A stretch of DNA of 64,000 bases, from NCBI RefSeq assembly GCF_009769735.1, contig NZ_WSRO01000002.1, positions 9,039,001-9,103,000 on the forward strand, read 5' to 3'. Within the stretch, counting starts at the first letter, position 1. Each line of letters starts with the position of its first letter. Source of the DNA: Streptomyces sp. BA2. Lineage in GTDB: Bacteria > Actinomycetota > Actinomycetes > Streptomycetales > Streptomycetaceae. Positions 1 to 64,000 of this stretch are shown one piece after another. Below the pieces are notes generated by a model that did not search any database, was not told the origin of the DNA, and saw only the letters and a list, made by a program, of their open reading frames with translations. The position numbers and the translations under genes were made by a program.

Positions 1-150
1 CGCGGCTCCCGCATGGTCACCGTCGCCGGAGGAGAGGGACACATCGTCCACGGCACCAACTCCTGCGCAGACAGGAGCGCCACGGTCTACCTCACCACGG
101 GCAGGCTCCCGGCCAAGGACCTGACCTGCCGAGCGTCTGCCGGGCAGTAG
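1..150 (+). CDS. TAP-like secreted alpha/beta hydrolase, C-terminal end (5' partial)
   Basis: An open frame enters from the left edge and stops at TAG 148-150, leaving 49 residues. The text matches the C-terminal cap of the tripeptidyl-aminopeptidase-like alpha/beta hydrolases of Streptomyces: an SRMVTVAGGEGHIVHG stretch carrying the catalytic-triad His, then a Cys (NSC), a YLTTGRLPA turn and a final Cys (LTC) that in this family pairs with the earlier Cys. Such enzymes are exported and trim N-terminal peptides. Signal peptide and nucleophile lie outside the window, so the exact subfamily cannot be given. Confidence 0.6.
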   Translation, partial: RGSRMVTVAGGEGHIVHGTNSCADRSATVYLTTGRLPAKDLTCRASAGQ

Positions 151-243
151 GGGGAATCCCGCATGCCCGGGGAGGGCATGGCGGTTCCACCGGCTGTGCA
201 CTGCGGACGTCGACGGCCCGTCAGGAGTCGGCGAGTGCCCTGT

Positions 244-1131
244 TCAGATGTCTTGCACATCGCCGTGGGTCGAGGAGGCGACCGTGTCCCGGTGGGCGAA
301 GTCGCCGGGTGGGATGCCGGGGTGGTGGCTGGCCAGCTGTTCCGGCGCGGTCGCGGTCGCGGCCGGGCCGAGGGTGAGCCGGGAGACGATGCGGTAGCGG
401 TCGCCGCGGTACAGCGAGTGGACGTACTCGACCGGGATGCCGGAATGGTCCGAGGTGAGCCGCTCGACCAGCAGAGCGGGGGAGAGTTCGGGCACTTCGA
501 GCACCTCGGCCTCGGCCCGGGTCACCACCGTCGGCTCGATGGTCTGGGTCGCTTCGCGGACATGAACGTCGTGATGTGCGCTCAAGTGCTCGTACAGATC
601 GCCGCTCTCCAGTTCCTGCGCGGAGAGGCCGGGCACCAGATCAGCTCGGATGTGCAGGTGCTCGATGGCCATCGGGGCGCCGTCGACGAGCCGCAGCCTG
701 GCTACGTAGACGATGTGGGCGGCGGGGGAGAGGTGCAGCTTGCGGCCGACGCGGGCGCCGGCCTGGATGGTGGTGAACTCCAGGAGCCGGCTGGACCAGG
801 CGCCCCCCGCGCGCGGCACCTTCAGCCCGTGCGCGGGCGAGATCAGTTCCTGGGTGATCTTCTCCGGCGCGACGAACATGCCACGCCCGTGTTCGCGGAC
901 GAGAACGCCCGCTGCGACCAGTTCGTCGACGGCCGCGCGCAGGGTGGGGCGCGAGACGCCCAGGTCCGCGCAGAGCGCACGCTCGGAGGGGATGGGATCA
1001 CCGGGGCGCTGTGACTCGATGAGCTGCAGAAGGTGGTCACGGACCCGTTCCCGCTTGAGCACCGCTCCTGAGGAGCGCCGACCGACCCCCGCCTTTGCTG
1101 TCCCGCCCGCGTCGTTCGCGTCGGTCGCCAC
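244..1131 (-). CDS. GntR-family (HutC/UTRA) transcriptional repressor
   Basis: Residues about 24-92 form a GntR winged helix (PIPSERALCADLGVSRPTL, then VREHGRGMFV) and about 110-290 a UTRA ligand domain ending in the typical GIPVEY...YRGDRYR signature. UTRA regulators bind small sugars or sugar phosphates. I start at GTG 1131 because AGGAGG (complement of 1141-1146) lies 9 nt upstream; an in-frame extension to 1281 has no such site and would cross the promoter region. The product is 295 aa. It is divergent from the ABC/GH20 operon at 1338, and TGGTCA-rich operator candidates lie between them, so it very likely represses that operon. The layout resembles dasR-dasABC of S. coelicolor, but orthology cannot be shown from sequence alone. 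Confidence 0.9.
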   Translation of the reverse strand: MATDANDAGGTAKAGVGRRSSGAVLKRERVRDHLLQLIESQRPGDPIPSERALCADLGVSRPTLRAAVDELVAAGVLVREHGRGMFVAPEKITQELISPAHGLKVPRAGGAWSSRLLEFTTIQAGARVGRKLHLSPAAHIVYVARLRLVDGAPMAIEHLHIRADLVPGLSAQELESGDLYEHLSAHHDVHVREATQTIEPTVVTRAEAEVLEVPELSPALLVERLTSDHSGIPVEYVHSLYRGDRYRIVSRLTLGPAATATAPEQLASHHPGIPPGDFAHRDTVASSTHGDVQDI

Positions 1132-1154
1132 CGCCCGCCCCCTCCTGCCGTACA

Positions 1155-1189
1155 ACCAGCTGTCTGACCAGTTGACCACAGTTGACCAC
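1155..1189. promoter_or_regulatory. Candidate GntR operator with three TGACCA repeats
   Basis: TGACCA occurs at 1165, 1173 and 1183, and CCAGCTG precedes it. This is the same hexamer that builds the palindrome at 1290-1316. It lies just upstream of the GntR start, which fits autorepression. Confidence 0.5.
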
Positions 1190-1289
1190 GGAAGCGGGGA
1201 GATCGAAAGCCAAAACATTAACTCCCCTGGTTGCAGCGGGGGTTGACGCATGCATTGGTCTATGCCAGCTTTCTCCCTCACCAGAGGTC

Positions 1290-1316
1290 ACCTGACCAGT
1301 TAGCAGCTGGTCAGGT
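1290..1316. promoter_or_regulatory. Palindromic operator in front of the sugar ABC operon
   Basis: ACCTGACCAG (1290-1299) and CTGGTCAGGT (1307-1316) are perfect 10-bp inverted arms around a 7-nt spacer, 22 bp upstream of the GTG of the binding-protein gene. The TGGTC-type half-site resembles GntR/HutC operators such as the DasR site. Binding by the divergent GntR protein is inferred. Confidence 0.65.
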
Positions 1317-1337
1317 CCGGCACCCCAGAGGTGAACC

Positions 1338-2606
1338 GTGAAGTTCCGTTTACTTGCCGGTGTGTCCGCGCTCGTCGCGGTCGCCGGGCTCAGTGCCTGT
1401 TCGTCCGGCTCCGGTGACGGGGAATCTGCCGGCGGTGGGAAGACCGCGATCGATGTGTGGCTCATGCGCGACAGCGTCTCGTCCGCCTTCCAGAAGGACT
1501 TCGAGAAGGGCTTCGAAGCCGCGCACCCGGACATCGACGTACGTATCCAGATCCAGGAGTGGGACGGCATCGGCGAGAAGGTCACCGCCGCGCTGGCCAG
1601 CAACGACGCCCCCGACGTCATCGAGACGGGCAACACCCAGGTCGCTCAGTTCGCGCAGAGCGGCGGTCTGCTGGACCTGAGTGACGAGGTCGACGACCTC
1701 GGCGGCGACGCCTGGCTCAAGGGACTCGCCGAGCCGGGAGCCTGGCAGGGCAAGCAGTACGGCATCCCGTACTACGCGGCGAACCGCGTCGTCATCTACC
1801 GCAAGGACCTCTTCGAGAAGGCCGGCGTCGACACCGCCGCGATCAAGACCCGCGACCAGTGGGTGACCGCGACGAAGAGGCTCAACAAGGGCTCACAGCA
1901 AGGCATTTACCTGCCCGGGCAGAACTGGTACACCTACGCCGGTTTCGTCTGGGACGAGGGCGGCGACCTCGCCACCAAGTCGGGCGGCACCTGGAAGGGC
2001 TCGCTGGACAGCCCCGAGGCGCTGCGAGCCATGGCCTTCTACAAGAAGCTTCAGGCCCTCGGCAAGGGCCCGAAGGACTCCGACGAGGCGCAGCCGCCGC
2101 AGGCCGAGGTCATGGCCAAGGGCCAGATCGCACAGATCATCAGCACGCCGGGCGGAGCCAACGTCATCGCCCAGAACAACCCCGAACTCAAGGACAAGCT
2201 GGGCTTCTTCCCGATCCCGGGCAAGACGGCGGACACCCCGGGCGCGGTCTTCACGGGCGGCTCCGACCTGGTCATCCCGACGGTGTCGCAGCACCACGAC
2301 GCCGCGTACACCTTCGTCAAGGAACTGACCGGCGACACATGGCAGAAGAAGCTCGCCGTCGCCATGAGCTACGTCCCCAACAAGACCACGCTCGCCGGCG
2401 CGGTCGCCGACGATCCGGGCGCCTCCGCCATGGCAGTCGGAGCGGCCGTCGGCCACGCGACGCCGAACACGCCGGGCTGGGCCGCCGTCGAAGCCAAGAA
2501 CCCCATCAAGGACTACCTGACGGCCGTCCTCACCGGAGGCGATCCGAAGCGCAAGGCTGCCGAGGCGTCCGACGCCATCACCAACGCCATGAAGTCCGGC
2601 TCCTGA
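1338..2606 (+). CDS. ABC sugar transporter, substrate-binding lipoprotein (CUT1)
   Basis: 422 aa, GTG start with AGAGGTGA about 5 nt upstream. A lipoprotein signal ends in the lipobox LSAC (residues 18-21) followed by SSGSGDG, so it is anchored outside the membrane. The rest is an SBP_bac_1-type extracellular binding protein, with typical stretches such as PDVIETGNTQVAQFAQSG and YGIPYYAANRVVIYRKD. It delivers an oligosaccharide to the two permeases that follow. The downstream GH20 and GH16 enzymes suggest N-acetylglucosamine oligomers or beta-glucan fragments as ligand. No ATPase gene is present, as is usual for CUT1 systems in Streptomyces that share MsiK. Confidence 0.93.
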   Translation: MKFRLLAGVSALVAVAGLSACSSGSGDGESAGGGKTAIDVWLMRDSVSSAFQKDFEKGFEAAHPDIDVRIQIQEWDGIGEKVTAALASNDAPDVIETGNTQVAQFAQSGGLLDLSDEVDDLGGDAWLKGLAEPGAWQGKQYGIPYYAANRVVIYRKDLFEKAGVDTAAIKTRDQWVTATKRLNKGSQQGIYLPGQNWYTYAGFVWDEGGDLATKSGGTWKGSLDSPEALRAMAFYKKLQALGKGPKDSDEAQPPQAEVMAKGQIAQIISTPGGANVIAQNNPELKDKLGFFPIPGKTADTPGAVFTGGSDLVIPTVSQHHDAAYTFVKELTGDTWQKKLAVAMSYVPNKTTLAGAVADDPGASAMAVGAAVGHATPNTPGWAAVEAKNPIKDYLTAVLTGGDPKRKAAEASDAITNAMKSGS

Positions 2607-2629
2607 CCCGCCCCTTGACCGGCCCGCAT

Positions 2630-2681
2630 CGAAACCCCGCACCGAAACCCCGCACCGAGAACTCACACCGAGAACTCACAC
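2630..2681. repeat. Two back-to-back pairs of 13-bp tandem repeats
   Basis: CGAAACCCCGCAC is repeated twice (2630-2655), then CGAGAACTCACAC twice (2656-2681). They fill the gap between the binding-protein and first permease genes and end just before the ribosome site of the permease. They look like replication-slippage repeats. Confidence 0.8.
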
Positions 2682-2696
2682 CGAGAGGAGTGCGCC

Positions 2697-3656
2697 GTGA
2701 CGATCGTCCGCGACCCAGTGGTGTCCCGACCGCCTCGGCGTACGCCCGTCACCGCCAAGCGCCGCGCCACGATGTCCGGCATCTGGCCGTACCTGCTCGT
2801 GGCGCCCGCCGTCCTCGGGATGCTGTACCTGCTCGTCTACCCGCTGGCGCGGGCCGTCCTGATCTCCTTCCAGGACTTCGGTCTGCGCCAACTCATCCTC
2901 GGTGAGGCGCACTTCACCGGCTTCGACAACTACACGGCACTGCTTTCCGACCCACGGTTCTGGGCCGTGGTGCGCCGCACCTTCCTCTTCATGGCCGTGA
3001 ACGTCGCACTGATCATGATCCTGTCGACACTCGTGGCGCTGATGGTGGAGCGGCTCGGGCGGTTCGGCCGCACGGCCGTGCTCAGCGCGCTCGTGCTCGC
3101 CTGGGCGATGCCCGTAGTCGCGGCGACCACCGTGTTCCAGTGGCTCTTCCACTCCGAGTTCGGGATCGTCAACCACGCCCTCACCGGCCTCGGCTTCAGC
3201 GGGTTCGAAGGCTATCCGTGGCTGGCCCACGGACCGGCGGCGTTCGCCATCCTCGTCACCCTGGTCGTGTGGCAGTCGGTGCCGTTCGCCGCCATCACGC
3301 TGTACTCGGCGCTGACCACCGTGCCCGCCGAGCTCTACGAGGCCGCGCGCATCGACGGCGCGTCCGGGTTCCGGATCTTCCACTCCGTCACCCTGCCGAT
3401 CGTACGGCCGATCTTCATGCTCGTGCTCTCTCTCGAAGTCATCTGGACGTTCAAGGCGTTCGTGCAGATCTGGGTGATGACCCGCGGCGGCCCCGGCGAC
3501 GCCACGACGATCCTGCCGGTCTACGCCGTGCAGACCGCACTGGCCCAGCAGCGCTACGACCTCGGATCGGCCGCGTCGATGCTGACCGTGCTGCTCATGT
3601 CCGGCGTCCTTGTCGCCTACTTCCGCCAGATGTTCCGACAGGAGAACGAGCTGTGA
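2697..3656 (+). CDS. ABC sugar transporter permease 1 (MalF-type)
   Basis: 319 aa with six predicted membrane segments (the first around PYLLVAPAVLGMLYLLVYPL). The EAA loop that docks the ATPase is visible as YEAARIDGASGFRIFHSVTL near residues 218-237. GTG start preceded by GAGAGGAG. Its stop overlaps the next gene's start (GTGA), so the two permeases are translationally coupled and form the heterodimeric channel of the CUT1 importer. Confidence 0.93.
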   Translation: MTIVRDPVVSRPPRRTPVTAKRRATMSGIWPYLLVAPAVLGMLYLLVYPLARAVLISFQDFGLRQLILGEAHFTGFDNYTALLSDPRFWAVVRRTFLFMAVNVALIMILSTLVALMVERLGRFGRTAVLSALVLAWAMPVVAATTVFQWLFHSEFGIVNHALTGLGFSGFEGYPWLAHGPAAFAILVTLVVWQSVPFAAITLYSALTTVPAELYEAARIDGASGFRIFHSVTLPIVRPIFMLVLSLEVIWTFKAFVQIWVMTRGGPGDATTILPVYAVQTALAQQRYDLGSAASMLTVLLMSGVLVAYFRQMFRQENEL

Positions 3657-4495
3657 CGACCTCGCGCGTACGCGCATTGCGCCGCCTGCCGCTCAACATC
3701 GCCGCCACCGTGACGGTCGTCGTCTGCCTCTTCCCCGTCTACTGGATGGTCACCACCGCCTTCAAACCGTCACGTGACATCCAGTCAGACAACCCCCAAC
3801 TGCTCCCGCAGAGCTGGACGTTCGACCACTTCCGGCGAGCCATCGACGCGGACGGATTCGCCCTGTTCTGGCGCAACAGCGTGCTCGTCACCCTGACTGC
3901 CGTCGCCCTCGCCCTGCTCGTCGCCCTCGGTGCCTCGTTCGCGGTGGCCCGGATGCGCTGGCGCGGACGCCGTCAGTTCATGCTCATGGTGTTCATCGCG
4001 CAGATGGCACCGTGGGAGTCCCTGATCATCCCCGTCTACATCATCTCCCGGGACACCGGGATGCTCGACCGGCTGCCGACACTGACTCTTGTCTACTTCA
4101 TGATGACGCTTCCCTTCACCGTGGTCGTGCTGCGCGGATTCATCGCGACGATCTCGGCTGAGCTGGAGGAGTCGGCACAGGTCGACGGCTGCACCCGGTT
4201 CGGCGCGTTCCGGCATGTGGCGTTCCCGCTGCTCGCGCCCGGTCTCATGGCAACGTCGCTGTTCGGCTACATCACGGCGTGGAACGAGTTCGCCTACGCC
4301 AACTTCCTGATCATCAAGCAGCAGGACCACCGGACGCTTCCGGTGTGGCTGTCCTCGTTCCACAACACGTTCGGCACCGACTGGGGCGCCACCATGGCCG
4401 CCTCGACCCTGTTCGCGCTGCCCGCGCTGGCGATCTTCCTGCTGCTGCAGCGACACGTGACATCCGGGTTCGCCGCCGGCGCCGTCAAGGGCTGA
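3653..4495 (+). CDS. ABC sugar transporter permease 2 (MalG-type)
   Basis: 280 aa, starting at GTG 3653 inside the previous stop codon (GTGA overlap). Six membrane helices and the EAA loop (ELEESAQVDGCTRFGAFRHV, about residue 165) mark the second inner-membrane subunit of a carbohydrate importer. It partners the gene just upstream. The GH20 gene follows after a 50-nt gap, so hydrolysis and uptake are probably co-transcribed. Confidence 0.93.
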   Translation: MTTSRVRALRRLPLNIAATVTVVVCLFPVYWMVTTAFKPSRDIQSDNPQLLPQSWTFDHFRRAIDADGFALFWRNSVLVTLTAVALALLVALGASFAVARMRWRGRRQFMLMVFIAQMAPWESLIIPVYIISRDTGMLDRLPTLTLVYFMMTLPFTVVVLRGFIATISAELEESAQVDGCTRFGAFRHVAFPLLAPGLMATSLFGYITAWNEFAYANFLIIKQQDHRTLPVWLSSFHNTFGTDWGATMAASTLFALPALAIFLLLQRHVTSGFAAGAVKG

Positions 4496-4545
4496 CCCGC
4501 CACCGCGCCCGTCCCGCATCCCCACGCCCGCACCGGAGGTCCGCC

Positions 4546-6114
4546 GTGCCCGCGCCCCGCCCCGCGCTCGTACCCGCTCCCACCCAACTGACCCACCGAC
4601 CAGGCCACTTCACCCTCGACCAAGACACCTCGCTTCGCATCACACCGGGCGCCGAACCCGCCGCCACCTTGCTGCGCACCCTCATCGCACCCGCCACCGG
4701 ACTCCCGCTCACCGCCGCCCCCGACGGGCCGTTCGTCCTCGCGCACGACCCAGGTCTCAGCGGTCTCGGCACGGAAGGCTACGGCCTGACGATCTCGCCC
4801 GACGCCGTGCTGCTGCGAGCCGCCCACCCCACCGGCCTGCTGCGCGGCATCCAGACGATACGGCAGCTGCTCCCCGCCCAGGCCCTGGCGAACGGTCCGC
4901 GGCCGGGCGTGCCCTGGCAACTGCCCTGCGTCGAGATCACCGACGTACCGCGGCGCGCCTGGCGCGGCTTCATGCTCGACGTGGCACGCCACTTCCAGCC
5001 CGTGCCGTTCCTGCGCCGCTACGTCGATCTGCTGGCCCTGCACAAACTGAACGTGCTGCATCTGCACCTCACCGACGACCAGGGCTGGCGCCTGCCGGTC
5101 GCCGACTATCCGCTGCTGACCGAGGTGGGCGGACGGCGTGCACAGTCGATGGTGGGCCCCGCCGGGTCCGACGCCTTCGACGGGACCCCGCACCAAGGGG
5201 CCTACACAGGCAGGGAATTGCGCGACCTCGTCACCTACGCCGCCGCCCGCGGCGTCACGATCGTGCCCGAAGTGGAGATGCCCGGCCACACCCGCGCGGC
5301 CCTGGCCGCCTACCCCGAACTCGGCACCGTACCGGGCCGCCGGCTCGACGTGTGGACCCGCTGGGGCGTGTGCGACACAGTCCTCGGCGTCCACGAGCCC
5401 GTCCTCGACTTCTGCCGCACCGTCCTCGACACCGTCCTGGACGTATTCCCCTCCCCGCATGTGCACGTCGGCGGCGACGAATGCCCCACGACCGAGTGGG
5501 CCACAAGCCCGGCCGCACGGCAGCGCATCGAGACGGAAGGGCTGTCAGGGCCAGGCGAGTTACGAGGCTGGTTCCTCGGCCGGATGGGCACCCACCTTCT
5601 GGAGCGCGGCCGGATCCCGACCGCGTGGGCCGAGACAGGGGAGGGCCTTCCGCCCGAGTTCACCGTCATGACCTGGCGCGATCCCGAGCACACCCGCATC
5701 GCCCTCAAACGCGGCCACAACGTGGTCAGCAGCCACCACAGCGCCACCTACCTCGACTACGCCCAGTCCACATCCCCGGCCGAACCACCCGCCCAGCCCG
5801 GCACCGTGGTCGATCTGCGGGCCGTTCACGACCACGAGCCACCCGCCGACCCCACCACCGAGGGCGGCGAACTCCTCGGCGTGCAAGCCCAGTTGTGGAC
5901 CGAGTTCGCCCCCACCGCTGGTCACGTCGACTACCTGGCCTTCCCCCGCCTCGCCGCGCTCGCCGACCGAGCGTGGCACGGCGCCTCGCCCTGGCCCCAG
6001 GCACGCGCACGCCTGATCGCACACGGCGCCAGGCTCGCCGCACTCGGCGTGCGGCACGGACCGTTCGACCCGTACGTCCCCGTCCCCCACCGTTTCGGAG
6101 AGGAACCGAGATGA
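4546..6114 (+). CDS. GH20 beta-N-acetylhexosaminidase
   Basis: 522 aa from GTG 4546, chosen because GGAGG lies 6-7 nt upstream; the frame is open further up but runs inside the permease gene. An N-terminal GH20b-like domain is followed by the (beta/alpha)8 barrel: LHLHLTDDQGWRLP, the catalytic Asp-Glu pair in HVGGDECPTTEW (about residue 310), and QAQLWTEF. The enzyme removes terminal GlcNAc or GalNAc from chito-oligosaccharides by substrate-assisted catalysis. No signal peptide is visible, so it probably acts in the cytoplasm on sugars imported by the upstream ABC system, in the position dasD holds in the das cluster. Its stop overlaps the start of the next gene (ATGA). Confidence 0.93.
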   Translation: MPAPRPALVPAPTQLTHRPGHFTLDQDTSLRITPGAEPAATLLRTLIAPATGLPLTAAPDGPFVLAHDPGLSGLGTEGYGLTISPDAVLLRAAHPTGLLRGIQTIRQLLPAQALANGPRPGVPWQLPCVEITDVPRRAWRGFMLDVARHFQPVPFLRRYVDLLALHKLNVLHLHLTDDQGWRLPVADYPLLTEVGGRRAQSMVGPAGSDAFDGTPHQGAYTGRELRDLVTYAAARGVTIVPEVEMPGHTRAALAAYPELGTVPGRRLDVWTRWGVCDTVLGVHEPVLDFCRTVLDTVLDVFPSPHVHVGGDECPTTEWATSPAARQRIETEGLSGPGELRGWFLGRMGTHLLERGRIPTAWAETGEGLPPEFTVMTWRDPEHTRIALKRGHNVVSSHHSATYLDYAQSTSPAEPPAQPGTVVDLRAVHDHEPPADPTTEGGELLGVQAQLWTEFAPTAGHVDYLAFPRLAALADRAWHGASPWPQARARLIAHGARLAALGVRHGPFDPYVPVPHRFGEEPR

Positions 6115-7565
6115 GTCCTGCACGAAAGCGCTCACGCACCGCGCTCACGAGATCGGCACGCTACGCTCTCGCCGCCCTGCTGGGCTGCACAAGTCTCGCC
6201 GCGCTGCCCAGCACGGAGGCAGGCGCCGCCGCCTCGGGCTCTGCGTCGGGTGACGTGTCGGTGCAGTACCACACCGGCTCCACCGGCAGCGACCAGGCCG
6301 AACCGTGGCTCAAGGTGAAGAACACCGGCACGTCCACCGTGGCACTCAGCGGCGTGAAGCTGCGCTACTACTTCAAGGCCGACTCCGCGAGCGCCACCTA
6401 CCGCTTCGCCTGCTCGTGGGCCGTGAAGGGCTGCGGCAACATCACCGGTACGTTCGGCACGCTCGCCCACCCGACCGCCACCGCCGACCGCTACCTGGAG
6501 ATCGGCTTCACGTCGGGCGCCGGTTCCCTCGCCGCCGGAGCCGACAGCGGCGACCTCCAGCTCCGCTTCCACCGCTCCGACTGGCAGTCGCTGAACCAGA
6601 GCGACGACTACTCCTTCGGCGCCGCGCAGAACTCGTACGCGAACTGGACGAAGGTCACCGCCCAACTTGACGGAGCAACGGTCTGGGGCACCGCCCCCGA
6701 AGGCAACGACCCCACGGACCCGACAGACCCGACCGACCCCACCGACCCGCCCGGCTCCGGAGCGAGCCTCTTCGACGACTTCAACTACACGAAGTACGAC
6801 GACCCGGCCATCTCAGCCCACGGCTGGAACGTGCGCTCCAACTCCGGTGGCCCCGGGGTGCCGGGTGCCACCTGGGCGCCGCAGAACGTGACGTTCTCCG
6901 CCTCCGGCGGCAACTCCGTGATGAACCTGGAGACGTCGACGGCGGGAACGGGCGAGAGCACCAAGCAGACCGAAGTGCTCACCAAGGCCATGAAGTTCAA
7001 GAACGGCACGTACGCGGCGCGTGTGAAGTTCAGCGACGCGCCGAAGAGCGGTCCGGACGGGGACCACCTGGTGCAGACGTTCTTCACCATCAACGACCTC
7101 AAGGCGCCGATGGCGGACGACTACGCCGAGTACGACTTCGAGTACCTGCCCAACGGAGGCTGGGGCGAGCCGTCGAACATCCTGTACACGACGTCCTGGG
7201 AGACCTACAACCCGGACCCCTGGCAGGCAGTCAACCAGCACACCGAGAGCCGGCAGAGCTACGCGGGCTGGCACGACCTGGTCGTGACGATCGACAACAA
7301 CTCCATCAAGTACTACGTCGACGGGCAGCCGTTCGGCACGCACGACGCCGCGTATCTGCCGGAGCGGCCCATGTCGATCAACTTCAACCAGTGGCTGATC
7401 GACCTCGCCGGACAGACCAGCACAAGCCCGCGCGCGTACGACCAGCAGGTGGACTACGTCCTGCACGTCAAGGATCAGGTCCTGACCCCCGCACAGGTGG
7501 CCGCCAAGGTGGCCGCATACCGCAGCGCGGGCACCGCCTTCGAGGACACGGTGCCCTCCTCGTGA
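6111..7565 (+). CDS. Secreted CBM3-GH16 endoglucanase-like protein
   Basis: 484 aa, translationally coupled to the GH20 gene (ATGA overlap). A long signal peptide (residues 1-40, ending AGAAAS) is followed by a family-3 carbohydrate-binding module (about 45-190; LKVKNTGTSTVALSGVKLRY and the DDYSFGAAQ...YANWTKV end), a (DPT)n linker, and a GH16 domain. The catalytic motif is E340-x-D342-x-E344 (EYDFE), the plain beta-strand ExDxE type found in lichenases and xyloglucan-active members, not the bulged ExDxxE of laminarinases. It probably cuts a beta-glucan outside the cell while bound to cellulose or chitin. The exact substrate is not decided by sequence. Confidence 0.85.
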   Translation: MSPARKRSRTALTRSARYALAALLGCTSLAALPSTEAGAAASGSASGDVSVQYHTGSTGSDQAEPWLKVKNTGTSTVALSGVKLRYYFKADSASATYRFACSWAVKGCGNITGTFGTLAHPTATADRYLEIGFTSGAGSLAAGADSGDLQLRFHRSDWQSLNQSDDYSFGAAQNSYANWTKVTAQLDGATVWGTAPEGNDPTDPTDPTDPTDPPGSGASLFDDFNYTKYDDPAISAHGWNVRSNSGGPGVPGATWAPQNVTFSASGGNSVMNLETSTAGTGESTKQTEVLTKAMKFKNGTYAARVKFSDAPKSGPDGDHLVQTFFTINDLKAPMADDYAEYDFEYLPNGGWGEPSNILYTTSWETYNPDPWQAVNQHTESRQSYAGWHDLVVTIDNNSIKYYVDGQPFGTHDAAYLPERPMSINFNQWLIDLAGQTSTSPRAYDQQVDYVLHVKDQVLTPAQVAAKVAAYRSAGTAFEDTVPSS

Positions 7566-7594
7566 GGTGAAGGACAGGGTGAGGTGAAGGACAG
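7562..7594. repeat. 16-bp direct repeat at the operon end
   Basis: GTGAGGTGAAGGACAG occurs at 7562-7577 and again at 7579-7594. The first copy overlaps the stop codon of the GH16 gene. No function is evident. Confidence 0.8.
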
Positions 7595-7604
7595 GACACG
7601 AATG

Positions 7605-7644
7605 GCCGGTGCCCGCACACCCGCATCGGCGTGCGGGCACCGGC
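7605..7644 (+). terminator. Strong hairpin terminator after the sugar operon
   Basis: GCCGGTGCCCGCAC (7605-7618) and its exact complement (7631-7644) make a 14-bp perfect stem with a 12-nt loop. It lies 40 nt after the GH16 stop. No U-tract follows, as is common in Streptomyces. It could also serve the minus-strand gene that ends at 7698. Confidence 0.85.
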
Positions 7645-7697
7645 ACGCGGCGCCACGCCTTGGGACTTGAAGTGGTTGGCGGTCTATGAGGCTGAAG

Positions 7698-8192
7698 TCA
7701 GATCCGTCCATGCGTCAGCCGAGTCAGCGGTCCGCCCTGGATCTTCGCTGTCCGGCGCCCGGCGGTGAAGGAAAGTCCGGCCACACTGACCACACCTGCG
7801 GCGGCACCTGCGGCAATGGCCTTGCGGTTCTTCACCAGGGTCCAGCCGGCGACTGCCGTTGAAGCGACCTTGCCGGTGGCCGATGCGACCGTCTTGCCGC
7901 CACTCTCGATACCCGCGGCCGCCGCCTGCTTCGCACGCTGTGTCGCGACACCGAAGGAACGCGCACCAGTACCGGCGGCGTCGGCCGCCTCCTCGGCGGA
8001 TCCCTTGGCCTTTTCGGCAGCTTCAGCCGACTCCTGCTTGGCCTCAGCCGATTCCTGCTTGGCCTTCTGTGCGGTGGTGTTCACCTTGCGCGCCCCTGTA
8101 TTCGCAGTGGACCGCCCCTTGGCGGCTGCCGTCTTCGTGCTCTGCCGAGTTTTTCCGGCGTTGTCATCAGAGGTTCTTCTCTCGTCAGCCAT
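7698..8192 (-). CDS. Ala/Lys-rich coiled protein with one membrane-like segment
   Basis: 164 aa from ATG 8192 (MADERRTSDDNAG). The middle is low-complexity helix built of KAKQESAEA, KQESAEAAEKAK and similar units, like LEA or histone-H1-like proteins. Near the C-terminus AIAAGAAAGVVSVAGLSF is a short hydrophobic segment followed by a basic tail. It may be a nucleoid- or membrane-associated protein; no defined family was recognised. The start is uncertain because no strong ribosome site is present. Confidence 0.6.
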   Translation of the reverse strand: MADERRTSDDNAGKTRQSTKTAAAKGRSTANTGARKVNTTAQKAKQESAEAKQESAEAAEKAKGSAEEAADAAGTGARSFGVATQRAKQAAAAGIESGGKTVASATGKVASTAVAGWTLVKNRKAIAAGAAAGVVSVAGLSFTAGRRTAKIQGGPLTRLTHGRI

Positions 8193-8247
8193 GCAGTCCG
8201 TGTTGCCACACAACGCCATGTGAAACGCGTGGCATGAAATGACGGTG

Positions 8248-8273
8248 TGGACATCGCCAGGGCCTGCTAACGT
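8248..8273 (+). promoter_or_regulatory. Possible promoter for the Thr leader transcript
   Basis: TAACGT at 8268-8273 fits a -10 box and would place transcription start at about 8280-8281, on the ATG of the leader peptide (a leaderless message). A good -35 box is not obvious; TGGACA at 8248 is spaced too closely. Confidence 0.35.
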
Positions 8274-8280
8274 CTCGCGC

Positions 8281-8331
8281 ATGAAGCGCGCTGCTATGAC
8301 GACGACGCCAGAGAGTGTCCCGGCGCGCTGA
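8281..8331 (+). CDS. Threonine leader peptide (16 aa)
   Basis: The frame reads MKRAAMTTTPESVPAR followed by TGA. Codons 7-9 are three consecutive ACG threonine codons, and the next gene is a threonyl-tRNA synthetase paralogue behind a strong hairpin. This is the classic layout of ribosome-mediated attenuation: stalling at the Thr codons when charged tRNA-Thr is scarce would let GTCCCGG (8317-8323) pair with CCGGGGC (8353-8359) and prevent the terminator. No Shine-Dalgarno site precedes the ATG, so translation is probably leaderless. Function is inferred. Confidence 0.7.
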   Translation: MKRAAMTTTPESVPAR

Positions 8332-8345
8332 CAGATGATCTGATC

Positions 8346-8377
8346 CGAAGCCCCGGGGCGAGTGCCCCGGGGCTTCG
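8346..8377 (+). terminator. Attenuator hairpin upstream of the ThrRS paralogue
   Basis: CGAAGCCCCGGGGC (8346-8359) pairs perfectly with GCCCCGGGGCTTCG (8364-8377) over a GAGT tetraloop. It lies 14 nt after the leader-peptide stop and 39 nt before the ThrRS start. The leader contains GAGTGTCCCGG, a near copy of the loop plus 3' arm (GAGTGCCCCGG), so it can compete for the 5' arm. Confidence 0.75.
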
Positions 8378-8416
8378 CCTTGCGGTCACTCGCCCGATGT
8401 CCGCGAGGAGACCGCC

Positions 8417-9643
8417 ATGCATGACCACCGCAAGCTCGGCCGGGAACTGGGCCTGTTCGACACCGACCCGCTGATCGGCGCGGGTCTGCCGTACTGGCTG
8501 CCCGACGGCGCAGCAGTACGGCACACCCTGGAGGAGTACATCCGCGCCGCCGAGCGGCGAGCGGGCTACCGCCACGTGTACTCACCGGTCCTCGGCAAGC
8601 GGGAGCTGTACGAGATCTCGGGGCACTGGGCGCACTACAGCGACGACATGTTCCCCCCGATGGACCTCGGAGGAGAGCAGGTCGTGCTGCGGCCGAGCCT
8701 GTGTCCTCATCACGCGGTGATCTACCGCTCCCGCTCCCACAGCTACCGCGAACTGCCCCTGCGCATGGCTGAGTTGGGAGGCATGTACCGCTCCGAACTC
8801 TCCGGCGTGCTCGGTGGGCTGACCCGGGTGCGGGCCATCCAGCTCAACGACGCGCACATCTTCTGCACCTTGGACCAGGTCGCCGATGAGGCGCAGGGCG
8901 CGCTGGAGATGATCCGCCGGGCGTACGAGGCGCTCGGCATCACCCCGACCCGCTACCGGCTCTCCCTCCCGGGCTCCGGAGGCAAGTACGTTGCCGCCCC
9001 CGAGAAGTGGCAACGGTCCACCGCCATGCTGACCGAGGTCCTCGACCGCTCCGGTCTGCCCTACGACGCGGCCGAGGGCGAGGCCGCGTTCTACGGCCCC
9101 AAGATCGACGTCCAGGTCACCGACGGCGCCGGCCGGGAGTCCACCCTCTCCACCGTCCAGGTCGACTTCCACCAGCCCGAGCAGTTCGATCTGCACTACA
9201 TCGGCGCGGACGGCGCCAAACACCGCCCGGTCATGGTCCACCGCAGCATCATCGGCAGTGTGGAGCGAGCCGTTGCCCATCTCATCGAACAGCACGGCGG
9301 CGCCTTCCCCGCCTGGCTCGCCCCCACTCAACTGGTGATCCTCCCGATCTCCGACACCGAACTGCCGCACGCGGCGGCCCTCGCTCGGCGATGCGCCACC
9401 CTCGGGCTGCGAGCCGAGATCGCAGGACCCGATCGCGGCACTCTGGGCGCCCGTATCCGAGAGGCCCGCGTGGTTCCCTACCAAGCCGTCATCGGCGCCA
9501 AGGAAGCTGCTGACGACCATGTCGCACTGCGTCTGCGTGACGGACGCCGACTCGACCCGCAGCCGGTCAGTGAGGTACTCACCCACATCAGTGCACTCGT
9601 CGATGCCCACAGCACCGACTTGTGGGGCAACACTGCTGCATAG
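8417..9643 (+). CDS. Threonyl-tRNA synthetase paralogue without TGS and editing domains
   Basis: 408 aa against about 640-660 for a full ThrRS. The protein opens directly at the class II catalytic core (DHRKLGRELGLF) and ends with the anticodon-binding domain. Zinc-ligand positions appear kept: Cys in RPSLCPHH (about 97), His in NDAHIFC (about 147) and His in VMVHRSIIGS (about 275). Motif 2 is present as RMAELGGMYRSE. The usual TQDDAHIFC is QLNDAHIFC here. The TGS and editing (N1/N2) domains are missing entirely, so mischarged Ser could not be cleared in cis. It could be a stress or antibiotic-resistant isoform (as with borrelidin-type ThrRS inhibitors) or charge a carrier other than tRNA. 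Its own Thr-codon leader suggests starvation control. Confidence 0.88.
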   Translation: MHDHRKLGRELGLFDTDPLIGAGLPYWLPDGAAVRHTLEEYIRAAERRAGYRHVYSPVLGKRELYEISGHWAHYSDDMFPPMDLGGEQVVLRPSLCPHHAVIYRSRSHSYRELPLRMAELGGMYRSELSGVLGGLTRVRAIQLNDAHIFCTLDQVADEAQGALEMIRRAYEALGITPTRYRLSLPGSGGKYVAAPEKWQRSTAMLTEVLDRSGLPYDAAEGEAAFYGPKIDVQVTDGAGRESTLSTVQVDFHQPEQFDLHYIGADGAKHRPVMVHRSIIGSVERAVAHLIEQHGGAFPAWLAPTQLVILPISDTELPHAAALARRCATLGLRAEIAGPDRGTLGARIREARVVPYQAVIGAKEAADDHVALRLRDGRRLDPQPVSEVLTHISALVDAHSTDLWGNTAA

Positions 9644-9671
9644 CCGGCGGTGCGATGAGCGCCTGACCGAA

Positions 9672-10325
9672 TTAGTAGGCGGCTCGGGGGCGGCCGCCGG
9701 TCCAGGGGCCCCCGAAGTCGGCTGCGGTGAGGGTGACACCGGTCAGGACACGTACGGCGAGGATGAGGCAGCCTTCGGGCTCTTCGGTGTCGGCTTCGCC
9801 GGTGGGTTCACAGTCATCGGAGGCGTCGAAGCCGGCCGCGGTGAGGGAGCCGACGACGGGGTGGCTGGTGTCCACGCTGCCGGAGGGGCCGTCGAAGTAG
9901 CCGCCGGACAGTTCGAGGCGGCCGAGGATGGCGCCGTCGTGGGCGATGGTGGCCGCCTTCGTGTCGGGGTCGCGGTAGGCGCTGATGGCGGTGTGGCCTT
10001 CGGCGGCGAGGGTGCGTAGGACATCGTCATCGAAGCCGATCCAGCTTTCGAATTCGATGGTGAGGGTCCAGCCGCCGGGCATTTCACGGCCGAGGATGAA
10101 GGCACCTTCACCCTGGCGCTCTTGGAGGAAGTCTGCGGCTTGGTTCAGGCCCTCGGGACAGGGGAGGGGGCTGGCGACGCCCATGAGGTGGAGGGCTTCG
10201 ATGAGTGGGCGGGGGGCGAGGGTTACGCACCAGCCTTCGCCGAACATCTCGTCCAAGTCCACGTGTGGGGCTTTCTTGTCGGGGTCCGGGGGGGGGACCT
10301 CGGGGTCTGCGGGGTCTGCGGCCAT
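9672..10325 (-). CDS. DUF6461-like hypothetical protein
   Basis: 217 aa from ATG 10325 (MAADPADPEVPPPD); the longer frame upstream runs into a tandem repeat. An acidic-proline N-terminus precedes a domain with GEGWCVTLAPRPLIEALHLM and GGWTLTIEFESWIGFDDDVL, the pattern of the Streptomyces DUF6461 family, whose role is unknown. The C-terminus GGPWTGGRPRAAY is Gly/Arg-rich. It converges on the ThrRS gene (28 nt between ends). Confidence 0.6.
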   Translation of the reverse strand: MAADPADPEVPPPDPDKKAPHVDLDEMFGEGWCVTLAPRPLIEALHLMGVASPLPCPEGLNQAADFLQERQGEGAFILGREMPGGWTLTIEFESWIGFDDDVLRTLAAEGHTAISAYRDPDTKAATIAHDGAILGRLELSGGYFDGPSGSVDTSHPVVGSLTAAGFDASDDCEPTGEADTEEPEGCLILAVRVLTGVTLTAADFGGPWTGGRPRAAY

Positions 10326-10365
10326 TGTGTCTAGATGGCTGAGCCCAAAGGGTAGGCGGCCCAGA

Positions 10366-10395
10366 TGAGATGAGATGAGGTGAGGTGAGGTGAGG
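10366..10395. repeat. TGAGR pentamer repeat, six units
   Basis: Six head-to-tail pentamers (TGAGA x2, TGAGG x4) lie 40 nt upstream of the DUF6461-like start, in its probable promoter. Copy number could vary by slippage. Confidence 0.8.
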
Positions 10396-10595
10396 GAGTT
10401 CAAGGACCGGTCGTGCCGCCCTCGCCCCGCCTGGCACGAACACTCCAGCAGCCGCGACTGGCGCAAGCGTCACTGACCCGGCCGACCCTCCTCGGCGTAG
10501 CGGGCCAGCCCCGGGGTCCAGGCCGACCGACTGTGTCGTATCCAGACTGTCCACCTTGGACCACAGCGGCCATTTAGGCATGGTGTGGCCGGCCG

Positions 10596-11552
10596 TCACG
10601 GGGCGGCGGTGAACCTGAGGATCTCGCGCGCCACGGCGTCGGGGTTCTCTTCAGCGAGCCAGTGCCCCGACTTCGGGATCTCGACCGCGCGCGTGACGTT
10701 GCGCAGCATCGGCGTCAGGGTCGGCCGGGTGGCGGCGAGCGAACCGGTCGCCGTGAGGAGGAGGGTGGGGGTGTGCGTGGGCGGTGCGGCGGCGTTGTCA
10801 CGTTCGTCCTTGTCCAGGCTTCGGTAGAGCTCGAATCCCGCGTGCCGCGCGTCCGGTCGGCTGTAGGTGCGGACGTACTCGTCGGTCTCCGCCTCGGTGA
10901 AGGGGGGCTCGGTCCTCGTGCCGCCGAAAGCCGTTCCGCCATAGGCGACTTGGGTGGAGAACGCCGTGACGTACTCGCGCATGTCGTTCCGGTCGTCGAC
11001 GAGCTTTTCGGGGATCGCCTGCTGGCTGTTGAAGGCCATGTGCCAGGAGAACGTCCGGAACTGGGCAGCGGGGAGCTTCCGCCCGGGGAGCGGATAATCC
11101 ATGTGCACGTAGGAGTTGACCTGGCGGGGGAACTGCGAGACGTACTGGGCCCCGACTCCGGCGCCCAGGTCGTGTGCCACCAGGTCGAATTTGTCGAGTC
11201 CGATGCGATCACGCAGCAGTCCGTGGACGTAGCGGGCCAGCGTCTTCTTGTCGAAGCTCGCCGGGTTTCCCTTGCTGTCGCCGAGGCCGGGAAGGTCGAG
11301 CGCGTAGACGGTGTGATGCCGGGCGAGCGCAGGCATGATCTTTCGCCACTGGTACCAGGTCTGCGGCCAGCCGTGCAGCAGCACCAGCGCCGGACCCTTG
11401 CCGCCCGTGACGTAGTGCATGCGCACGTCGCGAACCTTCGCGAATTTGTGCTTGAACGTCGCGTTGAGCACCGCGTCGTGCTTCGTTGCGGCTTCGTCGA
11501 GCGCGTGCCACTCGACAGAGCTGCCCCACGGCGAGTGAGAAGGCGAGTGCAC
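10596..11552 (-). CDS. Alpha/beta hydrolase (epoxide hydrolase/dehalogenase type), 5' end probably frameshifted
   Basis: The 318-aa frame holds a complete hydrolase core: oxyanion motif LLHGWPQTWYQW, nucleophile Asp in VAHDLGAGVG (about residue 125) and the final His in KSGHWLAEENP. Its N-terminus starts abruptly at a GTG. In the next frame, ATG 11610 opens MTLTRSTRRPGRRRLILQTG and a hydrophobic ALAFSLAVG, a typical export signal, which runs straight into this gene near 11530. One base change would join them, so the true product is probably a secreted or anchored enzyme of about 340 aa. It is divergent from the XRE-cupin regulator at 11775. Confidence 0.8.
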   Translation of the reverse strand: MHSPSHSPWGSSVEWHALDEAATKHDAVLNATFKHKFAKVRDVRMHYVTGGKGPALVLLHGWPQTWYQWRKIMPALARHHTVYALDLPGLGDSKGNPASFDKKTLARYVHGLLRDRIGLDKFDLVAHDLGAGVGAQYVSQFPRQVNSYVHMDYPLPGRKLPAAQFRTFSWHMAFNSQQAIPEKLVDDRNDMREYVTAFSTQVAYGGTAFGGTRTEPPFTEAETDEYVRTYSRPDARHAGFELYRSLDKDERDNAAAPPTHTPTLLLTATGSLAATRPTLTPMLRNVTRAVEIPKSGHWLAEENPDAVAREILRFTAAP

Positions 11553-11774
11553 CTGTTTGGAGGATCAGGCGTCGGCGGCCGGGACGCCTCGTGCTTCGAG
11601 TGAGTGTCATGGTGCGATCTTCAAAGAGACCCTTGCGAAACTGCACCCCCTTTTGCAGACTTGCAAAAAGCATGTCAGGAGCCCGGAGCGGCGTCGCGAG
11701 GATCTGAGCGGACTCGTGTGGGGCCCCGGCGCCTGGGCGGGGGGCCTGGTGAATCAGAGTGGAAGTGTCGGCCG

Positions 11775-12347
11775 GTGACGGAAGATCAGGCGGTACTGCA
11801 GAACGTCGGCCCGAGGCTGCGGGGCTTCCGCAAGGCCCTTGGCCTGACGCTCGCCACTCTGGCGGAGCGCACAGGGCTCACGCAGAGCACCATCTCGCGG
11901 CTCGAACGCGGACACATCCGCCCGACTCTGGAACAGCTCCTGCCCCTTGCCCGCGCCTACGCGGTGCCGCTCGACGAACTCGTGGCCGCGCCGTCCACCG
12001 GCGACCCGCGGGTCCACTTGCGCCCTTTTCACAAGGACGGGCTGACCTTCGTGCCGCTGGGCGTGAAGACGGGTGGCATGCGCGCGTACAAGGTGATCTA
12101 CCCGCCGATGTCGAGACTCCCGGCACCGCGATTCCACATGCATCCTGGCCGGGAGTGGTTCTACGTGCTCCACGGGACGGTTCAACTCGTCCTGACCGAC
12201 ACCCGGACGGAACTGACGGCGGGTGAAGCCGCGGAGTTCGACACAGCCGCCCCGCACTGGATCGGCAACGCCCGGGACGACATACCGGCGGAGACCATCG
12301 CCATCTACGGGCAGCAAGGCGAGCGAGTGCACGTCACCGACGTCTGA
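11775..12347 (+). CDS. XRE-cupin transcriptional regulator
   Basis: 190 aa from GTG 11775. Residues about 10-64 are a Cro/C1 helix-turn-helix (LAERTGLTQSTISRLERG). Residues about 110-185 are a cupin with FHMHPGREWFYVLHGTVQL and PHWIGN. Regulators of this build sense small molecules in the cupin and often control a neighbouring catabolic gene. Here the divergent hydrolase (starting near 11552/11610) is the obvious target, with about 165-220 bp of shared promoter region. Confidence 0.88.
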   Translation: MTEDQAVLQNVGPRLRGFRKALGLTLATLAERTGLTQSTISRLERGHIRPTLEQLLPLARAYAVPLDELVAAPSTGDPRVHLRPFHKDGLTFVPLGVKTGGMRAYKVIYPPMSRLPAPRFHMHPGREWFYVLHGTVQLVLTDTRTELTAGEAAEFDTAAPHWIGNARDDIPAETIAIYGQQGERVHVTDV

Positions 12348-12399
12348 CACGCCCGCCCGGCGTGCCGCCCCGAATTTCGCAGGCTAAGTAGAGCAGCAA

Positions 12400-12975
12400 C
12401 TACTTTGCTGATCCGGGGCTTTCGTGCTTGTAGGCATTGAAGCGCGCCTTCTTCTGACGATTCCCGCATGTGTTCATTTCGCACCATTTGCGGGTGCGGC
12501 TTTGGCTGGTGTCGAAGAAGGCTGCTTGGCAGGTTGGCGACGCGCACAAGGCCAATTTTCCGTCTCGTTCGCCTGTGATGATGCTGATCGCGTCGGCGGC
12601 GATGACGCCTAGGGCGTCCTCCACGGAGGAAGCCGAGCTGAGTCGCCACTGCCGATTGCCCTCGGGCGTCAAGATGGCCGCGGCCCGACCTTGAGTGCTG
12701 CAGTCATTGATGATCTGGACAGCGAAAGCAGGGAGAGGGTCTCGGCGCGCGGCCGCTGTCGCGGCGGCGTGAATTGATTCCCTCAGCTCCCGAGCGCGTT
12801 CGAGCTGGGCGGGGGTGCAGGACTCCACGGCGAGGCCACTCACCGCTAGCCAGTCGACGAGTCGGTCCGGCGTGGGGATGCGCTCCACTGGGTCGCCCTG
12901 ACGCTCCGACAGGGTCCCGGTGAAGCTGGTCGCCAGCACCTTGCCGAGACGGAAGTCAGGGAACCGAGCATTCAT
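12400..12975 (-). CDS. CGNR zinc-finger / ABATE-domain regulator
   Basis: 191 aa. The N-terminal ABATE domain (about 1-140) includes DWLAVSGLAVES and RARELRESIHAA. The C-terminal zinc finger reads CASPTCQAAFFDTSQ, then RKWCEMNTCGNRQKKARF, giving four Cys and the name motif CGNR. The family is thought to bind DNA and act as stress-related transcription factors. Two matching pseudo-palindromes lie just upstream, the first beginning 2 bp before the ATG, so autorepression is likely. The epoxide hydrolase at 13169 is divergent and probably co-regulated. Confidence 0.88.
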   Translation of the reverse strand: MNARFPDFRLGKVLATSFTGTLSERQGDPVERIPTPDRLVDWLAVSGLAVESCTPAQLERARELRESIHAAATAAARRDPLPAFAVQIINDCSTQGRAAAILTPEGNRQWRLSSASSVEDALGVIAADAISIITGERDGKLALCASPTCQAAFFDTSQSRTRKWCEMNTCGNRQKKARFNAYKHESPGSAK

Positions 12976-12977
12976 GG

Positions 12978-13036
12978 AACCACCTTAGCTGGTTGCGCGC
13001 CAGCATCGAAGCCTGTTAGAACCGTCTTAGCCGGTT
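12978..13036. promoter_or_regulatory. Pair of 17-bp operator-like palindromes between CGNR gene and epoxide hydrolase
   Basis: AACCACCTTAGCTGGTT (12978-12994) and AACCGTCTTAGCCGGTT (13020-13036) share the form AACC-N5-TAGC-NGGTT. Their centres are 42 bp apart, four helical turns, so dimers would sit on the same face. The first overlaps the CGNR ribosome-binding region. A CCGGTT remnant lies further on (about 13050). Confidence 0.6.
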
Positions 13037-13168
13037 CCAGTAGGTCCCCGGCCGGTTCCACCGATGACCAGGAGGTCTCATGACCACACACCGGTGCGTC
13101 ACCGACGCTGCGAACGCCATCGATCGAGGCGTTGTCACCACGTCAGCTCACCCCGGCGGGGGCATCTC

Positions 13169-14398
13169 ATGAACCGTCAAACCAACGACGCGCAAGCAGA
13201 CGCGCAAGAAGGCGTGCAAACAGAGGTGCATGCCGAGGTGCAAGCATTCGAAGCCCACGCAACCGACACTGACCTCGACGACCTGCGCGCCCGACTGGCC
13301 GCAGCACGGCTGCCGGAAGCTGAGACGGTCTATCGCGCCGGCCCCGACCCGCGCCGATGGGATCAGGGCGTTCCTCTCGCCGACCTCGTCGACGTCGTGA
13401 ACTACTGGCGCACCGAGTACAACTGGCGGTCATTCGAAACGCGCCTCAACCAGATCGGCCAGTTCCGCACCACCATTGACGATCTGGGAATCCACTTCCT
13501 GCACCGCCGATCCACCCGCGCAGACGCCACCCCTCTGATCTTGACGCACGGTTGGCCAGGCAGCATTGCTGAATTCACCCACGTAATAGACGAACTGGCA
13601 GATCCGAAAAACGCAGACGCGCCGGCGTTCCACGTCGTAGCCCCGTCGCTGCCAGGTTTTGGTTACAGCGACAAACCGGCCACTACCGGGTGGGGAACGG
13701 AAAAGATCGCGGCAGCCTGGGTGGAACTGATGGGTAGGCTCGGCTACAGCAAGTTTGTAGCCCACGGCGGCGACTGGGGAGGTGTGATCACCACGGTCCT
13801 CGGCGGCAGGTTCCCGGAGCACGTTCTCGGCATCCATACGACGACCGCGCAGGCGCCGCCCGGATTGACAACGGACGGGCTGACGGTGGACGAGCGCAAA
13901 TGGACCGAGGAAACCCGCGATTTCTGGCGCCACCACGCGGCGTACGCGAAGCAGCAGGCGACCCGACCGCAGACCATCGGGTACTCGCTCGTCGACTCAC
14001 CAGTCGGGCTTCTCGCCTGGATCCTTGACAAGTTCGCTGAGTGGACGGACACCGAAGACAGCCCGTTCGAGAGGATTTCCAGAGACCGCGTCCTTGACGA
14101 CGTCACCCTGTACTGGCTGACGCGAACAGGCGCATCGGCAGCCCGCATCTACTACGAAAGCCACGACTCGCTCGACCCCGGACTTCGGGTCGACGTCCCG
14201 TCAGCAATCACCGTGTATCCCCGCGACGTCGAAAAGTGTCCGCGCGCCTGGGCACAGGAGCGGTTCCGACAGATCGTCCGTTGGAACTCGCCCAAAACCG
14301 GCGGACACTTCCCGTCGCTGGAGGTTCCCGAGTATTTCGTCAAGGATCTACAAGAGGGCCTCACGGCAGTGCTGGCCGCTAGCGGTAGATGGTCATGA
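13169..14398 (+). CDS. Epoxide hydrolase with EHN domain
   Basis: 409 aa from ATG 13169; the open frame continues upstream to 13064 but crosses the operator region. An N-terminal epoxide-hydrolase domain (DLDDLRARLAAARLPEAETV) precedes the alpha/beta fold with LTHGWPGSIAEF, nucleophile Asp202 in GGDWGG, the lid YYESHDS, and the terminal His in KTGGHFPSLEVPE. It hydrolyses epoxides to diols through an Asp-ester intermediate; the natural substrate is unknown. A second EHN enzyme of the same build lies at 55786. It is divergent from the CGNR regulator. Confidence 0.93.
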   Translation: MNRQTNDAQADAQEGVQTEVHAEVQAFEAHATDTDLDDLRARLAAARLPEAETVYRAGPDPRRWDQGVPLADLVDVVNYWRTEYNWRSFETRLNQIGQFRTTIDDLGIHFLHRRSTRADATPLILTHGWPGSIAEFTHVIDELADPKNADAPAFHVVAPSLPGFGYSDKPATTGWGTEKIAAAWVELMGRLGYSKFVAHGGDWGGVITTVLGGRFPEHVLGIHTTTAQAPPGLTTDGLTVDERKWTEETRDFWRHHAAYAKQQATRPQTIGYSLVDSPVGLLAWILDKFAEWTDTEDSPFERISRDRVLDDVTLYWLTRTGASAARIYYESHDSLDPGLRVDVPSAITVYPRDVEKCPRAWAQERFRQIVRWNSPKTGGHFPSLEVPEYFVKDLQEGLTAVLAASGRWS

Positions 14399-14400
14399 CG

Positions 14401-14435
14401 TGGGGCACAGCTACCCCTTGCTAAGGGCTGCCCCA
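14401..14435 (+). terminator. Hairpin after the epoxide hydrolase
   Basis: TGGGGCAcAGC (14401 onward) pairs with GCTGCCCCA (ending 14435), with a small bulge. It begins 3 nt after the stop codon. It might instead be an end of the transposase relic that follows. Confidence 0.5.
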
Positions 14436-14463
14436 CAATGATCGGGAACCGAGCACAAGCTGT

Positions 14464-14990
14464 TTGAAGGATTGGTGGCGTGCTCAGCTCCTCGCGCTCC
14501 AGCCCAGGCGCAGGTTCGCGAAGGGCCCCGTGCTCATCGTGGACGGGACACTGGTCCCCACCCGCGACCACAGCATCGCCGAGCAAGTCCAAGAACCATC
14601 GCTATTCCACCAACCACCAGGTCGTCATCAACGCCGACTCCCGTCTGGTCGTCGTGGTCGGCGAACCCCTGCCTGGCAACCGCAACGACTGCAAGTGCGT
14701 GGGAGGAATCCGGAGCGAAGGCAGCCGTGGCCGAGACCCTGACGATGGCCGACGGCGGCTATCCCGGCACCGGACTCCTCCTGCCCCACCGACGCACCCC
14801 GGGCGAGGAGTTGCCCGGCTGGAAGCGGGAGCACAACCGCTCGCACAAACAGGTCCGCCCCCGCGGTGAGCACGTCTTCGCCCGCATGAAGACCTGGAAG
14901 ATCCTCCGCGACTGCCGCCTCAAGGGCGACGGCGTCCACCACGCCATGCTCGGCATCGCCCGCCTGCACAACCTCAACCTCGCCGGATAG
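14464..14990 (+). pseudogene. DDE transposase relic (DDE_Tnp_4 type), at least two frameshifts
   Basis: Three frames in succession carry one transposase: GPVLIVDGTLVPTRDHS (about 14520), then HRYSTNHQVVINADSR (about 14600), then LTMADGGYPGTGLLLPHR to LGIARLHNLNLAG (14740-14990). Only the catalytic C-terminal half is left; the helix-turn-helix half is missing here, but similar N-terminal fragments occur at 30730 and 33715. It is not functional. Confidence 0.8.
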
Positions 14991-15151
14991 AGGGCCTCCG
15001 CGCCCAAGATCCTTTTGAGGGACCCTTAGTACGGGGAGGTACCTGTTCGTGCGACACCGGATGAGGCCTGCGGCTGGGCCCTGATGCCACCTCTCTGCGT
15101 CAGGATCAGCAACGCCGCCCCAACGGCTACACGCTCGGTGCAACGCAAAAC

Positions 15152-15191
15152 GGCCCGCACTCCTGGCGATTTCATGCCGAGGGTGCGGGCC
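15152..15191 (-). terminator. Hairpin terminator for the small membrane gene
   Basis: GGCCCGCAC (15152-15160) and GTGCGGGCC (15183-15191) form a 9-bp perfect stem, 9 nt past the stop of the minus-strand gene at 15200. Confidence 0.6.
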
Positions 15192-15199
15192 CGTCGTGG

Positions 15200-15472
15200 T
15201 CAGCTTCGCGAGCTGATACGGCCGCGCATGGCATGCACGCTGGTGATGGCTGCAGCCATCCAGAAGCACGCCCCAGACACCGCAATCTGAGCAGGTGCGT
15301 GAAGGAGCAGAGCCAGAACACACACGACGGCAAAGACGATGACGCCGCAGGCTATCGACGTGGTGTCACGCCAGGCGGGTGTCGTAGGTCTGCCTACGAA
15401 AAACAGGACCCCGATAGACAGGAGCACCATCAGGGCTCCGCTGTAGATGAGCCACGAGCTGCTCAAAGCCAT
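15200..15472 (-). CDS. Small three-helix membrane protein, unknown
   Basis: 90 aa, nearly all membrane: IYSGALMVLLSIGVLFFVG, then a second segment around IACGVIVFAVVCVLALLLH and a third around VSGACFWMAAAITSVHAM. GGAGA touches the ATG, so a TTG two codons later (LSSSW) is an equally good start. No family recognised. It follows the degraded secreted-protein frame at 15497 by 24 nt on the same strand and may be its partner. Confidence 0.6.
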   Translation of the reverse strand: MALSSSWLIYSGALMVLLSIGVLFFVGRPTTPAWRDTTSIACGVIVFAVVCVLALLLHAPAQIAVSGACFWMAAAITSVHAMRGRISSRS

Positions 15473-15496
15473 TCTCCGATCGCGTTGCTGTTGTTA

Positions 15497-15868
15497 CTAC
15501 TTGCAGTGTCCACCGGAGTACTGGCCCGGGAGGAATATCCCAGCCGCGAACTTGACCTTGATGCACTTCTTGGCGTTCTTCGCCTTGAGCGCCGTCGTGG
15601 TGATGACCGCGGCGTACGCACCCCAGTAGATGTTCAGACCCGGCGGGAGGAACCCCGAGACCGCACCGGACGGAGCGCCATCCGTAGACCTGCATCGTGC
15701 CGCGGCACACCGGCCGGTGCTCCATGGGACCAAGCTCTGCCCACTGCTCATCGAGGTGCTGCGGCCGGTCAGCCGTGGGTACCAGGTAGAGGTCACCGGC
15801 GCGGCGTGCCACGGACGAACTCGGGTTCTGGCACCCCCTTCTGACGCCAGAAGCTGCGGCCGCAGCAT
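15497..15868 (-). pseudogene. Degraded gene with Cys/Lys-rich C-terminus, unknown
   Basis: The end of this frame (SGFLPPGLNIYWGAYAAVIT, KNAKKCIKVKF, GQYSGGHCK) reads like real protein. Upstream, sensible sequence moves to the neighbouring frame (DEQWAELGPMEHRPVCRG, MQVYGWRSVRCG), which implies one frameshift near 15660. The paired Cys residues suggest an exported product. No family recognised. Confidence 0.4.
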
Positions 15869-15883
15869 GAGTTGGTGAGCGAG

Positions 15884-16357
15884 TCACTGTTCATCTAGGG
15901 GTGGCTGCCGGGCGAGGAACTCCTCGAACGCCGCCTTCTGCTTCGGATCCATGAAACCTTGGCGGACACCGCGGGCCTGCTCTTGGAGCCAGTGCGCCTC
16001 GCCGGGGTCCATTAGCTCGGCGACCACCACGCCTCCGCGAGCGACCGCCGTGCGGCCTCCCACGCGACGACGAAAGAGCGTGAACGCGCCGAATTCAACT
16101 GGGTGGGCCAGTTCCGGCGCTTCCGCATCAGCCCGGCTCTCGTCACTGGCGTCACCCTTGGGGCGGGCAGCGGGGGCCCAGTGCTCCCAGAGCGCCAGCG
16201 TGGCCGCGGGCACGAGCACCGCGCGCTCTGCCTCTTCACGCCCCTCCCACATGAACGTGACAGTGACGGGCTCGCCGACCACCTCGGCCAGCCCGAGCAC
16301 CCTCTCCATCTCATCGTTGATCGGGTAACCCGCCACCACATCTATCTGAATTCCCAT
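15884..16357 (-). CDS. Hypothetical protein (157 aa)
   Basis: Starts at ATG 16357 (MGIQIDVVAGYPINDEMER); the longer upstream frame has non-coding character. The text is acidic, with TFMWEGREEAERAVLVPAAT, an Ala/Glu-rich middle and GEAHWLQEQARGVRQGFMDP near the end. No signal or membrane segment is seen. The family was not recognised. It is divergent from the anti-sigma-type ATPase gene at 16528. Confidence 0.6.
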   Translation of the reverse strand: MGIQIDVVAGYPINDEMERVLGLAEVVGEPVTVTFMWEGREEAERAVLVPAATLALWEHWAPAARPKGDASDESRADAEAPELAHPVEFGAFTLFRRRVGGRTAVARGGVVVAELMDPGEAHWLQEQARGVRQGFMDPKQKAAFEEFLARQPPLDEQ

Positions 16358-16527
16358 GGTGCCTGAGGCTACTGGCTGCCTCCGACAAGCCAATCTCCAC
16401 TGCCACGGGGGAGGGGCCGTGAAGGGGCGGGGCGGGAGGTGGTTCTGTGCGTACCCGAACCTTAGAAAATGGCGATGTGGGTAGCTGGACTGCATCGCGC
16501 AGTGCTGCTGGAAGCAAGGCGGACCGT

Positions 16528-16986
16528 ATGGATCAGACGACAGGACGAAGTGCACTGTTCAGCGGGTTGCTGTCGGTTTCAGAGGTGTACGAGGGCAGCG
16601 AGGAGATCGCCTCGGCACGGTCTCTGGCCCGAACGTTCCTGACAGATGTGCAAACCGTTCATGGGCTTCCCGTGTCCGGCCGCGCAATGGGCATGGTCCA
16701 GCTGGTGGTCAGCGAGTTGGTGACCAACGTCATCAGATACGCGCCTGGGCCCTGTCTGCTGACACTGGAGGTTCAGGGCGGCGCAGTTGAGGTCACCGTG
16801 TGGGACAGCAGCACCGCCCTCCCCGCAGTCCTGGCGCCGGATGCAGGCAGGATCGGCCAGCACGGGCTGGAGATCGTGATGGCTGTTTGCCAGAGCTTCC
16901 AGGTGCACCGGGAACCGGTGGGCAAGCGGATCACCGCGGCAGTCGGTCTTGCCGACGCCCCAGGCGGCGACAGGGTCGGCCACTAG
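16528..16986 (+). CDS. Anti-sigma-factor-type ATP-binding protein (HATPase_c_2)
   Basis: 152 aa from ATG 16528 with AAGGCGGA upstream. The N box is MGMVQLVVSELVTNVIRYAP and the G box GQHGLEIVMAVCQSFQV, the RsbW/SpoIIAB-type kinase fold without other domains. Streptomyces carries dozens of such proteins; they bind sigma factors or phosphorylate STAS anti-anti-sigma factors. No sigma factor or STAS gene is adjacent, so its partner is unknown. Confidence 0.85.
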   Translation: MDQTTGRSALFSGLLSVSEVYEGSEEIASARSLARTFLTDVQTVHGLPVSGRAMGMVQLVVSELVTNVIRYAPGPCLLTLEVQGGAVEVTVWDSSTALPAVLAPDAGRIGQHGLEIVMAVCQSFQVHREPVGKRITAAVGLADAPGGDRVGH

Positions 16987-17149
16987 CTATGACCGGCGGC
17001 GCTCGGTCAGGCGCCGGGCTCCATCGGGCAGGAGGGCCCTTGCAGGGGCCAGACGCTGACGCTGCTGGCAGCCGCACCCCTCAGGCATGTCGCATGCCTC
17101 CCACGCCCACGCCTCCCACGCCCATCAACACCGAAACACCGAAACACCG

Positions 17150-17212
17150 AAGGGCCCGGCGCATCGTGGCCGCCACCCGCAGAAGGCGACGCTCAGCTGC
17201 CCTCGGGCCCTT
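17150..17212. terminator. Long-loop inverted repeat between convergent genes
   Basis: AAGGGCCCG (17150-17158) and CGGGCCCTT (17204-17212) are perfect complements 45 nt apart, between the ends of the ATPase gene (16986) and the minus-strand gene at 17226. Possible bidirectional terminator. Confidence 0.45.
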
Positions 17213-17225
17213 GGGGCACGGCAGT

Positions 17226-17663
17226 TCAGCCGCAGTTGCCGCTGATCCACTTGTGTGAGGCGACCTTGTAGGTGTTCTGCAGGTAGCCGCTCTTCTGCTG
17301 ACGGGTGCAGCCGACCCGGTTCTTGTAGTCGGCGTTGAGGTAGTAGGCGACCCCTGAGGCGTTGGACGTGCCGTTGTTCCACACGTAGTACACGTTGCGG
17401 GTCTTCGCCCAGGAGCACTGGAGGACGCCCGTGGACCAGTTGACGTCCGCCACCGGCCAACTGCAGCGCTTCCAGTCGCTGTTGTAGAAGCAGACGTCGC
17501 CCTTGTCGCAGCTGATGGCCCTCGGGCTGCCGTCCCGGGTCTGGATGACCTTGCTGGTAGATATGGAAGACGTCGTGTCCGCGGCGCCGGCCGAGGGCAG
17601 GAAGGCCACCCCGGTGAGGGCAGCTGCTGAGGTGATGACGGCGGCTCGTTTGGTGAGAGACAT
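17226..17663 (-). CDS. Secreted I36-like small protein
   Basis: 145 aa. Signal peptide 1-27 ends in SAGA-AD. The mature part has ISCDKGDVCFYNSDWKRCSW, the CFY core of peptidase-inhibitor-I36/beta-gamma-crystallin-like proteins, plus six or more Cys and a Tyr/Asn-rich end. It probably folds outside the cell with disulfides. It is the most distant relative of the three paralogues at 18495, 20324 and 20742 and lies on the opposite strand. Protease inhibition is a family guess, not shown here. Confidence 0.7.
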   Translation of the reverse strand: MSLTKRAAVITSAAALTGVAFLPSAGAADTTSSISTSKVIQTRDGSPRAISCDKGDVCFYNSDWKRCSWPVADVNWSTGVLQCSWAKTRNVYYVWNNGTSNASGVAYYLNADYKNRVGCTRQQKSGYLQNTYKVASHKWISGNCG

Positions 17664-17695
17664 GCCGGTTCTCCATTCGGAGTTGGGGCTCGGGA

Positions 17696-17731
17696 CTGGT
17701 GCTGGAACTGGTGCTGGAGCTGGTGCTGGTC
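17696..17731. repeat. Short CTGGTG/CTGGAG tandem repeat
   Basis: Repeats of the form CTGGTGCTGGAA/G lie just upstream of the I36-like start and before a 300-nt gene-free stretch (17732-18060) that holds the two hairpins listed next. Confidence 0.6.
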
Positions 17732-17833
17732 TACGACACCAAAAGCTACGGACGTGAGCCGGTCGGGCGCGTCAACTGGAGGGTTGAAGCGCCGCTCCAC
17801 CCAGTGGGGCAGCAGGTAAACCCTGGCGGTAGC

Positions 17834-17864
17834 GCACGTCCGTGCCGCGGCTGAGCGGACGTGC
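17834..17864. other. 9-bp inverted repeat
   Basis: GCACGTCCG (17834-17842) and CGGACGTGC (17856-17864) with a 13-nt loop, in the divergent promoter region between 17663 and 18061. Hairpin or operator. Confidence 0.5.
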
Positions 17865-17887
17865 CCGAGGCGCGGTGCGTCGTCAGT

Positions 17888-17917
17888 CCAGGGGTTGAGG
17901 TATGCCTCAACCCCTGG
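17888..17917. other. 13-bp perfect inverted repeat with TATG loop
   Basis: CCAGGGGTTGAGG (17888-17900) and CCTCAACCCCTGG (17905-17917). It lies 144 bp before the DUF2690 gene and is too far from any gene end for a normal terminator, so it may be an operator, attenuator or end of a lost mobile element. Confidence 0.6.
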
Positions 17918-18060
17918 TTGGCGAGCGGGTGTTGGGCACCGCGGTGGGTGTGGTCGAACTTCAACCGTCGGTTGGACGCTCCGTTGCCGGACCGCTGCTT
18001 TGCTTCTCGCGTTTCCCATCCGTCCCGGCAACGCGCCGGGCGACGTGAAGGAGCTTCGCC

Positions 18061-18495
18061 ATGAAAAGGTCCCTGCGCCGTGCCGCAGGGGGCGCGACCG
18101 CGTCCCTGTCCCTGGCTCTCGTCCTGGCCGGCGTGAACGCATCGCCCGCGGCGGCGACCGCCAGCTGTTACGGCGCCTCCTGCAACGGTCTGAACCCGGC
18201 GAAGACCACCTGCGCGAACGACGCGCGGACGGTCAAGAAGGGCCCTTTCATCGACATGGAGCTGCGTTACAGCCCTTCATGCAGGTCGGCTTGGGCTCGT
18301 ATCGGCGGCCATGCGCCCCGTGGCATCAAGCTGACGATCAGGAACACCAAGGGCAACGTGTACTCGGGCAACATCGCAGCCAGTGGCGGCGGCTACTTCA
18401 GCGTGATGGTGAACGACAAGGACATCAAGGCGTGGGCGTGCGGAAGCTGGTACGCGAACGGGAGCGACCAGCACGAATGCACGGACAGCTACTGA
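18061..18495 (+). CDS. Secreted DUF2690 protein
   Basis: 144 aa with GAAGGAG before the ATG. Signal peptide 1-33 (ends AAATA). The mature protein shows the DUF2690 pattern: SCYGASCNGLNP, then TCANDARTVKKG, then ELRYSPSCRSAWARI, with six Cys likely paired. Members are exported small proteins of unknown role, some fused to kinases. It heads a tight run of secreted-protein genes (18061-21146); its TGA overlaps the next ATG. Confidence 0.75.
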   Translation: MKRSLRRAAGGATASLSLALVLAGVNASPAAATASCYGASCNGLNPAKTTCANDARTVKKGPFIDMELRYSPSCRSAWARIGGHAPRGIKLTIRNTKGNVYSGNIAASGGGYFSVMVNDKDIKAWACGSWYANGSDQHECTDSY

Positions 18496-18893
18496 TGCCC
18501 GCTGTGCGTACGGCGCTTGGCGCGGCCGCCGCACTGCTCTGCGGGGTGGCTCTCGGGACCGGCCCGTCGCCCGCCTCCGCCTCCGCCGCTGATGCGCAGG
18601 CCGGTGCCGGTGCCGGTGCCGGCACCGGTGCGGGCTGCGGCTACCCGTACGTCTGCTTCTACATCGGCGAGACGGAGTCCGGCCGGTTCAAGGACATCAC
18701 CTCCGGCTGGCAGCTCCTGGGTCCCAGCAAGGGCGCCGAGTACGCCGTCAACACCCGCCGCGACGACGGCGCGAAACTGCACTTCACCAACGGGAGGACC
18801 CGGTGCGTAGCGCCCGGCGAGAGCAAGTTGCTGGTTCCGATCGGGACCGTGGACAAGATTCGCATCATGGACTCGCCGCAGTGCCGCCCCTGA
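18495..18893 (+). CDS. Secreted I36-like paralogue A
   Basis: 132 aa, starting inside the previous stop (TGATG). Signal peptide to about residue 30, then an Ala/Gly run and the core GCGYPYVCFYIGETESG with KDITSGWQLL, KGAEYAVNTRRDDGAKL and a last pair of Cys. The core aligns clearly with 20324 (GCDWPKVCFY) and 20742 (GCQWPYVCFY), making three paralogues within 2.7 kb. Fold is probably beta-gamma-crystallin/I36-like. Target unknown. Confidence 0.75.
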   Translation: MPAVRTALGAAAALLCGVALGTGPSPASASAADAQAGAGAGAGTGAGCGYPYVCFYIGETESGRFKDITSGWQLLGPSKGAEYAVNTRRDDGAKLHFTNGRTRCVAPGESKLLVPIGTVDKIRIMDSPQCRP

Positions 18894-19885
18894 GGGGCCG
18901 CCCGCGCAGTGGTGTGCGCCTGTGTCTGGCCGTTGCGGCAGGGCTCGCGCTGGTCATGGGGGCGTCCACAGGGGCGAGCGCGTACGAGCGGGCCGCCTAT
19001 CCCACCCAGTCCGCGGGCAACCGAGGAACCGATGTGCTGGCCCTGCAGCACCTGGTGGCGGCGGGCGGCCAGCCCACCACGGCCGACGGCGTGTTCGGCT
19101 CCACCACCGTGCAGGCCGTCAAGCGCTTCCAGCAGGCACACAGCCTGGCCGCCGACGGCATCGTGGGTCCCGCGACCTGGGCGGCGCTGGCCAGGACGGT
19201 CAAGGAAGGCTCCTCGGGGCCCGCGGTGCGTGCGCTGCAGAGCGCACTCAACGCCAAGACCGGTGCCGGGCTCTCCGTGGACGGCGTGTTCGGGCCGGCG
19301 GTACGTACCGCGGTTCAGCGTTTCCAGACCAAGGCGGGCCTGACGGCGGACGGTGTCGTCGGACCGCAGACCTGGAAGAACCTGCTGTGGCACTACGAGA
19401 AGCTCGACTTCGCGACCGGCAACCTCTGCGACCAGAACCCGGACGGCAACACCTCCGCGAACTGGGGCACCGCCGCAGCCGTCGCCCAGGTCGAAGCGGC
19501 AGCGAAGGCCTTCGGAGCCACGGGGCAGGGCAAGGTGCCCGTCGGTGATCTGAGCTGGGAGCTGGGCGGGGACATTCCCGGTCACGCCAGCCACGAGCAG
19601 GGCCTGGACGCCGACCTGTGGCCTGTCCGTACCGACAACGCCCAGTGCACCGCGGGACGTATCACCTGGAGGTCGGCGGCCTACGACCGGGCCGCCACCA
19701 GGCGCCTGGTGCAGGAGATACGCAAGGCCGCCCCCGGCCACGTGAAGGTCGTCTACTTCAACGACCCCCAGCTGATCTCCGAGGGGCTGACCGTCTCGTA
19801 TCCCAACCACGACAACCACCTGCATGTCCGCTACTGCGAAGCCGTGCACAACAACCCGGACCCGGACGCCGACTACACCTGCTGA
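18881..19885 (+). CDS. Secreted peptidoglycan hydrolase: two PG-binding domains plus M74-like endopeptidase
   Basis: About 334 aa from GTG 18881, which overlaps the previous gene's end; GTG 18803 with GGAGG is an alternative. A signal peptide (LAVAAGLALVMGASTGASA) is followed by two PG_binding_1 repeats (RGTDVLALQHLV...ADGIVGPATWAAL; GPAVRALQSAL...ADGVVGPQTWKNL). The catalytic part carries GHASHEQGLDADLWPV and DNHLHVRYC, the His-x6-Asp and HxH zinc motifs of penicillin-insensitive murein endopeptidases (MepA, M74). It should cut cell-wall cross-links. Its place inside the secreted-protein run suggests the neighbours also act at the wall. Confidence 0.85.
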   Translation: MPPLRGRPRSGVRLCLAVAAGLALVMGASTGASAYERAAYPTQSAGNRGTDVLALQHLVAAGGQPTTADGVFGSTTVQAVKRFQQAHSLAADGIVGPATWAALARTVKEGSSGPAVRALQSALNAKTGAGLSVDGVFGPAVRTAVQRFQTKAGLTADGVVGPQTWKNLLWHYEKLDFATGNLCDQNPDGNTSANWGTAAAVAQVEAAAKAFGATGQGKVPVGDLSWELGGDIPGHASHEQGLDADLWPVRTDNAQCTAGRITWRSAAYDRAATRRLVQEIRKAAPGHVKVVYFNDPQLISEGLTVSYPNHDNHLHVRYCEAVHNNPDPDADYTC

Positions 19886-19919
19886 CCGCAGCCGGCCGCA
19901 TCACGAAGGAGGTCACGTC

Positions 19920-20327
19920 ATGAAGGGCACGAAGACACTCAGACGCACAGCACTCGCCGGGGCCGTCTCCCTGGCCTGTGTCGTGGGCCTGGCCGACCCG
20001 GCGGCGGCAAGCTCCGCCAACCTCTCCGGCTGGGTCAAGTCGACCACCACGTACTACAAGACCAAGCGGACGATCACGGCCGGCGGCTCCCACATCTATC
20101 TGCGCATCAACCGGGTTCCGGCCGACATGGTCGTCTTCTGGTACAAGTGCGGCGACAAGAGCGTGCGCGGCAGGAACGTGCACTTCTACCCGGGCGACGA
20201 CGGCAAGCGCAAGCTGATCGGCTCCGACTTCCGGGCAGGAACGGTGTTCTGCCTGGGCGACGCGGGCGACATCAGCGAGAGCGGCGCCGCCTGGAGCGGA
20301 AGCCTCAACTGGAACGTGTACTCGTGA
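19920..20327 (+). CDS. Small secreted protein, unknown
   Basis: 135 aa with a textbook ribosome site (GAAGGAGG) 6 nt before ATG. Signal peptide 1-31 (ends PAAAS). The mature part is basic and Tyr-rich (KSTTTYYKTKRTITAGG, DMVVFWYKCGDKSV) with two Cys. No family recognised; it lacks the CFY core of its neighbours. Its TGA overlaps the next GTG, so the two are coupled. Confidence 0.7.
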   Translation: MKGTKTLRRTALAGAVSLACVVGLADPAAASSANLSGWVKSTTTYYKTKRTITAGGSHIYLRINRVPADMVVFWYKCGDKSVRGRNVHFYPGDDGKRKLIGSDFRAGTVFCLGDAGDISESGAAWSGSLNWNVYS

Positions 20328-20710
20328 GGCGGGCCGTCCACATCAAAGCCGCCGCCACCGCACTGGCCGGCGCCGCGGCCTTCTGCCTCCTCAAGCCCGC
20401 GCCCGCCGTCGCCTCGACCGCGTACGGCTGCGACTGGCCCAAGGTCTGCTTCTACCTGACCGGCGACGACTGGTCGCGCAGGGCGCCGACGGCCGGCTAC
20501 GAGGACATCACGCGTCACTTCCAGGAGCTGGGCCCGCGCAGCAAGGGAGCCGACTGGGTCTTCAACTCCCGTAACGACGACCGGGCGTTGATCCGGTACA
20601 CGTTCGGCGGCAGGACCGGTGAGGTCTGCCTCGGGCCGAACAAGTCCCTCTCGCTCGGAGCCCACACCACCGTGACCCACATCAAGATCGAGGACTCCCG
20701 CGCGTGCTGA
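20324..20710 (+). CDS. Secreted I36-like paralogue B
   Basis: 128 aa from GTG 20324 (GTGA overlap with the gene before). Signal peptide to about residue 29 (PAVAS). Core GCDWPKVCFYLTGDDW, YEDITRHFQELGPRSKGADW, FNSRNDDRALIRY, and a Cys near the end. About half the core positions match paralogues A and C. Function unknown, probably an exported disulfide-bonded inhibitor or binding protein. Confidence 0.75.
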   Translation: MRRAVHIKAAATALAGAAAFCLLKPAPAVASTAYGCDWPKVCFYLTGDDWSRRAPTAGYEDITRHFQELGPRSKGADWVFNSRNDDRALIRYTFGGRTGEVCLGPNKSLSLGAHTTVTHIKIEDSRAC

Positions 20711-20741
20711 GCGCGGGCCCCACAAGGAGAGGCAGGACGCT

Positions 20742-21146
20742 GTGCTGAAGAGCAGAAGAATCGCCGCCGCCGTGATCGCGGGGGCCGCCGCCGCGGCCGG
20801 CCTGGTTCCGCTGACCGCCACACCGGCGGCCGCGGATTCCAGGGACGGCTGCCAGTGGCCCTATGTCTGCTTCTATCTGACCAAGAGCGACTACAACAAC
20901 AACCGGCCCACCGCCGCCTACAAGGACGTCACCGAGAACTTCCAGGCGCTGGGCTCACGCAGCCGTGGAGCGGACTACATCGTCAACACCCGCAATGACG
21001 ACCGGGTCCGGGTGCGCTTCCTGAACGGCGGCGACACCTACACCATGTGCCTGCCTCCCAATGTGGCCTCGGCGCGCCTGCCCGCCGACGTCGTCGTGAC
21101 GGCTGTGAAAATCGAGCCACAGTCCACTTGCCCCCCGGGTCCGTAG
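20742..21146 (+). CDS. Secreted I36-like paralogue C
   Basis: 134 aa from GTG 20742. Signal peptide ends PAAAD (about 33). Core GCQWPYVCFYLTKSDY, YKDVTENFQALGSRSRGADY, NTRNDDRVRVRFLNGG, then TMCLPPN and a last Cys. Closest to paralogue B. It ends the run and is followed by a very strong terminator. Confidence 0.75.
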   Translation: MLKSRRIAAAVIAGAAAAAGLVPLTATPAAADSRDGCQWPYVCFYLTKSDYNNNRPTAAYKDVTENFQALGSRSRGADYIVNTRNDDRVRVRFLNGGDTYTMCLPPNVASARLPADVVVTAVKIEPQSTCPPGP

Positions 21147-21178
21147 GGAGCGGTGCTTGGAGAGGAGCCTGCAGTGGT

Positions 21179-21216
21179 GCGGGGCGGGCGGCCCGGAAAC
21201 GGGCTGCCCGCCCCGC
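21179..21216 (+). terminator. 17-bp stem terminator with GAAA loop
   Basis: The arms 21179-21195 and 21200-21216 (GCGGGGCGGGC...) pair along 17 bp with one G-U and a GAAA tetraloop. It lies 33 nt past paralogue C and closes the secreted-protein operon. The rest of 21147-21497 shows no gene. Confidence 0.85.
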
Positions 21217-21497
21217 ACCATGTCCCTCCGTCCCCCCCGATCCGTGGCAGTTGCGGGCCCTCCCAGTTGCGGGCGGCGGCCACAGGGCGGTGACGCCGTT
21301 TCGGCCAAAAATCGCCCAGGTTGCGCAACGTGCTTGAACAGCCTGTGCCGGCGCGTGAGGATCTGCTGCGACGCGACCACCGTCTGGGCGGGGCGTGAAG
21401 GGGGCGGGTGCACGCTGCCACCTTCGTGACCAACGCCGCGCCAAAACCGGTGGTCGCCGCCAGCGGGTTGGAACAAGACGGGGGCGGGGGCTCATCT

Positions 21498-22199
21498 GTG
21501 ACCAGCGTGCTTATTGTCGATGACCAACATCTGATCCGGACAGGTGTAGCCGCGATTCTGCGGACGTCACCGGACTTCTCGGCGGTCACGGAAGCGGCAG
21601 ACGGGGAAGAAGCCGTCGCCATGGCGGCGGAACACCGCCCCGACGTCATCCTCATGGACATCCGGCTGCCGGGCTGCAGCGGTATCGACGCGGCCGAACG
21701 CATCCTCGCCCTGAGCCTGACGCCGCAGCCGCGCATCATCATCCTCACGACGTTCGACGTGGACGAGTACGTCTACGCCGCCCTGCGCGTCGGCGCTTCC
21801 GGCTTCCTGCTCAAGCACTCCTCGCCGGAGCGCCTCCTGGCCGCGATCTCCCTCATCGCCTCGGGCGACATACTGTTCGACCCGTCGGTGACGCGTCGGC
21901 TCATCGAAGCGTACGTACCGCGGCACTGCGGACCGCGCCCACAGGCGGCGGTCCTCCAGCAGCTCACCGCCCGTGAGGTCGAAGTGCTGCGGCTCGTGGG
22001 CCGGGGCCTGACCAATGACGAGATCGCCGTGGCGCTCGTCGTGTCCGAGGCCACCGTCAAGTCGCATCTGCACCGAGCGATGACCAAACTCGCGCTGCGC
22101 AGCAGGGCGCAGGCGGTCGTTCTCGCCTACGAGGCAGGGCTCATGGGGCAATTGCCGCGCCGGACGGGCGAGGTCGGCGAGGTCGAGGCCGTCGGCTAG
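21498..22199 (+). CDS. NarL/LuxR-family response regulator
   Basis: 233 aa from GTG 21498. Receiver domain with the acidic pair in VLIVDDQH, phospho-acceptor Asp in VILMDIRLPG (about 53) and the conserved Lys in FLLKHSS. The LuxR helix-turn-helix at the C-terminus reads LTAREVEVLRLVGRGLTNDE then VSEATVKSHLHRAMTKL. Its histidine kinase is almost surely the gene at 23193, with a minus-strand secreted peptidase gene in between. Likely targets are the secreted-protein operon upstream or the peptidase. Confidence 0.92.
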   Translation: MTSVLIVDDQHLIRTGVAAILRTSPDFSAVTEAADGEEAVAMAAEHRPDVILMDIRLPGCSGIDAAERILALSLTPQPRIIILTTFDVDEYVYAALRVGASGFLLKHSSPERLLAAISLIASGDILFDPSVTRRLIEAYVPRHCGPRPQAAVLQQLTAREVEVLRLVGRGLTNDEIAVALVVSEATVKSHLHRAMTKLALRSRAQAVVLAYEAGLMGQLPRRTGEVGEVEAVG

Positions 22200-22247
22200 G
22201 CGCGCTCGCCGCCATGGCCGGCGCGCCCGCCGTCACCGCTGGCGCGG

Positions 22248-22793
22248 TCAGCAGCCGCCGCAGTTGTAGTAGGTGACGTCCCAGTGGTTGCTCTCGCGGG
22301 CATAGATGTTGCCGGAGCCCGACTTGTACTGCTTGGCGCCGTCCCCGCGGTCCGCGATGCGGGTGAAGTTGCGGGTGATGTAGTTCGACACACAGGTCGT
22401 CGGGCTGAAGTCCAGCTTGTAGCCGTTCCAGTGGCTGTAGGTGCCGCTCGCGTGGCCGACCTCCGTGCCGCCGGTGATGGTCAGCGCGCAGCCGCTGGCG
22501 CTGTCGAGGGTGACGGCGCCCCGGGCGGTGTTGAGGTTGAGCTGCTCGAACGAGGTGCAGTTCGGGCGCTGACGGTCGGAACAGCCGCCGCTGGACGTCC
22601 ACTTGATGCCTGCGGCACGAAAGCGGTTCGTCGCGTCGGCGTGACTTATCTTGGTCACCGCCGCGGCTCGTTCCCCGGAGGCCGCGGCACCGCTTGCCGA
22701 CGACGCGGACATGGCTGACGCGGGCACGACCGCCGCCGTGAGCAGACCCAGGGTGCCCAGCGTCGCGTACAGGGGGCGCTTGAACGGGTTCAT
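22248..22793 (-). CDS. Secreted hedgehog/M15-like metallopeptidase candidate
   Basis: 181 aa from ATG 22793. Signal peptide to about residue 27 (VVPASA). The mature part contains GIKWTSSGGCSDR, SGCALTITGGTEVGHASG, then SHWNGYKLDF and finally NHWDVTYYNCGGC. SHxxGxxxD and HxDV are the zinc-ligand spacings of M15/hedgehog-fold D-Ala-D-Ala peptidases, so I infer a small cell-wall peptidase; there is no PG-binding domain. It has six or more Cys. It lies between the response regulator and the kinase, on the opposite strand, and shares a promoter region with the kinase. Confidence 0.6.
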   Translation of the reverse strand: MNPFKRPLYATLGTLGLLTAAVVPASAMSASSASGAAASGERAAAVTKISHADATNRFRAAGIKWTSSGGCSDRQRPNCTSFEQLNLNTARGAVTLDSASGCALTITGGTEVGHASGTYSHWNGYKLDFSPTTCVSNYITRNFTRIADRGDGAKQYKSGSGNIYARESNHWDVTYYNCGGC

Positions 22794-23192
22794 GCGGGGT
22801 TCCTCTCGGAGGGTGGTGTGAGGCGGGGCGGTGCTCGGGGGGACAGGCGCGCTGTGCGGTGCGTGCGTCACCGGCAGGGGCACTCGCGTGCTCTGCTGTG
22901 TCGTGGTGACTCCTGCCCCGCTGAGCACCGAGGCACGCGGCGCATCCTGCGCCGCGAGGAGCACGCTACGGTTCGGCATCCGTCCCGTACATCGCATGGC
23001 CGACTGACATCCACCTACCACTCAGGTTCAGCCGGGCCCTCGTCTCCACCCGAGGGTGTAGAGCACCGTCAACCCGCGACGGAGGGACGCGGCGGCCCGG
23101 CACCCGCTGCGCAGTGCTGCTGCTCCGTCCCACCCGCACCAGGTCCTGCCGAATCAGGGGCTGTGACGGCACGGTTCGTTTAACCTGCAGCA
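22794..23192. other. Divergent promoter region without a gene (399 bp)
   Basis: It separates the M15-like gene (minus) from the kinase (plus). No convincing reading frame, palindrome or RNA element was seen. Confidence 0.5.
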
Positions 23193-24389
23193 ATGCGGGC
23201 GGGAAATGAGCGAGCTCGGCAGTACGCCGTCGATCTGGGCATCGCCGTGGCTGTCCTGGCCATCACGCTGGTATACGCGGTGACCCACCACGCGCCGCGG
23301 TGGCCGGACTTCGACTCCACAGCCGTCGTGCTCACCGTGGCCGTCAATCTGCCCTTGGCGCTGCGCCGCCGGATGCCCTGGACGGTCCTGCTGGTCACCA
23401 GCGCCGCCCTGGCCGCCTACACGGCCGCCGGATACCAGCCGACCGTCAACGTCTGGTCGCCGATGCTGGCCTTCCTCACCGTCGCCTCCGTGGACCCGCC
23501 CCGCAAGGCGGCGCCCGGCGCGGCCCTCGCCACCGCCGTATGGATCCACCACGCCCTCAGCGCGGGCACGTCTTCCATGTGGCTGGCCGTCGTGGAGACC
23601 CTGGCGTTCGTCACCATCGTCTGGGGCATCGGCTACAACCAGCGCCGTCTGCGGCAGAGCAACCGGCGCCTCGTGCGGCTCACCGACCGGCTGCGACAGC
23701 AAGAAGGAGCTTTGGCCCGCCAGGCCGTGGCGGGGGAGAGGCTCCGCCTCGCCCGGGAACTCCACGATGTCGTGACCCATCATCTGTCGGTCGTGTCCCT
23801 GCACAGCGGACTCGCCCGCCTCGTATGCGACAAGGACCCCCGGCAGACCCGCGACGCCCTGAGCACCATCGAGGCCTCCACCCACCGTGCCCTGGCCGAC
23901 ATGCGCGACCTGCTGCGCGTACTGCGCGTGCCGCCGGACGACGCTGATGCTCCCGGGGAGGCACAGGACGGTCGCACTGTGGGCCTGCAGGACGTCGCCG
24001 CGCTGGCCGCCTCGATGGACGCCGTCGGCCTGAACGTCACGACAACCGTCACCGGCACCCCGCGCCCCCTCATGCCGCACGCCGACCTGTGTGCCTACCG
24101 GATCGTCCAGGAGGCCCTGACCAACGTGCTGCGGCACGCAGGGGTCGGCACCCGTGTCGTCCTGTCGATCGACCACGGAACCGCCGGTCTCGCCGTCGCC
24201 GTCCGCGACGAAGGCGGCCCCCGCAAGGGCGCTCCCGCACCCGGGCGCGAGGAACTCCCGGGCGGGCGCTCGGGCGGGCGGGGTCTACAGGGTATGCGGG
24301 AGCGCGTCCGTCTGCACGACGGCGAATTCCACGCCGGCCCCCGCCAACCCAAGGGCTACGAGGTGGTGTTCACCCTGCCCCACCCCTAA
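23193..24389 (+). CDS. Sensor histidine kinase (HisKA_3)
   Basis: 398 aa. Four or five N-terminal membrane segments (1-145) form a small sensor with no large outer loop. The dimerisation box RLRLARELHDVVTHHLSVVS carries the phospho-His (about 190). N box AYRIVQEALTNVLRHA and the G box GRGLQGMRERVRLHDGEF complete the ATPase. It is the NarL-system partner of the regulator at 21498. Such kinases often sense envelope stress, which fits the wall-active neighbours, but the signal is unknown. Confidence 0.93.
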   Translation: MRAGNERARQYAVDLGIAVAVLAITLVYAVTHHAPRWPDFDSTAVVLTVAVNLPLALRRRMPWTVLLVTSAALAAYTAAGYQPTVNVWSPMLAFLTVASVDPPRKAAPGAALATAVWIHHALSAGTSSMWLAVVETLAFVTIVWGIGYNQRRLRQSNRRLVRLTDRLRQQEGALARQAVAGERLRLARELHDVVTHHLSVVSLHSGLARLVCDKDPRQTRDALSTIEASTHRALADMRDLLRVLRVPPDDADAPGEAQDGRTVGLQDVAALAASMDAVGLNVTTTVTGTPRPLMPHADLCAYRIVQEALTNVLRHAGVGTRVVLSIDHGTAGLAVAVRDEGGPRKGAPAPGREELPGGRSGGRGLQGMRERVRLHDGEFHAGPRQPKGYEVVFTLPHP

Positions 24390-24495
24390 CGCGCCGACTC
24401 TGACGAGGACGGCGTTCGGGTACGCGGCGTCGCCCAGCCGTGAGGAGCTGCAAGAAGCCGAAGGCCCAAGCTCGGGCAGGAGACCCGGTCGCCGA

Positions 24496-24918
24496 TCAGC
24501 GGCTCTGGGCGGTGATGTTGAACATCCAGCTGATCCCGAACTGGTCAATCAGCGAGCCCGCCTCGTCGCCCCACATCTGCTCTTCCAGAGGCAGCGTGAC
24601 GGTGCCACCGACGGACAGCTTCTCGAAGTAGTCGCGAAGCCCCCGGTCGTCGCCGTCGAGGAAGATCGCGACATTATTGCCGGGCCGATAGGGCGGGTGG
24701 CCGGGCCTCTCATCGGGATGGTCCCATGCCATCAGCGTGTAACCGGCGGGAGTGTCCAAACGAGAGTGCATGACCTTGTCGGCGTTGGGCGAGTCCGGCG
24801 AGCCGAACGCCGCCACAGATCCCAACTCCAACTCGCCGCCGAAGACCTCCCGGTAAAACTCCATCGCCTGCCGTGCATTGCCGTTGAACGTGATGCACGG
24901 ATTGACCTGAGACCCCAC
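24496..24918 (-). CDS. VOC-family protein (PhnB type)
   Basis: 140 aa. The text follows the PhnB/3-demethylubiquinone glyoxalase-like pattern: VNPCITFNGNARQAMEFYRE, FGGELELG, GYTLMAWDHPDE, and the end MWGDEAGSLIDQFGISWMFN. The fold is a paired beta-alpha-beta-beta-beta barrel. The biochemical role of this subgroup is unsettled. It converges on the kinase gene. Confidence 0.85.
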   Translation of the reverse strand: MGSQVNPCITFNGNARQAMEFYREVFGGELELGSVAAFGSPDSPNADKVMHSRLDTPAGYTLMAWDHPDERPGHPPYRPGNNVAIFLDGDDRGLRDYFEKLSVGGTVTLPLEEQMWGDEAGSLIDQFGISWMFNITAQSR

Positions 24919-25149
24919 TTGACGCTCCTTCGTGATGGGTCATTCGGGCGGCTGTCTGATCGCCGCGAAGCCAAGTTACTGACGAATCACGACATCCTTC
25001 GTCACGATTTTTCGGTGTGCGAGTCCTGTCAACTTGACGGTGCATCAAGGGGCGTTGGCTGGCCGGAGGGCGTTAAGCCCGTTTTTGCTAGCGCACTCGT
25101 CCCGGTTGGGCGAGGAAGCCTTGGCGTACTCGTCCAGTGCCCGGACTGG

Positions 25150-25871
25150 CCTGCGGTCAGGACTGGTCCAAGGCCCGTTCGATCGCACGGCGGGCCCGGC
25201 CTGCGGCCGCCGGTCGTGCTGGAGGACGATCTCGAACAATGCCTGGTCGATATCGAACCCGCCGGGCAGTACGGACGCGGCCGCGCTCGCGGACACGCTG
25301 ACGCCGGGGGCACCGTTGCTGCGACCGGCGCCCGATCACGGCGACGACGTGGACAACGTGACGACGCTGCCGGCCGAGCGTGAGCTCGCCCTGCACCGGC
25401 TGGCTGCCGAAGTCGTGGACGCCTGCCCACCCGCGAAGTCGGGCCGTTTCGCGTCACCGCGGTCCCTGCCGTCGATGGGCTGGGCGATCCGCAGCTGAAC
25501 TGGGTGGTACAGGGCGAAGGGCAGCGGGTCTTCCACGGCGGCGACACGGTGTTCCACGGCTACTGGTGGCTCGTCGGGCGCCGGTTCAGCCCGTTCGACG
25601 CGGTGTTCCTGCCCGCCAACGGCGCGGTGGTCGACGCGCCGCACCTGCAGCCCCGCGCCCGCTGCCCGCCGCGATGGACCCGAGGCGGGCCGCCGCGGCC
25701 GCGGAGATCCTCGACGCCCGGTACGCAGTGCCGATGCACTACGAGGCGGAACAGCCGGACAAGATCGCGGGCTACGCCGAGGTCCTGGACCCGGAGGATG
25801 AGTTCCGCACCCACGCCGGACGGCGCGCACATGTGCTGGCCGTCGGGGAATGGCTGGACCTGGCCACATGA
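25150..25871 (+). pseudogene. Metallo-beta-lactamase-fold hydrolase, frameshifted
   Basis: Successive frames spell one MBL-fold protein: LALHRLAAEVVDACPPAKSG (about 25390), QLNWVVQGEGQRVFHGGDTV (about 25495) with the GGDT metal motif, FDAVFLPANGAVVDAP (about 25600), then EILDARYAVPMHYEAEQPDK (about 25710-25871). At least two frameshifts and an unclear 5' end. The His-rich HxHxDH motif was not found, so the N-terminus is lost. It resembles the UlaG-like branch. Confidence 0.65.
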
Positions 25872-26344
25872 CCGGAAACTCCGCTGCGCCAACAGCCGAC
25901 GCCCGACCATGGCCAGAACCGCCGCAGTCCTTCCAGTTCCTAATCCGTGAACACCGGAGCGATCACCCGGCATCCGTGCACCCGCAGGGGGTCCCTTTAA
26001 TCGCGGGCTGGTGAGGCGGGCACGGTGTGCCCCCGCAGCGGCGACGGGACAACGTGTCGATGTTGTCCGGCATTGGGGAGACACTGTCAGCAGGAGCCCG
26101 AAATGCCACACCATCCCTGAGACAGAACGGCAGTCTCATCCGACGCGTGGAAGACCAAGTGGCCGCGGCGGGAACAGCTGGTCCGGTCGGCGCTGTTGCA
26201 TCGACCGGGGCACCGGCATCGGCATCGCTCGGCCGGGAAACGGATACCACAAGGTCATCCGCCCCGCTAGGAGTCGGGCCCCAAGGTCGCGGTACGCCCG
26301 CCGCGCACTGGGACCAGGACATATTGCTGCAGGAGGACTGTTTG
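25872..26344. other. Gene-free stretch (473 bp)
   Basis: It lies between the MBL relic and the PIG-L gene. The plus-strand frame is open from 26027 but reads as non-coding before the ATG at 26345. No repeat or hairpin stood out. Confidence 0.5.
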
Positions 26345-27178
26345 ATGACTGACCGGCCTTTGACACTCATGGCAGTACACGCCCACCCCGACGATGAGGC
26401 CACCGGAACCGGAGGGGTTCTAGCGCAGTATGCGGCTGAGGGCATCCGCACGGTTCTCGTGACGTGTACCGACGGCGGTTGCGGTGACGGACCGGGGGGT
26501 GTCAAGCCGGGCGATCCCGGACACGATCCGGCGGCCGTCGCCTTGATGCGCCGTCAAGAACTCAAGGAGAGCTGTGAGGTCCTGAAGATCAGCGATCTAG
26601 AGATGCTCGACTATGCCGACTCCGGGATGATGGGCTGGCCGAGCAACGACGCCCCCGGATCCTTCTGGCAGACCCCCGTGGAGGAAGGCGCCGCCCGGCT
26701 CGCCGAACTCATGCGGCACTACCGGCCCGATGTGGTCGTCACCTACGACGAGAATGGCTTCTACGGCCATCCCGACCACATCCAGGCCCACCGCATCACG
26801 ATGGCGGCGCTGGAGATGACCGCGCTGACGCCGAAGGTGTATTGGACGACGATGCCCCGCTCGATGATGCAGCGGTTCGGGGAGATCATGCGCGAGTTCA
26901 ATGAGGACATGCCGGAGCCGGATCCTGCCGAGGCCGCCGAGATGGCCGAGATCGGCCTCCCCGACGATGAAATCACCACGTGGGTGGACACCGTCGCGTT
27001 CAGCGGTCAGAAGTTCGATGCGCTGGCCGCGCACGCCAGCCAGGGCGAGAACATCTTCTTCCTCAAGATGGGCAAGGAGAGGTTCGGCGAGTTGATGGGC
27101 ATGGAGACCTTCGTACGTGTCCAGGACGCCACCGGGGCGGCCGTACCCGAGAATGATCTCTTCTCCGGACTGCGCTAA
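26345..27178 (+). CDS. PIG-L/LmbE-family deacetylase
   Basis: 277 aa from ATG 26345, with GCAGGAGGA 9 nt upstream. The zinc motif AHPDDEATG (about 12-20) and the second motif GHPDHIQAH (about 141) are intact, as is DVVVTYDENGFYG. The family removes acetyl groups from GlcNAc conjugates; the actinobacterial members MshB and Mca act on mycothiol. Length and motifs fit Mca/MshB relatives, but the SSKGAAT-type stretch of classical Mca is absent, so the substrate is left open. Confidence 0.88.
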   Translation: MTDRPLTLMAVHAHPDDEATGTGGVLAQYAAEGIRTVLVTCTDGGCGDGPGGVKPGDPGHDPAAVALMRRQELKESCEVLKISDLEMLDYADSGMMGWPSNDAPGSFWQTPVEEGAARLAELMRHYRPDVVVTYDENGFYGHPDHIQAHRITMAALEMTALTPKVYWTTMPRSMMQRFGEIMREFNEDMPEPDPAEAAEMAEIGLPDDEITTWVDTVAFSGQKFDALAAHASQGENIFFLKMGKERFGELMGMETFVRVQDATGAAVPENDLFSGLR

Positions 27179-27709
27179 TCCGTCCGCCCGCTGTCCGACC
27201 GTGCGACCGACCGGGCCGCCCGGGCATGGCCCGGTTTCCCGCGAAACCGGGCCATCCGCACATCCCTGGGACCTATCGTCAGTCCCTGCCAGGCGCGGTT
27301 GTCGTGTCGTGGTGATGGTACTGGGCCGGTGGGCTGTTCCTGCAGAGTGGGATGATCAACGGCTGCGAAGGCGCTGCGGCTCGGCCGGCCGAGCCCGGAG
27401 CAAGAGATTCCCAGCGCCAAGAAGACCGGCAAGTTCGTGTTCACGCCCACGAAGGTCGTCGAAGGTAAGTCGGAGGACCTTGACGAACTCGGCGGGCCCG
27501 ACAGCCCCGCCCTCCTTCGCGGGCCCCGCGACTTCCTCACGGCTGTGGACGCGGTGTCGGTGGTCGCCCCTGACTCCCCCCCCGAGACACGCTCCACCTG
27601 CGCGTACGGGGAGCCAGCTTCCCGGCAGCGGCGCGGGCGAGCTGAGGGTCGGTGTACCCCTCAACCTCGGCCGCCGTAGGCACCCACGTGAACCCGTACG
27701 AGCTACTGG
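27179..27709. other. Stretch without an assignable gene (531 bp)
   Basis: A short plus frame at 27437-27679 (FTPTKVVEGKSEDLDELGG) has some coding flavour but no recognisable family, and it has no good start. Possibly the eroded front of the GNAT relic that follows. Confidence 0.4.
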
Positions 27710-28105
27710 GTGGTTGGGGCCACGGCCTACTGGGATCCGCGGCCGTGGCCGACCGGAGAGGGCCTGTGCGCGGTCGAGGTCGGTTACACCTGGCTTGCGG
27801 CGTCGGCTCAGGGCACGGGGACGAACACCGAGGCCAAGTACTTGTTGTTCAGGCACGCGTTCGAGAACTGGGGGGTAGCACGCCTCGACTTGAAGACGGA
27901 CGCACGTAACAGCCGTTGTCGGGCGGCGATCGAAGGAGTGGGCGCCCGTTTCGAAGGCGTACTGCGGTACTGGTCCCGGTCGTGGGCTCCGGGCGAGGTC
28001 GGTTCGCTCCGTGACTCTGCGATCTTTTCCATCACCGCAGCGGAGTGGCCGGACTGCCGGGCCAGGCTGGAAAAGCGAATCGCTCGGGGCCTCGAACGCG
28101 GGTGA
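27710..28105 (+). pseudogene. GNAT acetyltransferase, 5'-truncated
   Basis: The frame gives the second half of a RimJ/RimL-type acetyltransferase: [60 protein letters not shown] (acetyl-CoA region). The first 80 or so residues are not found in frame upstream, so it is a remnant. Confidence 0.7.
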
Positions 28106-28109
28106 CTGG

Positions 28110-28870
28110 GGCATGCCGTAGCGGATGGGATCCTCGGCAGTGCCTTCTACGAGCCCAGTACGCGCACCCGCATGTCGCACGAGTCCGCCATGCTGAGGCT
28201 GGGTGGACGGGCGACCGGCTTCGCCGACCCGTCGACGACGCGTGCGGGGGGCTTTTACCAGGAGACGCTCGGCGACATGGCGGTCATGCTGTCCCACCTC
28301 GGGGACTTGATCGTCTTCCGCCACCCTGAGACTGGCTCCGGCCACCTCTTCGCCTGGCAGGCGGTGTCCCGGTCCTCAATGCCGGGTGCGGGCACGGCGA
28401 GCGCCCCACCCAGGCATTGGCAGTCCTCTACACAGCGCGAGAGCGTCTGGGTGCGCTGGACGGCGCGACCTGGGTGCTCAGCGGATTCCTGTGATCCCGG
28501 TTGGTGAACTCATTGCTGCTGGGGCTGCGGCTCTTCGACACGGCTGCCGGGTCGAGCGGCAGAATTCCGTGGAAGATGCTCTGCCGCGCGCAGACATCCT
28601 CTACATGCACGCAATGTTTTGGCCCACGGGAGCTGCGGACCCGGTGTCCACGGACCGTGTACGCATGCCCCCGCGCCTACCGTGCCGACCTGGCGACCTT
28701 GAAGCGCGGCGCCCGCGCCGGCCTGCCTGTCGCGCGCCGGCCGACCATCGCGCCCAGGTCCGTCCTGTCCCCTTCAAGTGCCGGCCGGTGGAGGCGAGTT
28801 CGACCCGGACGGTCCCCCTCGGCAGACGCCTCGTCGATGCGGCCCTCCAGGAGATGCAGCGGCCGATGAA
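28110..28870 (+). pseudogene. Aspartate carbamoyltransferase-like pseudogene
   Basis: Pieces in different frames follow the ATCase order exactly: [20 protein letters not shown] (carbamoyl-phosphate loop, about 28150), [18 protein letters not shown] (about 28280), [20 protein letters not shown] (about 28360), WVLSGFL then [12 protein letters not shown] (about 28500), VEDALPRADILYMHAM (about 28570) and RAYRADLATLKRGA (about 28670). At least three frameshifts. The real pyrB is expected elsewhere; this looks like a decayed duplicate from an acquired locus. Confidence 0.75.
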
Positions 28871-28933
28871 GCCGGAGTGCGGCGGTGCCCGCGCGGAATT
28901 CGTAGAAGGCGCCGTCGCGAAGCAGGTCTCTCT

Positions 28934-29863
28934 TCAACCCTCCAGGCGCTGTGCAAGGTGGAGCAGATCCGCCATGCGCAGCACCCGTCCGTCGAATCCT
29001 GGTAGGGGGACATGGAGCGGCTGGGTCCAGCGGGCAGGGATCGCATCCAGCCCGTAGTACGCCCCCGCGAGGCCTCCGGTCACCGCGGCGACGGTGTCCG
29101 TGTCACCGCCGAGGTCGATCGCCGCGCGTATCGCGTCTTCGAAGTTGGTGGTGGTGCGCAGGGCCCAGATGGCGGAGCCCAGGCAGGGCCAGACGGCACC
29201 GTTGAACTCGGTCGCCTGATCGGGATGCCAGTCGGGCGCGAGGACGGCGGCGTAACGGTCCCGGTGGTCGGGGTGGACGAGAGTCAGGACGACCGGGAGC
29301 GCGGTGAGGGGATCGGTGTCCTCGAGCGTGACGCGGATGAGTTCGTGGAAGATCGCTGTGCCTTCCCAAGCCGCGCGGTCGCCGTGGGTGAGGGCGGCGA
29401 TGCGGCGGGCCGCGTCCATGGTGGCCTCTCGGCCGCCGGCTGCGAAGTGGACCGCGGAGGTCGATGCCCGCATCAGGGAGCCGTTTCCCGCGGCTCGTTG
29501 GTTGACCTGGAAATGGATCGCGGCGGCGAAGTCCCAGGGCATGCCGTTGGTCAGGACGTCTTCGGTCTGCAGGCCGATGTCTTTGGGTTCTGATGCTGCC
29601 CACCGCTGGAAGCGGGCGAAGATGTCCGGCAGATCCAGTCCGCCCCGCTCCAGCAGGGACTCCGCGACGAGGACGGCCATCTGCGTGTCGTCAGTGGCCT
29701 CGCCGGGATCCCAGCCACCGCCGCCGCACATCTCGCCACCGGCACCAGGCGCGGAAAACCGCGCGGAGAAGGCTCCCTGGGGACCGAACTCGAAAGGGCC
29801 GCCCAGGGCGTCACCCACCGCTGAGCCGACGACCGCGCCAGCGGCCCGCTGAATCCGCTTCAT
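28934..29863 (-). CDS. ADP-ribosylglycohydrolase family protein
   Basis: 309 aa. The N-terminal GSAVGDALGGPFEFG, the metal motif GEATDDTQMAVLVAES (about 54-68), GNGSLMRAS and the C-terminal DLGGDTDTVAAVTGGLAGAY (about 250) are the full set of DraG/ARH metal-binding motifs. It should remove ADP-ribose from protein or nucleic acid in the cytoplasm. No ADP-ribosyltransferase was seen nearby. Confidence 0.92.
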   Translation of the reverse strand: MKRIQRAAGAVVGSAVGDALGGPFEFGPQGAFSARFSAPGAGGEMCGGGGWDPGEATDDTQMAVLVAESLLERGGLDLPDIFARFQRWAASEPKDIGLQTEDVLTNGMPWDFAAAIHFQVNQRAAGNGSLMRASTSAVHFAAGGREATMDAARRIAALTHGDRAAWEGTAIFHELIRVTLEDTDPLTALPVVLTLVHPDHRDRYAAVLAPDWHPDQATEFNGAVWPCLGSAIWALRTTTNFEDAIRAAIDLGGDTDTVAAVTGGLAGAYYGLDAIPARWTQPLHVPLPGFDGRVLRMADLLHLAQRLEG

Positions 29864-30217
29864 TCGCGCAGGTTATCCGTGCAGCGCCGACGGCCGCGCG
29901 GCCATATTCTTTCTTCGACTTCCCGAACCACCGGCGGGGAACGCGTCTCGCCTACGGACGTACGCCGCCTGAGACACCCTGGGTCTGAGACGCCCGCTGC
30001 GGCTGGTCGTCTTCATCGGAGCGGCCACCTGCGCCGCACCCACGCTCGGTGGTGGCGCCTGTCCCGCGGGTCTGCTGCAGCGGTGCTGAGGCGCGATCCA
30101 GATTCGTCGGAGTTCGTCGGAGTTCTCGGGCTGAGGATGTCGAGAACGTGCGACCAGCTTCGTCCCAGGGACATCAGCGGCCGCCGTCGGCCGCGCGAGG
30201 AAGAAGGAGAAATCAGC

Positions 30218-30658
30218 ATGGCGATTCAGCGGATGGACAACGTCGGCATCGTCGTCGAGGACATGGATGCCGCCATCGCGTTCTTCGTGGAACTCGGTAT
30301 GGAGCTGGAGGGCAGGGCGGAGGTCGAGGGCCTCGTCGCCGACCAGTGCACCGGACTCGACGGCGTCCGCTGTGACATCGCGATGGTCCGGACCCCGGAC
30401 GGACACAGCCGGCTCGAGCTGGCGAAGTACCGCAGCCCCGCGGTGATCAGCGCCGGGCCGCGCAACCGGCCGCACAACGTTCTGGGCACGCACCGCGTCA
30501 TGTTCGCCGTCGACGACCTCGAGGACACCGTTGCCCGCCTGCGCCCTCACGGCGCCGAACTCGTCGGCGAGATCGCCCGGTTCGAGGACAGCTATCTGCT
30601 CTGCTATCTCCGCGGCCCGGCGGGCATCATCGTCGGACTGGCCGAGCAGCTGCGCTGA
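30218..30658 (+). CDS. VOC-family protein (glyoxalase/dioxygenase superfamily)
   Basis: 146 aa, starting at ATG 30218 behind AAGAAGGAGA. Opens IQRMDNVGIVVEDMDAAIAF and closes YLRGPAGIIVGLAEQL, with VMFAVDDLEDTVARLRPHGA for the second module. His and Glu metal positions appear usable (NVG replaces the usual HxG, so the first ligand may be missing). Role unknown; such genes often give resistance to, or modify, small molecules. Confidence 0.85.
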   Translation: MAIQRMDNVGIVVEDMDAAIAFFVELGMELEGRAEVEGLVADQCTGLDGVRCDIAMVRTPDGHSRLELAKYRSPAVISAGPRNRPHNVLGTHRVMFAVDDLEDTVARLRPHGAELVGEIARFEDSYLLCYLRGPAGIIVGLAEQLR

Positions 30659-30665
30659 GAAGGAG

Positions 30666-30690
30666 GAACCGAACCGAACCGAACCGAACC
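30666..30690. repeat. GAACC pentamer x5
   Basis: Five perfect tandem copies begin 8 nt after the VOC stop codon. Confidence 0.9.
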
Positions 30691-30729
30691 ATCGATCCCG
30701 GCATAACGGGCGATGAAATGGCTGCCCTC

Positions 30730-30880
30730 GCGAACGACTACGCGAGGGGCTCCGATCTTGGCGACGGCTCGACCTCTCTTCATCGCTTCGGTCAGCGAGA
30801 GAGCGAGGCTGGCCAGGACGTCGACGACCTCGCGTATGTAGCGGTAGACGGTCGCGATGCCGATGCCAATGCCAATGCCG
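30730..30880 (-). pseudogene. Transposase N-terminal fragment
   Basis: Read on the minus strand: GIGIATVYRYIREVVDVLAS, then LALSLTEAMKRGRA. This is the helix-turn-helix segment of the DDE_Tnp_4 transposases whose catalytic half survives at 14464. The start is eroded into a GATGCC-like microrepeat (30855-30885), and no catalytic part follows. Confidence 0.6.
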
Positions 30881-30895
30881 AATCCGGGGCCCGGG

Positions 30896-31918
30896 TTACG
30901 TGTCAGGGCCCGGGCGTTTGCCGGTTTCCGCGAGCAGGATCGCGCACATGATCAGGGCGGCGCCGCCGAAGTTGAGACCGGTGAAAGTGTCTCCGGAGAG
31001 CCAGTAGCCACAGATCCCGGCGAACACGGGTTCCATCGCCATGATCAGTGCGATGCGGCCGGGCGAAGAGGTGGTGAACGCCTTGGTCTTGATGAAGAAG
31101 GCGAGGGCTGAGCCCGGGATCGCGGTCACGGCCAGAGCGAGCCAGACGCTCTGCGTGGCGGGGGCGGTGAGGGGGCCGGTGGCGACGGTCCACAGGAGTC
31201 CCGACAGGCCCACCACTGTCAGTTGTACGAAGGTGAGGAGCCCTGTGTGGGTGCCGGGGCCGACGCGCGCGAGGATCACGTTCTGCACCGTGAAGGAGAG
31301 GGCGCAGCCCAGCATCAGGATGTCGCCACGGTTCACCGAAAGGCCGGTGAGAGTGAGCAGCGAAAGACCGATCAGGGCCAGGACGGCGCCTGCGCGTTGG
31401 CGCGGGCGGGGCGATGTGCGCAGCACGAGCGCCGCGAGCAGCGGGGTGAGGATCACGGCGAGGCCGGTGATGAAGGCGGCGTTCGACACAGTGGTGTGTT
31501 CGAGACCAGCGGTCTGCAATGCGTATCCCGCGAAGAGCACGCCTCCGGCCACGGCGCCGCCCCGCACCTCGCCCGCTGTCATGCGGCTCATCTCGCGGGC
31601 CTGGAGGAGGCCGACGACGGCTGCCGCACCGAGGAAGCGGTAGGCGAGGAACGCCGGGACGGATATGAGGACGATGGCGTCCTGGACGACCACATACGTC
31701 CAGCCCCACAGCGCCGTTACCCCCAGCATGGCCAGCGCCCATCTGCCGGAGCCGCCGGCCTCCGGGGAGTGCGGAGGCCTGGAGGGAGCCGGGGTTCCGC
31801 CGGGCCGGACGGCGCCGAGGCTCGCATGAGAGCTTCTCCGGCAATTCCCCTCGAAAGTTGACGAGTGGAATAGGGGGCTCTTATTTGGTAATTCTTCGTC
31901 TGTCACACTGGGCCTCAT
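30896..31918 (-). CDS. EamA/DMT-family exporter
   Basis: 340 aa with ten membrane helices in two EamA repeats (LAMLGVTALWGWTYVVVQDA ... and GDILMLGCALSFTVQNVILA ...). RhaT/YdcZ-type carriers export amino acids or metabolites. The start is uncertain: the first 55 residues have AT-rich, uncodon-like sequence, and a start nearer 31750 is possible. It is divergent from the 2-oxoglutarate oxygenase at 32074, with an AT-rich region between (31850-31990) that probably holds both promoters. Confidence 0.85.
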   Translation of the reverse strand: MRPSVTDEELPNKSPLFHSSTFEGNCRRSSHASLGAVRPGGTPAPSRPPHSPEAGGSGRWALAMLGVTALWGWTYVVVQDAIVLISVPAFLAYRFLGAAAVVGLLQAREMSRMTAGEVRGGAVAGGVLFAGYALQTAGLEHTTVSNAAFITGLAVILTPLLAALVLRTSPRPRQRAGAVLALIGLSLLTLTGLSVNRGDILMLGCALSFTVQNVILARVGPGTHTGLLTFVQLTVVGLSGLLWTVATGPLTAPATQSVWLALAVTAIPGSALAFFIKTKAFTTSSPGRIALIMAMEPVFAGICGYWLSGDTFTGLNFGGAALIMCAILLAETGKRPGPDT

Positions 31919-32073
31919 TTGTCACGCTGGACGCCATGTGGTTGGCCGAAATGACCGCCTAGAATTGCCGTACCAGGAAGCTACCATGGGCCGACGTGCC
32001 GGCCTCCGGACAGCTTTTGGTTGGAATTACCGGACGCCGGAAGAGCATGCAGAGATGTCATGGGAGGAAGGAA

Positions 32074-33000
32074 GTGAACCACGTAAGCAGTGCAGATTTG
32101 GCCATACCGTCGGTGGATCTCTCATCGACGAAATCTGTTGCTGAAATCAGTGAAGCATGCCGTCAGCACGGATTCTTCTTCGTACGCAATCATGGAGTAC
32201 CGGTCGACCTTGTCGCTTCGGCGTTCGAAGAGACTCGAAAGTTCTACCTTCAGCCACTCGGGGAGAAGATCAAATTCAACGCCAGTGTGGCTTCGCAGTT
32301 CCTGGGATACCGGAGCCTGGGCCGGGAGAAGAGCACCTCGCACACGGGTGGCGAGGCCTGTGAGCAGTACCGGATCGGCAGGACGACCGGCGCTCTGGCG
32401 TCGGGCCGGTCGGCCGACTTCTACCATGAGCCCTTCAGGCAGTGCGCCGCTCTCTTCGAGCGCATGACGGTTCTGGGCGACAGGATCTTCTCGGCCTGCG
32501 TCGAAGGACTTGCCCTGAGCGGCGATTCCTTCGCCCCCTACATGAAGTCGCCGATGCACCGGCTGGGCCTCAACTACTACAAGGTCGGATACGGCGCGGA
32601 GATCGCCAATACGGTCGACTATGCGATGTCTCCGCACGTCGATCACGCCATCTTTACCGTTATCGCCCAGGACGAACCGGGCCTGGAAGTGCAGAGCTAC
32701 AGCGGCTCCTGGATTCACGTTCCGGCGGCTACGGACGCGCTATTCGTGTTCCTTGGCGATTACGCGCAGCGGTGGACGAACGGGGCGTACCGGTCGGCAT
32801 TGCACCGCGTCGGTCCTGTGCCAGTCGACAGAATATCCATTCAGTACAAACACCGGCCGTCCTACAGTACGGTGGTCGCGCCTCTGGATCCCTTCGTCGA
32901 TGAGGAGAATCCGCCCCGCTACGACCCGTTCGACACGGGGAGCCTGTACGAGTCCCTGCTGGAATCCCTGCTCGGGGGGCCCGAGGCCGCACCCCGTTGA
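32074..33000 (+). CDS. 2-oxoglutarate/Fe(II) oxygenase (isopenicillin N synthase family)
   Basis: 308 aa from GTG 32074 with GGAGGAAG upstream. A DIOX_N-like front ([19 protein letters not shown]) precedes the jelly-roll with Fe ligands His188 and Asp190 (SPHVDHAIF) and His244 (ALHRVG), and the Arg of RISIQYK that binds 2-oxoglutarate. The enzyme hydroxylates, desaturates or cyclises a small molecule. The AT-rich 5' region differs from the neighbours and hints at transfer. The divergent exporter may move its product. Confidence 0.88.
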
Positions 33001-33236
33001 GCTCGGAACAGCTCAGTCCCGCCTGGCCCCCCGGGCGGGCTCGCCGTCCGCACCATCCACGCCCAATCCAGGCCCACAGCTGCGAGCACGACATTGACGT
33101 AGCCGTCCGCGCTGAGCGCCTGTCATCCAGTCGGGCGTTTGGCAGAGCACCCAGCCGTTTCGGCGGTCTAGGAATCCGCGCGGTGCTTGTGTTGAACTGC
33201 GCAATACAGTCCGTACGCGACGGTGGGGTGGATGCG

Positions 33237-33722
33237 ATGCCTATGGAGGGCGAGTACGAGCCGAGCCCGGCGCAGTGGATACGCGAACAGGTCGAGCTGT
33301 ATGAGAGTTCGGGTGGCACACAGGGGACGACGCTCTGGGACACGGGTCTGCCCGTGGTCATCGTCACGATGCGTGGCGCGAAGAGCGGCAAGATCCGCAA
33401 GATTCCTCTGATGCGCGTGGAGCACGAGGGGCGGTATGCGGCCGTGGCATCGAAGGGCGGCTTCCCGCGTCACCCGGTCTGGTACTTCAACATCAAGTTC
33501 GACCCGCACGTGGAGCTTCAAGACGGGTCCGTACGCCGGGACATGACGGCCCGTGAGATCAGCGGGGCCGAGAAGGCCGAGTGGTGGGAGCGCGCGGTCG
33601 CCGCGTATCCGCCGTACGCCGAGTACCAGGACAAGACCGACCGTGTGATCCCCGTCTTCGTGCTCGAGCCCGCGCCCGCGGCAGAGTCGGCGGACGCCCC
33701 ACCGTCACCAACGAAGACTTGA
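33237..33722 (+). CDS. Deazaflavin(F420)-dependent nitroreductase-like protein
   Basis: 161 aa. The split-barrel Ddn pattern is clear: [59 protein letters not shown], then [16 protein letters not shown]. Ddn-type enzymes use F420H2 to reduce quinones or nitro compounds. Start at ATG 33237 or 33243. The last dozen residues ([11 protein letters not shown]) run into the adjacent transposase relic and may not be native. Confidence 0.88.
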
Positions 33723-34008
33723 TCCGCGCGGCCCGCCGGCCCAGGGCGAGCAGCGGTCCCAACCGCTGGACGCCCCGGCCCACGGTCGCCGACGAAAGCC
33801 CAAACAACGGCGCGAGCTGCCGCATCGTGAAGTTCGTCCGGTAGAAGACGGTCACCAACAGGACCCGATCCGCCAACGGCAGACACCACGGAAGACCATC
33901 ACCGGGACCGTCGCCGCCCCGCTCCCGCACCACCTTCAGCAACCGCTGAAAGGCAGCGAACCGTAACCCGGTGAACGTCTCCACCCACAACGTCTCAGCC
34001 CGCAGCAC
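33715..34008 (-). pseudogene. Transposase N-terminal fragment
   Basis: Minus-strand frame TLWVETFTGLRFAAFQRLLK, LADRVLLVTVFYRTNFTMRQ, LFGLSSATVGRGVQRL is the HTH_Tnp_4 region of an IS5-like transposase. The frame then runs into the antisense of the Ddn gene, so the catalytic half was lost when the element recombined here. Confidence 0.75.
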
Positions 34009-34184
34009 CCCACTCCTCCCGGTGAAATCGCGTGCCTGCGGTGTTGTGACCGCCCATGGGGCGTGTCAACAGTCCAACGCCTAGATCCGTCACTTCGGTG
34101 CTCAGGTGGTCACTTCGGCCGTAACCAGCACGGTCCGTCCCTTACGGTGAGCTCTCGCTATCGTCGAGGACTGAGGGTGCCGCG

Positions 34185-35219
34185 GTGGCTGTCCTGCTGT
34201 ACTACCCGTTGGTGAACCCGCCCACCGAAGTGGTGCACCAGGCGCTGCTGTACTGGGACGGCATCGCTTCCGTGGTCCCCACAGACCCGGAGGTTTGCGA
34301 CGCCGCAGTCGGGCAGCCGCTGAAGGAGTTGGAGCAGCGACAGCTCTACACCCCCGTCACGCACACTCAGAACATCGTGGGCGGCCTCTACCCTCCCAAC
34401 TCGTCCATGCGAATTGCCCGGGCCCGCCCATACGTCAGTGCGGTCCTAGCCGAAGAGCTCGAGAGTCTCGCGGCCAGCGCGGAGCCACCCCGTCCCTCAT
34501 GGCCACCTGACGCGTTCCTGCACCCGACGAAGGCCAACGGGTGGCTTGAGAGGCAGCTTCTCCAACTGGGTCTGGCCGAAACGTGGGCCTCCCGACCATT
34601 GGGTACTGGACGACGTCTGGCAGTTGCAAGGGAGGTTCAGGAACTGGTCGTCGGGGTGCTCGCCCGGGAGATCGCCCAACTGGCCACTGAACGACGCCTG
34701 TTTCCCTACACCGATCGTGTGGAAGCACAGCGGTTGGCCTTGCGCCCGGCCGCGGACGGCCAGGCCCTCGCCTGGGAGATAGAGCTGGGCAAACTACTTC
34801 CAGCGCCTGCCGCCGAGACCACGCTCGCCGAAGTACTCGCCTTCCGGGAGAAATACACGGACGAACGCCTACGGCTGATGCGTGCCCTGCACCGCCTGCT
34901 AGGCGACCTGCGGCGCGATTACGAACACCCCGCCGATATCTTTGCCCAACTCCGAGTAAAGCTGGACGAAGCACTGACGGACTACCGGTCCGCGGCACGC
35001 GACAGCCGGATCGTTTGGGTGCACCGGTCGGTGACAGTGACCATGGGCCTCGCAGCGGCGGCCGCCGGCTCCCTGTTGCTGCCCAGCCTGGACTGGTTAC
35101 TCGGCGTGGTCGGCGGCGTTACCCTCAACGTCGCCACTCGCGAAATCCGGCCGGTAGTACAGCGTCGCCTCGAACATGACTTCAGCTATCTGCACCGAGT
35201 CCACACCTCACTGCCCTAG
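34185..35219 (+). CDS. DUF6236-family protein
   Basis: 344 aa from GTG 34185 (GTG GCT GTC). The opening LLYYPLVNPPTEVVHQALLY and ALLYWDGIASVVP match DUF6236, a family of unknown role found mostly in Actinobacteria. The middle is a helical, charged domain, and near the end two hydrophobic segments (VTVTMGLAAAAAGSLLL; LDWLLGVVGGVTLN) could anchor it. It stands alone between a transposase relic and an opposing small frame. Confidence 0.75.
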   Translation: MAVLLYYPLVNPPTEVVHQALLYWDGIASVVPTDPEVCDAAVGQPLKELEQRQLYTPVTHTQNIVGGLYPPNSSMRIARARPYVSAVLAEELESLAASAEPPRPSWPPDAFLHPTKANGWLERQLLQLGLAETWASRPLGTGRRLAVAREVQELVVGVLAREIAQLATERRLFPYTDRVEAQRLALRPAADGQALAWEIELGKLLPAPAAETTLAEVLAFREKYTDERLRLMRALHRLLGDLRRDYEHPADIFAQLRVKLDEALTDYRSAARDSRIVWVHRSVTVTMGLAAAAAGSLLLPSLDWLLGVVGGVTLNVATREIRPVVQRRLEHDFSYLHRVHTSLP

Positions 35220-35579
35220 AGATGCGAACTTCGGCTGAGCCGAGCCCTCGCCGTGCCGCTCGATGTGCTCGTGAACGACCTGGTGGTCGGCGGCGGCCCG
35301 GTTGCGGCACTCCAGGACCTGCTCCCGGGTGAGCGCCTCGAGGATCAGCTCCGGGTCGCCCTCGACATCGGCGGGCTCCGGGGCGGAAACGGCTGCGGCC
35401 GGACGCGGCGCTGGCAGCACGACCGAGACCACCGGCGGGGCGGGGACGTCGTCGGCCAACTGCGCGGCTGCGGCGTCGGCGCGAATCTTGGCAGCAGCAC
35501 CGGGGAATCCCATCAGTCGTTGCACTCCGGTCCGTAGCGTCCGTTGGGCGTTACCGCGCTTGGAATATGACTTCCGCAT
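35208..35579 (-). CDS. Hypothetical protein (123 aa), doubtful
   Basis: Basic start (MRKSYSKRGNAQRTLRTGVQ), then an Ala/Pro-rich stretch and an acidic end with LILEALTREQVLECRNRAAA. It overlaps the DUF6236 stop by 12 nt in convergent orientation. No family recognised; could be chance. Confidence 0.35.
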   Translation of the reverse strand: MRKSYSKRGNAQRTLRTGVQRLMGFPGAAAKIRADAAAAQLADDVPAPPVVSVVLPAPRPAAAVSAPEPADVEGDPELILEALTREQVLECRNRAAADHQVVHEHIERHGEGSAQPKFASLGQ

Positions 35580-35603
35580 ATCACTCCACCGGCCCAGTTC
35601 CGC

Positions 35604-36672
35604 ATGACTGACGGTGGAGCCGATGTGTCACTGGAACGGGCGCCATACGTGACGGAGGCGAGGTCCCCTCTGATGAGTACCGTTGATGTCAGTCCTATTG
35701 GGCCCGGGGATCAGGCCCTGTTCCGAGCGTTCTTTCACGCGGAGCGGGGGAGCGAAACCTACGGGAACAGCTGGACCTACATCACGCAGGCCTGTCGCGG
35801 CCTGGGGTGCGGTTTCAAGTACTTCGACGGCGGCACGCTGGTCAGTATCGGCCTGTACCGCGGGCATTACGTGCTCGTCCGCCCGGTGGGAGACGCCGTT
35901 GTCCCCGTGGTGCGGAATCTGGTTGCGTGGCTTGCCGAACGGTCCGGACGCCCCGTCTACACCAAGCACGCGGCGCTCGCCGACGCAGGATCACTGCTTG
36001 CAGCACGCGGGTTTCGTTCCGATGATGCGCTACCCCTGGGCGGCCGGGGCGCCCCAGGACGACGCCTCGTTTCCTGAAGTCGTCGTCGAACTGCAGGAGC
36101 TCACCGGGGATGCCCTCATGACGCCGGCCAACAGCAAACTGCGCAGGAGACTCAACCGGTTCCGCAACGACTCCGGAGGGGGAACGATCAGTGTGCGCGC
36201 CTATCGCGGGTGCCCTCCGGCGGACTGGGCCGACGCCGTAGGGGCCGTGGTCACGCAGTGGGCAGCCGAACGGCATGTGCGGGCCGACGCCTACGTCAAC
36301 ATGCTGGCGCACCCCGCCGAAGAGGCTCATCCCTATGTGTTGAGCGTGGACGGGAAAGCATGCGGCTTCTACCTCTTCGAGCCCATCGGCGCGGGGACCG
36401 TGGGGTGTTACGCGAACCTTTGTGTCTGCGCGGGCAGGCCCGGGCTTACCGAGGCGGGACTGTACGCGGCACTCGAAGACCTACAGGAACACGGCGTGCA
36501 GCGCGTGAACCTGGGAGGTTCGGAGCAGCTCTCTCTGCACCGGTACAAGCTCAAGTTCGGCGGCGAACGCCGACCGGTAACAGCTAACTTGGCGACGCTG
36601 CCGACGGAGACTCCTGGAACGGCCCTTTCCCCTGGCGTCAGAGCTGTCGCAGCGGAGCCGCCCCCATGGTGA
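35604..36672 (+). pseudogene. GNAT/FemAB-like acyltransferase split by a frameshift
   Basis: Frame 1 (35604-36040) gives ERGSETYGNSWTYITQACRG and LVRPVGDAVVPVVRNLVAWL up to LAARGFRSDDA. The protein continues in the next frame from about 36020: MRYPWAAGAPQDDASFPEVV, NSKLRRRLNRFRND, and SLHRYKLKFGGERRP near the end. Joined, it would be about 350 aa, with an order like DUF2156/FemAB-type acyltransferases. The single break could be a real mutation or a sequencing error, since both halves remain well preserved. Confidence 0.6.
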
Positions 36673-36679
36673 ACGGCAT

Positions 36680-37370
36680 GGACGGCACCCGACGCCGGGC
36701 AGTCCGCCCGTGTCACGACCTGCTGTCCGGTGCACGGCGTGGCCGCAGCGCACCGCCGGCGAGGACTGGCTGAACGGCGCGTCTGCCGTGGTCGCGCTGA
36801 CCGTCGACGTGGATGTCGAGTCCCCGGTCCTCGCCCGCGGCGAACGTCGTGCCCCCCCGCACCCGCGGGGATGGCCCCGTCCGTGGCCTCGTCGGCCGGG
36901 TGCTGGGCGCCTGCTCCCCGCGCGTGTGCGCGGGATGGTCGCCGAGGCGGTATCCGCCTGTTCAGGCAGACACTCGGGTGAACCAAGCCCCCGGCTTCGC
37001 AGCTCGGAGGCTGCCGACGGGTGGACATGGCTGGTGATCGCCGCCTATGCCCAGCTCCGGCTCGCGCGGCCGCTGGCCCCCGATCTCCGCCGCCCAATGG
37101 GAGAAACCAGCCCCGCCGAACAGGCTCACGCCTGCCCGGGTCCGCAGGGGGTTCAGGAACCTGTGCACGAAGACCGGCTCCCCGGCCATGTGCACCGAAA
37201 CCGTCTCGTCCCGGGCCTGGTCGGCCGCCGGGTTCGAAGAACCGCCACCCGGCCACCCGTCATGACGTGGGCAGAGTACTCGCCACCGGCGAGGCATACA
37301 GCCGCCCCCGCCCACCACAAGAAGGGCACCAAACCCCGGCGCACCGAGGAGCGGCAAACTTGACGGCCTG
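36680..37370 (+). pseudogene. Transposase relic, several frameshifts
   Basis: The C-terminal part of a Streptomyces transposase is recognisable across frames: WTWLVIAAYAQLRLARPLAP (about 37025), LTPARVRRGFRNL (about 37120), and APKPSRPGPGRPPGSKNRHP then ATRHDVGRV (about 37190-37280). Earlier text (RTAGEDWLNGA) belongs to the same protein. Not functional. Confidence 0.75.
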
Positions 37371-37418
37371 GGCCATGTGCAGCGGGCACGAGGCCGAAGA
37401 ATTTCACGGGGTACGTCG

Positions 37419-37907
37419 ATGGATCTCAGCTCAGTCATCATCGCTGTCGCAGGCGTCGCCGGAACCCTGGGAGGGGCGCTGCTCACCCAGCGCGGCTCCG
37501 AACGAGCGAAGCGCCTGGAGATAGAACTCGTTCGAGACCATGAGGAGGTCCGCGAGAACCGTTCGCTGCGACGTACCTGTTTTGCCGAACTCAACCGGGA
37601 TGCTCGGCAGTTCACCACCGCTCTCAACCGCCACCTGCACGTCATGAGGGAACGCGGCGTGGAGGCAGCCGACAGCGACGCACTCGATGAGGCGAAGAAC
37701 GCGCACCGCGATCGATACTCCGAAGCACAGATGATCGCCCCCGAAGAAGTACTCAGGCGAGCGAGTGTCGTCAACCAAGCTCTGAACAAGGTCTACGGCC
37801 AGGTCAAACGCCTCGAACGCGGTGCCCCCGAACCAGGCGAAACGATGGAGACCGCGGCCCAGGCCCAGTACGAGATCTGTTGTCTGCCTCGACCAGCCAA
37901 GAACTGA
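37419..37907 (+). CDS. Membrane-anchored coiled-coil protein
   Basis: 162 aa from ATG 37419. One N-terminal membrane helix (VIIAVAGVAGTLGGALLTQ) then a charged coiled coil (SERAKRLEIELVRDHEEVRE). The layout matches the IS passenger at 61742. The last 15 residues (EICCLPRPAKN) are odd; a shift of one base near 37870 would continue as LLSASTSQELIEAEVKTQ, so the C-terminus may be frameshifted. Role unknown. Confidence 0.65.
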   Translation: MDLSSVIIAVAGVAGTLGGALLTQRGSERAKRLEIELVRDHEEVRENRSLRRTCFAELNRDARQFTTALNRHLHVMRERGVEAADSDALDEAKNAHRDRYSEAQMIAPEEVLRRASVVNQALNKVYGQVKRLERGAPEPGETMETAAQAQYEICCLPRPAKN

Positions 37908-37946
37908 TTGAGGCAGAGGTTAAAACGCAAGTTAAGGCCGTGTGCC

Positions 37947-38323
37947 TCAATGCCGCGTGTGCCGGATCCTCAACCGTCCGTACTCCATGGCGCCGGAGAT
38001 CCGGATCGTCGGCCCGCCGGAGCCTGGGGTCCGACGTGTCTTGTAGCGCGGGTCTTTCCACGTGGTGCGGAGATCTTCGAACCGGACGGTAGCGTCACGA
38101 GGCAGAGTGAGCGTGGCATCAGCCAAACGCCATCCCGCGTGATCCGTCCGCTCTGGACGCCGATCGTGACCGTGCCTTCTTCGCGTTCTGCCAGGAGTGA
38201 GACGAGAGCCGATGCCAGGTCGCTGCGCGTTTTCGCGGCGAGCGCCTGGCCAAGCTGTGCATCCATCTCCTCGTGCGAGCCAGTATCGGTGGCAGTGGAG
38301 CCCGCTGAGGTGGACGCGTTCAT
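37947..38323 (-). pseudogene. Degraded envelope-type protein (toast-rack-like end)
   Basis: Minus-strand frames give DAQLGQALAAKTRSDLASAL and TVTIGVQSGRITRDG, then in the next frame WRLADATLTLPRDATVRFED and SGAMEYGRLRIRHTRH. The ending resembles the toast-rack domains of LiaF/DUF1707-type proteins. Split by a frameshift near 38140. Identification is tentative. Confidence 0.35.
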
Positions 38324-38696
38324 CGACCATCTGCGGTCGGGATGGGCATGGCAAACCGCTGCTGCCTCTTACTCGGCAGCGAGGTCGCCGTCTCCTGGTG
38401 CGCCGGCCTGATCGCACACTGCTATCGCTGGTCGATGGCGGAGTTCAACCGTGACTCGAAGCGGGCACACAGGCAGCCTCTCGCGACGCTCCAACCGCCA
38501 AGGGCCGGCCTCAAGCCTCAAGCAGGACGGATACCAACGCTGCCGTCTTTCCAGCGAGTTGAAGGAGGGCGCGAGGCTTAACGATCTATTGACGCCGTTC
38601 GGGGGAACGGGCGTTGGGAAGGCTCCATCTGTCTCCGTGACCGATAGGAGCTCACCGCAGATGTTGCGGTGAGCATGACTGAACGGGGAGCTGTAA
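38324..38696. other. Gene-free stretch (373 bp)
   Basis: Only short, frame-inconsistent open stretches. The last 60 nt should hold the promoter and the GGGGAG ribosome site of the gene at 38697. Confidence 0.5.
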
Positions 38697-39287
38697 ATGC
38701 CTCAGAAGAGGCAGCACTCGCTGCTGGTCTGTTCCGTGCTCGGAGCCTCTCTCCTCGCAGGAGGTTCAATTCCCGCGCACGCGGCTGAGTCGCACGGCGA
38801 GACGGACGTGGGGGAGCTGATCAGCATTGCGGAGGGGGAAGCTCCGGCTGTCACCTACGCGCGCGTCCAACAGCGGGCCGAGGAGATACATGCCCGCACC
38901 GCGGCGGACAAGAAGTGCACCGGGGTATGGAAGCACAGCGTCGCCAACGTCGACTGGGACCGGACCTCCGCGGGTACTGTCCGCTGGAACTTCAAACTGA
39001 CGGCGCGGACGCGTGCCAAACTCGGCCCGGCCGTGACGGTATCCATGCCCAACGCCTGGGTGAACAACCACGCCATCAATGCACCGTACGGTCCTCATCC
39101 CCGGGCGAGCACGTACAACTTCCACGGCAGTATGAAGAAGTACAACCGCAAGGGGAGCAGTACGAAGCACACCATCCGCACCAAGAACAAGATCACTTTC
39201 TACTGGCTCATCAAGAGCCACAGCAACCCGCGAGCCGGCGCCACGCGTTACATCACCTGCCAGGTGCCGCCCAAGGGGTCGAGATGA
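38697..39287 (+). CDS. Secreted protein, unknown
   Basis: 196 aa. Signal peptide 1-29 (ends AHAAES). The mature part has a Lys/Arg-rich middle with two Cys (DKKCTGVWKHSVANVDW; YITCQVPPKG), and basic, Tyr-rich stretches (FHGSMKKYNRKGSSTKHTIR). It may form a single disulfide-closed beta domain. No family recognised. A small gene follows after 33 nt and is probably co-transcribed. Confidence 0.7.
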   Translation: MPQKRQHSLLVCSVLGASLLAGGSIPAHAAESHGETDVGELISIAEGEAPAVTYARVQQRAEEIHARTAADKKCTGVWKHSVANVDWDRTSAGTVRWNFKLTARTRAKLGPAVTVSMPNAWVNNHAINAPYGPHPRASTYNFHGSMKKYNRKGSSTKHTIRTKNKITFYWLIKSHSNPRAGATRYITCQVPPKGSR

Positions 39288-39320
39288 GGGGTAGGCGCCG
39301 GCACACCGTTGGGAGTGGGC

Positions 39321-39725
39321 ATGGGCAAAGGTAAGCGCAAGAGTGGAGGCGGTGCGGGCAGGACGTTTGCTGTTCTGGGCGGCCACCACGAACTGGAGGT
39401 GCGGCGCCTCACATGGACCTCTGAGCAGATCGAACTCTTCTACCGCATCACGCCTGCGCTTCCCGAGAGGTGGGCGGACGAGCCCGACGGTTCGATGACG
39501 GAGGCCGGGCCGCCGATCTTTCTGTCGTTGGAAGCGGAAGACGATCTCGGCGGGGAATACACGGACGGCGGTGGCGCGTTCGGTACCGACCCAGAAGGCC
39601 GGTTCACCGAAGGCTCGGTCTCACTGCAGCCAGGGCCAACACCCGGAGCCGGATCGCTCGCCCTCGCTCTCTCGCTGACGTGCGGCGAACAGCAAAGCAC
39701 TCATCGGTTCGACATGCCGTTGTGA
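39321..39725 (+). CDS. Hypothetical acidic protein (134 aa)
   Basis: ATG 39321 with GGGAG 5 nt upstream. After a basic start (GKGKRKSGGG), the protein is acidic with LEVRRLTWTSEQIELFYRIT and PPIFLSLEAEDDLGGEYTDG. It looks like a single beta-sandwich domain. No family recognised. A good terminator follows. Confidence 0.65.
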   Translation: MGKGKRKSGGGAGRTFAVLGGHHELEVRRLTWTSEQIELFYRITPALPERWADEPDGSMTEAGPPIFLSLEAEDDLGGEYTDGGGAFGTDPEGRFTEGSVSLQPGPTPGAGSLALALSLTCGEQQSTHRFDMPL

Positions 39726-39742
39726 AGCTGGCGGGTTGAGCC

Positions 39743-39776
39743 CTGGAGGGCCAACCCTCAGGAGTTGGCTCTCCAG
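39743..39776 (+). terminator. Hairpin terminator
   Basis: CTGGAGGGCCAAC (39743-39755) pairs with GTTGGCTCTCCAG (39764-39776), 13 bp with one G-U, 17 nt after the stop at 39725. Confidence 0.75.
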
Positions 39777-40003
39777 ACTGGCCGGTCTGGAACATCTGTG
39801 TACGGCTCATCGTTCCTCTTGGTGTGGCTGCGGAGGGGACAGTGTCCCCGGGCCTCACCTATAGCCCATGGGGACGATCGTTCGGCTGAAGCCCCATGGA
39901 GCCCTTCGCCGAGAGGCGACTGCCCTCCGCCTGTCACGTTCTACGGCCCCCGGCTGGTCTCCCCCGTCCAGTCGGGGCTTCTTGAGTATCTACAGGGCGT
40001 CAG

Positions 40004-40040
40004 CGGCTCCCACCTGGCCGGCTCAGCCAGGTGGGAGCCG
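40004..40040. terminator. 15-bp perfect hairpin
   Basis: CGGCTCCCACCTGGC (40004-40018) pairs perfectly with GCCAGGTGGGAGCCG (40026-40040) over 7 nt. It lies past the end of the minus-strand gene at 40183 and probably terminates it. Confidence 0.75.
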
Positions 40041-40182
40041 GGGCGGGGGGCGCGCCCGTGCCGAAGTCCTTCACGGCGTCGCCCTCGACCGGGAGCGCCG
40101 GCGGGCCCGGTCGGCCTGCGTCGGCCTCGGCTCCACTGGCCTCGGCTCCACCGGCGGACGGAGCTCTGGCCCGCTCGAGTGA

Positions 40183-40368
40183 TCAGGAATCGTGGGCGGA
40201 AATGACGAGTTTCCAGCCGCTGCCGGTGCATCCCTCGTGCGGCGGGGGGAAGCGGTGGCCGCGCACGTCGGCGCTGTACCGGTGGTGCTGTCCGCACTCA
40301 CACTCGTAGATCCCCGACTCAGGGACGATCTCGCCGGGACGATAGACCTGCTCTTCACTCTCGCTCAT
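40183..40368 (-). CDS. Small YjzC-like protein
   Basis: 61 aa: YRPGEIVPESGIYECECGQ, then GHRFPPPHEGCTGSGWKLV. The Cys-rich pattern (ECECG, GCTG) suggests a small zinc-binding domain, like the YjzC family of short proteins. Function unknown. Confidence 0.7.
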   Translation of the reverse strand: MSESEEQVYRPGEIVPESGIYECECGQHHRYSADVRGHRFPPPHEGCTGSGWKLVISAHDS

Positions 40369-40782
40369 ATGTCCGGTCTAAGGTGCCGCGCGCTCTCGCG
40401 CGACTCGAGGGCTGAAGATGCTGCGTGCCATCAGCCGGGGCCGGTGGGGAGGGTATGGGCGACTGCCCCGCCCTCGCGCCACCGGACGTGAGGATGCGGC
40501 ACCTCAGTCTGCTTGCGGACGCCGGGCGCACGAGTGAGTACTGCTCGTGTCCGGCGTGCTAGGTGGAGTGGCTCGCCTTGAGCCGCGCCGAGACGGGCCT
40601 CCTCACCCGGCCGGCCCGGGGGTCCGACGCGTCCTCGCGACGTTTCGGCCGCGGGCTCTGGAGGACCCCGGTCTCGTGCCGCATCAGGCAACGCTCGCCC
40701 TCGGCAACAATTACCTCGTGCAGGCGTTCGTCGGCGGTGTGGGGGGGCGCGTCAGATCACGAGGGGGTGATCGTGTCCGGAG
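40369..40782. other. Gene-free stretch (414 bp)
   Basis: Several short frames on both strands but none with protein-like composition or a ribosome site. Confidence 0.5.
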
Positions 40783-41055
40783 TCAGGCGTCCATTCGTTC
40801 CTCCAGGCGAACGGTCACGGTGTCACCTTCCTCCTTACCGATCGCCTTGCGCACGTCCGCCTTCACGGGCAGCTTGTGCGTGCCGTTCCCGAGAGCCATG
40901 AACGAACTTTGGAACGGATGACCGTCGATCGTGCCCCTGACCTTCACCAGGCCGCGGGTGCCGAAGAACTCGGCCGACTCGGGCCACACGACGTAGGTCC
41001 AGCCGCCCTTGTTCGGGCTTTTCTGCAGGGTTGCGGTGAACTGCTTGTTCATCAT
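40783..41055 (-). CDS. DUF1905 protein
   Basis: 90 aa from ATG 41055 (AGGTGG 5 nt upstream). [40 protein letters not shown] and [12 protein letters not shown] match DUF1905, a small beta-barrel domain often fused to YdeI/OmpD proteins. A 37-codon VOC-like gene ends 13 nt upstream on the same strand, so the two form an operon. Confidence 0.85.
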
Positions 41056-41068
41056 GGATGCCACCTGT

Positions 41069-41182
41069 TCAGGAGTTTTCGATCAGAAAGAGGTTGTTGC
41101 CATCCCGGTCACGCACAGCGAACATGGGCAGCTCAGCGGGCCCGGCTGTGGCGACCTGTGTGATGCGGGTCGTCTTGCTCAT
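41069..41182 (-). pseudogene. VOC (glyoxalase) C-terminal remnant with intact start signals
   Basis: 37 codons, too short for most gene callers: MSKTTRITQVATAGPAELPM then [17 protein letters not shown]. The [11 protein letters not shown] end is the final strand of a VOC domain and carries its metal-binding Glu. Upstream of the ATG is GGAGGAAGG, and further up an array of GGAGG-like repeats. It may be a decayed gene or a real microprotein leading the DUF1905 gene. Confidence 0.5.
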
Positions 41183-41559
41183 AGCCTTCCTCCGTTTCCT
41201 CCGCCTCCTCCGCCTCCTCCGCCTCCTCCGCCTCCTCCGCCTCCTCGGCGTTCACCAGGTCAGACGGAGGCAGGTGGGGAAACTCATCGCTGGCCATGAA
41301 AGACGTCGACGGCGACCAGGAGGTGGTCCTCTCGGATCAGCTCCTGCAGCAGGGTCTGGACTGGCGCATGCGCGCTGCGGTCCGGGTCGGCCGTATTCGG
41401 CTTGTTATTGGTCGCCGCTTCATGTGAACAGTCTGGTCGCCGACTTCTGCCATAGACGTGGGGGAGGCGTCGGCGTCTGGCCGCAGAGGGCCCTCTTGTC
41501 GGGGCCGAGCAGGCCTTTCACACTGCGGACCACGGGCAGGCATGGGGAGCGGGGGAGTG
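41183..41559. other. Stretch without an assignable gene (377 bp)
   Basis: It holds the 9-bp repeat array (41201-41245) and, on the minus strand, scraps of protein-like text (LLQELIREDHLLVAVDVFHG; MASDEFPHLPPSDLVN) in different frames, suggesting an eroded gene upstream of the VOC remnant. Confidence 0.4.
41201..41245. repeat. 9-bp tandem repeat x5 (minus strand: GGAGG array)
   Basis: CCGCCTCCT is repeated five times exactly, with a degenerate sixth at 41191. Read on the minus strand it gives AGGAGGCGG units, each with a Shine-Dalgarno core, ending about 20 nt before the 37-codon VOC remnant. Confidence 0.9.
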
Positions 41560-42249
41560 ATGGCAGCACGACGACGGCGTCGGCGGATGAGGAAGCGTAC
41601 GCGCAGGCAGTTACAGGGCTGGGGCGCGGTGGCTGCGGTTGTCGCCGCGGTGTGGGTGGCCGGGAACTGGGCGATGGTGTGGCCCGTCCTGGTGGCGGTG
41701 CTCGCCATCGCGGTGGTGGGCGGGGCCGGATGGGGGTTGTGGCGTGCGCACCGGCTCGCGGTCGGGCAGGACCGGCAGTGGCGGGCCCAAGAGGAGGCGA
41801 GGGCACGGGAGTTGTCGATGACGGAGGTCGACGCGCTCTCCTGGCAGGAGTTCGAGATGTACGTCGCCGATCTGTGCCGACGGGACGGCTGCACGAAGGT
41901 CGTCGTGAGCGGCAAGAGCGGCGACCTGGGTGCCGATGTCGTCGGCTATCTACCCGACGGCCGCAAACTCGTGGTCCAGTGCAAGAAGTACGCGCCGCAC
42001 CGCAGTGTGTCCTCGCAGGACATGCAGAAGTTCGTCGGCACCGCCCGCCTCGAGCACGGCGCGGATGTCGCCCTGTTCGTCACCACCTGCCGCTCGTTCA
42101 CGAGGGCTGCCCTCGGGTTGGCACTGCGCCAGGACATCGTGGCCCTCCACCGGGACCTGCTGGGCTCCTGGGTCAAGGGCGCTCACCTGGCCACCCTGAT
42201 CCCGCTGAACGGAAGCGGCGACGGCACCACGCGGCACCTGCCTGCCTGA
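41560..42249 (+). CDS. Membrane-anchored Mrr-type restriction endonuclease
   Basis: 229 aa from ATG 41560 behind GGGGGAG. Very basic start (MAARRRRRRMRKRTRR), two membrane helices (WGAVAAVVAAVWVAGNW; VWPVLVAVLAIAVVGGAGW), then an Mrr_cat nuclease domain: SWQEFEMYVADLCRRDG, the D-x-GxD strand SGDLGADVVGYL, and the catalytic QCKKY motif, followed by SVSSQDMQKFVGTARLEHGA. Mrr proteins cut modified or foreign DNA. Tethering at the membrane would place it where DNA enters. Confidence 0.85.
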   Translation: MAARRRRRRMRKRTRRQLQGWGAVAAVVAAVWVAGNWAMVWPVLVAVLAIAVVGGAGWGLWRAHRLAVGQDRQWRAQEEARARELSMTEVDALSWQEFEMYVADLCRRDGCTKVVVSGKSGDLGADVVGYLPDGRKLVVQCKKYAPHRSVSSQDMQKFVGTARLEHGADVALFVTTCRSFTRAALGLALRQDIVALHRDLLGSWVKGAHLATLIPLNGSGDGTTRHLPA

Positions 42250-42454
42250 CGGGTAGCCGCGGACGACTCGCGTCCAGATGTTCAGAGACCAAGCTCGGCG
42301 GCGGCGACGTAACCCGCAACACCGCGCTCGCGCAATGGGTGCAGATCTTCTCCTTCACATCGGAAAATTAGATCACTCTCCACGGAAACATCTGTTGGAC
42401 AGGGTTTCGGGTGCGCCCAAAGATGGATGGACTATCGCCTGTCTGGAGGCCGAA

Positions 42455-43585
42455 ATGGCGAGTGAAGAGACGGAAGTTGTCGTCGTGGGGGCGGGTCAGG
42501 CCGGCGTCGCGATGAGTGAGCACCTGGGGGCCGAGGGCATACCGCACATCGTCCTTGAGCGGCACCGGATCGCCGAGCGCTGGCGGACGGAACGCTGGGA
42601 CTCCTTGGTCGCGAACGGGCCCGCCTGGCACGACCGGTTCCCCAACCTCGAGTTCTCCGATGTCGCCCCCGACGCCTTCGCGTCGAAGGAACAGGTCGCG
42701 GACTACTTCGTCGCGTACGCCGAGAAGATCGGCGCCCCGGTCCGCTGCGGCGTCGAGGTGACGTCGGTGCGCAATCACGAGGGTCGGCCGGGCTTCCGGG
42801 TCGAGACGTCCGAGGGTTCCATCGACGCGCGGTTCGTCGTCGCAGCGACCGGCCCCTTCCAGCGGCCCGTGATCCCGCCGATCGTCTCGGACGGCGCGGT
42901 GGCGACGCAGATCCACTCCAGCGGCTACCGCAATCCGGAGCAACTGCCCGAGGGCGCCGTCCTCGTGGTCGGTGCCGGCTCCTCCGGGGTGCAGATCGCC
43001 GACGAGCTGCGCAGGGCCGGGCGCCGGGTGTTCCTGTCCGTGGGCCCGCACGACCGGCCGCCGCGCGAGTACCGGGGGCGTGACTTCTGCTGGTGGCTCG
43101 GGGTGCTCGGGCTCTGGGACCTGACTACGCCGCCGCAGGGCGCCGCCCATGTCACCATCGCGGTCAGCGGTGCGCACGGCGGCCACACCGTGGACTTCCG
43201 CGCACTTGCCGGTACCGGTGTGGAACTCGTCGGCATGACCGCGTCGTACGACGGCGGTGTGCTGCGTTTCGCGCCCGACCTCGTGCCTGCCCTGGCTGTC
43301 CCGTCGCGGGTCGAGCTTCATCTGGGGTGTCTGGCACGACGCCCGGTACATCGCCGACCACATCACGCGGACCGTACGACCCGGGCGCCGCTGCCACTGC
43401 ATCCCCACCGGATGCCGCACGACGTGATCCGTCGCGAGACCGGCGTCATCGTCCGCGACGCCGCGCACAGCCTGGTCCTGTCCCCGCCGCTGATCATGAC
43501 AGAGGCCGAGGCCAAGGAGGTGGGTTCGGCCCTGCGCGGCGTCCTGGAACGCACGGACGCCACCGGCGAGATCCGCCCCGCCTGA
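42455..43585 (+). pseudogene. Flavin monooxygenase fused out of frame to an aminotransferase tail
   Basis: Starts at ATG 42455 (CTGGAGG upstream). Residues 1 to about 285 are a CzcO-like FAD/NADPH oxidoreductase: VVVVGAGQAGVAMSEHLG, AATGPFQRPVIPP, VLVVGAGSSGVQIADELR. From about 43310 the proper flavoprotein end (FIWGVWHDARYIADHIT) lies in another frame. The open frame then carries the end of a class III aminotransferase (TGVIVRDAAHSLVLSPPLIM, EAEAKEVGSALRGVLERTDA). This marks a deletion joining two genes plus a frameshift. The chimera is unlikely to be active. Confidence 0.7.
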
Positions 43586-43662
43586 CGCACTCGGGGGGCC
43601 CGGCCCCGCACCGGGCCTCCCATGCCTCCGATCACCGATCGTCGCGCCGCCCGTCCGACGCA

Positions 43663-43718
43663 GCCCCGCACCGTCGCCGCGCCCGCCCGACGTGGCCCCG
43701 CACCGTCGCCGCGCCCGC
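43663..43718. repeat. 24-bp direct repeat
   Basis: Two copies of a 24-bp sequence beginning GCCCCGCACCGTCGCC at 43663-43686 and 43695-43718. They lie between the aminotransferase remnant and the damaged permease and may have served as recombination sites. Confidence 0.8.
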
Positions 43719-43762
43719 ACACCTTCGCTCGCAGTCCCCGCCTCCCGCCTTAGGAACTGCCC

Positions 43763-44909
43763 GTGTCCACCAGACTCTCCTCCGCCGCACCGCAAGCGCC
43801 GCACGCCACTCCGGGCCTGCGGCGCAGCCTGAAGCGCTTCGACATCACCGCCATGGATCGCCATCCTCACCGCGGTCGTCTCCCTCAGCCGCGGCAAGTG
43901 GATCACCACGGCAGGCGCGTTGGTGAAGGTCCTCTCCCTGGCCCTCTTCACGATCACTGCGGTGCTGTACGGGGCGGAGCACGGCTTCCAGGGCCTGACC
44001 AGCGCCGACTTCACCCCCACGACGGCCGGCTTCCTCGCCCTGGTCCCGATCCTCCTCTTCGCCTACGTCGGGTTCGAGGCGCCGAACGCGGCCGGCGAGG
44101 AGATGCACAACCCGCAGCGCGACGTACCCGCCGCCCTGGGCCGCTCGGCGACGATCGCGGCCGCCTGCTACCTGCTGCCGATCCTCGCCCTCCTGGCCGT
44201 GGTCCCCGCCTCGAAGGTCACCGGCATCGGCGGCTTCATGGAGGGCGTCCGTCTGGTCTTCGGCGTCTACGGCGGCGCGGCAGGACCGCTCCTCACGCTC
44301 ACCGCGGTGATGTTCGTCTTCGCGCTCCTCACCCAGGGCAGCGCCTGGATGGTCGTCAGCGACCGCATGCAGGCGATGGCGGCCGCCGACGGCGGCTTCT
44401 TCAGCCGAGCCCTCGGCGCCTTCCATCCCAGGCTCGGCACGCCGGTCCGCACGAACCTGCTCTCCGGCGCGGTGGCCACGGCGTTCATGCTCGCCGCGAT
44501 GCAACTGGTGCGCGGCGACACGGGCGCGGTCTTCAGCGTCGTTCTGACGGTGGCGGTCACCACGCTGCTGCTGTCCTACCTGGCGGTCGTCCCGGCATTG
44601 ATCGTGCTGCGCCTGCGCCGCCCGGAAGTCACCCGCCCCTACCAAGTCCCCTTCGGCGACCGGGGCTTCCTCGCGTGCGCGATCCTCGTCTACGCCTGGA
44701 TCCTGATCGGCTCCTGGTCGGCCCTCTTCCCCGGCATCCTGGAGAACCTCTTCGGCATCGACTACGTCTTCCAGGACGTCTGGGGCGTCTCCCGCCTCAC
44801 CTTCGAAACCTTCACCCTCGGCACGATCGTGGTGCTGCTGCTCGTGGGGGCGTTGGGTCTGACGGTGGCCCGGCGCGAGGGGACGAAGGCGGGCCGAGTC
44901 CGGGGCTGA
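43763..44909 (+). pseudogene. APC amino-acid permease with internal deletion
   Basis: The native start is visible (STRLSSAAPQAPHATPGLRR, SLKRFDITAM), but after about 31 codons it joins, out of frame, to the middle of the transporter: ILTAVVSLSRGKWITTAGAL then VKVLSLALFTITAVLYG. The second half (43920-44909) is well preserved through GEEMHNPQRDVPAALGRSAT and the last helices. Roughly 150-200 residues covering the first four or five helices are missing. The intact parent would be an amino-acid/GABA-type permease paired with the aminotransferase upstream. Confidence 0.75.
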
Positions 44910-44985
44910 CACGAGCTCGACCGGATGCTGAACTGAGTTGACCGGCAGGCGCCCCTGAGCAGTTCGGGAGCGCCCACCGGTGTGT

Positions 44986-45723
44986 TCAGATGCCGCAGCT
45001 CGACGCCGACCAGAAGCGGCTGGCGCGGTGATCGAGGTGGGTGTGGTCGCTGTGACCCGGGTAGCCGGGGCCGAGAATTCCGTTGAAGCCGTGGTTGCGG
45101 GCCTGCTGGGCGAGTCGGCACAGTGAGTGCGGGCCCGAGCCGAGGTCGGCCGCGTCGCCGTACAGGTGGCGGCTGCCGGCTGCTCCGCCGACCGCGTCGT
45201 TGCAGGCATGCGAGCGGAAGCCGCTGGTCACGCGAATGGGCTGGTCGCCGAGTGCGTGCCGCAACGCCTCGAGTTTCCACATGGTGCGCAGCGCGTTCGA
45301 CTTCGCGGTGCTCGCGCTCACTGCGCCGCCGGCCCAGGTGGAGTTGCAGGTGTTGAGTTCGGCGTAGGTGAAGTGGATCGGTGTGCAGTCGCTGTCCTGG
45401 AGGGCGTAGATCTTGCTGAATGTCGCCGAACCGGCAACGCCGTCGGCGGCCAGTCCGTAAGCCGACTGGAACCGTTTGACCGCGGCAGTCGTCGCCGGTC
45501 CGTAGTCGCCGTCGATGGCGAGCACGCCGCCGTTGCCGGCGTGACCCGCTACCCGTATCTGCAACTGCGTCACGTCGGCGCCCGATGCCCCTTGGGACAA
45601 GGTGCGCGACCACGTGTAGCAGCCGTCTGCCTGAGCAGTTCCGGCGGTGGCGACGACACCGCCCAGGGTGGCGGCAATGAGCATGACAAGCGAGAGGGCG
45701 AGTCGTGCGATGCGTCTGGGCAT
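44986..45723 (-). CDS. Secreted D-Ala-D-Ala carboxypeptidase (M15A) with PG-binding domain
   Basis: 245 aa from ATG 45723, with GGAG 8 nt upstream. Signal peptide ends AGTAQA-D (about 32). One PG_binding_1 repeat (SGADVTQLQIRVAGHAG...YGLAADGVAGSATFS) precedes the M15 domain: FTYAELNTCNSTWAGG, SGFRSHACNDAVGG, zinc motif SRHLYGDAADLG and HTHLDHR. This matches the Zn carboxypeptidase of Streptomyces albus G type. It trims the wall stem peptide. Confidence 0.9.
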   Translation of the reverse strand: MPRRIARLALSLVMLIAATLGGVVATAGTAQADGCYTWSRTLSQGASGADVTQLQIRVAGHAGNGGVLAIDGDYGPATTAAVKRFQSAYGLAADGVAGSATFSKIYALQDSDCTPIHFTYAELNTCNSTWAGGAVSASTAKSNALRTMWKLEALRHALGDQPIRVTSGFRSHACNDAVGGAAGSRHLYGDAADLGSGPHSLCRLAQQARNHGFNGILGPGYPGHSDHTHLDHRASRFWSASSCGI

Positions 45724-46110
45724 CAGAGCACTCCATGAGGGGCGGGGGGATGGGAGATGCGCACGTGCGTTCCGAGCCTGGCGGGCTGGACGGCACACGT
45801 CAACGGGACGTGAACAGCCGTCATTTGTCGGCCCATTGGCAGTAACGATGGCTCCCGTCGGCCTCAGGTGGGGGAGAGGCCTGACCCTCACAGCACAGAT
45901 GCTCGCCGTAGGCGAGGGCGCTGGGCCATGACGACCACGCCCGGCCCGGTCTGCCTGCGGGAGGACCGGCGGACCCTGAGATGGAACTCGCGCTCAGGCA
46001 AGTCATGTTCACCAGGACGCTACCTTCGCACAACCCTTCGTACGCCTCGTGAGTCACATTCCCGCAAGCCCTTCCCCCGCATTTCCCCCTTTGATCAACG
46101 GAGTTCCACC
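45724..46110. other. Divergent promoter region (387 bp), no gene
   Basis: It lies between the M15 gene and the first FG-GAP gene. A plus frame is open from 45868 but has no protein-like text before GTG 46111. Confidence 0.5.
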
Positions 46111-47550
46111 GTGCGCGTACGTACTCTGGCCGCCACCACCGTCGTAGCGGCACTCACCGCCACTGGTCTGACCCTGCCGCTCGCCGGGAGCGCCGCCGCG
46201 GCTGTCGCGACCCCGCGGTTCGACTTCAACGGCGACGGATACGCGGACATCGCGGTCGGCATGCCCAATGCGACGGTGGATGGCAAGGCCAAGGCCGGCT
46301 ACGTCAGCGTGATCTATGGCGGGCCGCAGAGCCCGAGCCAGTCCACCGGCGTCATCAGCCAGGCCGAGGCCGGCATACCCGGCACGCCCGAGGCGGGCGA
46401 CCGCTTCGGCTCCTCCGTGGCACCCGCCGACGTGAACGGCGACGGAGTCTTCGAGCTCGTGGTCGGCGCGAGCGGCGAGTCGCTCACCTCCGAGCAGCTC
46501 AGGGACGAGGGCACCATCACCGTCCTGGACGGCTCGGAGTGGAACGTCAAGGGCACCACCGTGGCCAGGGGCGCGGGCGAGTTCAGCAGCATCGGCGACT
46601 CCATCGCCACGGGCGACTACGACGGCGACGGCGACACCGACCTCGCGTACGGCGAGAACGGTGAGGAGCGCGGTGCGCTCCGGTTCAGGCCGGGCCCGCT
46701 CACCGCCGACCCGGTGACCACCACCACCCTGCGCGGTTACAGCATGGGCGGCCGCACCCACGACCTGGCCACCGGCGACTTCGACGGCGACGGCCGGGAC
46801 GACCTCGCCACGACCTGGAAGGCCATGGAAGACTCCGGCACCTTCATCACGCGATGGGACGACCAGGCCAAGCCCGCCCAGTGGTGGGCCGACGCCGACC
46901 GCGGCAGCGCGCTCGCCGCCGCCGACTTCGACCGGGACGGCACGGACGACCTGGCGGTCGGCCTCGTACAGCCCAACCCCGAGTCGGAGACCACGCATTG
47001 CGAGGACCGGCTCGGCGGTGCGGTGCTCCTGCTCAAGGGCTCGAAGACCGCGGACTTCGGCACCGAGAACGAGTGCATCACGCAGTCCAACCCGGAGGTC
47101 GGCGGCGCCGCCGAGGAGGGCGACGACTTCGGCGCCGCGCTGTCCGCCGGTGACCTGAACGGCGACAGCCGGCCGGAACTGGTGGTCGGCGTGCCCGGCG
47201 AGGACGTGGGCACCGTGAAGGACGCGGGCGGATACGTCACCATGAACGGCACGGAGCACGGCCCCTACGGCGGCCTGGCCCGCAGCCAGAGCACCCCGAA
47301 CATGCCCGGCACGGCCGAGGCCGGCGACCGCTTCGGCGCCCGGGTGGCCGTCGGCGACTACAACCGCGACGGACTGTGGGACACCGCGGTGAGCGCACCC
47401 GGGGAGAACGCCGGTGAGCCCAGGTCGGGCGGCGTCTGGTTCGCGCCGAGCAGCACCGAAGAGACGTACCCGGTGGGCAAGTCGCTGACCCCGTTCGGCT
47501 TCGCGCTGCCCCACGGCGCCATCAAGTACGGCGAAGTGCTGGGGTCTTGA
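46111..47550 (+). CDS. Secreted FG-GAP repeat protein 1
   Basis: 479 aa from GTG 46111 (GGAG 8 nt upstream); the frame is open further up without support. Signal peptide to about 30 (AGSAAAA). At least six FG-GAP blades: FDFNGDGYADIAVGMP, RFGSSVAPADVNGDGVFE, TGDYDGDGDTDLAYG, TGDFDGDGRDDLAT, AADFDRDGTDDLAVG, SAGDLNGDSRPELVVGVP. They should fold as a Ca-binding beta-propeller like integrin alpha chains and act outside the cell, perhaps in adhesion. Forms a paralogous pair with the next gene. Confidence 0.9.
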   Translation: MRVRTLAATTVVAALTATGLTLPLAGSAAAAVATPRFDFNGDGYADIAVGMPNATVDGKAKAGYVSVIYGGPQSPSQSTGVISQAEAGIPGTPEAGDRFGSSVAPADVNGDGVFELVVGASGESLTSEQLRDEGTITVLDGSEWNVKGTTVARGAGEFSSIGDSIATGDYDGDGDTDLAYGENGEERGALRFRPGPLTADPVTTTTLRGYSMGGRTHDLATGDFDGDGRDDLATTWKAMEDSGTFITRWDDQAKPAQWWADADRGSALAAADFDRDGTDDLAVGLVQPNPESETTHCEDRLGGAVLLLKGSKTADFGTENECITQSNPEVGGAAEEGDDFGAALSAGDLNGDSRPELVVGVPGEDVGTVKDAGGYVTMNGTEHGPYGGLARSQSTPNMPGTAEAGDRFGARVAVGDYNRDGLWDTAVSAPGENAGEPRSGGVWFAPSSTEETYPVGKSLTPFGFALPHGAIKYGEVLGS

Positions 47551-47570
47551 GCATCCGCTTGCCCTCCGCC

Positions 47571-47638
47571 ACGTGAACTCATCGTCCACGTGAACTCGTC
47601 GTCGACGTGAACTCGTCGTCGACGTGAACTCGTCGTCC
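47571..47638. repeat. 17-bp tandem repeat x4 between FG-GAP genes
   Basis: ACGTGAACTCGTCGTCG is repeated four times head to tail (47571, 47588, 47605, 47622) with one or two changes in the outer copies. It fills most of the 110-bp gap. No spacers, so not a CRISPR. It could be a binding-site array or a slippage product. Confidence 0.95.
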
Positions 47639-47660
47639 GGCTTTGCGATTTGGAGCACTT

Positions 47661-49136
47661 GTGCGCAGTAAGAGACTCTCGGCCGTCCTGCTCGGCGCCG
47701 CCACCGTCCTCGTATCGGCGGGGCTCGCCCCAACGGCAGGCGCGGCGCCGGCGGCGGCCGTTCAGGGGCCCGACTTCAACGGTGACGGGTACGCGGACAC
47801 CGTGGTCGGCGTGTATCGAGGGGACATCGACGGCCAGAAGTCCGCGGGTTACCTGCACGTGCTCTACGGCGGATCGAGCGGGGTGGGCTCCTTCACCACC
47901 TCTGTCAGCCAGGACAGCCCTGGCGTCCCCGGCACCAGCGAGAAGAACGACCAGTTCGGAAGTTCCGTCGCGACGGCCGATGTGGACGGCGACGGTTTCA
48001 CCGACGTCGTCGTCGGGGCGCCGGGCGAGGATGTCGGCAGCGACCCGGCGGCGACGGGCCACGGCTCGGTGGTCGTCCTGCACGGCTCGTCCAGCGGCGA
48101 CTTCGAGCGCGGCAGGACGATCGCGCAGGGCCCGGCGGGCGGCGGCGCCGGGGCCTCGCTCGCCGTGGGCGACTTCACCCAGGACGGCGCCGTGGACGTG
48201 GCGGTGGGCCTGCCCCACGGGGAGTTCGGCGAGGTCACGCTGCGGCCGGGCCCGCTCACCGAGGACAAGCCGCTGACGTCTTTGCTCCGCACCGGATTCG
48301 GCGGCACCTCGGGCAGGCTGGCGGCCGGGGACTTCGACGGGAACGGCAAGACCGACCTGGCGATCTCCTCGTACTCCAACGACGACTCGCGCACCACCCT
48401 GTGGCGCTGGAACGGCTCGGCGCTGCAGGAATACTGGAAGTCCCCGGCCACCGGCTACGGCATAGCCGCAGGCGACTTCGACGGCGACAGGGTGGACGAC
48501 CTGGCGCTCGGGCACTGCCTGATCATCGCCGAGGCCGACCGGCCCACCGGAGCCTGCGGCCCCGACGAGCTGGCCAAGGGCGGCAAGGTGCGGGTGTTCT
48601 ACGGAGGCGGGGGCGCCGAGGGCTTCGGCACCCGCAACCACACCTTGAGCCAGGACACTCCGGGTGTCGCGGGCACGGCGGAGGACGCGGACAACTTCGG
48701 CATCAAGCTGGCCGCGGGGGACCTCAACGGGGACGGCCGGGACGACCTGGTGGCAGGCACGCCCGCCGAGGCCATCGGGGCGTTGGACCGGGCCGGCTCG
48801 GCGACCGTGCTGACCTCGGGCCCGGACGGTCTGCTCGACGACTCGGGCACCGCCAAGTCGACGGCCTGGCACCAGGACTCCGCCGGGGTCCCGGGGGCGC
48901 CGGAGGTCAACGACGAGTTCGGCTCGGCGCTGGCCCTGGGGGACCACGACGGTGACGGGGACGGAGACGTCACGGTCGGCGTCTACAACGAGAACAGCGC
49001 GGAGTACGACCAGAGCCTCAGCACGGGGGGCATCTGGACCCTGCCCAACGGCGCCGGGGCAGGCTCCAAGGCCCTGACGGCACGGCTGTTCGGGCTGCGG
49101 GGGGCGCTGTACTACGGGCAGATACTCGGGCGCTGA
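47661..49136 (+). CDS. Secreted FG-GAP repeat protein 2
   Basis: 491 aa from GTG 47661 (GGAG 6 nt upstream). Signal peptide to about 32 (GAAPAA). Blades: GPDFNGDGYADTVVGVY, QFGSSVATADVDGDGFTD, AVGDFTQDGAVDVAVGLP, AAGDFDGNGKTDLAIS, AAGDFDGDRVDDLALG, AAGDLNGDGRDDLVAGTP, ALGDHDGDGDGDVTVG. Same architecture and similar ending (KALTARLFGLRGALYYGQIL) as protein 1, so the two arose by tandem duplication. Confidence 0.9.
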   Translation: MRSKRLSAVLLGAATVLVSAGLAPTAGAAPAAAVQGPDFNGDGYADTVVGVYRGDIDGQKSAGYLHVLYGGSSGVGSFTTSVSQDSPGVPGTSEKNDQFGSSVATADVDGDGFTDVVVGAPGEDVGSDPAATGHGSVVVLHGSSSGDFERGRTIAQGPAGGGAGASLAVGDFTQDGAVDVAVGLPHGEFGEVTLRPGPLTEDKPLTSLLRTGFGGTSGRLAAGDFDGNGKTDLAISSYSNDDSRTTLWRWNGSALQEYWKSPATGYGIAAGDFDGDRVDDLALGHCLIIAEADRPTGACGPDELAKGGKVRVFYGGGGAEGFGTRNHTLSQDTPGVAGTAEDADNFGIKLAAGDLNGDGRDDLVAGTPAEAIGALDRAGSATVLTSGPDGLLDDSGTAKSTAWHQDSAGVPGAPEVNDEFGSALALGDHDGDGDGDVTVGVYNENSAEYDQSLSTGGIWTLPNGAGAGSKALTARLFGLRGALYYGQILGR

Positions 49137-49252
49137 GACTGCGGTGACGTAAGGGGTGACTTATAGGGGACATATGGGGGGCTCGGAGGCTGGTCAGCAG
49201 GTTGAACCGGCGCGATGCTCGGGGGCAGCAGCATCCCCACCAGGAGGGCCCC

Positions 49253-50221
49253 ATGAAGGCCATTGCACAGGACCCCTACGGCACTGCCGACGGCCTGGAA
49301 CTACGCGACATCGACCGGCCCGTTCCCCGGGACAATGAAGTGCTGGTCCAGGTGCATGCCGCTGGGGTGGACCCGAGCATTTTGCACCTCATGACGGGCA
49401 AGCCCTACATCGCCCGCCTCGCCTTGGGACTGCGCAAGCCCAAGAACCCGGTTCGCGGCTGGGACCTCGCCGGAGTCGTCGAGACGGTCGGTTCGAAGGT
49501 GACGCGTTTCAAGCCGGGGCAGGAGGTCTTCGGAATCGGCGACGGCTCGTTGGCCCAATTCGCCTGCGCCAGGGCCGACAAGCTCGCGCCCAAGCCCGCC
49601 AACCTCACCTTCGAACAAGCCGCGGTTCTCCCCGTCTCCGGCGTCACCGCCCATCAGGCCCTCAGCGGCAAGGCGCGCCCGAAACCAGGGCAGAAGGTCC
49701 TTGTCATCGGCGCCTCCGGCGGCGTCGGGACCTATGCCATCCAGCTCGCCGTCTCCTGTGAAGCAGGCGTCACCGCTGTCTGCGGCCCTGGCGCGGCGGA
49801 CTTCGTGCGGGCCCTGGGCGCCACCGACGTCATCGACTACACCAGCGGGGAAATCACCGACGCCAAGCAGCTGTTCGACATCATCCTCGATGCCGCCGGC
49901 AACCGGCCGCTGTCCCTGCTGCGCCGGGCACTGGCCCCCACAGGCGTCCTGGTGATGGTCGGAGGCGAAGGCGGCGGCGACTGGATGGGCGGCATGGGCC
50001 GTCAGCTCGGCGGCTACGCGCTCTCACCGTTCGTCGGGCAGACACTGCACAGCCTCGTAGCGAGGGTGCGCCACAAGGACCTGCTGACCCTCAAGAATCT
50101 CGCGGAGACCGGCACCATCGCACCGGCCATCGACAGCACCTACCCGCTCGTTGAAGCCGTCGCCGCGATCAAGCACCTGGAGACGGGCCGTCCCCGGGGC
50201 AAGATCGTCGTGACCGTATGA
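49253..50221 (+). CDS. NAD(P)-dependent medium-chain oxidoreductase (quinone reductase type)
   Basis: 322 aa from ATG 49253 with AGGAGGG upstream. GroES-like half (EVLVQVHAAGVDPSILHLMT) and Rossmann half (VLVIGASGGVGTYAIQLA). The Cys/His zinc ligands of alcohol dehydrogenases are absent, so it belongs with the zinc-free quinone oxidoreductases that use NADPH. Monocistronic; a strong terminator lies 73 nt after the stop. Confidence 0.9.
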   Translation: MKAIAQDPYGTADGLELRDIDRPVPRDNEVLVQVHAAGVDPSILHLMTGKPYIARLALGLRKPKNPVRGWDLAGVVETVGSKVTRFKPGQEVFGIGDGSLAQFACARADKLAPKPANLTFEQAAVLPVSGVTAHQALSGKARPKPGQKVLVIGASGGVGTYAIQLAVSCEAGVTAVCGPGAADFVRALGATDVIDYTSGEITDAKQLFDIILDAAGNRPLSLLRRALAPTGVLVMVGGEGGGDWMGGMGRQLGGYALSPFVGQTLHSLVARVRHKDLLTLKNLAETGTIAPAIDSTYPLVEAVAAIKHLETGRPRGKIVVTV

Positions 50222-50293
50222 GCTGAAGGCGGTGTTCGCAGCCCTGACGAGGACATGTGCGGTCCGGTCGCGGGCCGCGTGTGGGGTGAGGGG

Positions 50294-50333
50294 CTGCCGG
50301 TGCCCCGGGCTGCTGGGGCCGGGGCACCGGCAG
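50294..50333. terminator. 15-bp perfect bidirectional terminator
   Basis: CTGCCGGTGCCCCGG (50294-50308) and CCGGGGCACCGGCAG (50319-50333) sit between the convergent oxidoreductase and phoD genes. Confidence 0.9.
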
Positions 50334-50344
50334 GTGGTGTGGTG

Positions 50345-51910
50345 TCAGTCCCTGCGGTACTGCGCGGGCGAGCCCTTGGTGTCCTTGTCCTCGTAGGAGC
50401 CGCTCTTGCCCCGGTCTATGTGGAATGTGGTCAGTGTGCTGATGGGTGAGTGCGGGTCACGGCGGTCGTCGATGACGCGCATGTGTGCGCTGAACCGCTG
50501 TGGCGTCACCTCGTACACGTCGTAGCCGTACCGGTTGCCCTCGAAGTACTTCAGGTGCGGATTGGCCTGGCCCATCAGCGGCCCGTTGGCGGCGTTCCAG
50601 TCGGCCGAGTATGCGCCGGACGTCACCGAGTGGGCGGTGAACTCCGTGCCGATCAAGGGGGATTGTGGCTCGTCGAAGTCGGTGCGGATGTCGTCGACGA
50701 ACGCGGAGTGCCAGTCGCCGGTGATGACGACCAGGTCCTCCAGACCGCTCTGGTGCACGTGCCCCAAGACTTCCTTGCGTTCGGCGAGGAAGCCGTCCCA
50801 CTGATCGGTGAACATGTACGAGCCGCCAGGGCGGCCCCTCAGCTGGCTCAGCATGATCGAGTTGGCCCACACGTGCCAGGCGTCGGGGGCGCGGTCCACG
50901 GTCTTCTTCAGCCACGTCTTCTGCTCGGCGCCCAGGATGGTGCCGTCCGGCAGGTTCTGCGCCGAGCGGTGCGAGCGCAGGTCGAGCACGGCCAGCTCCA
51001 GCAGGTCGCCCCAGCGCCGCACCCGGTGGATCTCGGGGTCGGGCAGCGCCGAGCCGCCGAAGGAGTCACGGTGCGGCATGTGCTCGAACCACGCCTGGTA
51101 CGCGGCCGCGCGGCGCCGCATGAACGGGGCGCCGCCGCCGGTACCGCTGTAGTCGTTGACGACCTCGTGGTCGTCCCAGGTCAGGAACCACGGATGGGCG
51201 GCGTGAGCCTCGCGCAGCGATTTGTCGCCCTTGTAGAGAGCGTGCCGCTTGCGGTAGTCGGCGAGGGTGAGGATCTCCGGTCCGTCGTGGTCGCGTACGT
51301 GTTCCTCGGGTACGCCGCCGACTTGGCCGTGCTCGTAGATGTAGTCGCCGAGATGGACGACGAAGTCGAGGTTCTCGCGGGCGATGCCGCGGTGGGCGGC
51401 GTAGAAACCGTCGTGGAACGCCTGGCAGTTGGCGGCCGCGAAGGTGACCTTGGATATGCGGCCGCGCGGCGCCGTCTTCGTACGGCCGACGCGGGAGGTC
51501 TTGCCGAGCGCCTTGAACGCGTACCAGTAGTGGCGGCCGGGGGCGAGGCCGCTCACCGGCACGTGCACGCTGTGGCCGAGCGTCGCCGACGCCGGGGCGG
51601 TGCCGCGGGCGACGACGTGGCGCAGCCTGGCGTCCTTGGCGACGACCCACTCGACCTCGACGACCTCGGCAAGTTTCTGCTCGGCGGCGAGGGGTTCGGG
51701 CGCGAGTCTGGTCCACAGCACCACGGAGTGCGGCTGCGGATCGCCGGAGGCGACGCCGAGCGTGAACGGCGCGCGGTCGTACTCGGCGCCCAGGTTCTCG
51801 GCGGCCTCGCGGGCCTGCGCCGGGGTGAGGCCCGGGGCGAGCGGCCAGGCGAGGCTGAGCGCGCCGACGGCCGCGGCGGACTTGAGCAGGTCACGGCGGT
51901 TGACGGTCAT
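50345..51910 (-). CDS. phoD: Secreted alkaline phosphatase D
   Basis: 521 aa. Twin-arginine signal (NRRDLLKSAAAVGALSL). PhoD_N domain (FTLGVASGDPQPHSVVLWTR) and the metallophosphatase core with VVHLGDYIYEHG, LTWDDHEVVNDYSG and VVITGDWHSAF, all metal-site motifs intact. It frees phosphate from phosphodiesters and monoesters outside the cell, with Ca/Fe in the family. Its ATG overlaps the stop of the gene upstream (4 nt), so they are coupled. A PHO-box-like repeat lies upstream of that gene. Confidence 0.95.
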   Translation of the reverse strand: MTVNRRDLLKSAAAVGALSLAWPLAPGLTPAQAREAAENLGAEYDRAPFTLGVASGDPQPHSVVLWTRLAPEPLAAEQKLAEVVEVEWVVAKDARLRHVVARGTAPASATLGHSVHVPVSGLAPGRHYWYAFKALGKTSRVGRTKTAPRGRISKVTFAAANCQAFHDGFYAAHRGIARENLDFVVHLGDYIYEHGQVGGVPEEHVRDHDGPEILTLADYRKRHALYKGDKSLREAHAAHPWFLTWDDHEVVNDYSGTGGGAPFMRRRAAAYQAWFEHMPHRDSFGGSALPDPEIHRVRRWGDLLELAVLDLRSHRSAQNLPDGTILGAEQKTWLKKTVDRAPDAWHVWANSIMLSQLRGRPGGSYMFTDQWDGFLAERKEVLGHVHQSGLEDLVVITGDWHSAFVDDIRTDFDEPQSPLIGTEFTAHSVTSGAYSADWNAANGPLMGQANPHLKYFEGNRYGYDVYEVTPQRFSAHMRVIDDRRDPHSPISTLTTFHIDRGKSGSYEDKDTKGSPAQYRRD

Positions 51911-52485
51911 CGGCGTTCTCCGGTGGCGCTGAGGGTGAGGGAAAGGGCGTCCGCGTAGCCGTCGTTGGAGGTGCCGCTGCCGCTGCGCGTGAAGACGAGC
52001 AGGACCCGCGCCGAGCGGGCGGTGGGCGGCACGGCGGCTTCGGCCGTGCGCTCCAGGAGCCCGGTCCTGCCCTGCCGGTCGGCCGCGCTGATGGGGCCGA
52101 GGACGCTGAGGGCGATGGGGGTGCTCTTGGCGTCGCGGAACTCCACGGAGAGGCGCGCGCCGTCCTCCTGCCCGGCGAAGCCGCCGAGCCAGCCGGCCAG
52201 CGTGTACCGGACGTTGCCCGCGTCGACGGCGCGGCGTCCGGTAGGACCAGTCCTGGGCAGGTCGATGTCCTGCATCAGCACAGTGCGCGGGCTGTTGCCG
52301 CCCGAGTAGAAGCGGCTGCCGCGGCGGGCCGGGCCGGGGTCCGAAGCGGTCGGGTAGCCGCCGCCCAGACGGTAGTCGATGAGCGCCGGGGCTCCCTGGG
52401 TGACCTTCCAGCCGTGGACCTTCGAGACGGGGTCGGCGGTGCCGCCGGCCCCGCTCTCCGCGTCGCCGTTGACGACGAGATTCAC
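51907..52485 (-). CDS. PhoD-associated jelly-roll protein, unknown
   Basis: 192 aa. It opens NLVVNGDAESGAGGTADPVS, the hallmark of beta-sandwich carbohydrate-binding-like domains, and has HGWKVTQGAPALIDYRLGGG and VRYTLAGWLGGFAGQEDGAR. No signal peptide is visible. Translational coupling to phoD suggests a functional link, perhaps by riding the Tat pathway with it, but this is inference. Confidence 0.75.
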   Translation of the reverse strand: MNLVVNGDAESGAGGTADPVSKVHGWKVTQGAPALIDYRLGGGYPTASDPGPARRGSRFYSGGNSPRTVLMQDIDLPRTGPTGRRAVDAGNVRYTLAGWLGGFAGQEDGARLSVEFRDAKSTPIALSVLGPISAADRQGRTGLLERTAEAAVPPTARSARVLLVFTRSGSGTSNDGYADALSLTLSATGERR

Positions 52486-52797
52486 GCGCGCCTCCTGTGA
52501 TCGGTGAGTTGAGCGCGGTCAGCCCACCAGCCCCGCATGAATCAGGAGAAGCATTCCGGCGAATTCTGTTACCGATGTAATTCGCTGCACATGGACGTAT
52601 GACGACCGTTCACCGGCTCGCGCGTGCGTGACCGGGACTGCGGCCGGCGGCGCGGTGTCTTTTCAGGCAATCGAAATGTCCCACTGAACGCACGACTGCA
52701 CCCCGCCGTATGAACTCAGTGACACACGGCGGCCTCGGTTCGGTCGCCCCGCTGCGCGTCCTGGCTCGACGAGTGAGTGAAGGGAATCCGAGGACCC
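52486..52797. other. Divergent promoter region (312 bp)
   Basis: It separates the phoD operon (minus) from the FHA-monooxygenase gene (plus). It holds the PHO-box candidate at 52597-52618; no gene seen. Confidence 0.5.
52597..52618. promoter_or_regulatory. PHO-box-like 11-nt direct repeat
   Basis: GTATGACGACC and GTTCACCGGCT stand in tandem with exact 11-nt spacing; the second has the perfect GTTCACC core of the Streptomyces PhoP site, the first matches 4 of 7. It lies about 110 bp before the phoD operon. Confidence 0.4.
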
Positions 52798-54858
52798 ATG
52801 CCTCCTGAGATTGTCAGTCATCAAGGCGCCCTGGCCGGAGAGCGGTTCGGCATCGGCACGAAGCCCCTCACGTTCGGCCGCAAGCCGGCGAACGACGTGG
52901 TGATCCGCGACGTGAGCATCTCGCGGTTCCATGCCGAGGTACGCCGTGAGGGGCACGGCTTCATGCTGTACGACCTGGGAAGCAGCAACGGCACGTACGT
53001 CAACGGGGAACGCGCGACCTCTCACGTGCTCCAGCCCGGCGACCTGATCACCATCGGCGAGGAGACGTTCCGCTTCGAGGCGGCGGATCCGATGGAGACC
53101 ATCATGGACCTCTCCGTGCTGCAGGCGCTCACACCTCCTCCTGTCGAGCAGCCGGTGCCGGTGCTCAAGGTCACGGTGTCCGGCGGCGGCCCCGTAGGGC
53201 TGGCCTTCGCCCTGCTGCTCGAATCCCTTCTCGGCCCCCGGGTCGCCATCACGGTCTACGACGGTCGCTGGACCCGGACCGGAGGCAGAGTCGTCTGGAA
53301 GGACGCGAAGCAGGGCAACGTCCGGCGGCAGCAGGTCGTCACGGTCCAGAGCCGCCAGTATCTGGGCCTTCCCCAGGAGGTACAGGCGAGGCTGTTCAGG
53401 GACGGCGCGTACAGCGAGATGTGGCCGGCGGGCCCGGACTCCATCGACGGTCACAACCCCCGGAACATTCGCATCGCCTACGTCGAGGACACCCTCCTTG
53501 AGATGGCCAACGAGAAGCCGGACCACATCCGCCTGATACCGGAGCGGTTCGACGCGGTCCAGCACGAGAAGACCGCGGCCGCGGACCACGTGCTCGCCAT
53601 CTGCGAGGGAGGCCGCTCCCGGACGCGTGAGCACTTCGCCGAGAAGTTCGGCCAGGCCGACAAGTCCATCTACTCCCTGGAAGGCGCGCATCTCCAGGAC
53701 GTGGTGCTCGGCCTGAAGGTGAAGTCGCGGCTCCCGGACCCGATGTCCGTACTGCTGACCGTGGCGCAGAACCGCTTCCTCCTCAACTCCCTGCGCGGTG
53801 AGGGCTTCCTCAACATGCGCCTGACCGACGAGGAGGCGAAGGAGGTCGTGGGCATCGACCCCGTACGGCAGGTGTTCGAGGACTGCATCGCCTCACGCCC
53901 GTGCGTGATGAACCGGAGCGACGACGGTGACTTCTGCTGCGACACCCACAGCACCCTGTTCCTGCCCGCCCTGATCAAAGGGTCGGCGCTGTGGAAGCGG
54001 GTCAAGGAGGGCCTGGCGCTGTTCGCCGTGCCCGAATCGGACCTGACCGCCGTCACCGCGTTCCGGCTCGACATGGTGCAGCGGCCGCGGTTCACCGCAC
54101 GGCTGCATCCCAGGACGTCCGCAGGGCCCGGCACGTACGGATTCCTGCTCGGGGACGCCGCCAACGCCATCCACTTCTGGCCGGGGCGCGGCCTCAACAG
54201 CGGCTGGGGCTCGGTCATCTCGCTCGCCCGGTCGCTCAGCGGCACCTGGCGGGGGCGGCCGTTCCGCGACGCGGACTTCGTCCGCCATGAGGCGGCCATG
54301 TCGATGCTCCAGTACCGGCACAAGAGCCGTGCCTGGAACTCCATGATCACCACGGATGAGCACGGGGTGCCCCGGGCCATCAAGGACAAGATCCAGCAGA
54401 GCATCTCGGAGTCCATGGAGCACGAGTCCATGGAGCAGGGCCAGGGCCTGGACCGCGAGTCCGACCTCGAATCACTCATGAAGCAACTCCGCACGATCCG
54501 CGGCCGCTTGGCACCCCGGGTCCCCGGAATGCCGGACGACGCGACGCTCCTGAAGCACCTGGACACGCTGGACAGGCGGACCCTGTACACCTTGGTCCGC
54601 AGCGGTGCGTGGGACACACAGATCGTCGGCGGCGAGGAGGTCGACATCGACATCTTCTATCCCGCGGAGCGGTTGGACCCGTCTCCGGCGCGGTTGTCCT
54701 CGCCCCCGGAGGGATTGGACTCGTCTCCGGAGGGATCGGACTCGTCTCCGGGGCGGTTGGACCCCGCCCATGGATGCGAACGTCACCCGGAACGCATGGC
54801 CGAGCCGGGTCTGCTGGAGGCCGGTCCGGCGATCGCGATCAGCGCCCAGGGGGTATGA
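52798..54858 (+). CDS. FHA domain fused to a class A flavin monooxygenase
   Basis: 686 aa from ATG 52798. Residues about 20-95 are a complete FHA phosphothreonine-binding domain: FGRKPANDVVI, SISRFHAEV, LGSSNGTYVNGE. From about 126 an FAD-binding monooxygenase follows: SGGGPVGLAFALLLES, then the ribityl-binding GDAANAIHFWPGRGLNSGWG (about 450). A helical region (PRAIKDKIQQSISESMEHES) and a Ser/Pro tail of 7-residue repeats end the protein. The FHA part would bring the enzyme to a Thr-phosphorylated partner, implying control by a Ser/Thr kinase. Substrate unknown; no kinase gene is adjacent. Confidence 0.88.
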   Translation: MPPEIVSHQGALAGERFGIGTKPLTFGRKPANDVVIRDVSISRFHAEVRREGHGFMLYDLGSSNGTYVNGERATSHVLQPGDLITIGEETFRFEAADPMETIMDLSVLQALTPPPVEQPVPVLKVTVSGGGPVGLAFALLLESLLGPRVAITVYDGRWTRTGGRVVWKDAKQGNVRRQQVVTVQSRQYLGLPQEVQARLFRDGAYSEMWPAGPDSIDGHNPRNIRIAYVEDTLLEMANEKPDHIRLIPERFDAVQHEKTAAADHVLAICEGGRSRTREHFAEKFGQADKSIYSLEGAHLQDVVLGLKVKSRLPDPMSVLLTVAQNRFLLNSLRGEGFLNMRLTDEEAKEVVGIDPVRQVFEDCIASRPCVMNRSDDGDFCCDTHSTLFLPALIKGSALWKRVKEGLALFAVPESDLTAVTAFRLDMVQRPRFTARLHPRTSAGPGTYGFLLGDAANAIHFWPGRGLNSGWGSVISLARSLSGTWRGRPFRDADFVRHEAAMSMLQYRHKSRAWNSMITTDEHGVPRAIKDKIQQSISESMEHESMEQGQGLDRESDLESLMKQLRTIRGRLAPRVPGMPDDATLLKHLDTLDRRTLYTLVRSGAWDTQIVGGEEVDIDIFYPAERLDPSPARLSSPPEGLDSSPEGSDSSPGRLDPAHGCERHPERMAEPGLLEAGPAIAISAQGV
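54671..54754 (+). repeat. 21-bp coding repeat x4
   Basis: Four units of the type GGTTGGACTCGTCTCCGGAG within the 3' end of the FHA-monooxygenase gene encode RLDPSPA/GLDSSPE-like heptads, a flexible Ser/Pro tail. Confidence 0.85.
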
Positions 54859-55018
54859 ATGCCTCGGCGGAGCGTGGCCAGGGCGCGCCGGGCCGGCGAG
54901 GAAGGGGCATGCGGGCGCCGCCCTGCCGTACGAGGGTTTGCCGTAAACAACGGTTTGCCGTACGCCGGTTTCGCGCGAAAGGCTGTCTGAGTGGCCGTAT
55001 CGGGGGAAGCCGTGGGGC

Positions 55019-55618
55019 ATGGCTGTTCTCAGGAAATTCGCACGCCCCTTGCTCGCCTCCGTCTTCGTGTCGGGAGGTCTCAGTACCCTCCGGGACCCCA
55101 AGCGCGTGGCTTCCGCCGCGGAGCCCGTCGCGGTTCCGCTGAGTTCCCGGATACCCCGTCTCACGGAGGACCCCGAACGCCTGGTCCGCGTCAACGGCGC
55201 GGTGCAGGTGGGGGCCGGGGTGATGCTTGCCACCGGGCGGGTTCCGCGCTTCGCCGCGCTCGCGCTGGCCGGTTCCCTTGTGCCGACGACCCTGGCCGGC
55301 CACGCCTGGTGGAAGGAGGAGGACCCGGACCGCCGAGCCGCGCAGCGCACCCAGTTCATCAAGAATCTCTCGCTGTTCGGTGGCCTGCTCATAGCGGCGG
55401 CCGACACGCACGGCAAGCCGTCCCTGACCTACCGCGGCCGCACCACCGCCACCCGCGGCCGCGCCGCCGCCAAGTCCACCGCTACCCGCGGACGTTCCGC
55501 CGTGAAGACTGGCGCTCACCGCGGTCGTAGTGCCGCGAAGTCCGGTGGCCGGGCAGCCCGACTCGCCGGGCGCGATGCAGCAGGTGCGCTGAGCAAAGCG
55601 GCAGGGTCCGTTCGGTAG
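55019..55618 (+). CDS. DoxX-family membrane protein with basic repeat tail
   Basis: 199 aa. The first 130 residues are DoxX: FARPLLASVFVSGGLSTLRD, VNGAVQVGAGVMLATG, LAGSLVPTTLAGHAWWKEED, with four helices. The tail is a run of Arg/Lys/Ala repeats (RGRTTATRGRAAAKSTATRG, RSAVKTGAHRGRSAAKSGGR), like histone H1 or HupS tails. It could bind nucleic acid or teichoic acid at the membrane. The fusion looks unusual for a DoxX protein. Confidence 0.85.
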   Translation: MAVLRKFARPLLASVFVSGGLSTLRDPKRVASAAEPVAVPLSSRIPRLTEDPERLVRVNGAVQVGAGVMLATGRVPRFAALALAGSLVPTTLAGHAWWKEEDPDRRAAQRTQFIKNLSLFGGLLIAAADTHGKPSLTYRGRTTATRGRAAAKSTATRGRSAVKTGAHRGRSAAKSGGRAARLAGRDAAGALSKAAGSVR

Positions 55619-55785
55619 CTGCGGGTCTCGGTGAGTCCACAGGGTTGGGTCTGGTCGGCACCGCATTCGACTACGCGGCACCGCGTTCGACCGAACACCG
55701 GCACACAGACGGGCACGGCGCTCACACGACTGGGAGAGCCGTTACGCCTTGGCAGCTGTTGCGCTGGAGGCATGAGAATGCCTCG

Positions 55786-56943
55786 ATGCAGACGTTCAGG
55801 ATCACCACGACCGACGATGCGCTCGCCGACTTGCGCGAACGGCTCTCGCGCACCCGATTCCGCGACGACCTGCCCGGCGAGGACTGGGGTTGGGGCACGC
55901 CGCAGCCCTGGCTGCGGCAACTCGTCGAGCACTGGCTGCACCGCTACGACTGGCGCCGGACCGAGGCGGAGCTGAACGCCCTGCCTCAGGTCATCGGCGA
56001 TGTTGCCGGGCTGCGGGTGCACGCTTTCGTGGTGCGCTCACGGCACGTGGACGCCACGCCGCTGCTGCTGTGCCATGGCTGGCCGGGCTCGGTGGTGGAG
56101 TTTCTCGACTGCGTGCCCGCGTTGACCGACCCCGTCGCGCACGGTGGGCGTGCCGAGGACGCCTTTCACGTGGTGCTGCCTTCGATGCCCGGTTTCGGAC
56201 TGTCCGGGCCGACCACCGTGGCCGGCGCCGACGTGGCTGCCATTGCCGACGCGTTCGCCGCCCTGATGGGCGAGCTCGGCTACCCCCGCTTTCTGGCTCA
56301 GGGCGGGGACTGGGGCGCCTTCGTTGTGCGCCAGCTGGGCCTGGCGCACGCCGACCGGCTGCTGGGAGTGCACCTCAACTTCCCCTGGGCGGTGCCCCCG
56401 CCCGGCATCGAGGACCCCGAGGGCGAGGCGACACCGGCGGAACGAGCGGTACTGGAACGCAACGCCCGGGTGTACGGCGCGGACAACGGCTACTACATCC
56501 AGCAGGCCACCCGGCCGCACAGCGTCGGCCCGGCGCTGGAGGATTCCCCGGCAGGGCTGGCGGCCTGGCTGCTGGAGAAGTTCCATACCTGGTCCGACAC
56601 CCGCGAGGGTCTGCCCTTCACGCTCGACCGGCTGCTGGACAACACCATGCTCTACTGGCTCACAGGAACTGCCACATCATCTGCCCGCCTGTATGCCAAG
56701 TCGGCAGCGTACGGCTCCGATGCGCGGGTATGGGGCCGCAGGGTGGACGTGCCCACCGGCATCGCGCTCTATCCGCGGGAGAAGACCCGGGCTCCGCGCC
56801 GGTGGAGCGAACGCCAGTGGAACGTGGTGCACTGGGCGGAACAGCCGCGCGGCGGCCATTTCGCCGCCTTCGAGCAGCCCGGCCTTTTCACGGCCGACCT
56901 GCGGGATTTCGCCCGAAAGCTGCGGTCCCGAAAGCTGCGGTGA
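55786..56943 (+). CDS. Epoxide hydrolase with EHN domain (second copy)
   Basis: 385 aa from ATG 55786; the true start is not fixed because GGAGG lies 15 nt away. EHN domain (DALADLRERLSRTRFRDDLP), LLCHGWPGSVVEFLD, nucleophile Asp175 in QGGDWGAF, and the final His in PRGGHFAAFEQP. Same family as 13169 but clearly diverged, so not a recent duplicate. Substrate unknown. The YeeE/YedE gene converges 37 nt away. Confidence 0.92.
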   Translation: MQTFRITTTDDALADLRERLSRTRFRDDLPGEDWGWGTPQPWLRQLVEHWLHRYDWRRTEAELNALPQVIGDVAGLRVHAFVVRSRHVDATPLLLCHGWPGSVVEFLDCVPALTDPVAHGGRAEDAFHVVLPSMPGFGLSGPTTVAGADVAAIADAFAALMGELGYPRFLAQGGDWGAFVVRQLGLAHADRLLGVHLNFPWAVPPPGIEDPEGEATPAERAVLERNARVYGADNGYYIQQATRPHSVGPALEDSPAGLAAWLLEKFHTWSDTREGLPFTLDRLLDNTMLYWLTGTATSSARLYAKSAAYGSDARVWGRRVDVPTGIALYPREKTRAPRRWSERQWNVVHWAEQPRGGHFAAFEQPGLFTADLRDFARKLRSRKLR

Positions 56944-56980
56944 GGTGATATCCCGACAGGTGAGGTGATGCCCCGACAGG

Positions 56981-58261
56981 TCAGCAGACGCTGTCGGTCG
57001 GCTTCGGGTTGCCCAACCCGAACAGCGGACGCAGGCGCAGGCCGGCCCAGGTGCCGAGGATCGCTACGGCGGCCCAGATCCAGCCGTGCAGGGACCCGGA
57101 AGCGATGCCTGCCAGGTAGGCGCCGATGTTGCAGCCGCCGGCGAGACGAGCGCCGACGCCCATCAGGATGCCGCCGATGACGGCGGCGAGCGCGGTGCGG
57201 GCGGGGATGTTGCGGTGCAGCTGCCACACGCCGCCGGCGGCCGCGGCGACGGCCGCGCCGATCATGATGCCGATGTCGGTGAGGCTGTTCTTGTCGGCAA
57301 GCACCGGCCCCGACAACTGGGCCGCGCTGCCGGGCTGTTGCCAGAACGCCCAGGTCTCCGGCGCGCCGCCGAGCAGGCCGACGACCTTCGAGCCCCACAG
57401 GGCGAACGCGCTGGTGACACCCCAGGCACCGCCCGACACGAGCAGCACGCCGGCGCCGAGCAACGCAAGGACCACGGCGCCCGCGGCCAGCGGCCAGGAA
57501 CCCCGCACCGTACGACGGAAGACACCGCGCGCCGAGGGCGGGTTGCCGACGGGCGGGGGAGTGCGGCGGGCCTGCACGGCGCGGGCGATGAACCAGATCC
57601 CGGCGAGCACCGCGATCGTCATCGCCCAGGAGCCGAACCAGCCGATGTGGTCGGACAGTACATACGGGTCGAGCGCGGGCAGGTCGTTCCAGAGGCCGAA
57701 CTGCCAGGCGGCGAGGGTGGAGCCGGTGATGAAGCCGAAGAGAGTGAGCACGATCGTGCCCTGGCCGGATCCGACGGCAAAGAGGGTCCCGGAGGCGCAG
57801 GCGCCGCCGAGCTGCATGCCGATGGCGAAGAGGAAGGCGCCGACGAGCAGCGCCACTCCGATCGGCCCGGCGCTGGGCGCGGGCACCGAACCGAACAGGC
57901 CGCTGCCAGTGCCGATGACCAGGGCGAAAAGCGTCGCGGTGGTGCCGAGCAGCAGTGTGTGGGCCCGCAGCCCGGTGCCGTTGCCGACGGCCACCAGTTG
58001 ACGCCAGGCGGAGGTGAAGCCGAACCGGGAGTGGAACAGGGCGAACCCAAGACCGAGGCCGAGCAGCAGCAGGACGCCGGGCTTGGCCCCGTGCTCCGCG
58101 AAGACGTAACCGGCGAGTGTGACCCCGATGGCGCCGGCAACCGTCAGCGGCACCCGCCGGACCGGCGGCGCGGCCTCGGCCGGAGGGGCGGGGGCGGAGG
58201 TGGGGGCAGGACTGAGCAGGGCGGTCCGGGGCGGCGCCCCGGCATCGGCAGCGGTGGTCAA
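56981..58261 (-). CDS. YeeE/YedE-family sulfur transporter
   Basis: 426 aa, start TTG 58261 with GGAG 8 nt upstream. About ten helices in two repeats, each with the family's Cys-Gly motif: GMQLGGACASGTLFAVG and GVGARLAGGCNIGAYLAG. The Cys residues relay thiosulfate or another sulfur species through the channel in characterised YeeE. No TusA/YeeD gene is adjacent, so a partner must lie elsewhere. A short Cys-ending frame upstream may be a leader peptide. Confidence 0.9.
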   Translation of the reverse strand: MTTAADAGAPPRTALLSPAPTSAPAPPAEAAPPVRRVPLTVAGAIGVTLAGYVFAEHGAKPGVLLLLGLGLGFALFHSRFGFTSAWRQLVAVGNGTGLRAHTLLLGTTATLFALVIGTGSGLFGSVPAPSAGPIGVALLVGAFLFAIGMQLGGACASGTLFAVGSGQGTIVLTLFGFITGSTLAAWQFGLWNDLPALDPYVLSDHIGWFGSWAMTIAVLAGIWFIARAVQARRTPPPVGNPPSARGVFRRTVRGSWPLAAGAVVLALLGAGVLLVSGGAWGVTSAFALWGSKVVGLLGGAPETWAFWQQPGSAAQLSGPVLADKNSLTDIGIMIGAAVAAAAGGVWQLHRNIPARTALAAVIGGILMGVGARLAGGCNIGAYLAGIASGSLHGWIWAAVAILGTWAGLRLRPLFGLGNPKPTDSVC

Positions 58262-58324
58262 CGGGGTCTCCGGGAACGGGAGGGGATCGGACAGGCGGGG
58301 CTCGCGTGAGCGCGGAGCGAAGCG

Positions 58325-58420
58325 TCAGCGGCGACAGAGCGCGTCGTCGACGCTCCACGGCGTGGCCGCGAAGAGCGCGAGAGCGAGCTGACGGGCGGGT
58401 CCGAACATGCGCACCACCAT
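58325..58420 (-). CDS. Possible Cys leader peptide upstream of the sulfur transporter
   Basis: 31 codons from ATG 58420 (CAGGA 6 nt upstream): starts MVVRMFGPARQLALALF and ends WSVDDALCRR. A Cys codon third from the end, 63 nt before a sulfur transporter, fits the Cys-responsive leader peptides of Actinobacteria. There is only one Cys, and no clear terminator/antiterminator pair was found. Confidence 0.4.
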   Translation of the reverse strand: MVVRMFGPARQLALALFAATPWSVDDALCRR

Positions 58421-58533
58421 AAGCATCCTGCCGAGATCCCGGAACGCCGTCTCACATAGAGAACACCTGAACGAGACGGCGGGCTGGACCGACTCCTGCA
58501 GCCCGCAGCACCCCACTCATGGTTCGACGGGTG

Positions 58534-59472
58534 TCAGTCGTCGTCGGCGATGAAGTCTGCTATCGCGGCAGCGATAGCTTCGGGCTGCTCGTCGGGGATG
58601 AAGTGTCCAGCGTCGGGCACGACGATTCGGGTGGTGTTGTCGGCCCATGGGCTGATGGAGGCGGCCATGTCCGGAACGGAGCCGTGGCTGCTGGAGATTC
58701 CGAGGATCGGCACAGTCAGGTGCCGGCACTTGAGCGCCTCGCGGTTCTTACGCGCTGACTCCGCGGCGTCTCGGTAGTACGCGAGGGAAGCGCGCAGGCC
58801 GCCGTCGGCGGCGAGTGCCGCCGCGTAGTGGTCGATCTCGGCGTCGTCGAACGTGTCGGGAGACAGGGCCTTCATCTTCAGGAACCAGCTGACGTACTCG
58901 TGTTCGCGGCCTGTAAGCAGCGTCTCGGGCAGGTCGGGCACGATGTGGAACGCGAAATGCCAGGTCTTCCACGCTCGATCCGGGTCGGTGGGAATCGCCT
59001 CCGGGAGAGTGACACCGGGAATTCCGGCGTCGAGCAGAGCGACCCCGCGCAGGTGGCTCTCGAAGTTGAGGGCGAGGGAGAAAGCGACCCAGGCGCCGAT
59101 GTCGTGGGCGACCAGGAAGTAAGTCGACACTCCGAGAGCCTTCACGGCGGTGTGGACGTGCGCGGCGACCGCGTGCGTGTCGTAGCCGCGCTCCGGACGC
59201 TCGGAGTGGCCCTGCCCCGGCAGGTCGATCGCGATGACGTGGAACCGGTGAGCCAAGCCCGGCATCACCTTTCGCCAGGCCCACCAGGTCTGCGGGAATC
59301 CGGCGAGCAGGACGACGGCCGGGCCGCTCGGCCGCCCGCCTTCGACGACATGAAGGCGGACACCATCCGCGTCGACCCAGCGGTGAGTGAATCCGGCCAG
59401 GTGCTGCAGGGGAAGGTCGCGGATGGGGTTGGTTTCGAAGACATGCGGCGTGCTGGTTGCTGGGCCGGTCAC
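58534..59472 (-). CDS. Alpha/beta hydrolase (haloalkane/epoxide hydrolase type)
   Basis: 312 aa from GTG 59472 with GGAGG upstream. LLAGFPQTWWAWRKVM (oxyanion), nucleophile Asp in VAHDIGAWVAFS (about 128) and His in DAGHFIPDEQPEA. The long cap (FHIVPDLPETLLTGREHEYV) resembles soluble epoxide hydrolases and haloacetate dehalogenases. Divergent from the TetR gene at 59722, and a perfect palindrome between them is the likely control site. Confidence 0.9.
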   Translation of the reverse strand: MTGPATSTPHVFETNPIRDLPLQHLAGFTHRWVDADGVRLHVVEGGRPSGPAVVLLAGFPQTWWAWRKVMPGLAHRFHVIAIDLPGQGHSERPERGYDTHAVAAHVHTAVKALGVSTYFLVAHDIGAWVAFSLALNFESHLRGVALLDAGIPGVTLPEAIPTDPDRAWKTWHFAFHIVPDLPETLLTGREHEYVSWFLKMKALSPDTFDDAEIDHYAAALAADGGLRASLAYYRDAAESARKNREALKCRHLTVPILGISSSHGSVPDMAASISPWADNTTRIVVPDAGHFIPDEQPEAIAAAIADFIADDD

Positions 59473-59490
59473 GGGGATCCTCCATCGGTG

Positions 59491-59532
59491 TCAGGTGTCA
59501 GGTGTCAGGTGTCAGGTGTCAGGTGTCAGGTG
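59491..59532. repeat. TCAGGTG heptamer x6
   Basis: Six exact tandem copies lie 19 bp upstream of the hydrolase start, in its 5' untranslated region or promoter. Length changes by slippage could tune expression. Confidence 0.95.
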
Positions 59533-59643
59533 TGCGGTTGGGGCGGTGTAGCTGACGGCGGTGGCTGGGACCACGTGGTGTGTTTCTCGCGCGGTCGCGA
59601 AGTGCGCGGTACGCCTGGCCATGACCGCGCTTGAAGGCTACAC

Positions 59644-59667
59644 ATCTTGAACTGACCAGTTCAAGAT
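59644..59667. promoter_or_regulatory. TetR operator palindrome
   Basis: ATCTTGAACT (59644-59653) and AGTTCAAGAT (59658-59667) are perfect 10-bp arms over GACC. It lies between the divergent hydrolase and TetR genes, 55 bp before the TetR start, and contains TTGAAC -35-like boxes on both strands. Confidence 0.8.
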
Positions 59668-59721
59668 AGAATGGTGCGCAACACAGTCCGAACCATCGAC
59701 GCATCGGCAAGGAAGTGCCGC

Positions 59722-60306
59722 GTGGCAGGCAAGAAGCAGTTCGACATGGACACGGCGCTCGACGCCGCGATGATCCAGTTCTGGCGCGTCGGCTACGCCG
59801 ACACCTCATTGGACGATTTGTCTCGGGCAACCGGCCTGAACCGCAGTTCCATCTACTCCTCCCTCGGCGCCAAGGACACGCTCTTCCTGCGCTGCCTGGA
59901 TCTCTACGCCGCGCGCTACGGCGAGAAGTACGACGCCGCCCTATCGTGTGCGGCCTCGGAACCCGTTGCCGCTGTTCGTGCGTTCTTCGACGTCACCCTC
60001 GAGCGCATCGCCGATCCCGAACTGCCTGATGGATGCCTGATTGCCCAGTCAGCCATGGCAATCCCAGCGCTGAGTCCGAGCGTCGCAGCGCACGTTGAGC
60101 AGGCGCTCGGCTTTCAGCTCCTGCGCCTGCGCACCGCGCTGAAGGTCGGCCGACTGACCGACCAGGACGCCGAAGCCTTCGCTGTACACGTGGCGGCTGT
60201 GAACCAGTCGCTCGCCGTCATGAGCAGGGCCGGGGCGAGCCCGGCGCAGCTCCTGGCAATCGTGGGCGTGACCGTGGACGCGCTGGCGCAGGTGTTGCGC
60301 GCGTGA
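59722..60306 (+). CDS. TetR-family regulator
   Basis: 194 aa from GTG 59722 (AAGGAAG 7 nt upstream). N-terminal helix-turn-helix (YADTSLDDLSRATGLNRSSI, YSSLGAKDTLFLRCLDLYA). The ligand domain contains LPDGCLIAQSAMAIPALSP, the AcnR/YxaF-like C-terminal pattern. It should repress the divergent alpha/beta hydrolase and itself through the palindrome at 59644. Confidence 0.92.
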   Translation: MAGKKQFDMDTALDAAMIQFWRVGYADTSLDDLSRATGLNRSSIYSSLGAKDTLFLRCLDLYAARYGEKYDAALSCAASEPVAAVRAFFDVTLERIADPELPDGCLIAQSAMAIPALSPSVAAHVEQALGFQLLRLRTALKVGRLTDQDAEAFAVHVAAVNQSLAVMSRAGASPAQLLAIVGVTVDALAQVLRA

Positions 60307-61096
60307 CGAATGGGCGCGCGCAATCACGTGAACCCGTCGAACGACAGGGACTGGTGCCGGGGGAGTGGAACCGCCGTTGCTGCGGTGCACGACGATCTCT
60401 GTGTCGCTCACCGCAGCGAGGCCGTTTCACAGGCTCTTCGTGCTGCCTGAACTCGTCCTCTTATGTGGTGCGTTCGCTCTGCACGACCTCAAGGGCCTGC
60501 TCGAAGCTGATGCCTTGGAACCACCATTCCGGGTGGATCTTCTGTACGCCGGGGATGGCCGGGCGGGTGAAGCTGAACGTCGCGGGGACTCGGCGGCTCC
60601 GTAGGCGAGTTCGGGGTTGTGGCACAGATCTTGCGGAGTCGTCGCGGAGCGTTGCCCCGAGGTTCGATTGCGAGGAGCCGGGTGCGCGTGAGACCGCGTA
60701 CGCCTTGTTGCCTGAGGTCCAGAGTTGACGCTCCCTCAGCTCTACCTCTCGGCCGCTGCTGCGGTCGGTTGTGAGCAGCGGTCGCTTCTCGGACCGAGTC
60801 CACGACCGTTATCAGCGCAGGCTGAACGATCTTCCGCGCAGTGGGCCACGCGCGACCAGGCGACGCCCAGGGGCCATACCTGCGGAGGCGGGAGAGCAGG
60901 GCCTCGCCATCATCGAGTACGGGCGCAGCGTACCGATGACGTAGCACGCGCCGTCACGCTGAGCATCGTGCTTCGTTGGGCTTCGTGCACTCCAGGAGAT
61001 CAGCGTTCACGACGGCATGATGATCTACCGCATAGAGTGACCATGCGCCTGGCTGGTCTGTATGAGGACTACTGGCGGCGAGGGAATGAGGCTGCA
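60307..61096. other. Mostly gene-free stretch (790 bp) with one eroded fragment
   Basis: Apart from the minus-strand fragment at 60461 there is no frame with protein-like text. The plus frame open from 60725 is only the extension of the FKBP gene. Confidence 0.5.
60461..60720 (-). pseudogene. Eroded gene fragment, unknown
   Basis: The minus strand ends with IPGVQKIHPEWWFQGISFEQ then ALEVVQSERTT and TAA (60461-60463), which reads like a real C-terminus. Upstream text (FSFTRPA; PELAYGAAESP) sits in two frames. Family not recognised. Confidence 0.4.
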
Positions 61097-61477
61097 ATGA
61101 GTGACCTGACGAAGCCCGAGATCGACCTTCCGGAGGGTGGTGCTCCGACCGAACTGACAATCCGCGATCTCGTCGTCGGGGACGGGCTCGAGGCGAAGCC
61201 GGGCAGGGTTGTCCGGGTTCACTACGTCGGGGTCACCTTCGAGTCCGGAAAGGAATTCGACGCCTCCTGGGACCGGGGCCAGACGTTCAAGTTCGCCGTG
61301 GGCGGTGGCAAGGTCATCAAGGGCTGGGACCGCGGGGTCAGAGGGATGAAGGTCGGCGGCCGGCGCGAGATCATCGTTCCCCCGCGCCTCGGCTACGGCA
61401 ACCAGTCACCCTCGCCGTTGATCCCGGCGGGATCGACACTCGTTTTCGTGGTGGACCTGCTCTCCGTCGCAGTCTGA
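61097..61477 (+). CDS. FKBP-type peptidyl-prolyl isomerase
   Basis: 126 aa from ATG 61097 (GAGG 5 nt upstream). A single FKBP domain: RVVRVHYVGVTFESGKEFDA, DRGQTFKFAVGGGKVIKGWD, GMKVGGRREIIVPPRLGYG, SPLIPAGSTLVFVVDLLSV. Active-site aromatic residues (Tyr, Phe, Trp, Tyr) are all present. No signal peptide, so cytoplasmic; it speeds proline isomerisation and would bind FK506. Confidence 0.95.
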   Translation: MSDLTKPEIDLPEGGAPTELTIRDLVVGDGLEAKPGRVVRVHYVGVTFESGKEFDASWDRGQTFKFAVGGGKVIKGWDRGVRGMKVGGRREIIVPPRLGYGNQSPSPLIPAGSTLVFVVDLLSVAV

Positions 61478-61530
61478 GTGGACGTTAAGTCCGATCTTCC
61501 TCGTTCGTGATCGCTCGATCGTGTGACTGA

Positions 61531-61632
61531 TCACTGCATGGGCCCGATGTTCGTCATGGACATGCTGGGATTCGGGTCAAGGATGCCGTCAGTGCGTCCG
61601 ATCGCCAGGGCGAACGCTGCCTGACGCTGCAC
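61531..61632 (-). CDS. Short frame next to the IS, unknown
   Basis: From GTG 61632: VQRQAAFALAIGRTDGILDP then NPSMSMTNIGPMQ. The first codons abut the IS end, and the text looks protein-like. It may be the tail of a gene cut by the insertion or a small gene downstream of the oxidoreductase. Confidence 0.35.
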   Translation of the reverse strand: MQRQAAFALAIGRTDGILDPNPSMSMTNIGPMQ

Positions 61633-61634
61633 TA

Positions 61635-61658
61635 GGGCGTGTGTCGAAAGTGGATCTT
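61635..61658 (+). repeat. IS terminal inverted repeat, left
   Basis: GGGCGTGTGTCGAAAGTGGA and following TCTT; matches the complement of the right end except CG for CA at the fourth-fifth base. Confidence 0.85.
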
Positions 61659-61741
61659 GCAGTGGCTCGGCATCTGGGGCGAGCGTGTCCGGTTCGCAAG
61701 ATCGGCAGCGGTCGGTGGGCAGGTGCTGGTAGTAGTCGGCC

Positions 61742-62206
61742 ATGGCAGGAGATCTGTGGACGCCGGTGGTTTCGATGGTCGGTGTGGCTGTGGGCGGTGC
61801 GCTGACGTATCTGACCCAGCGCACAACGCAGCGGGCGGCCGACCGGGCTGAGGAGCAAAGACGAGCTGCGGCGCTGACGGAGGAGCGACGTGCCGAGCAG
61901 ATCAGGACTGTGCTGGAGTTCATCCGGTTCGCCTTGGAGGCCGAGGGTGTGGCTCATGCACGGCCGCCTCGATGGGAGGTCGGTGATGAGTGGTACCGAA
62001 CGGCCAGGCTGGCGATGGACGGCCTGCGCATAGCCGAGAACGGCGTCCAGCTGCTGTGCGCTCCTGGCCTACAGGCATCGACGACCGCCTACGCCCGCGC
62101 CTTGAATCAGGCGGTCTGGCAGGAGGGCGACGGGACGGGCCTGGCCGAGCGCCTGGAGCCGTGCAAAGCGGAGTTCCTCGCCGTCGCACGCCGCAGCTTG
62201 AGCTGA
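61742..62206 (+). CDS. IS passenger: membrane-anchored coiled-coil protein
   Basis: 154 aa. One N-terminal membrane helix (LWTPVVSMVGVAVGGALTYL), then a coiled coil (QRAADRAEEQRRAAALTEER) and a helical domain (WYRTARLAMDGLRIAENGVQ). Same build as 37419. It lies wholly between the IS inverted repeats and ends 7 nt from the transposase stop, in convergent orientation. Function unknown. Confidence 0.7.
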   Translation: MAGDLWTPVVSMVGVAVGGALTYLTQRTTQRAADRAEEQRRAAALTEERRAEQIRTVLEFIRFALEAEGVAHARPPRWEVGDEWYRTARLAMDGLRIAENGVQLLCAPGLQASTTAYARALNQAVWQEGDGTGLAERLEPCKAEFLAVARRSLS

Positions 62207-62213
62207 CCTCAGG

Positions 62214-63097
62214 TCACAGCCACTCGTTGATGGCCGCTATGAGGGCGGTTGCTTCGTAGCGGACGGCGAGTTTCTCGTAGCGTGTGGCACGTGTGGCCAC
62301 TGCCCGGTGCCTTGTGAGGCGGTTGATGCCGCACTCCACCGCGTGCCGCTCGCGATAGTCGATCTTGTCGAACCTCGGCGGGCGGCCGCCGCGCGAGCCG
62401 TGCTTCTTGCGGTTGCGGATGTGATCGGCCTTGTCCGGGATGGTGCAGCGGATCCCGCGACGCCGCAGGTGAGCACGGTTCTTGCGGGAGGAGTACGCCT
62501 TGTCGGCGCGCACCCGCCGCTGCCGGGTGCGCGGTCTGCCGGACCCCAGCCGCGGCACCCTGATGCGGCCCAGGACGGCCTCGAACTGCGGGGAGTCCCC
62601 GCGCTGCCCGGCGGTGATCACGATGGACATGGGTTTCTGCCCCTGCTCGACGGCGAGGTGCAGCTTGGTGGTCAGGCCGCCGCGCGAACGCCCGAGGCCG
62701 TGGCCGTCGGGCTCGACGGCGACACCGCCAGGCGGCTCCTTCTGAAGGTCCCCCTTTCCCGCGCTCCGGCGGCGTGCTGGTGGGCCCGGCAGACGGTGGA
62801 GTCGACGTTGATATCCCAGGTGATCAGGTCCTTCGCATCGGCCCGGGCCTGGAGTTCGGTGAAGATGCGCTGCCAGGTGCCGTTGCGCTGCCAGCGGCGG
62901 AACAGGTCGTACGCCCGGCCCCACGGCCCGTACTCCTCGGGCAAGTCCCGCCACGGGATGCCGGTACGGACCCGGAAGCGTATGCCGTCGATCAGCTGCC
63001 GCCGGGTCCAGATCGGTGGCCGAACAGGCTTCTTGCCCTTCGGCAACAGCAGCTCTAGCGCGGTCCATTGTTCGTCCGTCAGATCTCCACGCTCCAC
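62214..63097 (-). CDS. IS5-family transposase in two frames
   Basis: Frame A starts at ATG 63097 (GDLTDEQWTALELLLPKGKK, then WDINVDSTVCRAHQHAAGAR). Frame B follows in the -1 frame (GKGDLQKEPPGGVAVEPDGH, RADKAYSSRKNRAHLRRRGI, CTIPDKADHIRNRKKHGSRG) and ends NEWL-TGA at 62214. They overlap at an A3G5 run (complement of 62750-62757), so a fusion transposase by frameshifting is plausible, as in other IS427 members. DDE residues are split over the frames. The element may still be active. Confidence 0.85.
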
Positions 63098-63119
63098 AGA
63101 TCAAGATCATCTCGCGTTT

Positions 63120-63143
63120 AAGATCCACTTTCGACACATGCCC
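63120..63143 (-). repeat. IS terminal inverted repeat, right
   Basis: AAGATCCACTTTCGACACAT then GCCC, inverted copy of 61635-61658. Confidence 0.85.
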
Positions 63144-64000
63144 TAGGGCACGAGGACGATCTTGCCCTGTACCCGGCCGGTTTCGCTGAGCTCGTGGGCC
63201 TTGGCGCACTCGGTGAGCGGGAAGGTCTCGGAGATCGTGGGGCGTACGCCGTGGGTGTCGACGAGTTCGGCGAAGGCGGTCAGCACGGCGGGGGTCGGCT
63301 CCAGGAAGAACTCCACGAACCGTATGCCGAGTTCAGCGGCGCGTGCCGTCACCTCGGTGCGGTCCACGCCGACGCCGACGACGTCGACCAGGATGCCGCC
63401 TGGCTTGAGGGTGGGCGGCGAGCGCGGGCCGTATTCGTTGCTGATGGTGTCCAGCACCGCGTCGATGCCGCGTAGGGCCGAGAAGTTTTCCACCATGTAG
63501 TCAATCAGCTTGTCGGCGCCGAGTCCGCGCAGGTAGTCGTGCTTGGCGGCGCGGGCCGTGCCGATAACGTACGCGCCCCGGGCCTTGGCGATCTGTACGC
63601 CGAGGTGGCCGAGGCCGCCGGCCGCGCCGTGGATCAGCACTCGCTGGCCGGGCTGTAGGTCGGAGAGGGTGACCAGGGCCTGGTAGGCGGTGAAGCCGGA
63701 GATTGGCAGGGCAGCGGCGCCGACGTGGTCGAGGGTGCGTGGCTCGGGCGCGATCCGGTCCTCGGTGACCACCACGTGGTCGGCGTGGCTGCCGTGTGGC
63801 GGGAGGGTCCAGCCGTAGACTTCCTCGCCCACCGCGAAGCGAGTGACGCCCTCGCCGACGGCCTCCACCGTGCCGCTGAACTCGTGGCCGAGCACGAACG
63901 GCGGCGGGCCGAAGAAGTCCACCTTGCCGATGCGGACCTTCCAGTCTGCGGGGTTCATGCCGGTGGCTCGTACCCGGACCAGGACCTCGCCGGGGCCCGG
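63143..64000 (-). CDS. NADP-dependent medium-chain oxidoreductase (5' partial)
   Basis: At least 285 aa; the start lies beyond the right edge (the frame is open through GEVLVRVRATGMNPADWKVR). GroES half with VLGHEFSGTVEAVGEGVTRF, Rossmann half RVLIHGAAGGLGHLGVQIAK, and a regular ending GRVQGKIVLVP. Zinc-free quinone-reductase-like. The stop codon TAG is made from the TA target site plus the first base of the IS end, so the insertion left the protein unchanged. Confidence 0.88.
   Translation of the reverse strand, partial: PGPGEVLVRVRATGMNPADWKVRIGKVDFFGPPPFVLGHEFSGTVEAVGEGVTRFAVGEEVYGWTLPPHGSHADHVVVTEDRIAPEPRTLDHVGAAALPISGFTAYQALVTLSDLQPGQRVLIHGAAGGLGHLGVQIAKARGAYVIGTARAAKHDYLRGLGADKLIDYMVENFSALRGIDAVLDTISNEYGPRSPPTLKPGGILVDVVGVGVDRTEVTARAAELGIRFVEFFLEPTPAVLTAFAELVDTHGVRPTISETFPLTECAKAHELSETGRVQGKIVLVP

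Follow-up and report, generated by a model that had tools for sequence, protein, structure and literature searches.

A threonine leader peptide and hairpin before a short threonyl-tRNA synthetase gene: a putative ribosome-mediated attenuator in Streptomyces and other actinomycetes

A short threonyl-tRNA synthetase (ThrRS) gene of Streptomyces sp. BA2 is preceded by a threonine leader peptide ORF, predicted to start a leaderless mRNA, and by a hairpin, and this layout is conserved in the genus and recurs in other actinomycetes. The element probably acts by ribosome-mediated attenuation, responding to the level of charged tRNA-Thr, especially of the tRNA that reads ACG, and switching on a reserve ThrRS. 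New here are the tight and wide link of the element to the short ThrRS, the partition of threonine codons between leader and gene, and a switch strand that co-varies with its partners. The 64,000-nt stretch that was analysed (contig NZ_WSRO01000002.1, positions 9,039,001 to 9,103,000, forward strand) is termed the window, and positions at the locus are counted from its first nucleotide.

As read from the sequence, the region has the layout of a trp-type attenuator whose hairpin is U-poor, and a second, predicted hairpin covers the SD (Table 1). The leader ORF reads ATG AAG CGC GCT GCT ATG ACG ACG ACG CCA GAG AGT GTC CCG GCG CGC TGA, and direct reading confirmed the arrangement described in an earlier note on this DNA, namely a 16-codon frame with three adjacent ACG codons and a 14-bp perfect hairpin 39 nt before a ThrRS gene. 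Transcription is predicted to start at or adjoining position 8281. The segment 8281-8416 folds better than 200 of 200 dinucleotide shuffles (z -6.1), and the window holds three stems of at least 14 bp, compared with 0-1 in eight Markov shuffles, and seven short ORFs with a Thr triplet, compared with 3-9 in Markov shuffles. Taken one by one, the parts seen in the window are weak against chance, and it is conservation that carries the case.

Table 1. Features of the leader region and the ThrRS gene, in window coordinates.
Feature	Position	Strand	Description	Basis
-10 box TAACGT (within TGCTAACGT)	8268..8273	+	7 nt 5' of leader ATG	sequence
Leader peptide ORF, MKRAAMTTTPESVPAR	8281..8331	+	16 codons and stop	
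Regulatory codons ACG ACG ACG	8299..8307	+		
Region 1, AGCGCGCT	8285..8292	+	can pair with GGCGCGCT (8322-8329)	complementarity, strong conservation
Region 2, GTCCCGG	8317..8323	+	antiterminator-like pairing with region 3 possible; overlapped by GGCGCGCT	complementarity, strong conservation
Region 3:4 hairpin	8346..8377	+	14 bp, loop GAGT, no U-tract 3'	
Hairpin 5' arm, CGAAGCCCCGGGGC	8346..8359	+	perfect pairing with 3' arm	
Hairpin loop, GAGT	8360..8363	+		
Hairpin 3' arm, GCCCCGGGGCTTCG	8364..8377	+	perfect pairing with 5' arm	
Hairpin apex, GGCGAGTGCC	8357..8366	+	alternative partner: switch strand 8384-8394	
Switch strand, GGTCACTCGCC	8384..8394	+	candidate partner of SD region or hairpin apex	
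SD GAGGAG (8405-8410) with flanks, GCGAGGAGACCGCC	8403..8416	+	3' side of predicted SD-covering hairpin	folds, co-variation
Short ThrRS paralogue	8417..9643	+	408 aa; ATG 39 nt 3' of hairpin	

A comparison of orthologues, proposed in the earlier note, found both the Thr codons and the hairpin conserved. The first set comprises 80 orthologue loci (L001-L080) from named genomes of Streptomyces, Kitasatospora, Streptacidiphilus, Embleya, Streptosporangium, Microbispora, Microtetraspora, Sphaerisporangium, Saccharopolyspora, Streptoalloteichus, Goodfellowiella, Saccharothrix, Allosalinactinospora and Nocardia, and from one Dactylosporangium MAG. The second comprises 114 upstream stretches chosen by protein match, blind to the leader; it was drawn from the matches of 132 genomes, with hits at contig edges and those from the closest relatives mostly omitted. 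Together with the window, hairpin and Thr run were found by the parser in 191 of 195 stretches, counts that are not independent, since the two sets share species. The misses are L062, where the contig ends in the leader, L110, which keeps the hairpin without a leader, L157, a parser miss with the leader present, and L197. The last is a second ThrRS-like match (G014:C316, about 29992-31143), 55% identical and without a leader.

A covariance model of the element core (R1), searched in 295 genomes of the same genus, Streptomyces, matches 139 of them, and the paralogue protein matches 132 (E 1e-110). The element is present in 131 of the 132 paralogue-bearing genomes, as against 8 of the 163 without a protein match; the sole protein-only genome (G041) is the one that carries L110. 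Five of the eight model-only genomes have a leader-like sequence with the ThrRS unmatched, and the ThrRS start is still visible in two of these (G099 and G221), while the remaining three (G034, G231, G291) look like chance. The element was not seen before unrelated genes; inspected by eye, the matches without a paralogue look like relics or chance. We also note that L198 (G197), L201 (G119) and L204 (G178) hold a leader or leader-like sequence with no ThrRS match behind it, and may be relics after gene loss.

At the level of the class, 72 of 394 genomes match the model at E 0.01 or better. A Thr-run leader was found in 54 of the 60 loci from this search that were inspected, and was absent from six weak matches (L263-L268). 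The search of 198 genomes across the phylum returned six matches, of which five belong to the same genus and the sixth (G710) lies outside the class; a short ThrRS is found behind the sixth element, in a genome with 5% contamination, so a contaminant is possible. A separate observation concerns L262/L269 (G655:C17, about 71376-71463, minus strand), in which a leader-like ORF, MQAAHRPSHGTTTPGRSRRAGRMP followed by a stop, and a hairpin precede a ThrRS that was called full-length by eye, as its N-terminal domains resemble those of the full-length enzyme of the present genome.

The leader and its -10 box are present in 239 of 244 upstream regions examined, which were drawn from two genome collections and therefore share some species. 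Besides L062, L110 and L197, the misses are L129, a Thr run without a start, and L180, which keeps the leader ORF with the -10 box unrecognised. A TAnnnT box is situated 5-7 nt 5' of an in-frame ATG or GTG in 187 of 189 leaders and in none for the other two frames; L066 and L142 had been set aside from this count because the parser register was wrong. Since the box keeps its spacing to in-frame starts only, the comparison suggests that the leader is a translated ORF and that its ATG is leaderless, the latter as the earlier note had proposed. In Streptomyces lividans, the mean distance between -10 box and start is 6.3 nt, and thrL is leaderless with a mapped start site, according to a published report (PMC8079986). 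The 239 leaders range from 15 to 28 codons in length. The Thr run has three codons in 235 of them and two in the other four, and 708 of its 713 codons are ACG, the rest being ACT (three) and ACC (two). The peptide ends in VPAR in 221 leaders. In L066, L102, L190 and L222 the frame is shifted 3' of the Thr codons, giving tails such as ...RRADS, and the RNA pairing regions are kept.

Region 2 is complementary, with one G-U pair, to CCGGGGC of region 3 (8353-8359), and CCCGG and CCGGG are both present in 230 of 232 elements, in line with the possible pairing proposed earlier. Region 2 is almost invariant, too uniform to show covariation, and the case for the 2:3 pairing rests on conservation. The median stability is -32.7 kcal/mol for the hairpin, compared with -12.2 kcal/mol for the 2:3 pairing. 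Among close relatives the hairpin hardly varies, and RNAalifold detected little covariation among 60 close orthologues; distant relatives vary at several pairs with the pairing kept, and at position 9 from the loop a G-C replaces a C-G in 13 sequences (4-nt loops only; partly perhaps the result of an indel). The hairpin had been taken for a terminator. The hairpin itself is borne out, its role as a terminator being only putative: the longest T run within 12 nt 3' of the arm is 1-3 in 188 of 192 elements, four in three and six in one, so that a run of at least four occurs in only 4 of 192. The exception with six T, L117, keeps leader and hairpin and has the form of a classical terminator. In the parts of two reports that deal with Streptomyces terminators, these are described as U-poor and often without a U-tract (PMC12207403, PMC8269248).

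The switch strand GGTCACTCGCC is complementary both to the SD region (GCGAGGAGACC) and to the hairpin apex (GGCGAGTGCC). Co-variation was assessed with a permutation test, in which each sequence's own partners are compared with re-dealt partners (2000 permutations for loop against strand) and relatedness is ignored; the own partners proved the better pairs, as the negative z values show. The first test, of the strand against SD plus spacer, gave z -5.0 (n=51); with controls (n=50), z was -4.2 for the loop and -4.9 for the SD, against -1.9 to +2.1 for decoys and unrelated pairs; with class-level sequences included (n=61), it was -5.4 and -5.5, against -2.7 to +1.2 for decoys; because relatedness is ignored and one decoy reaches -2.7, the values near -5 call for caution to that extent. 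For the 17 class-level sequences taken separately, z was -4.0 for the loop and -2.0 for the SD. Joint changes of loop and strand can be seen individually. AAGT goes with CACTTG in 9 of 12 cases, and GGGT with CACCCG in 3 of 4, and single examples are L259 (GAAC, CGTTCG) and L246 (GCAC, GTGCG); with the GAGC loop (CGAGCG), the strand is CGCTCG in 7 of 18 and CACTCG in five. The exact strand complement is absent for two CGAACG and two CGCACG loops elsewhere. The co-varying strand hints at a second, translational layer of control.

Folding gave a mixed picture. In plain folding of 189 elements, pairing of the SD core is 0.70, slightly lower than the 0.74 obtained with shuffled upstream sequence, and SD blocking by plain folding was rejected as a signal, only the co-variation tests being positive. 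Two-state equilibrium folding of 186 elements gave SD pairing of 0.69 in both states, that is, no release. With the 2:3 pairing enforced in an RNA that stops short of the SD, 209 of 230 elements show loop:strand pairing above 0.5, compared with 14 of 230 when the hairpin is free; in the full-length RNA with 2:3 enforced, its mean is 0.36. Given these mixed results, a co-transcriptional loop-strand relay appears possible in the models.

The same parts could make up a purely translational device. In this case the hairpin would be non-terminating; in the closed state the strand at 8384-8394 would cover the SD, and a stalled ribosome would open the hairpin, so that the apex captures the strand and leaves the SD free. 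The missing U-tract in 188 of 192 elements, the co-variation of the strand with both partners and the loop:strand pairing in the truncated RNA are all as expected for such a device. However, the hairpin is far more stable than the 2:3 pairing, and the open state should not last; loop:strand pairing in the full-length RNA averages only 0.36 with SD pairing unchanged, and L117 does possess a U-tract. We regard control by translation alone as unlikely.

The leader and the gene draw on different threonine codons. The 81 paralogue genes (window and L001-L080) contain 1018 Thr codons, of which 971 are ACC, 42 ACT, two ACA and only three ACG; ACG is absent from 78 of the genes, including that of the window with its 18 Thr codons. 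This is in contrast to the flanking frames, 123 long, high-GC3 open frames of the same loci delimited mechanically and not annotated genes, where ACG makes up 942 of 2955 Thr codons (32%). Among frames with at least 12 Thr codons, 44 of 47 paralogue genes are ACG-free, compared with 0 of 115 flanking frames. In another 28 paralogue genes, most of them taken from the class search and some sharing a species, there is one ACG among 289 Thr codons. Full-length thrS genes use ACG for 232 of 814 Thr codons (28.5%; 27 genes), and of 30 genes of this kind 28 have at least three ACG codons.

Of the codons compared between paralogue and background, ACG deviates most. ACA comes second, and its avoidance was rejected as a trait of the paralogue, since full-length thrS is also nearly devoid of it (3 of 814). 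The share of G at the third position is 0.39 in the paralogue and 0.42 in the background for Ala, 0.23 and 0.25 for Gly, 0.58 and 0.58 for Pro, 0.40 and 0.43 for Val, 0.36 and 0.44 for Ser, 0.67 and 0.61 for Leu, and 0.48 and 0.47 for Arg; with the other codon boxes thus near background, the loss of ACG is not an avoidance of the CG dinucleotide. Thr makes up 3.1% of the paralogue, as against 6.3% for the flanking frames and 5.0% for the full-length ThrRS of the same genome. Two full-length thrS genes whose upstream stretch has no Thr-run leader, L302 (G004) and L303 (G015), each contain 29 Thr codons and not one ACG, and in L273, where the leader is lost, none of eight is ACG; the purge of ACG is therefore not strictly tied to the leader. 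In L269, the full-length thrS behind a leader-like element, none of the 22 Thr codons in the part examined is ACG.

The selective-charging theory, developed for E. coli, holds that leader codons are those read by the most starvation-sensitive tRNA (PMC1183508), and the pattern in leader and gene fits this theory. By this reasoning the ACG-reading tRNA would be the starvation-sensitive isoacceptor here, and ACG has apparently been cleared from the ThrRS gene so that the enzyme can still be made. As it avoids ACG and is poor in Thr, the gene should be translatable during shortage. The signal might alternatively be the ACG-reading tRNA alone, destroyed or uncharged by a specific agent, with the short ThrRS serving an ACG-avoiding translation. 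An ACG-only sensor in front of an ACG-free response gene would suit this arrangement, but ordinary selective charging in starvation gives the same pattern (PMC1183508), and a dedicated agent seems improbable.

In the ribosome-mediated attenuator that we favour, the signal is likely to be a fall in charged tRNA-Thr, and we infer the switch, its direction and the role of the second hairpin as follows. The leaderless mRNA would start at the leader ATG. When charged tRNA-Thr is ample, the ribosome would pass ACG ACG ACG, reach TGA and cover region 2; the 3:4 hairpin would then form and expression would be low, either by premature termination, by the switch strand lying over the SD, or by both. When charged tRNA-Thr is short, in threonine starvation or under ThrRS inhibition, the ribosome would stall on ACG and mask region 1, region 2 would pair with region 3, and the hairpin would come too late to prevent expression of the ThrRS gene. 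We also put forward, tentatively, a two-level switch with a codon firewall, in which the open hairpin would let RNA polymerase pass, the exposed apex would capture the nascent anti-SD strand and free the ribosome site, and the ACG-only sensor and the ACG-purged, Thr-poor gene would depend on different threonine isoacceptors.

Other thrS genes are under the control of a T-box, as in Bacillus, or of an operator with an anticodon-like CGT loop, as in E. coli. By this precedent, uncharged tRNA or ThrRS itself might bind the leader RNA, the ORF being incidental; nevertheless, there is no Rfam match to a T-box at the gathering score and none among the four hits with E up to 1, 187 of 189 leaders keep the ORF in frame, and the usual hairpin loop is GAGT or GAGC rather than CGT, all of which makes such control very unlikely. 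Nascent-peptide arrest, with the conserved TTTPxxVPAR itself stalling the ribosome, is hardly credible in spite of the common VPAR end (221 of 239 leaders), as the four frame-shifted leaders have another tail with the RNA kept and the conserved bases fall in pairing regions 2 and 2'.

The ORF at 8417-9643 matches TIGR00418 with 440 bits (cut-off 384), and its earlier assignment as a ThrRS paralogue is upheld. Within its 408 aa only the catalytic (PF00587) and anticodon-binding (PF03129) domains were identified, and a Pfam search of the same 408 aa found neither the TGS nor the editing domain of full bacterial ThrRS. The 10.04 Mb genome encodes its own full-length ThrRS elsewhere, 42% identical to the paralogue. 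The short ThrRS, a putative synthetase, is likely to be a stand-by or emergency enzyme. The position taken as E. coli Leu489, which was set via the STxQxDF motif and an alignment to S. aureus ThrRS and not to the E. coli sequence, is occupied by Val in 70 of the 81 paralogues and by Ile in the other 11, and by Leu in the full-length enzyme of the same genome. Changes of Leu489 in E. coli ThrRS are reported to raise the Ki of borrelidin (PMC4389257, in the part that covers this residue). The L489M change is described, in the relevant part of another report, as giving no obafluorin resistance (PMC11252418), and all 81 paralogues keep the equivalent of Gly463 (FYG); an inhibitor-resistant paralogue is therefore only a hypothesis.

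The layout had been thought undescribed, which does not hold, as a literature search turned up one relevant earlier paper. In S. lividans TK24, the leaderless thrL (SLIV_19412), encoding MKRVRPFLETTPGFVPAR, lies upstream of thrS (SLIV_19410), and its termination was called unclear in 2021 (PMC8079986). The leader peptides of L178 and L183 are identical to MKRVRPFLETTPGFVPAR and both precede short ThrRS genes of this family; judged by these sequences and the published excerpt, thrL is the same element. Common to both are a Thr leader peptide with a leaderless start and a single hairpin in front of thrS. The S. lividans report, in the sections that treat thrL, deals with two Thr codons in a single species, without codon partition or switch strand (PMC8079986). 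One annotated S. lividans leader is thus extended to a putative regulatory element that is defined in its anatomy and occurs widely in actinomycetes, and a testable answer is offered to why its terminator looks incomplete. Built into a reporter, the element could reveal a shortage of threonyl-tRNA or the inhibition of ThrRS in Streptomyces.

A spare synthetase behind a leader peptide with cognate codons is also reported for another amino acid: trpRS1 of S. coelicolor is said, in work by Vecchione and Sello from 2010, to be an auxiliary antibiotic-resistant synthetase under ribosome-mediated attenuation. Lopatovskaya et al. reportedly dealt with attenuation of aminoacyl-tRNA biosynthetic operons in the same year, and may mention thrS. 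A 2005 report on Actinobacteria predicted attenuators for trp, trpS, leuS and ilvB as well as the LEU element of leuA; thrS is not mentioned in its abstract or in the excerpts consulted (PMC1262725). With the trpS and leuS attenuators predicted there for Streptomyces, a T-box, which the earlier note named as the usual expectation for synthetase genes, is not the sole one. Like the present element, the cases in these excerpts have leader peptides before amino-acid genes, some without an obvious terminator. In the LEU element the helix reaches the leuA SD, whereas here an extra strand would pair with the hairpin apex or the SD region. The E. coli thr leader codon is ACC in the passage concerned (PMC1183508), whereas it is ACG here and the controlled gene is almost ACG-free. 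Sensor and controlled gene thus divide the isoacceptors between them, and few natural examples can be as clear-cut.

The nearest upstream gene-like ORF is on the minus strand (7698-8585, with an internal ATG near 8192). As this neighbour lies on the opposite strand, the hairpin is unlikely to mark the end of an upstream transcript. Downstream, the next gene-like ORF (9672-10466, minus strand) is convergent with the ThrRS gene and matches DUF6461 (PF20062).
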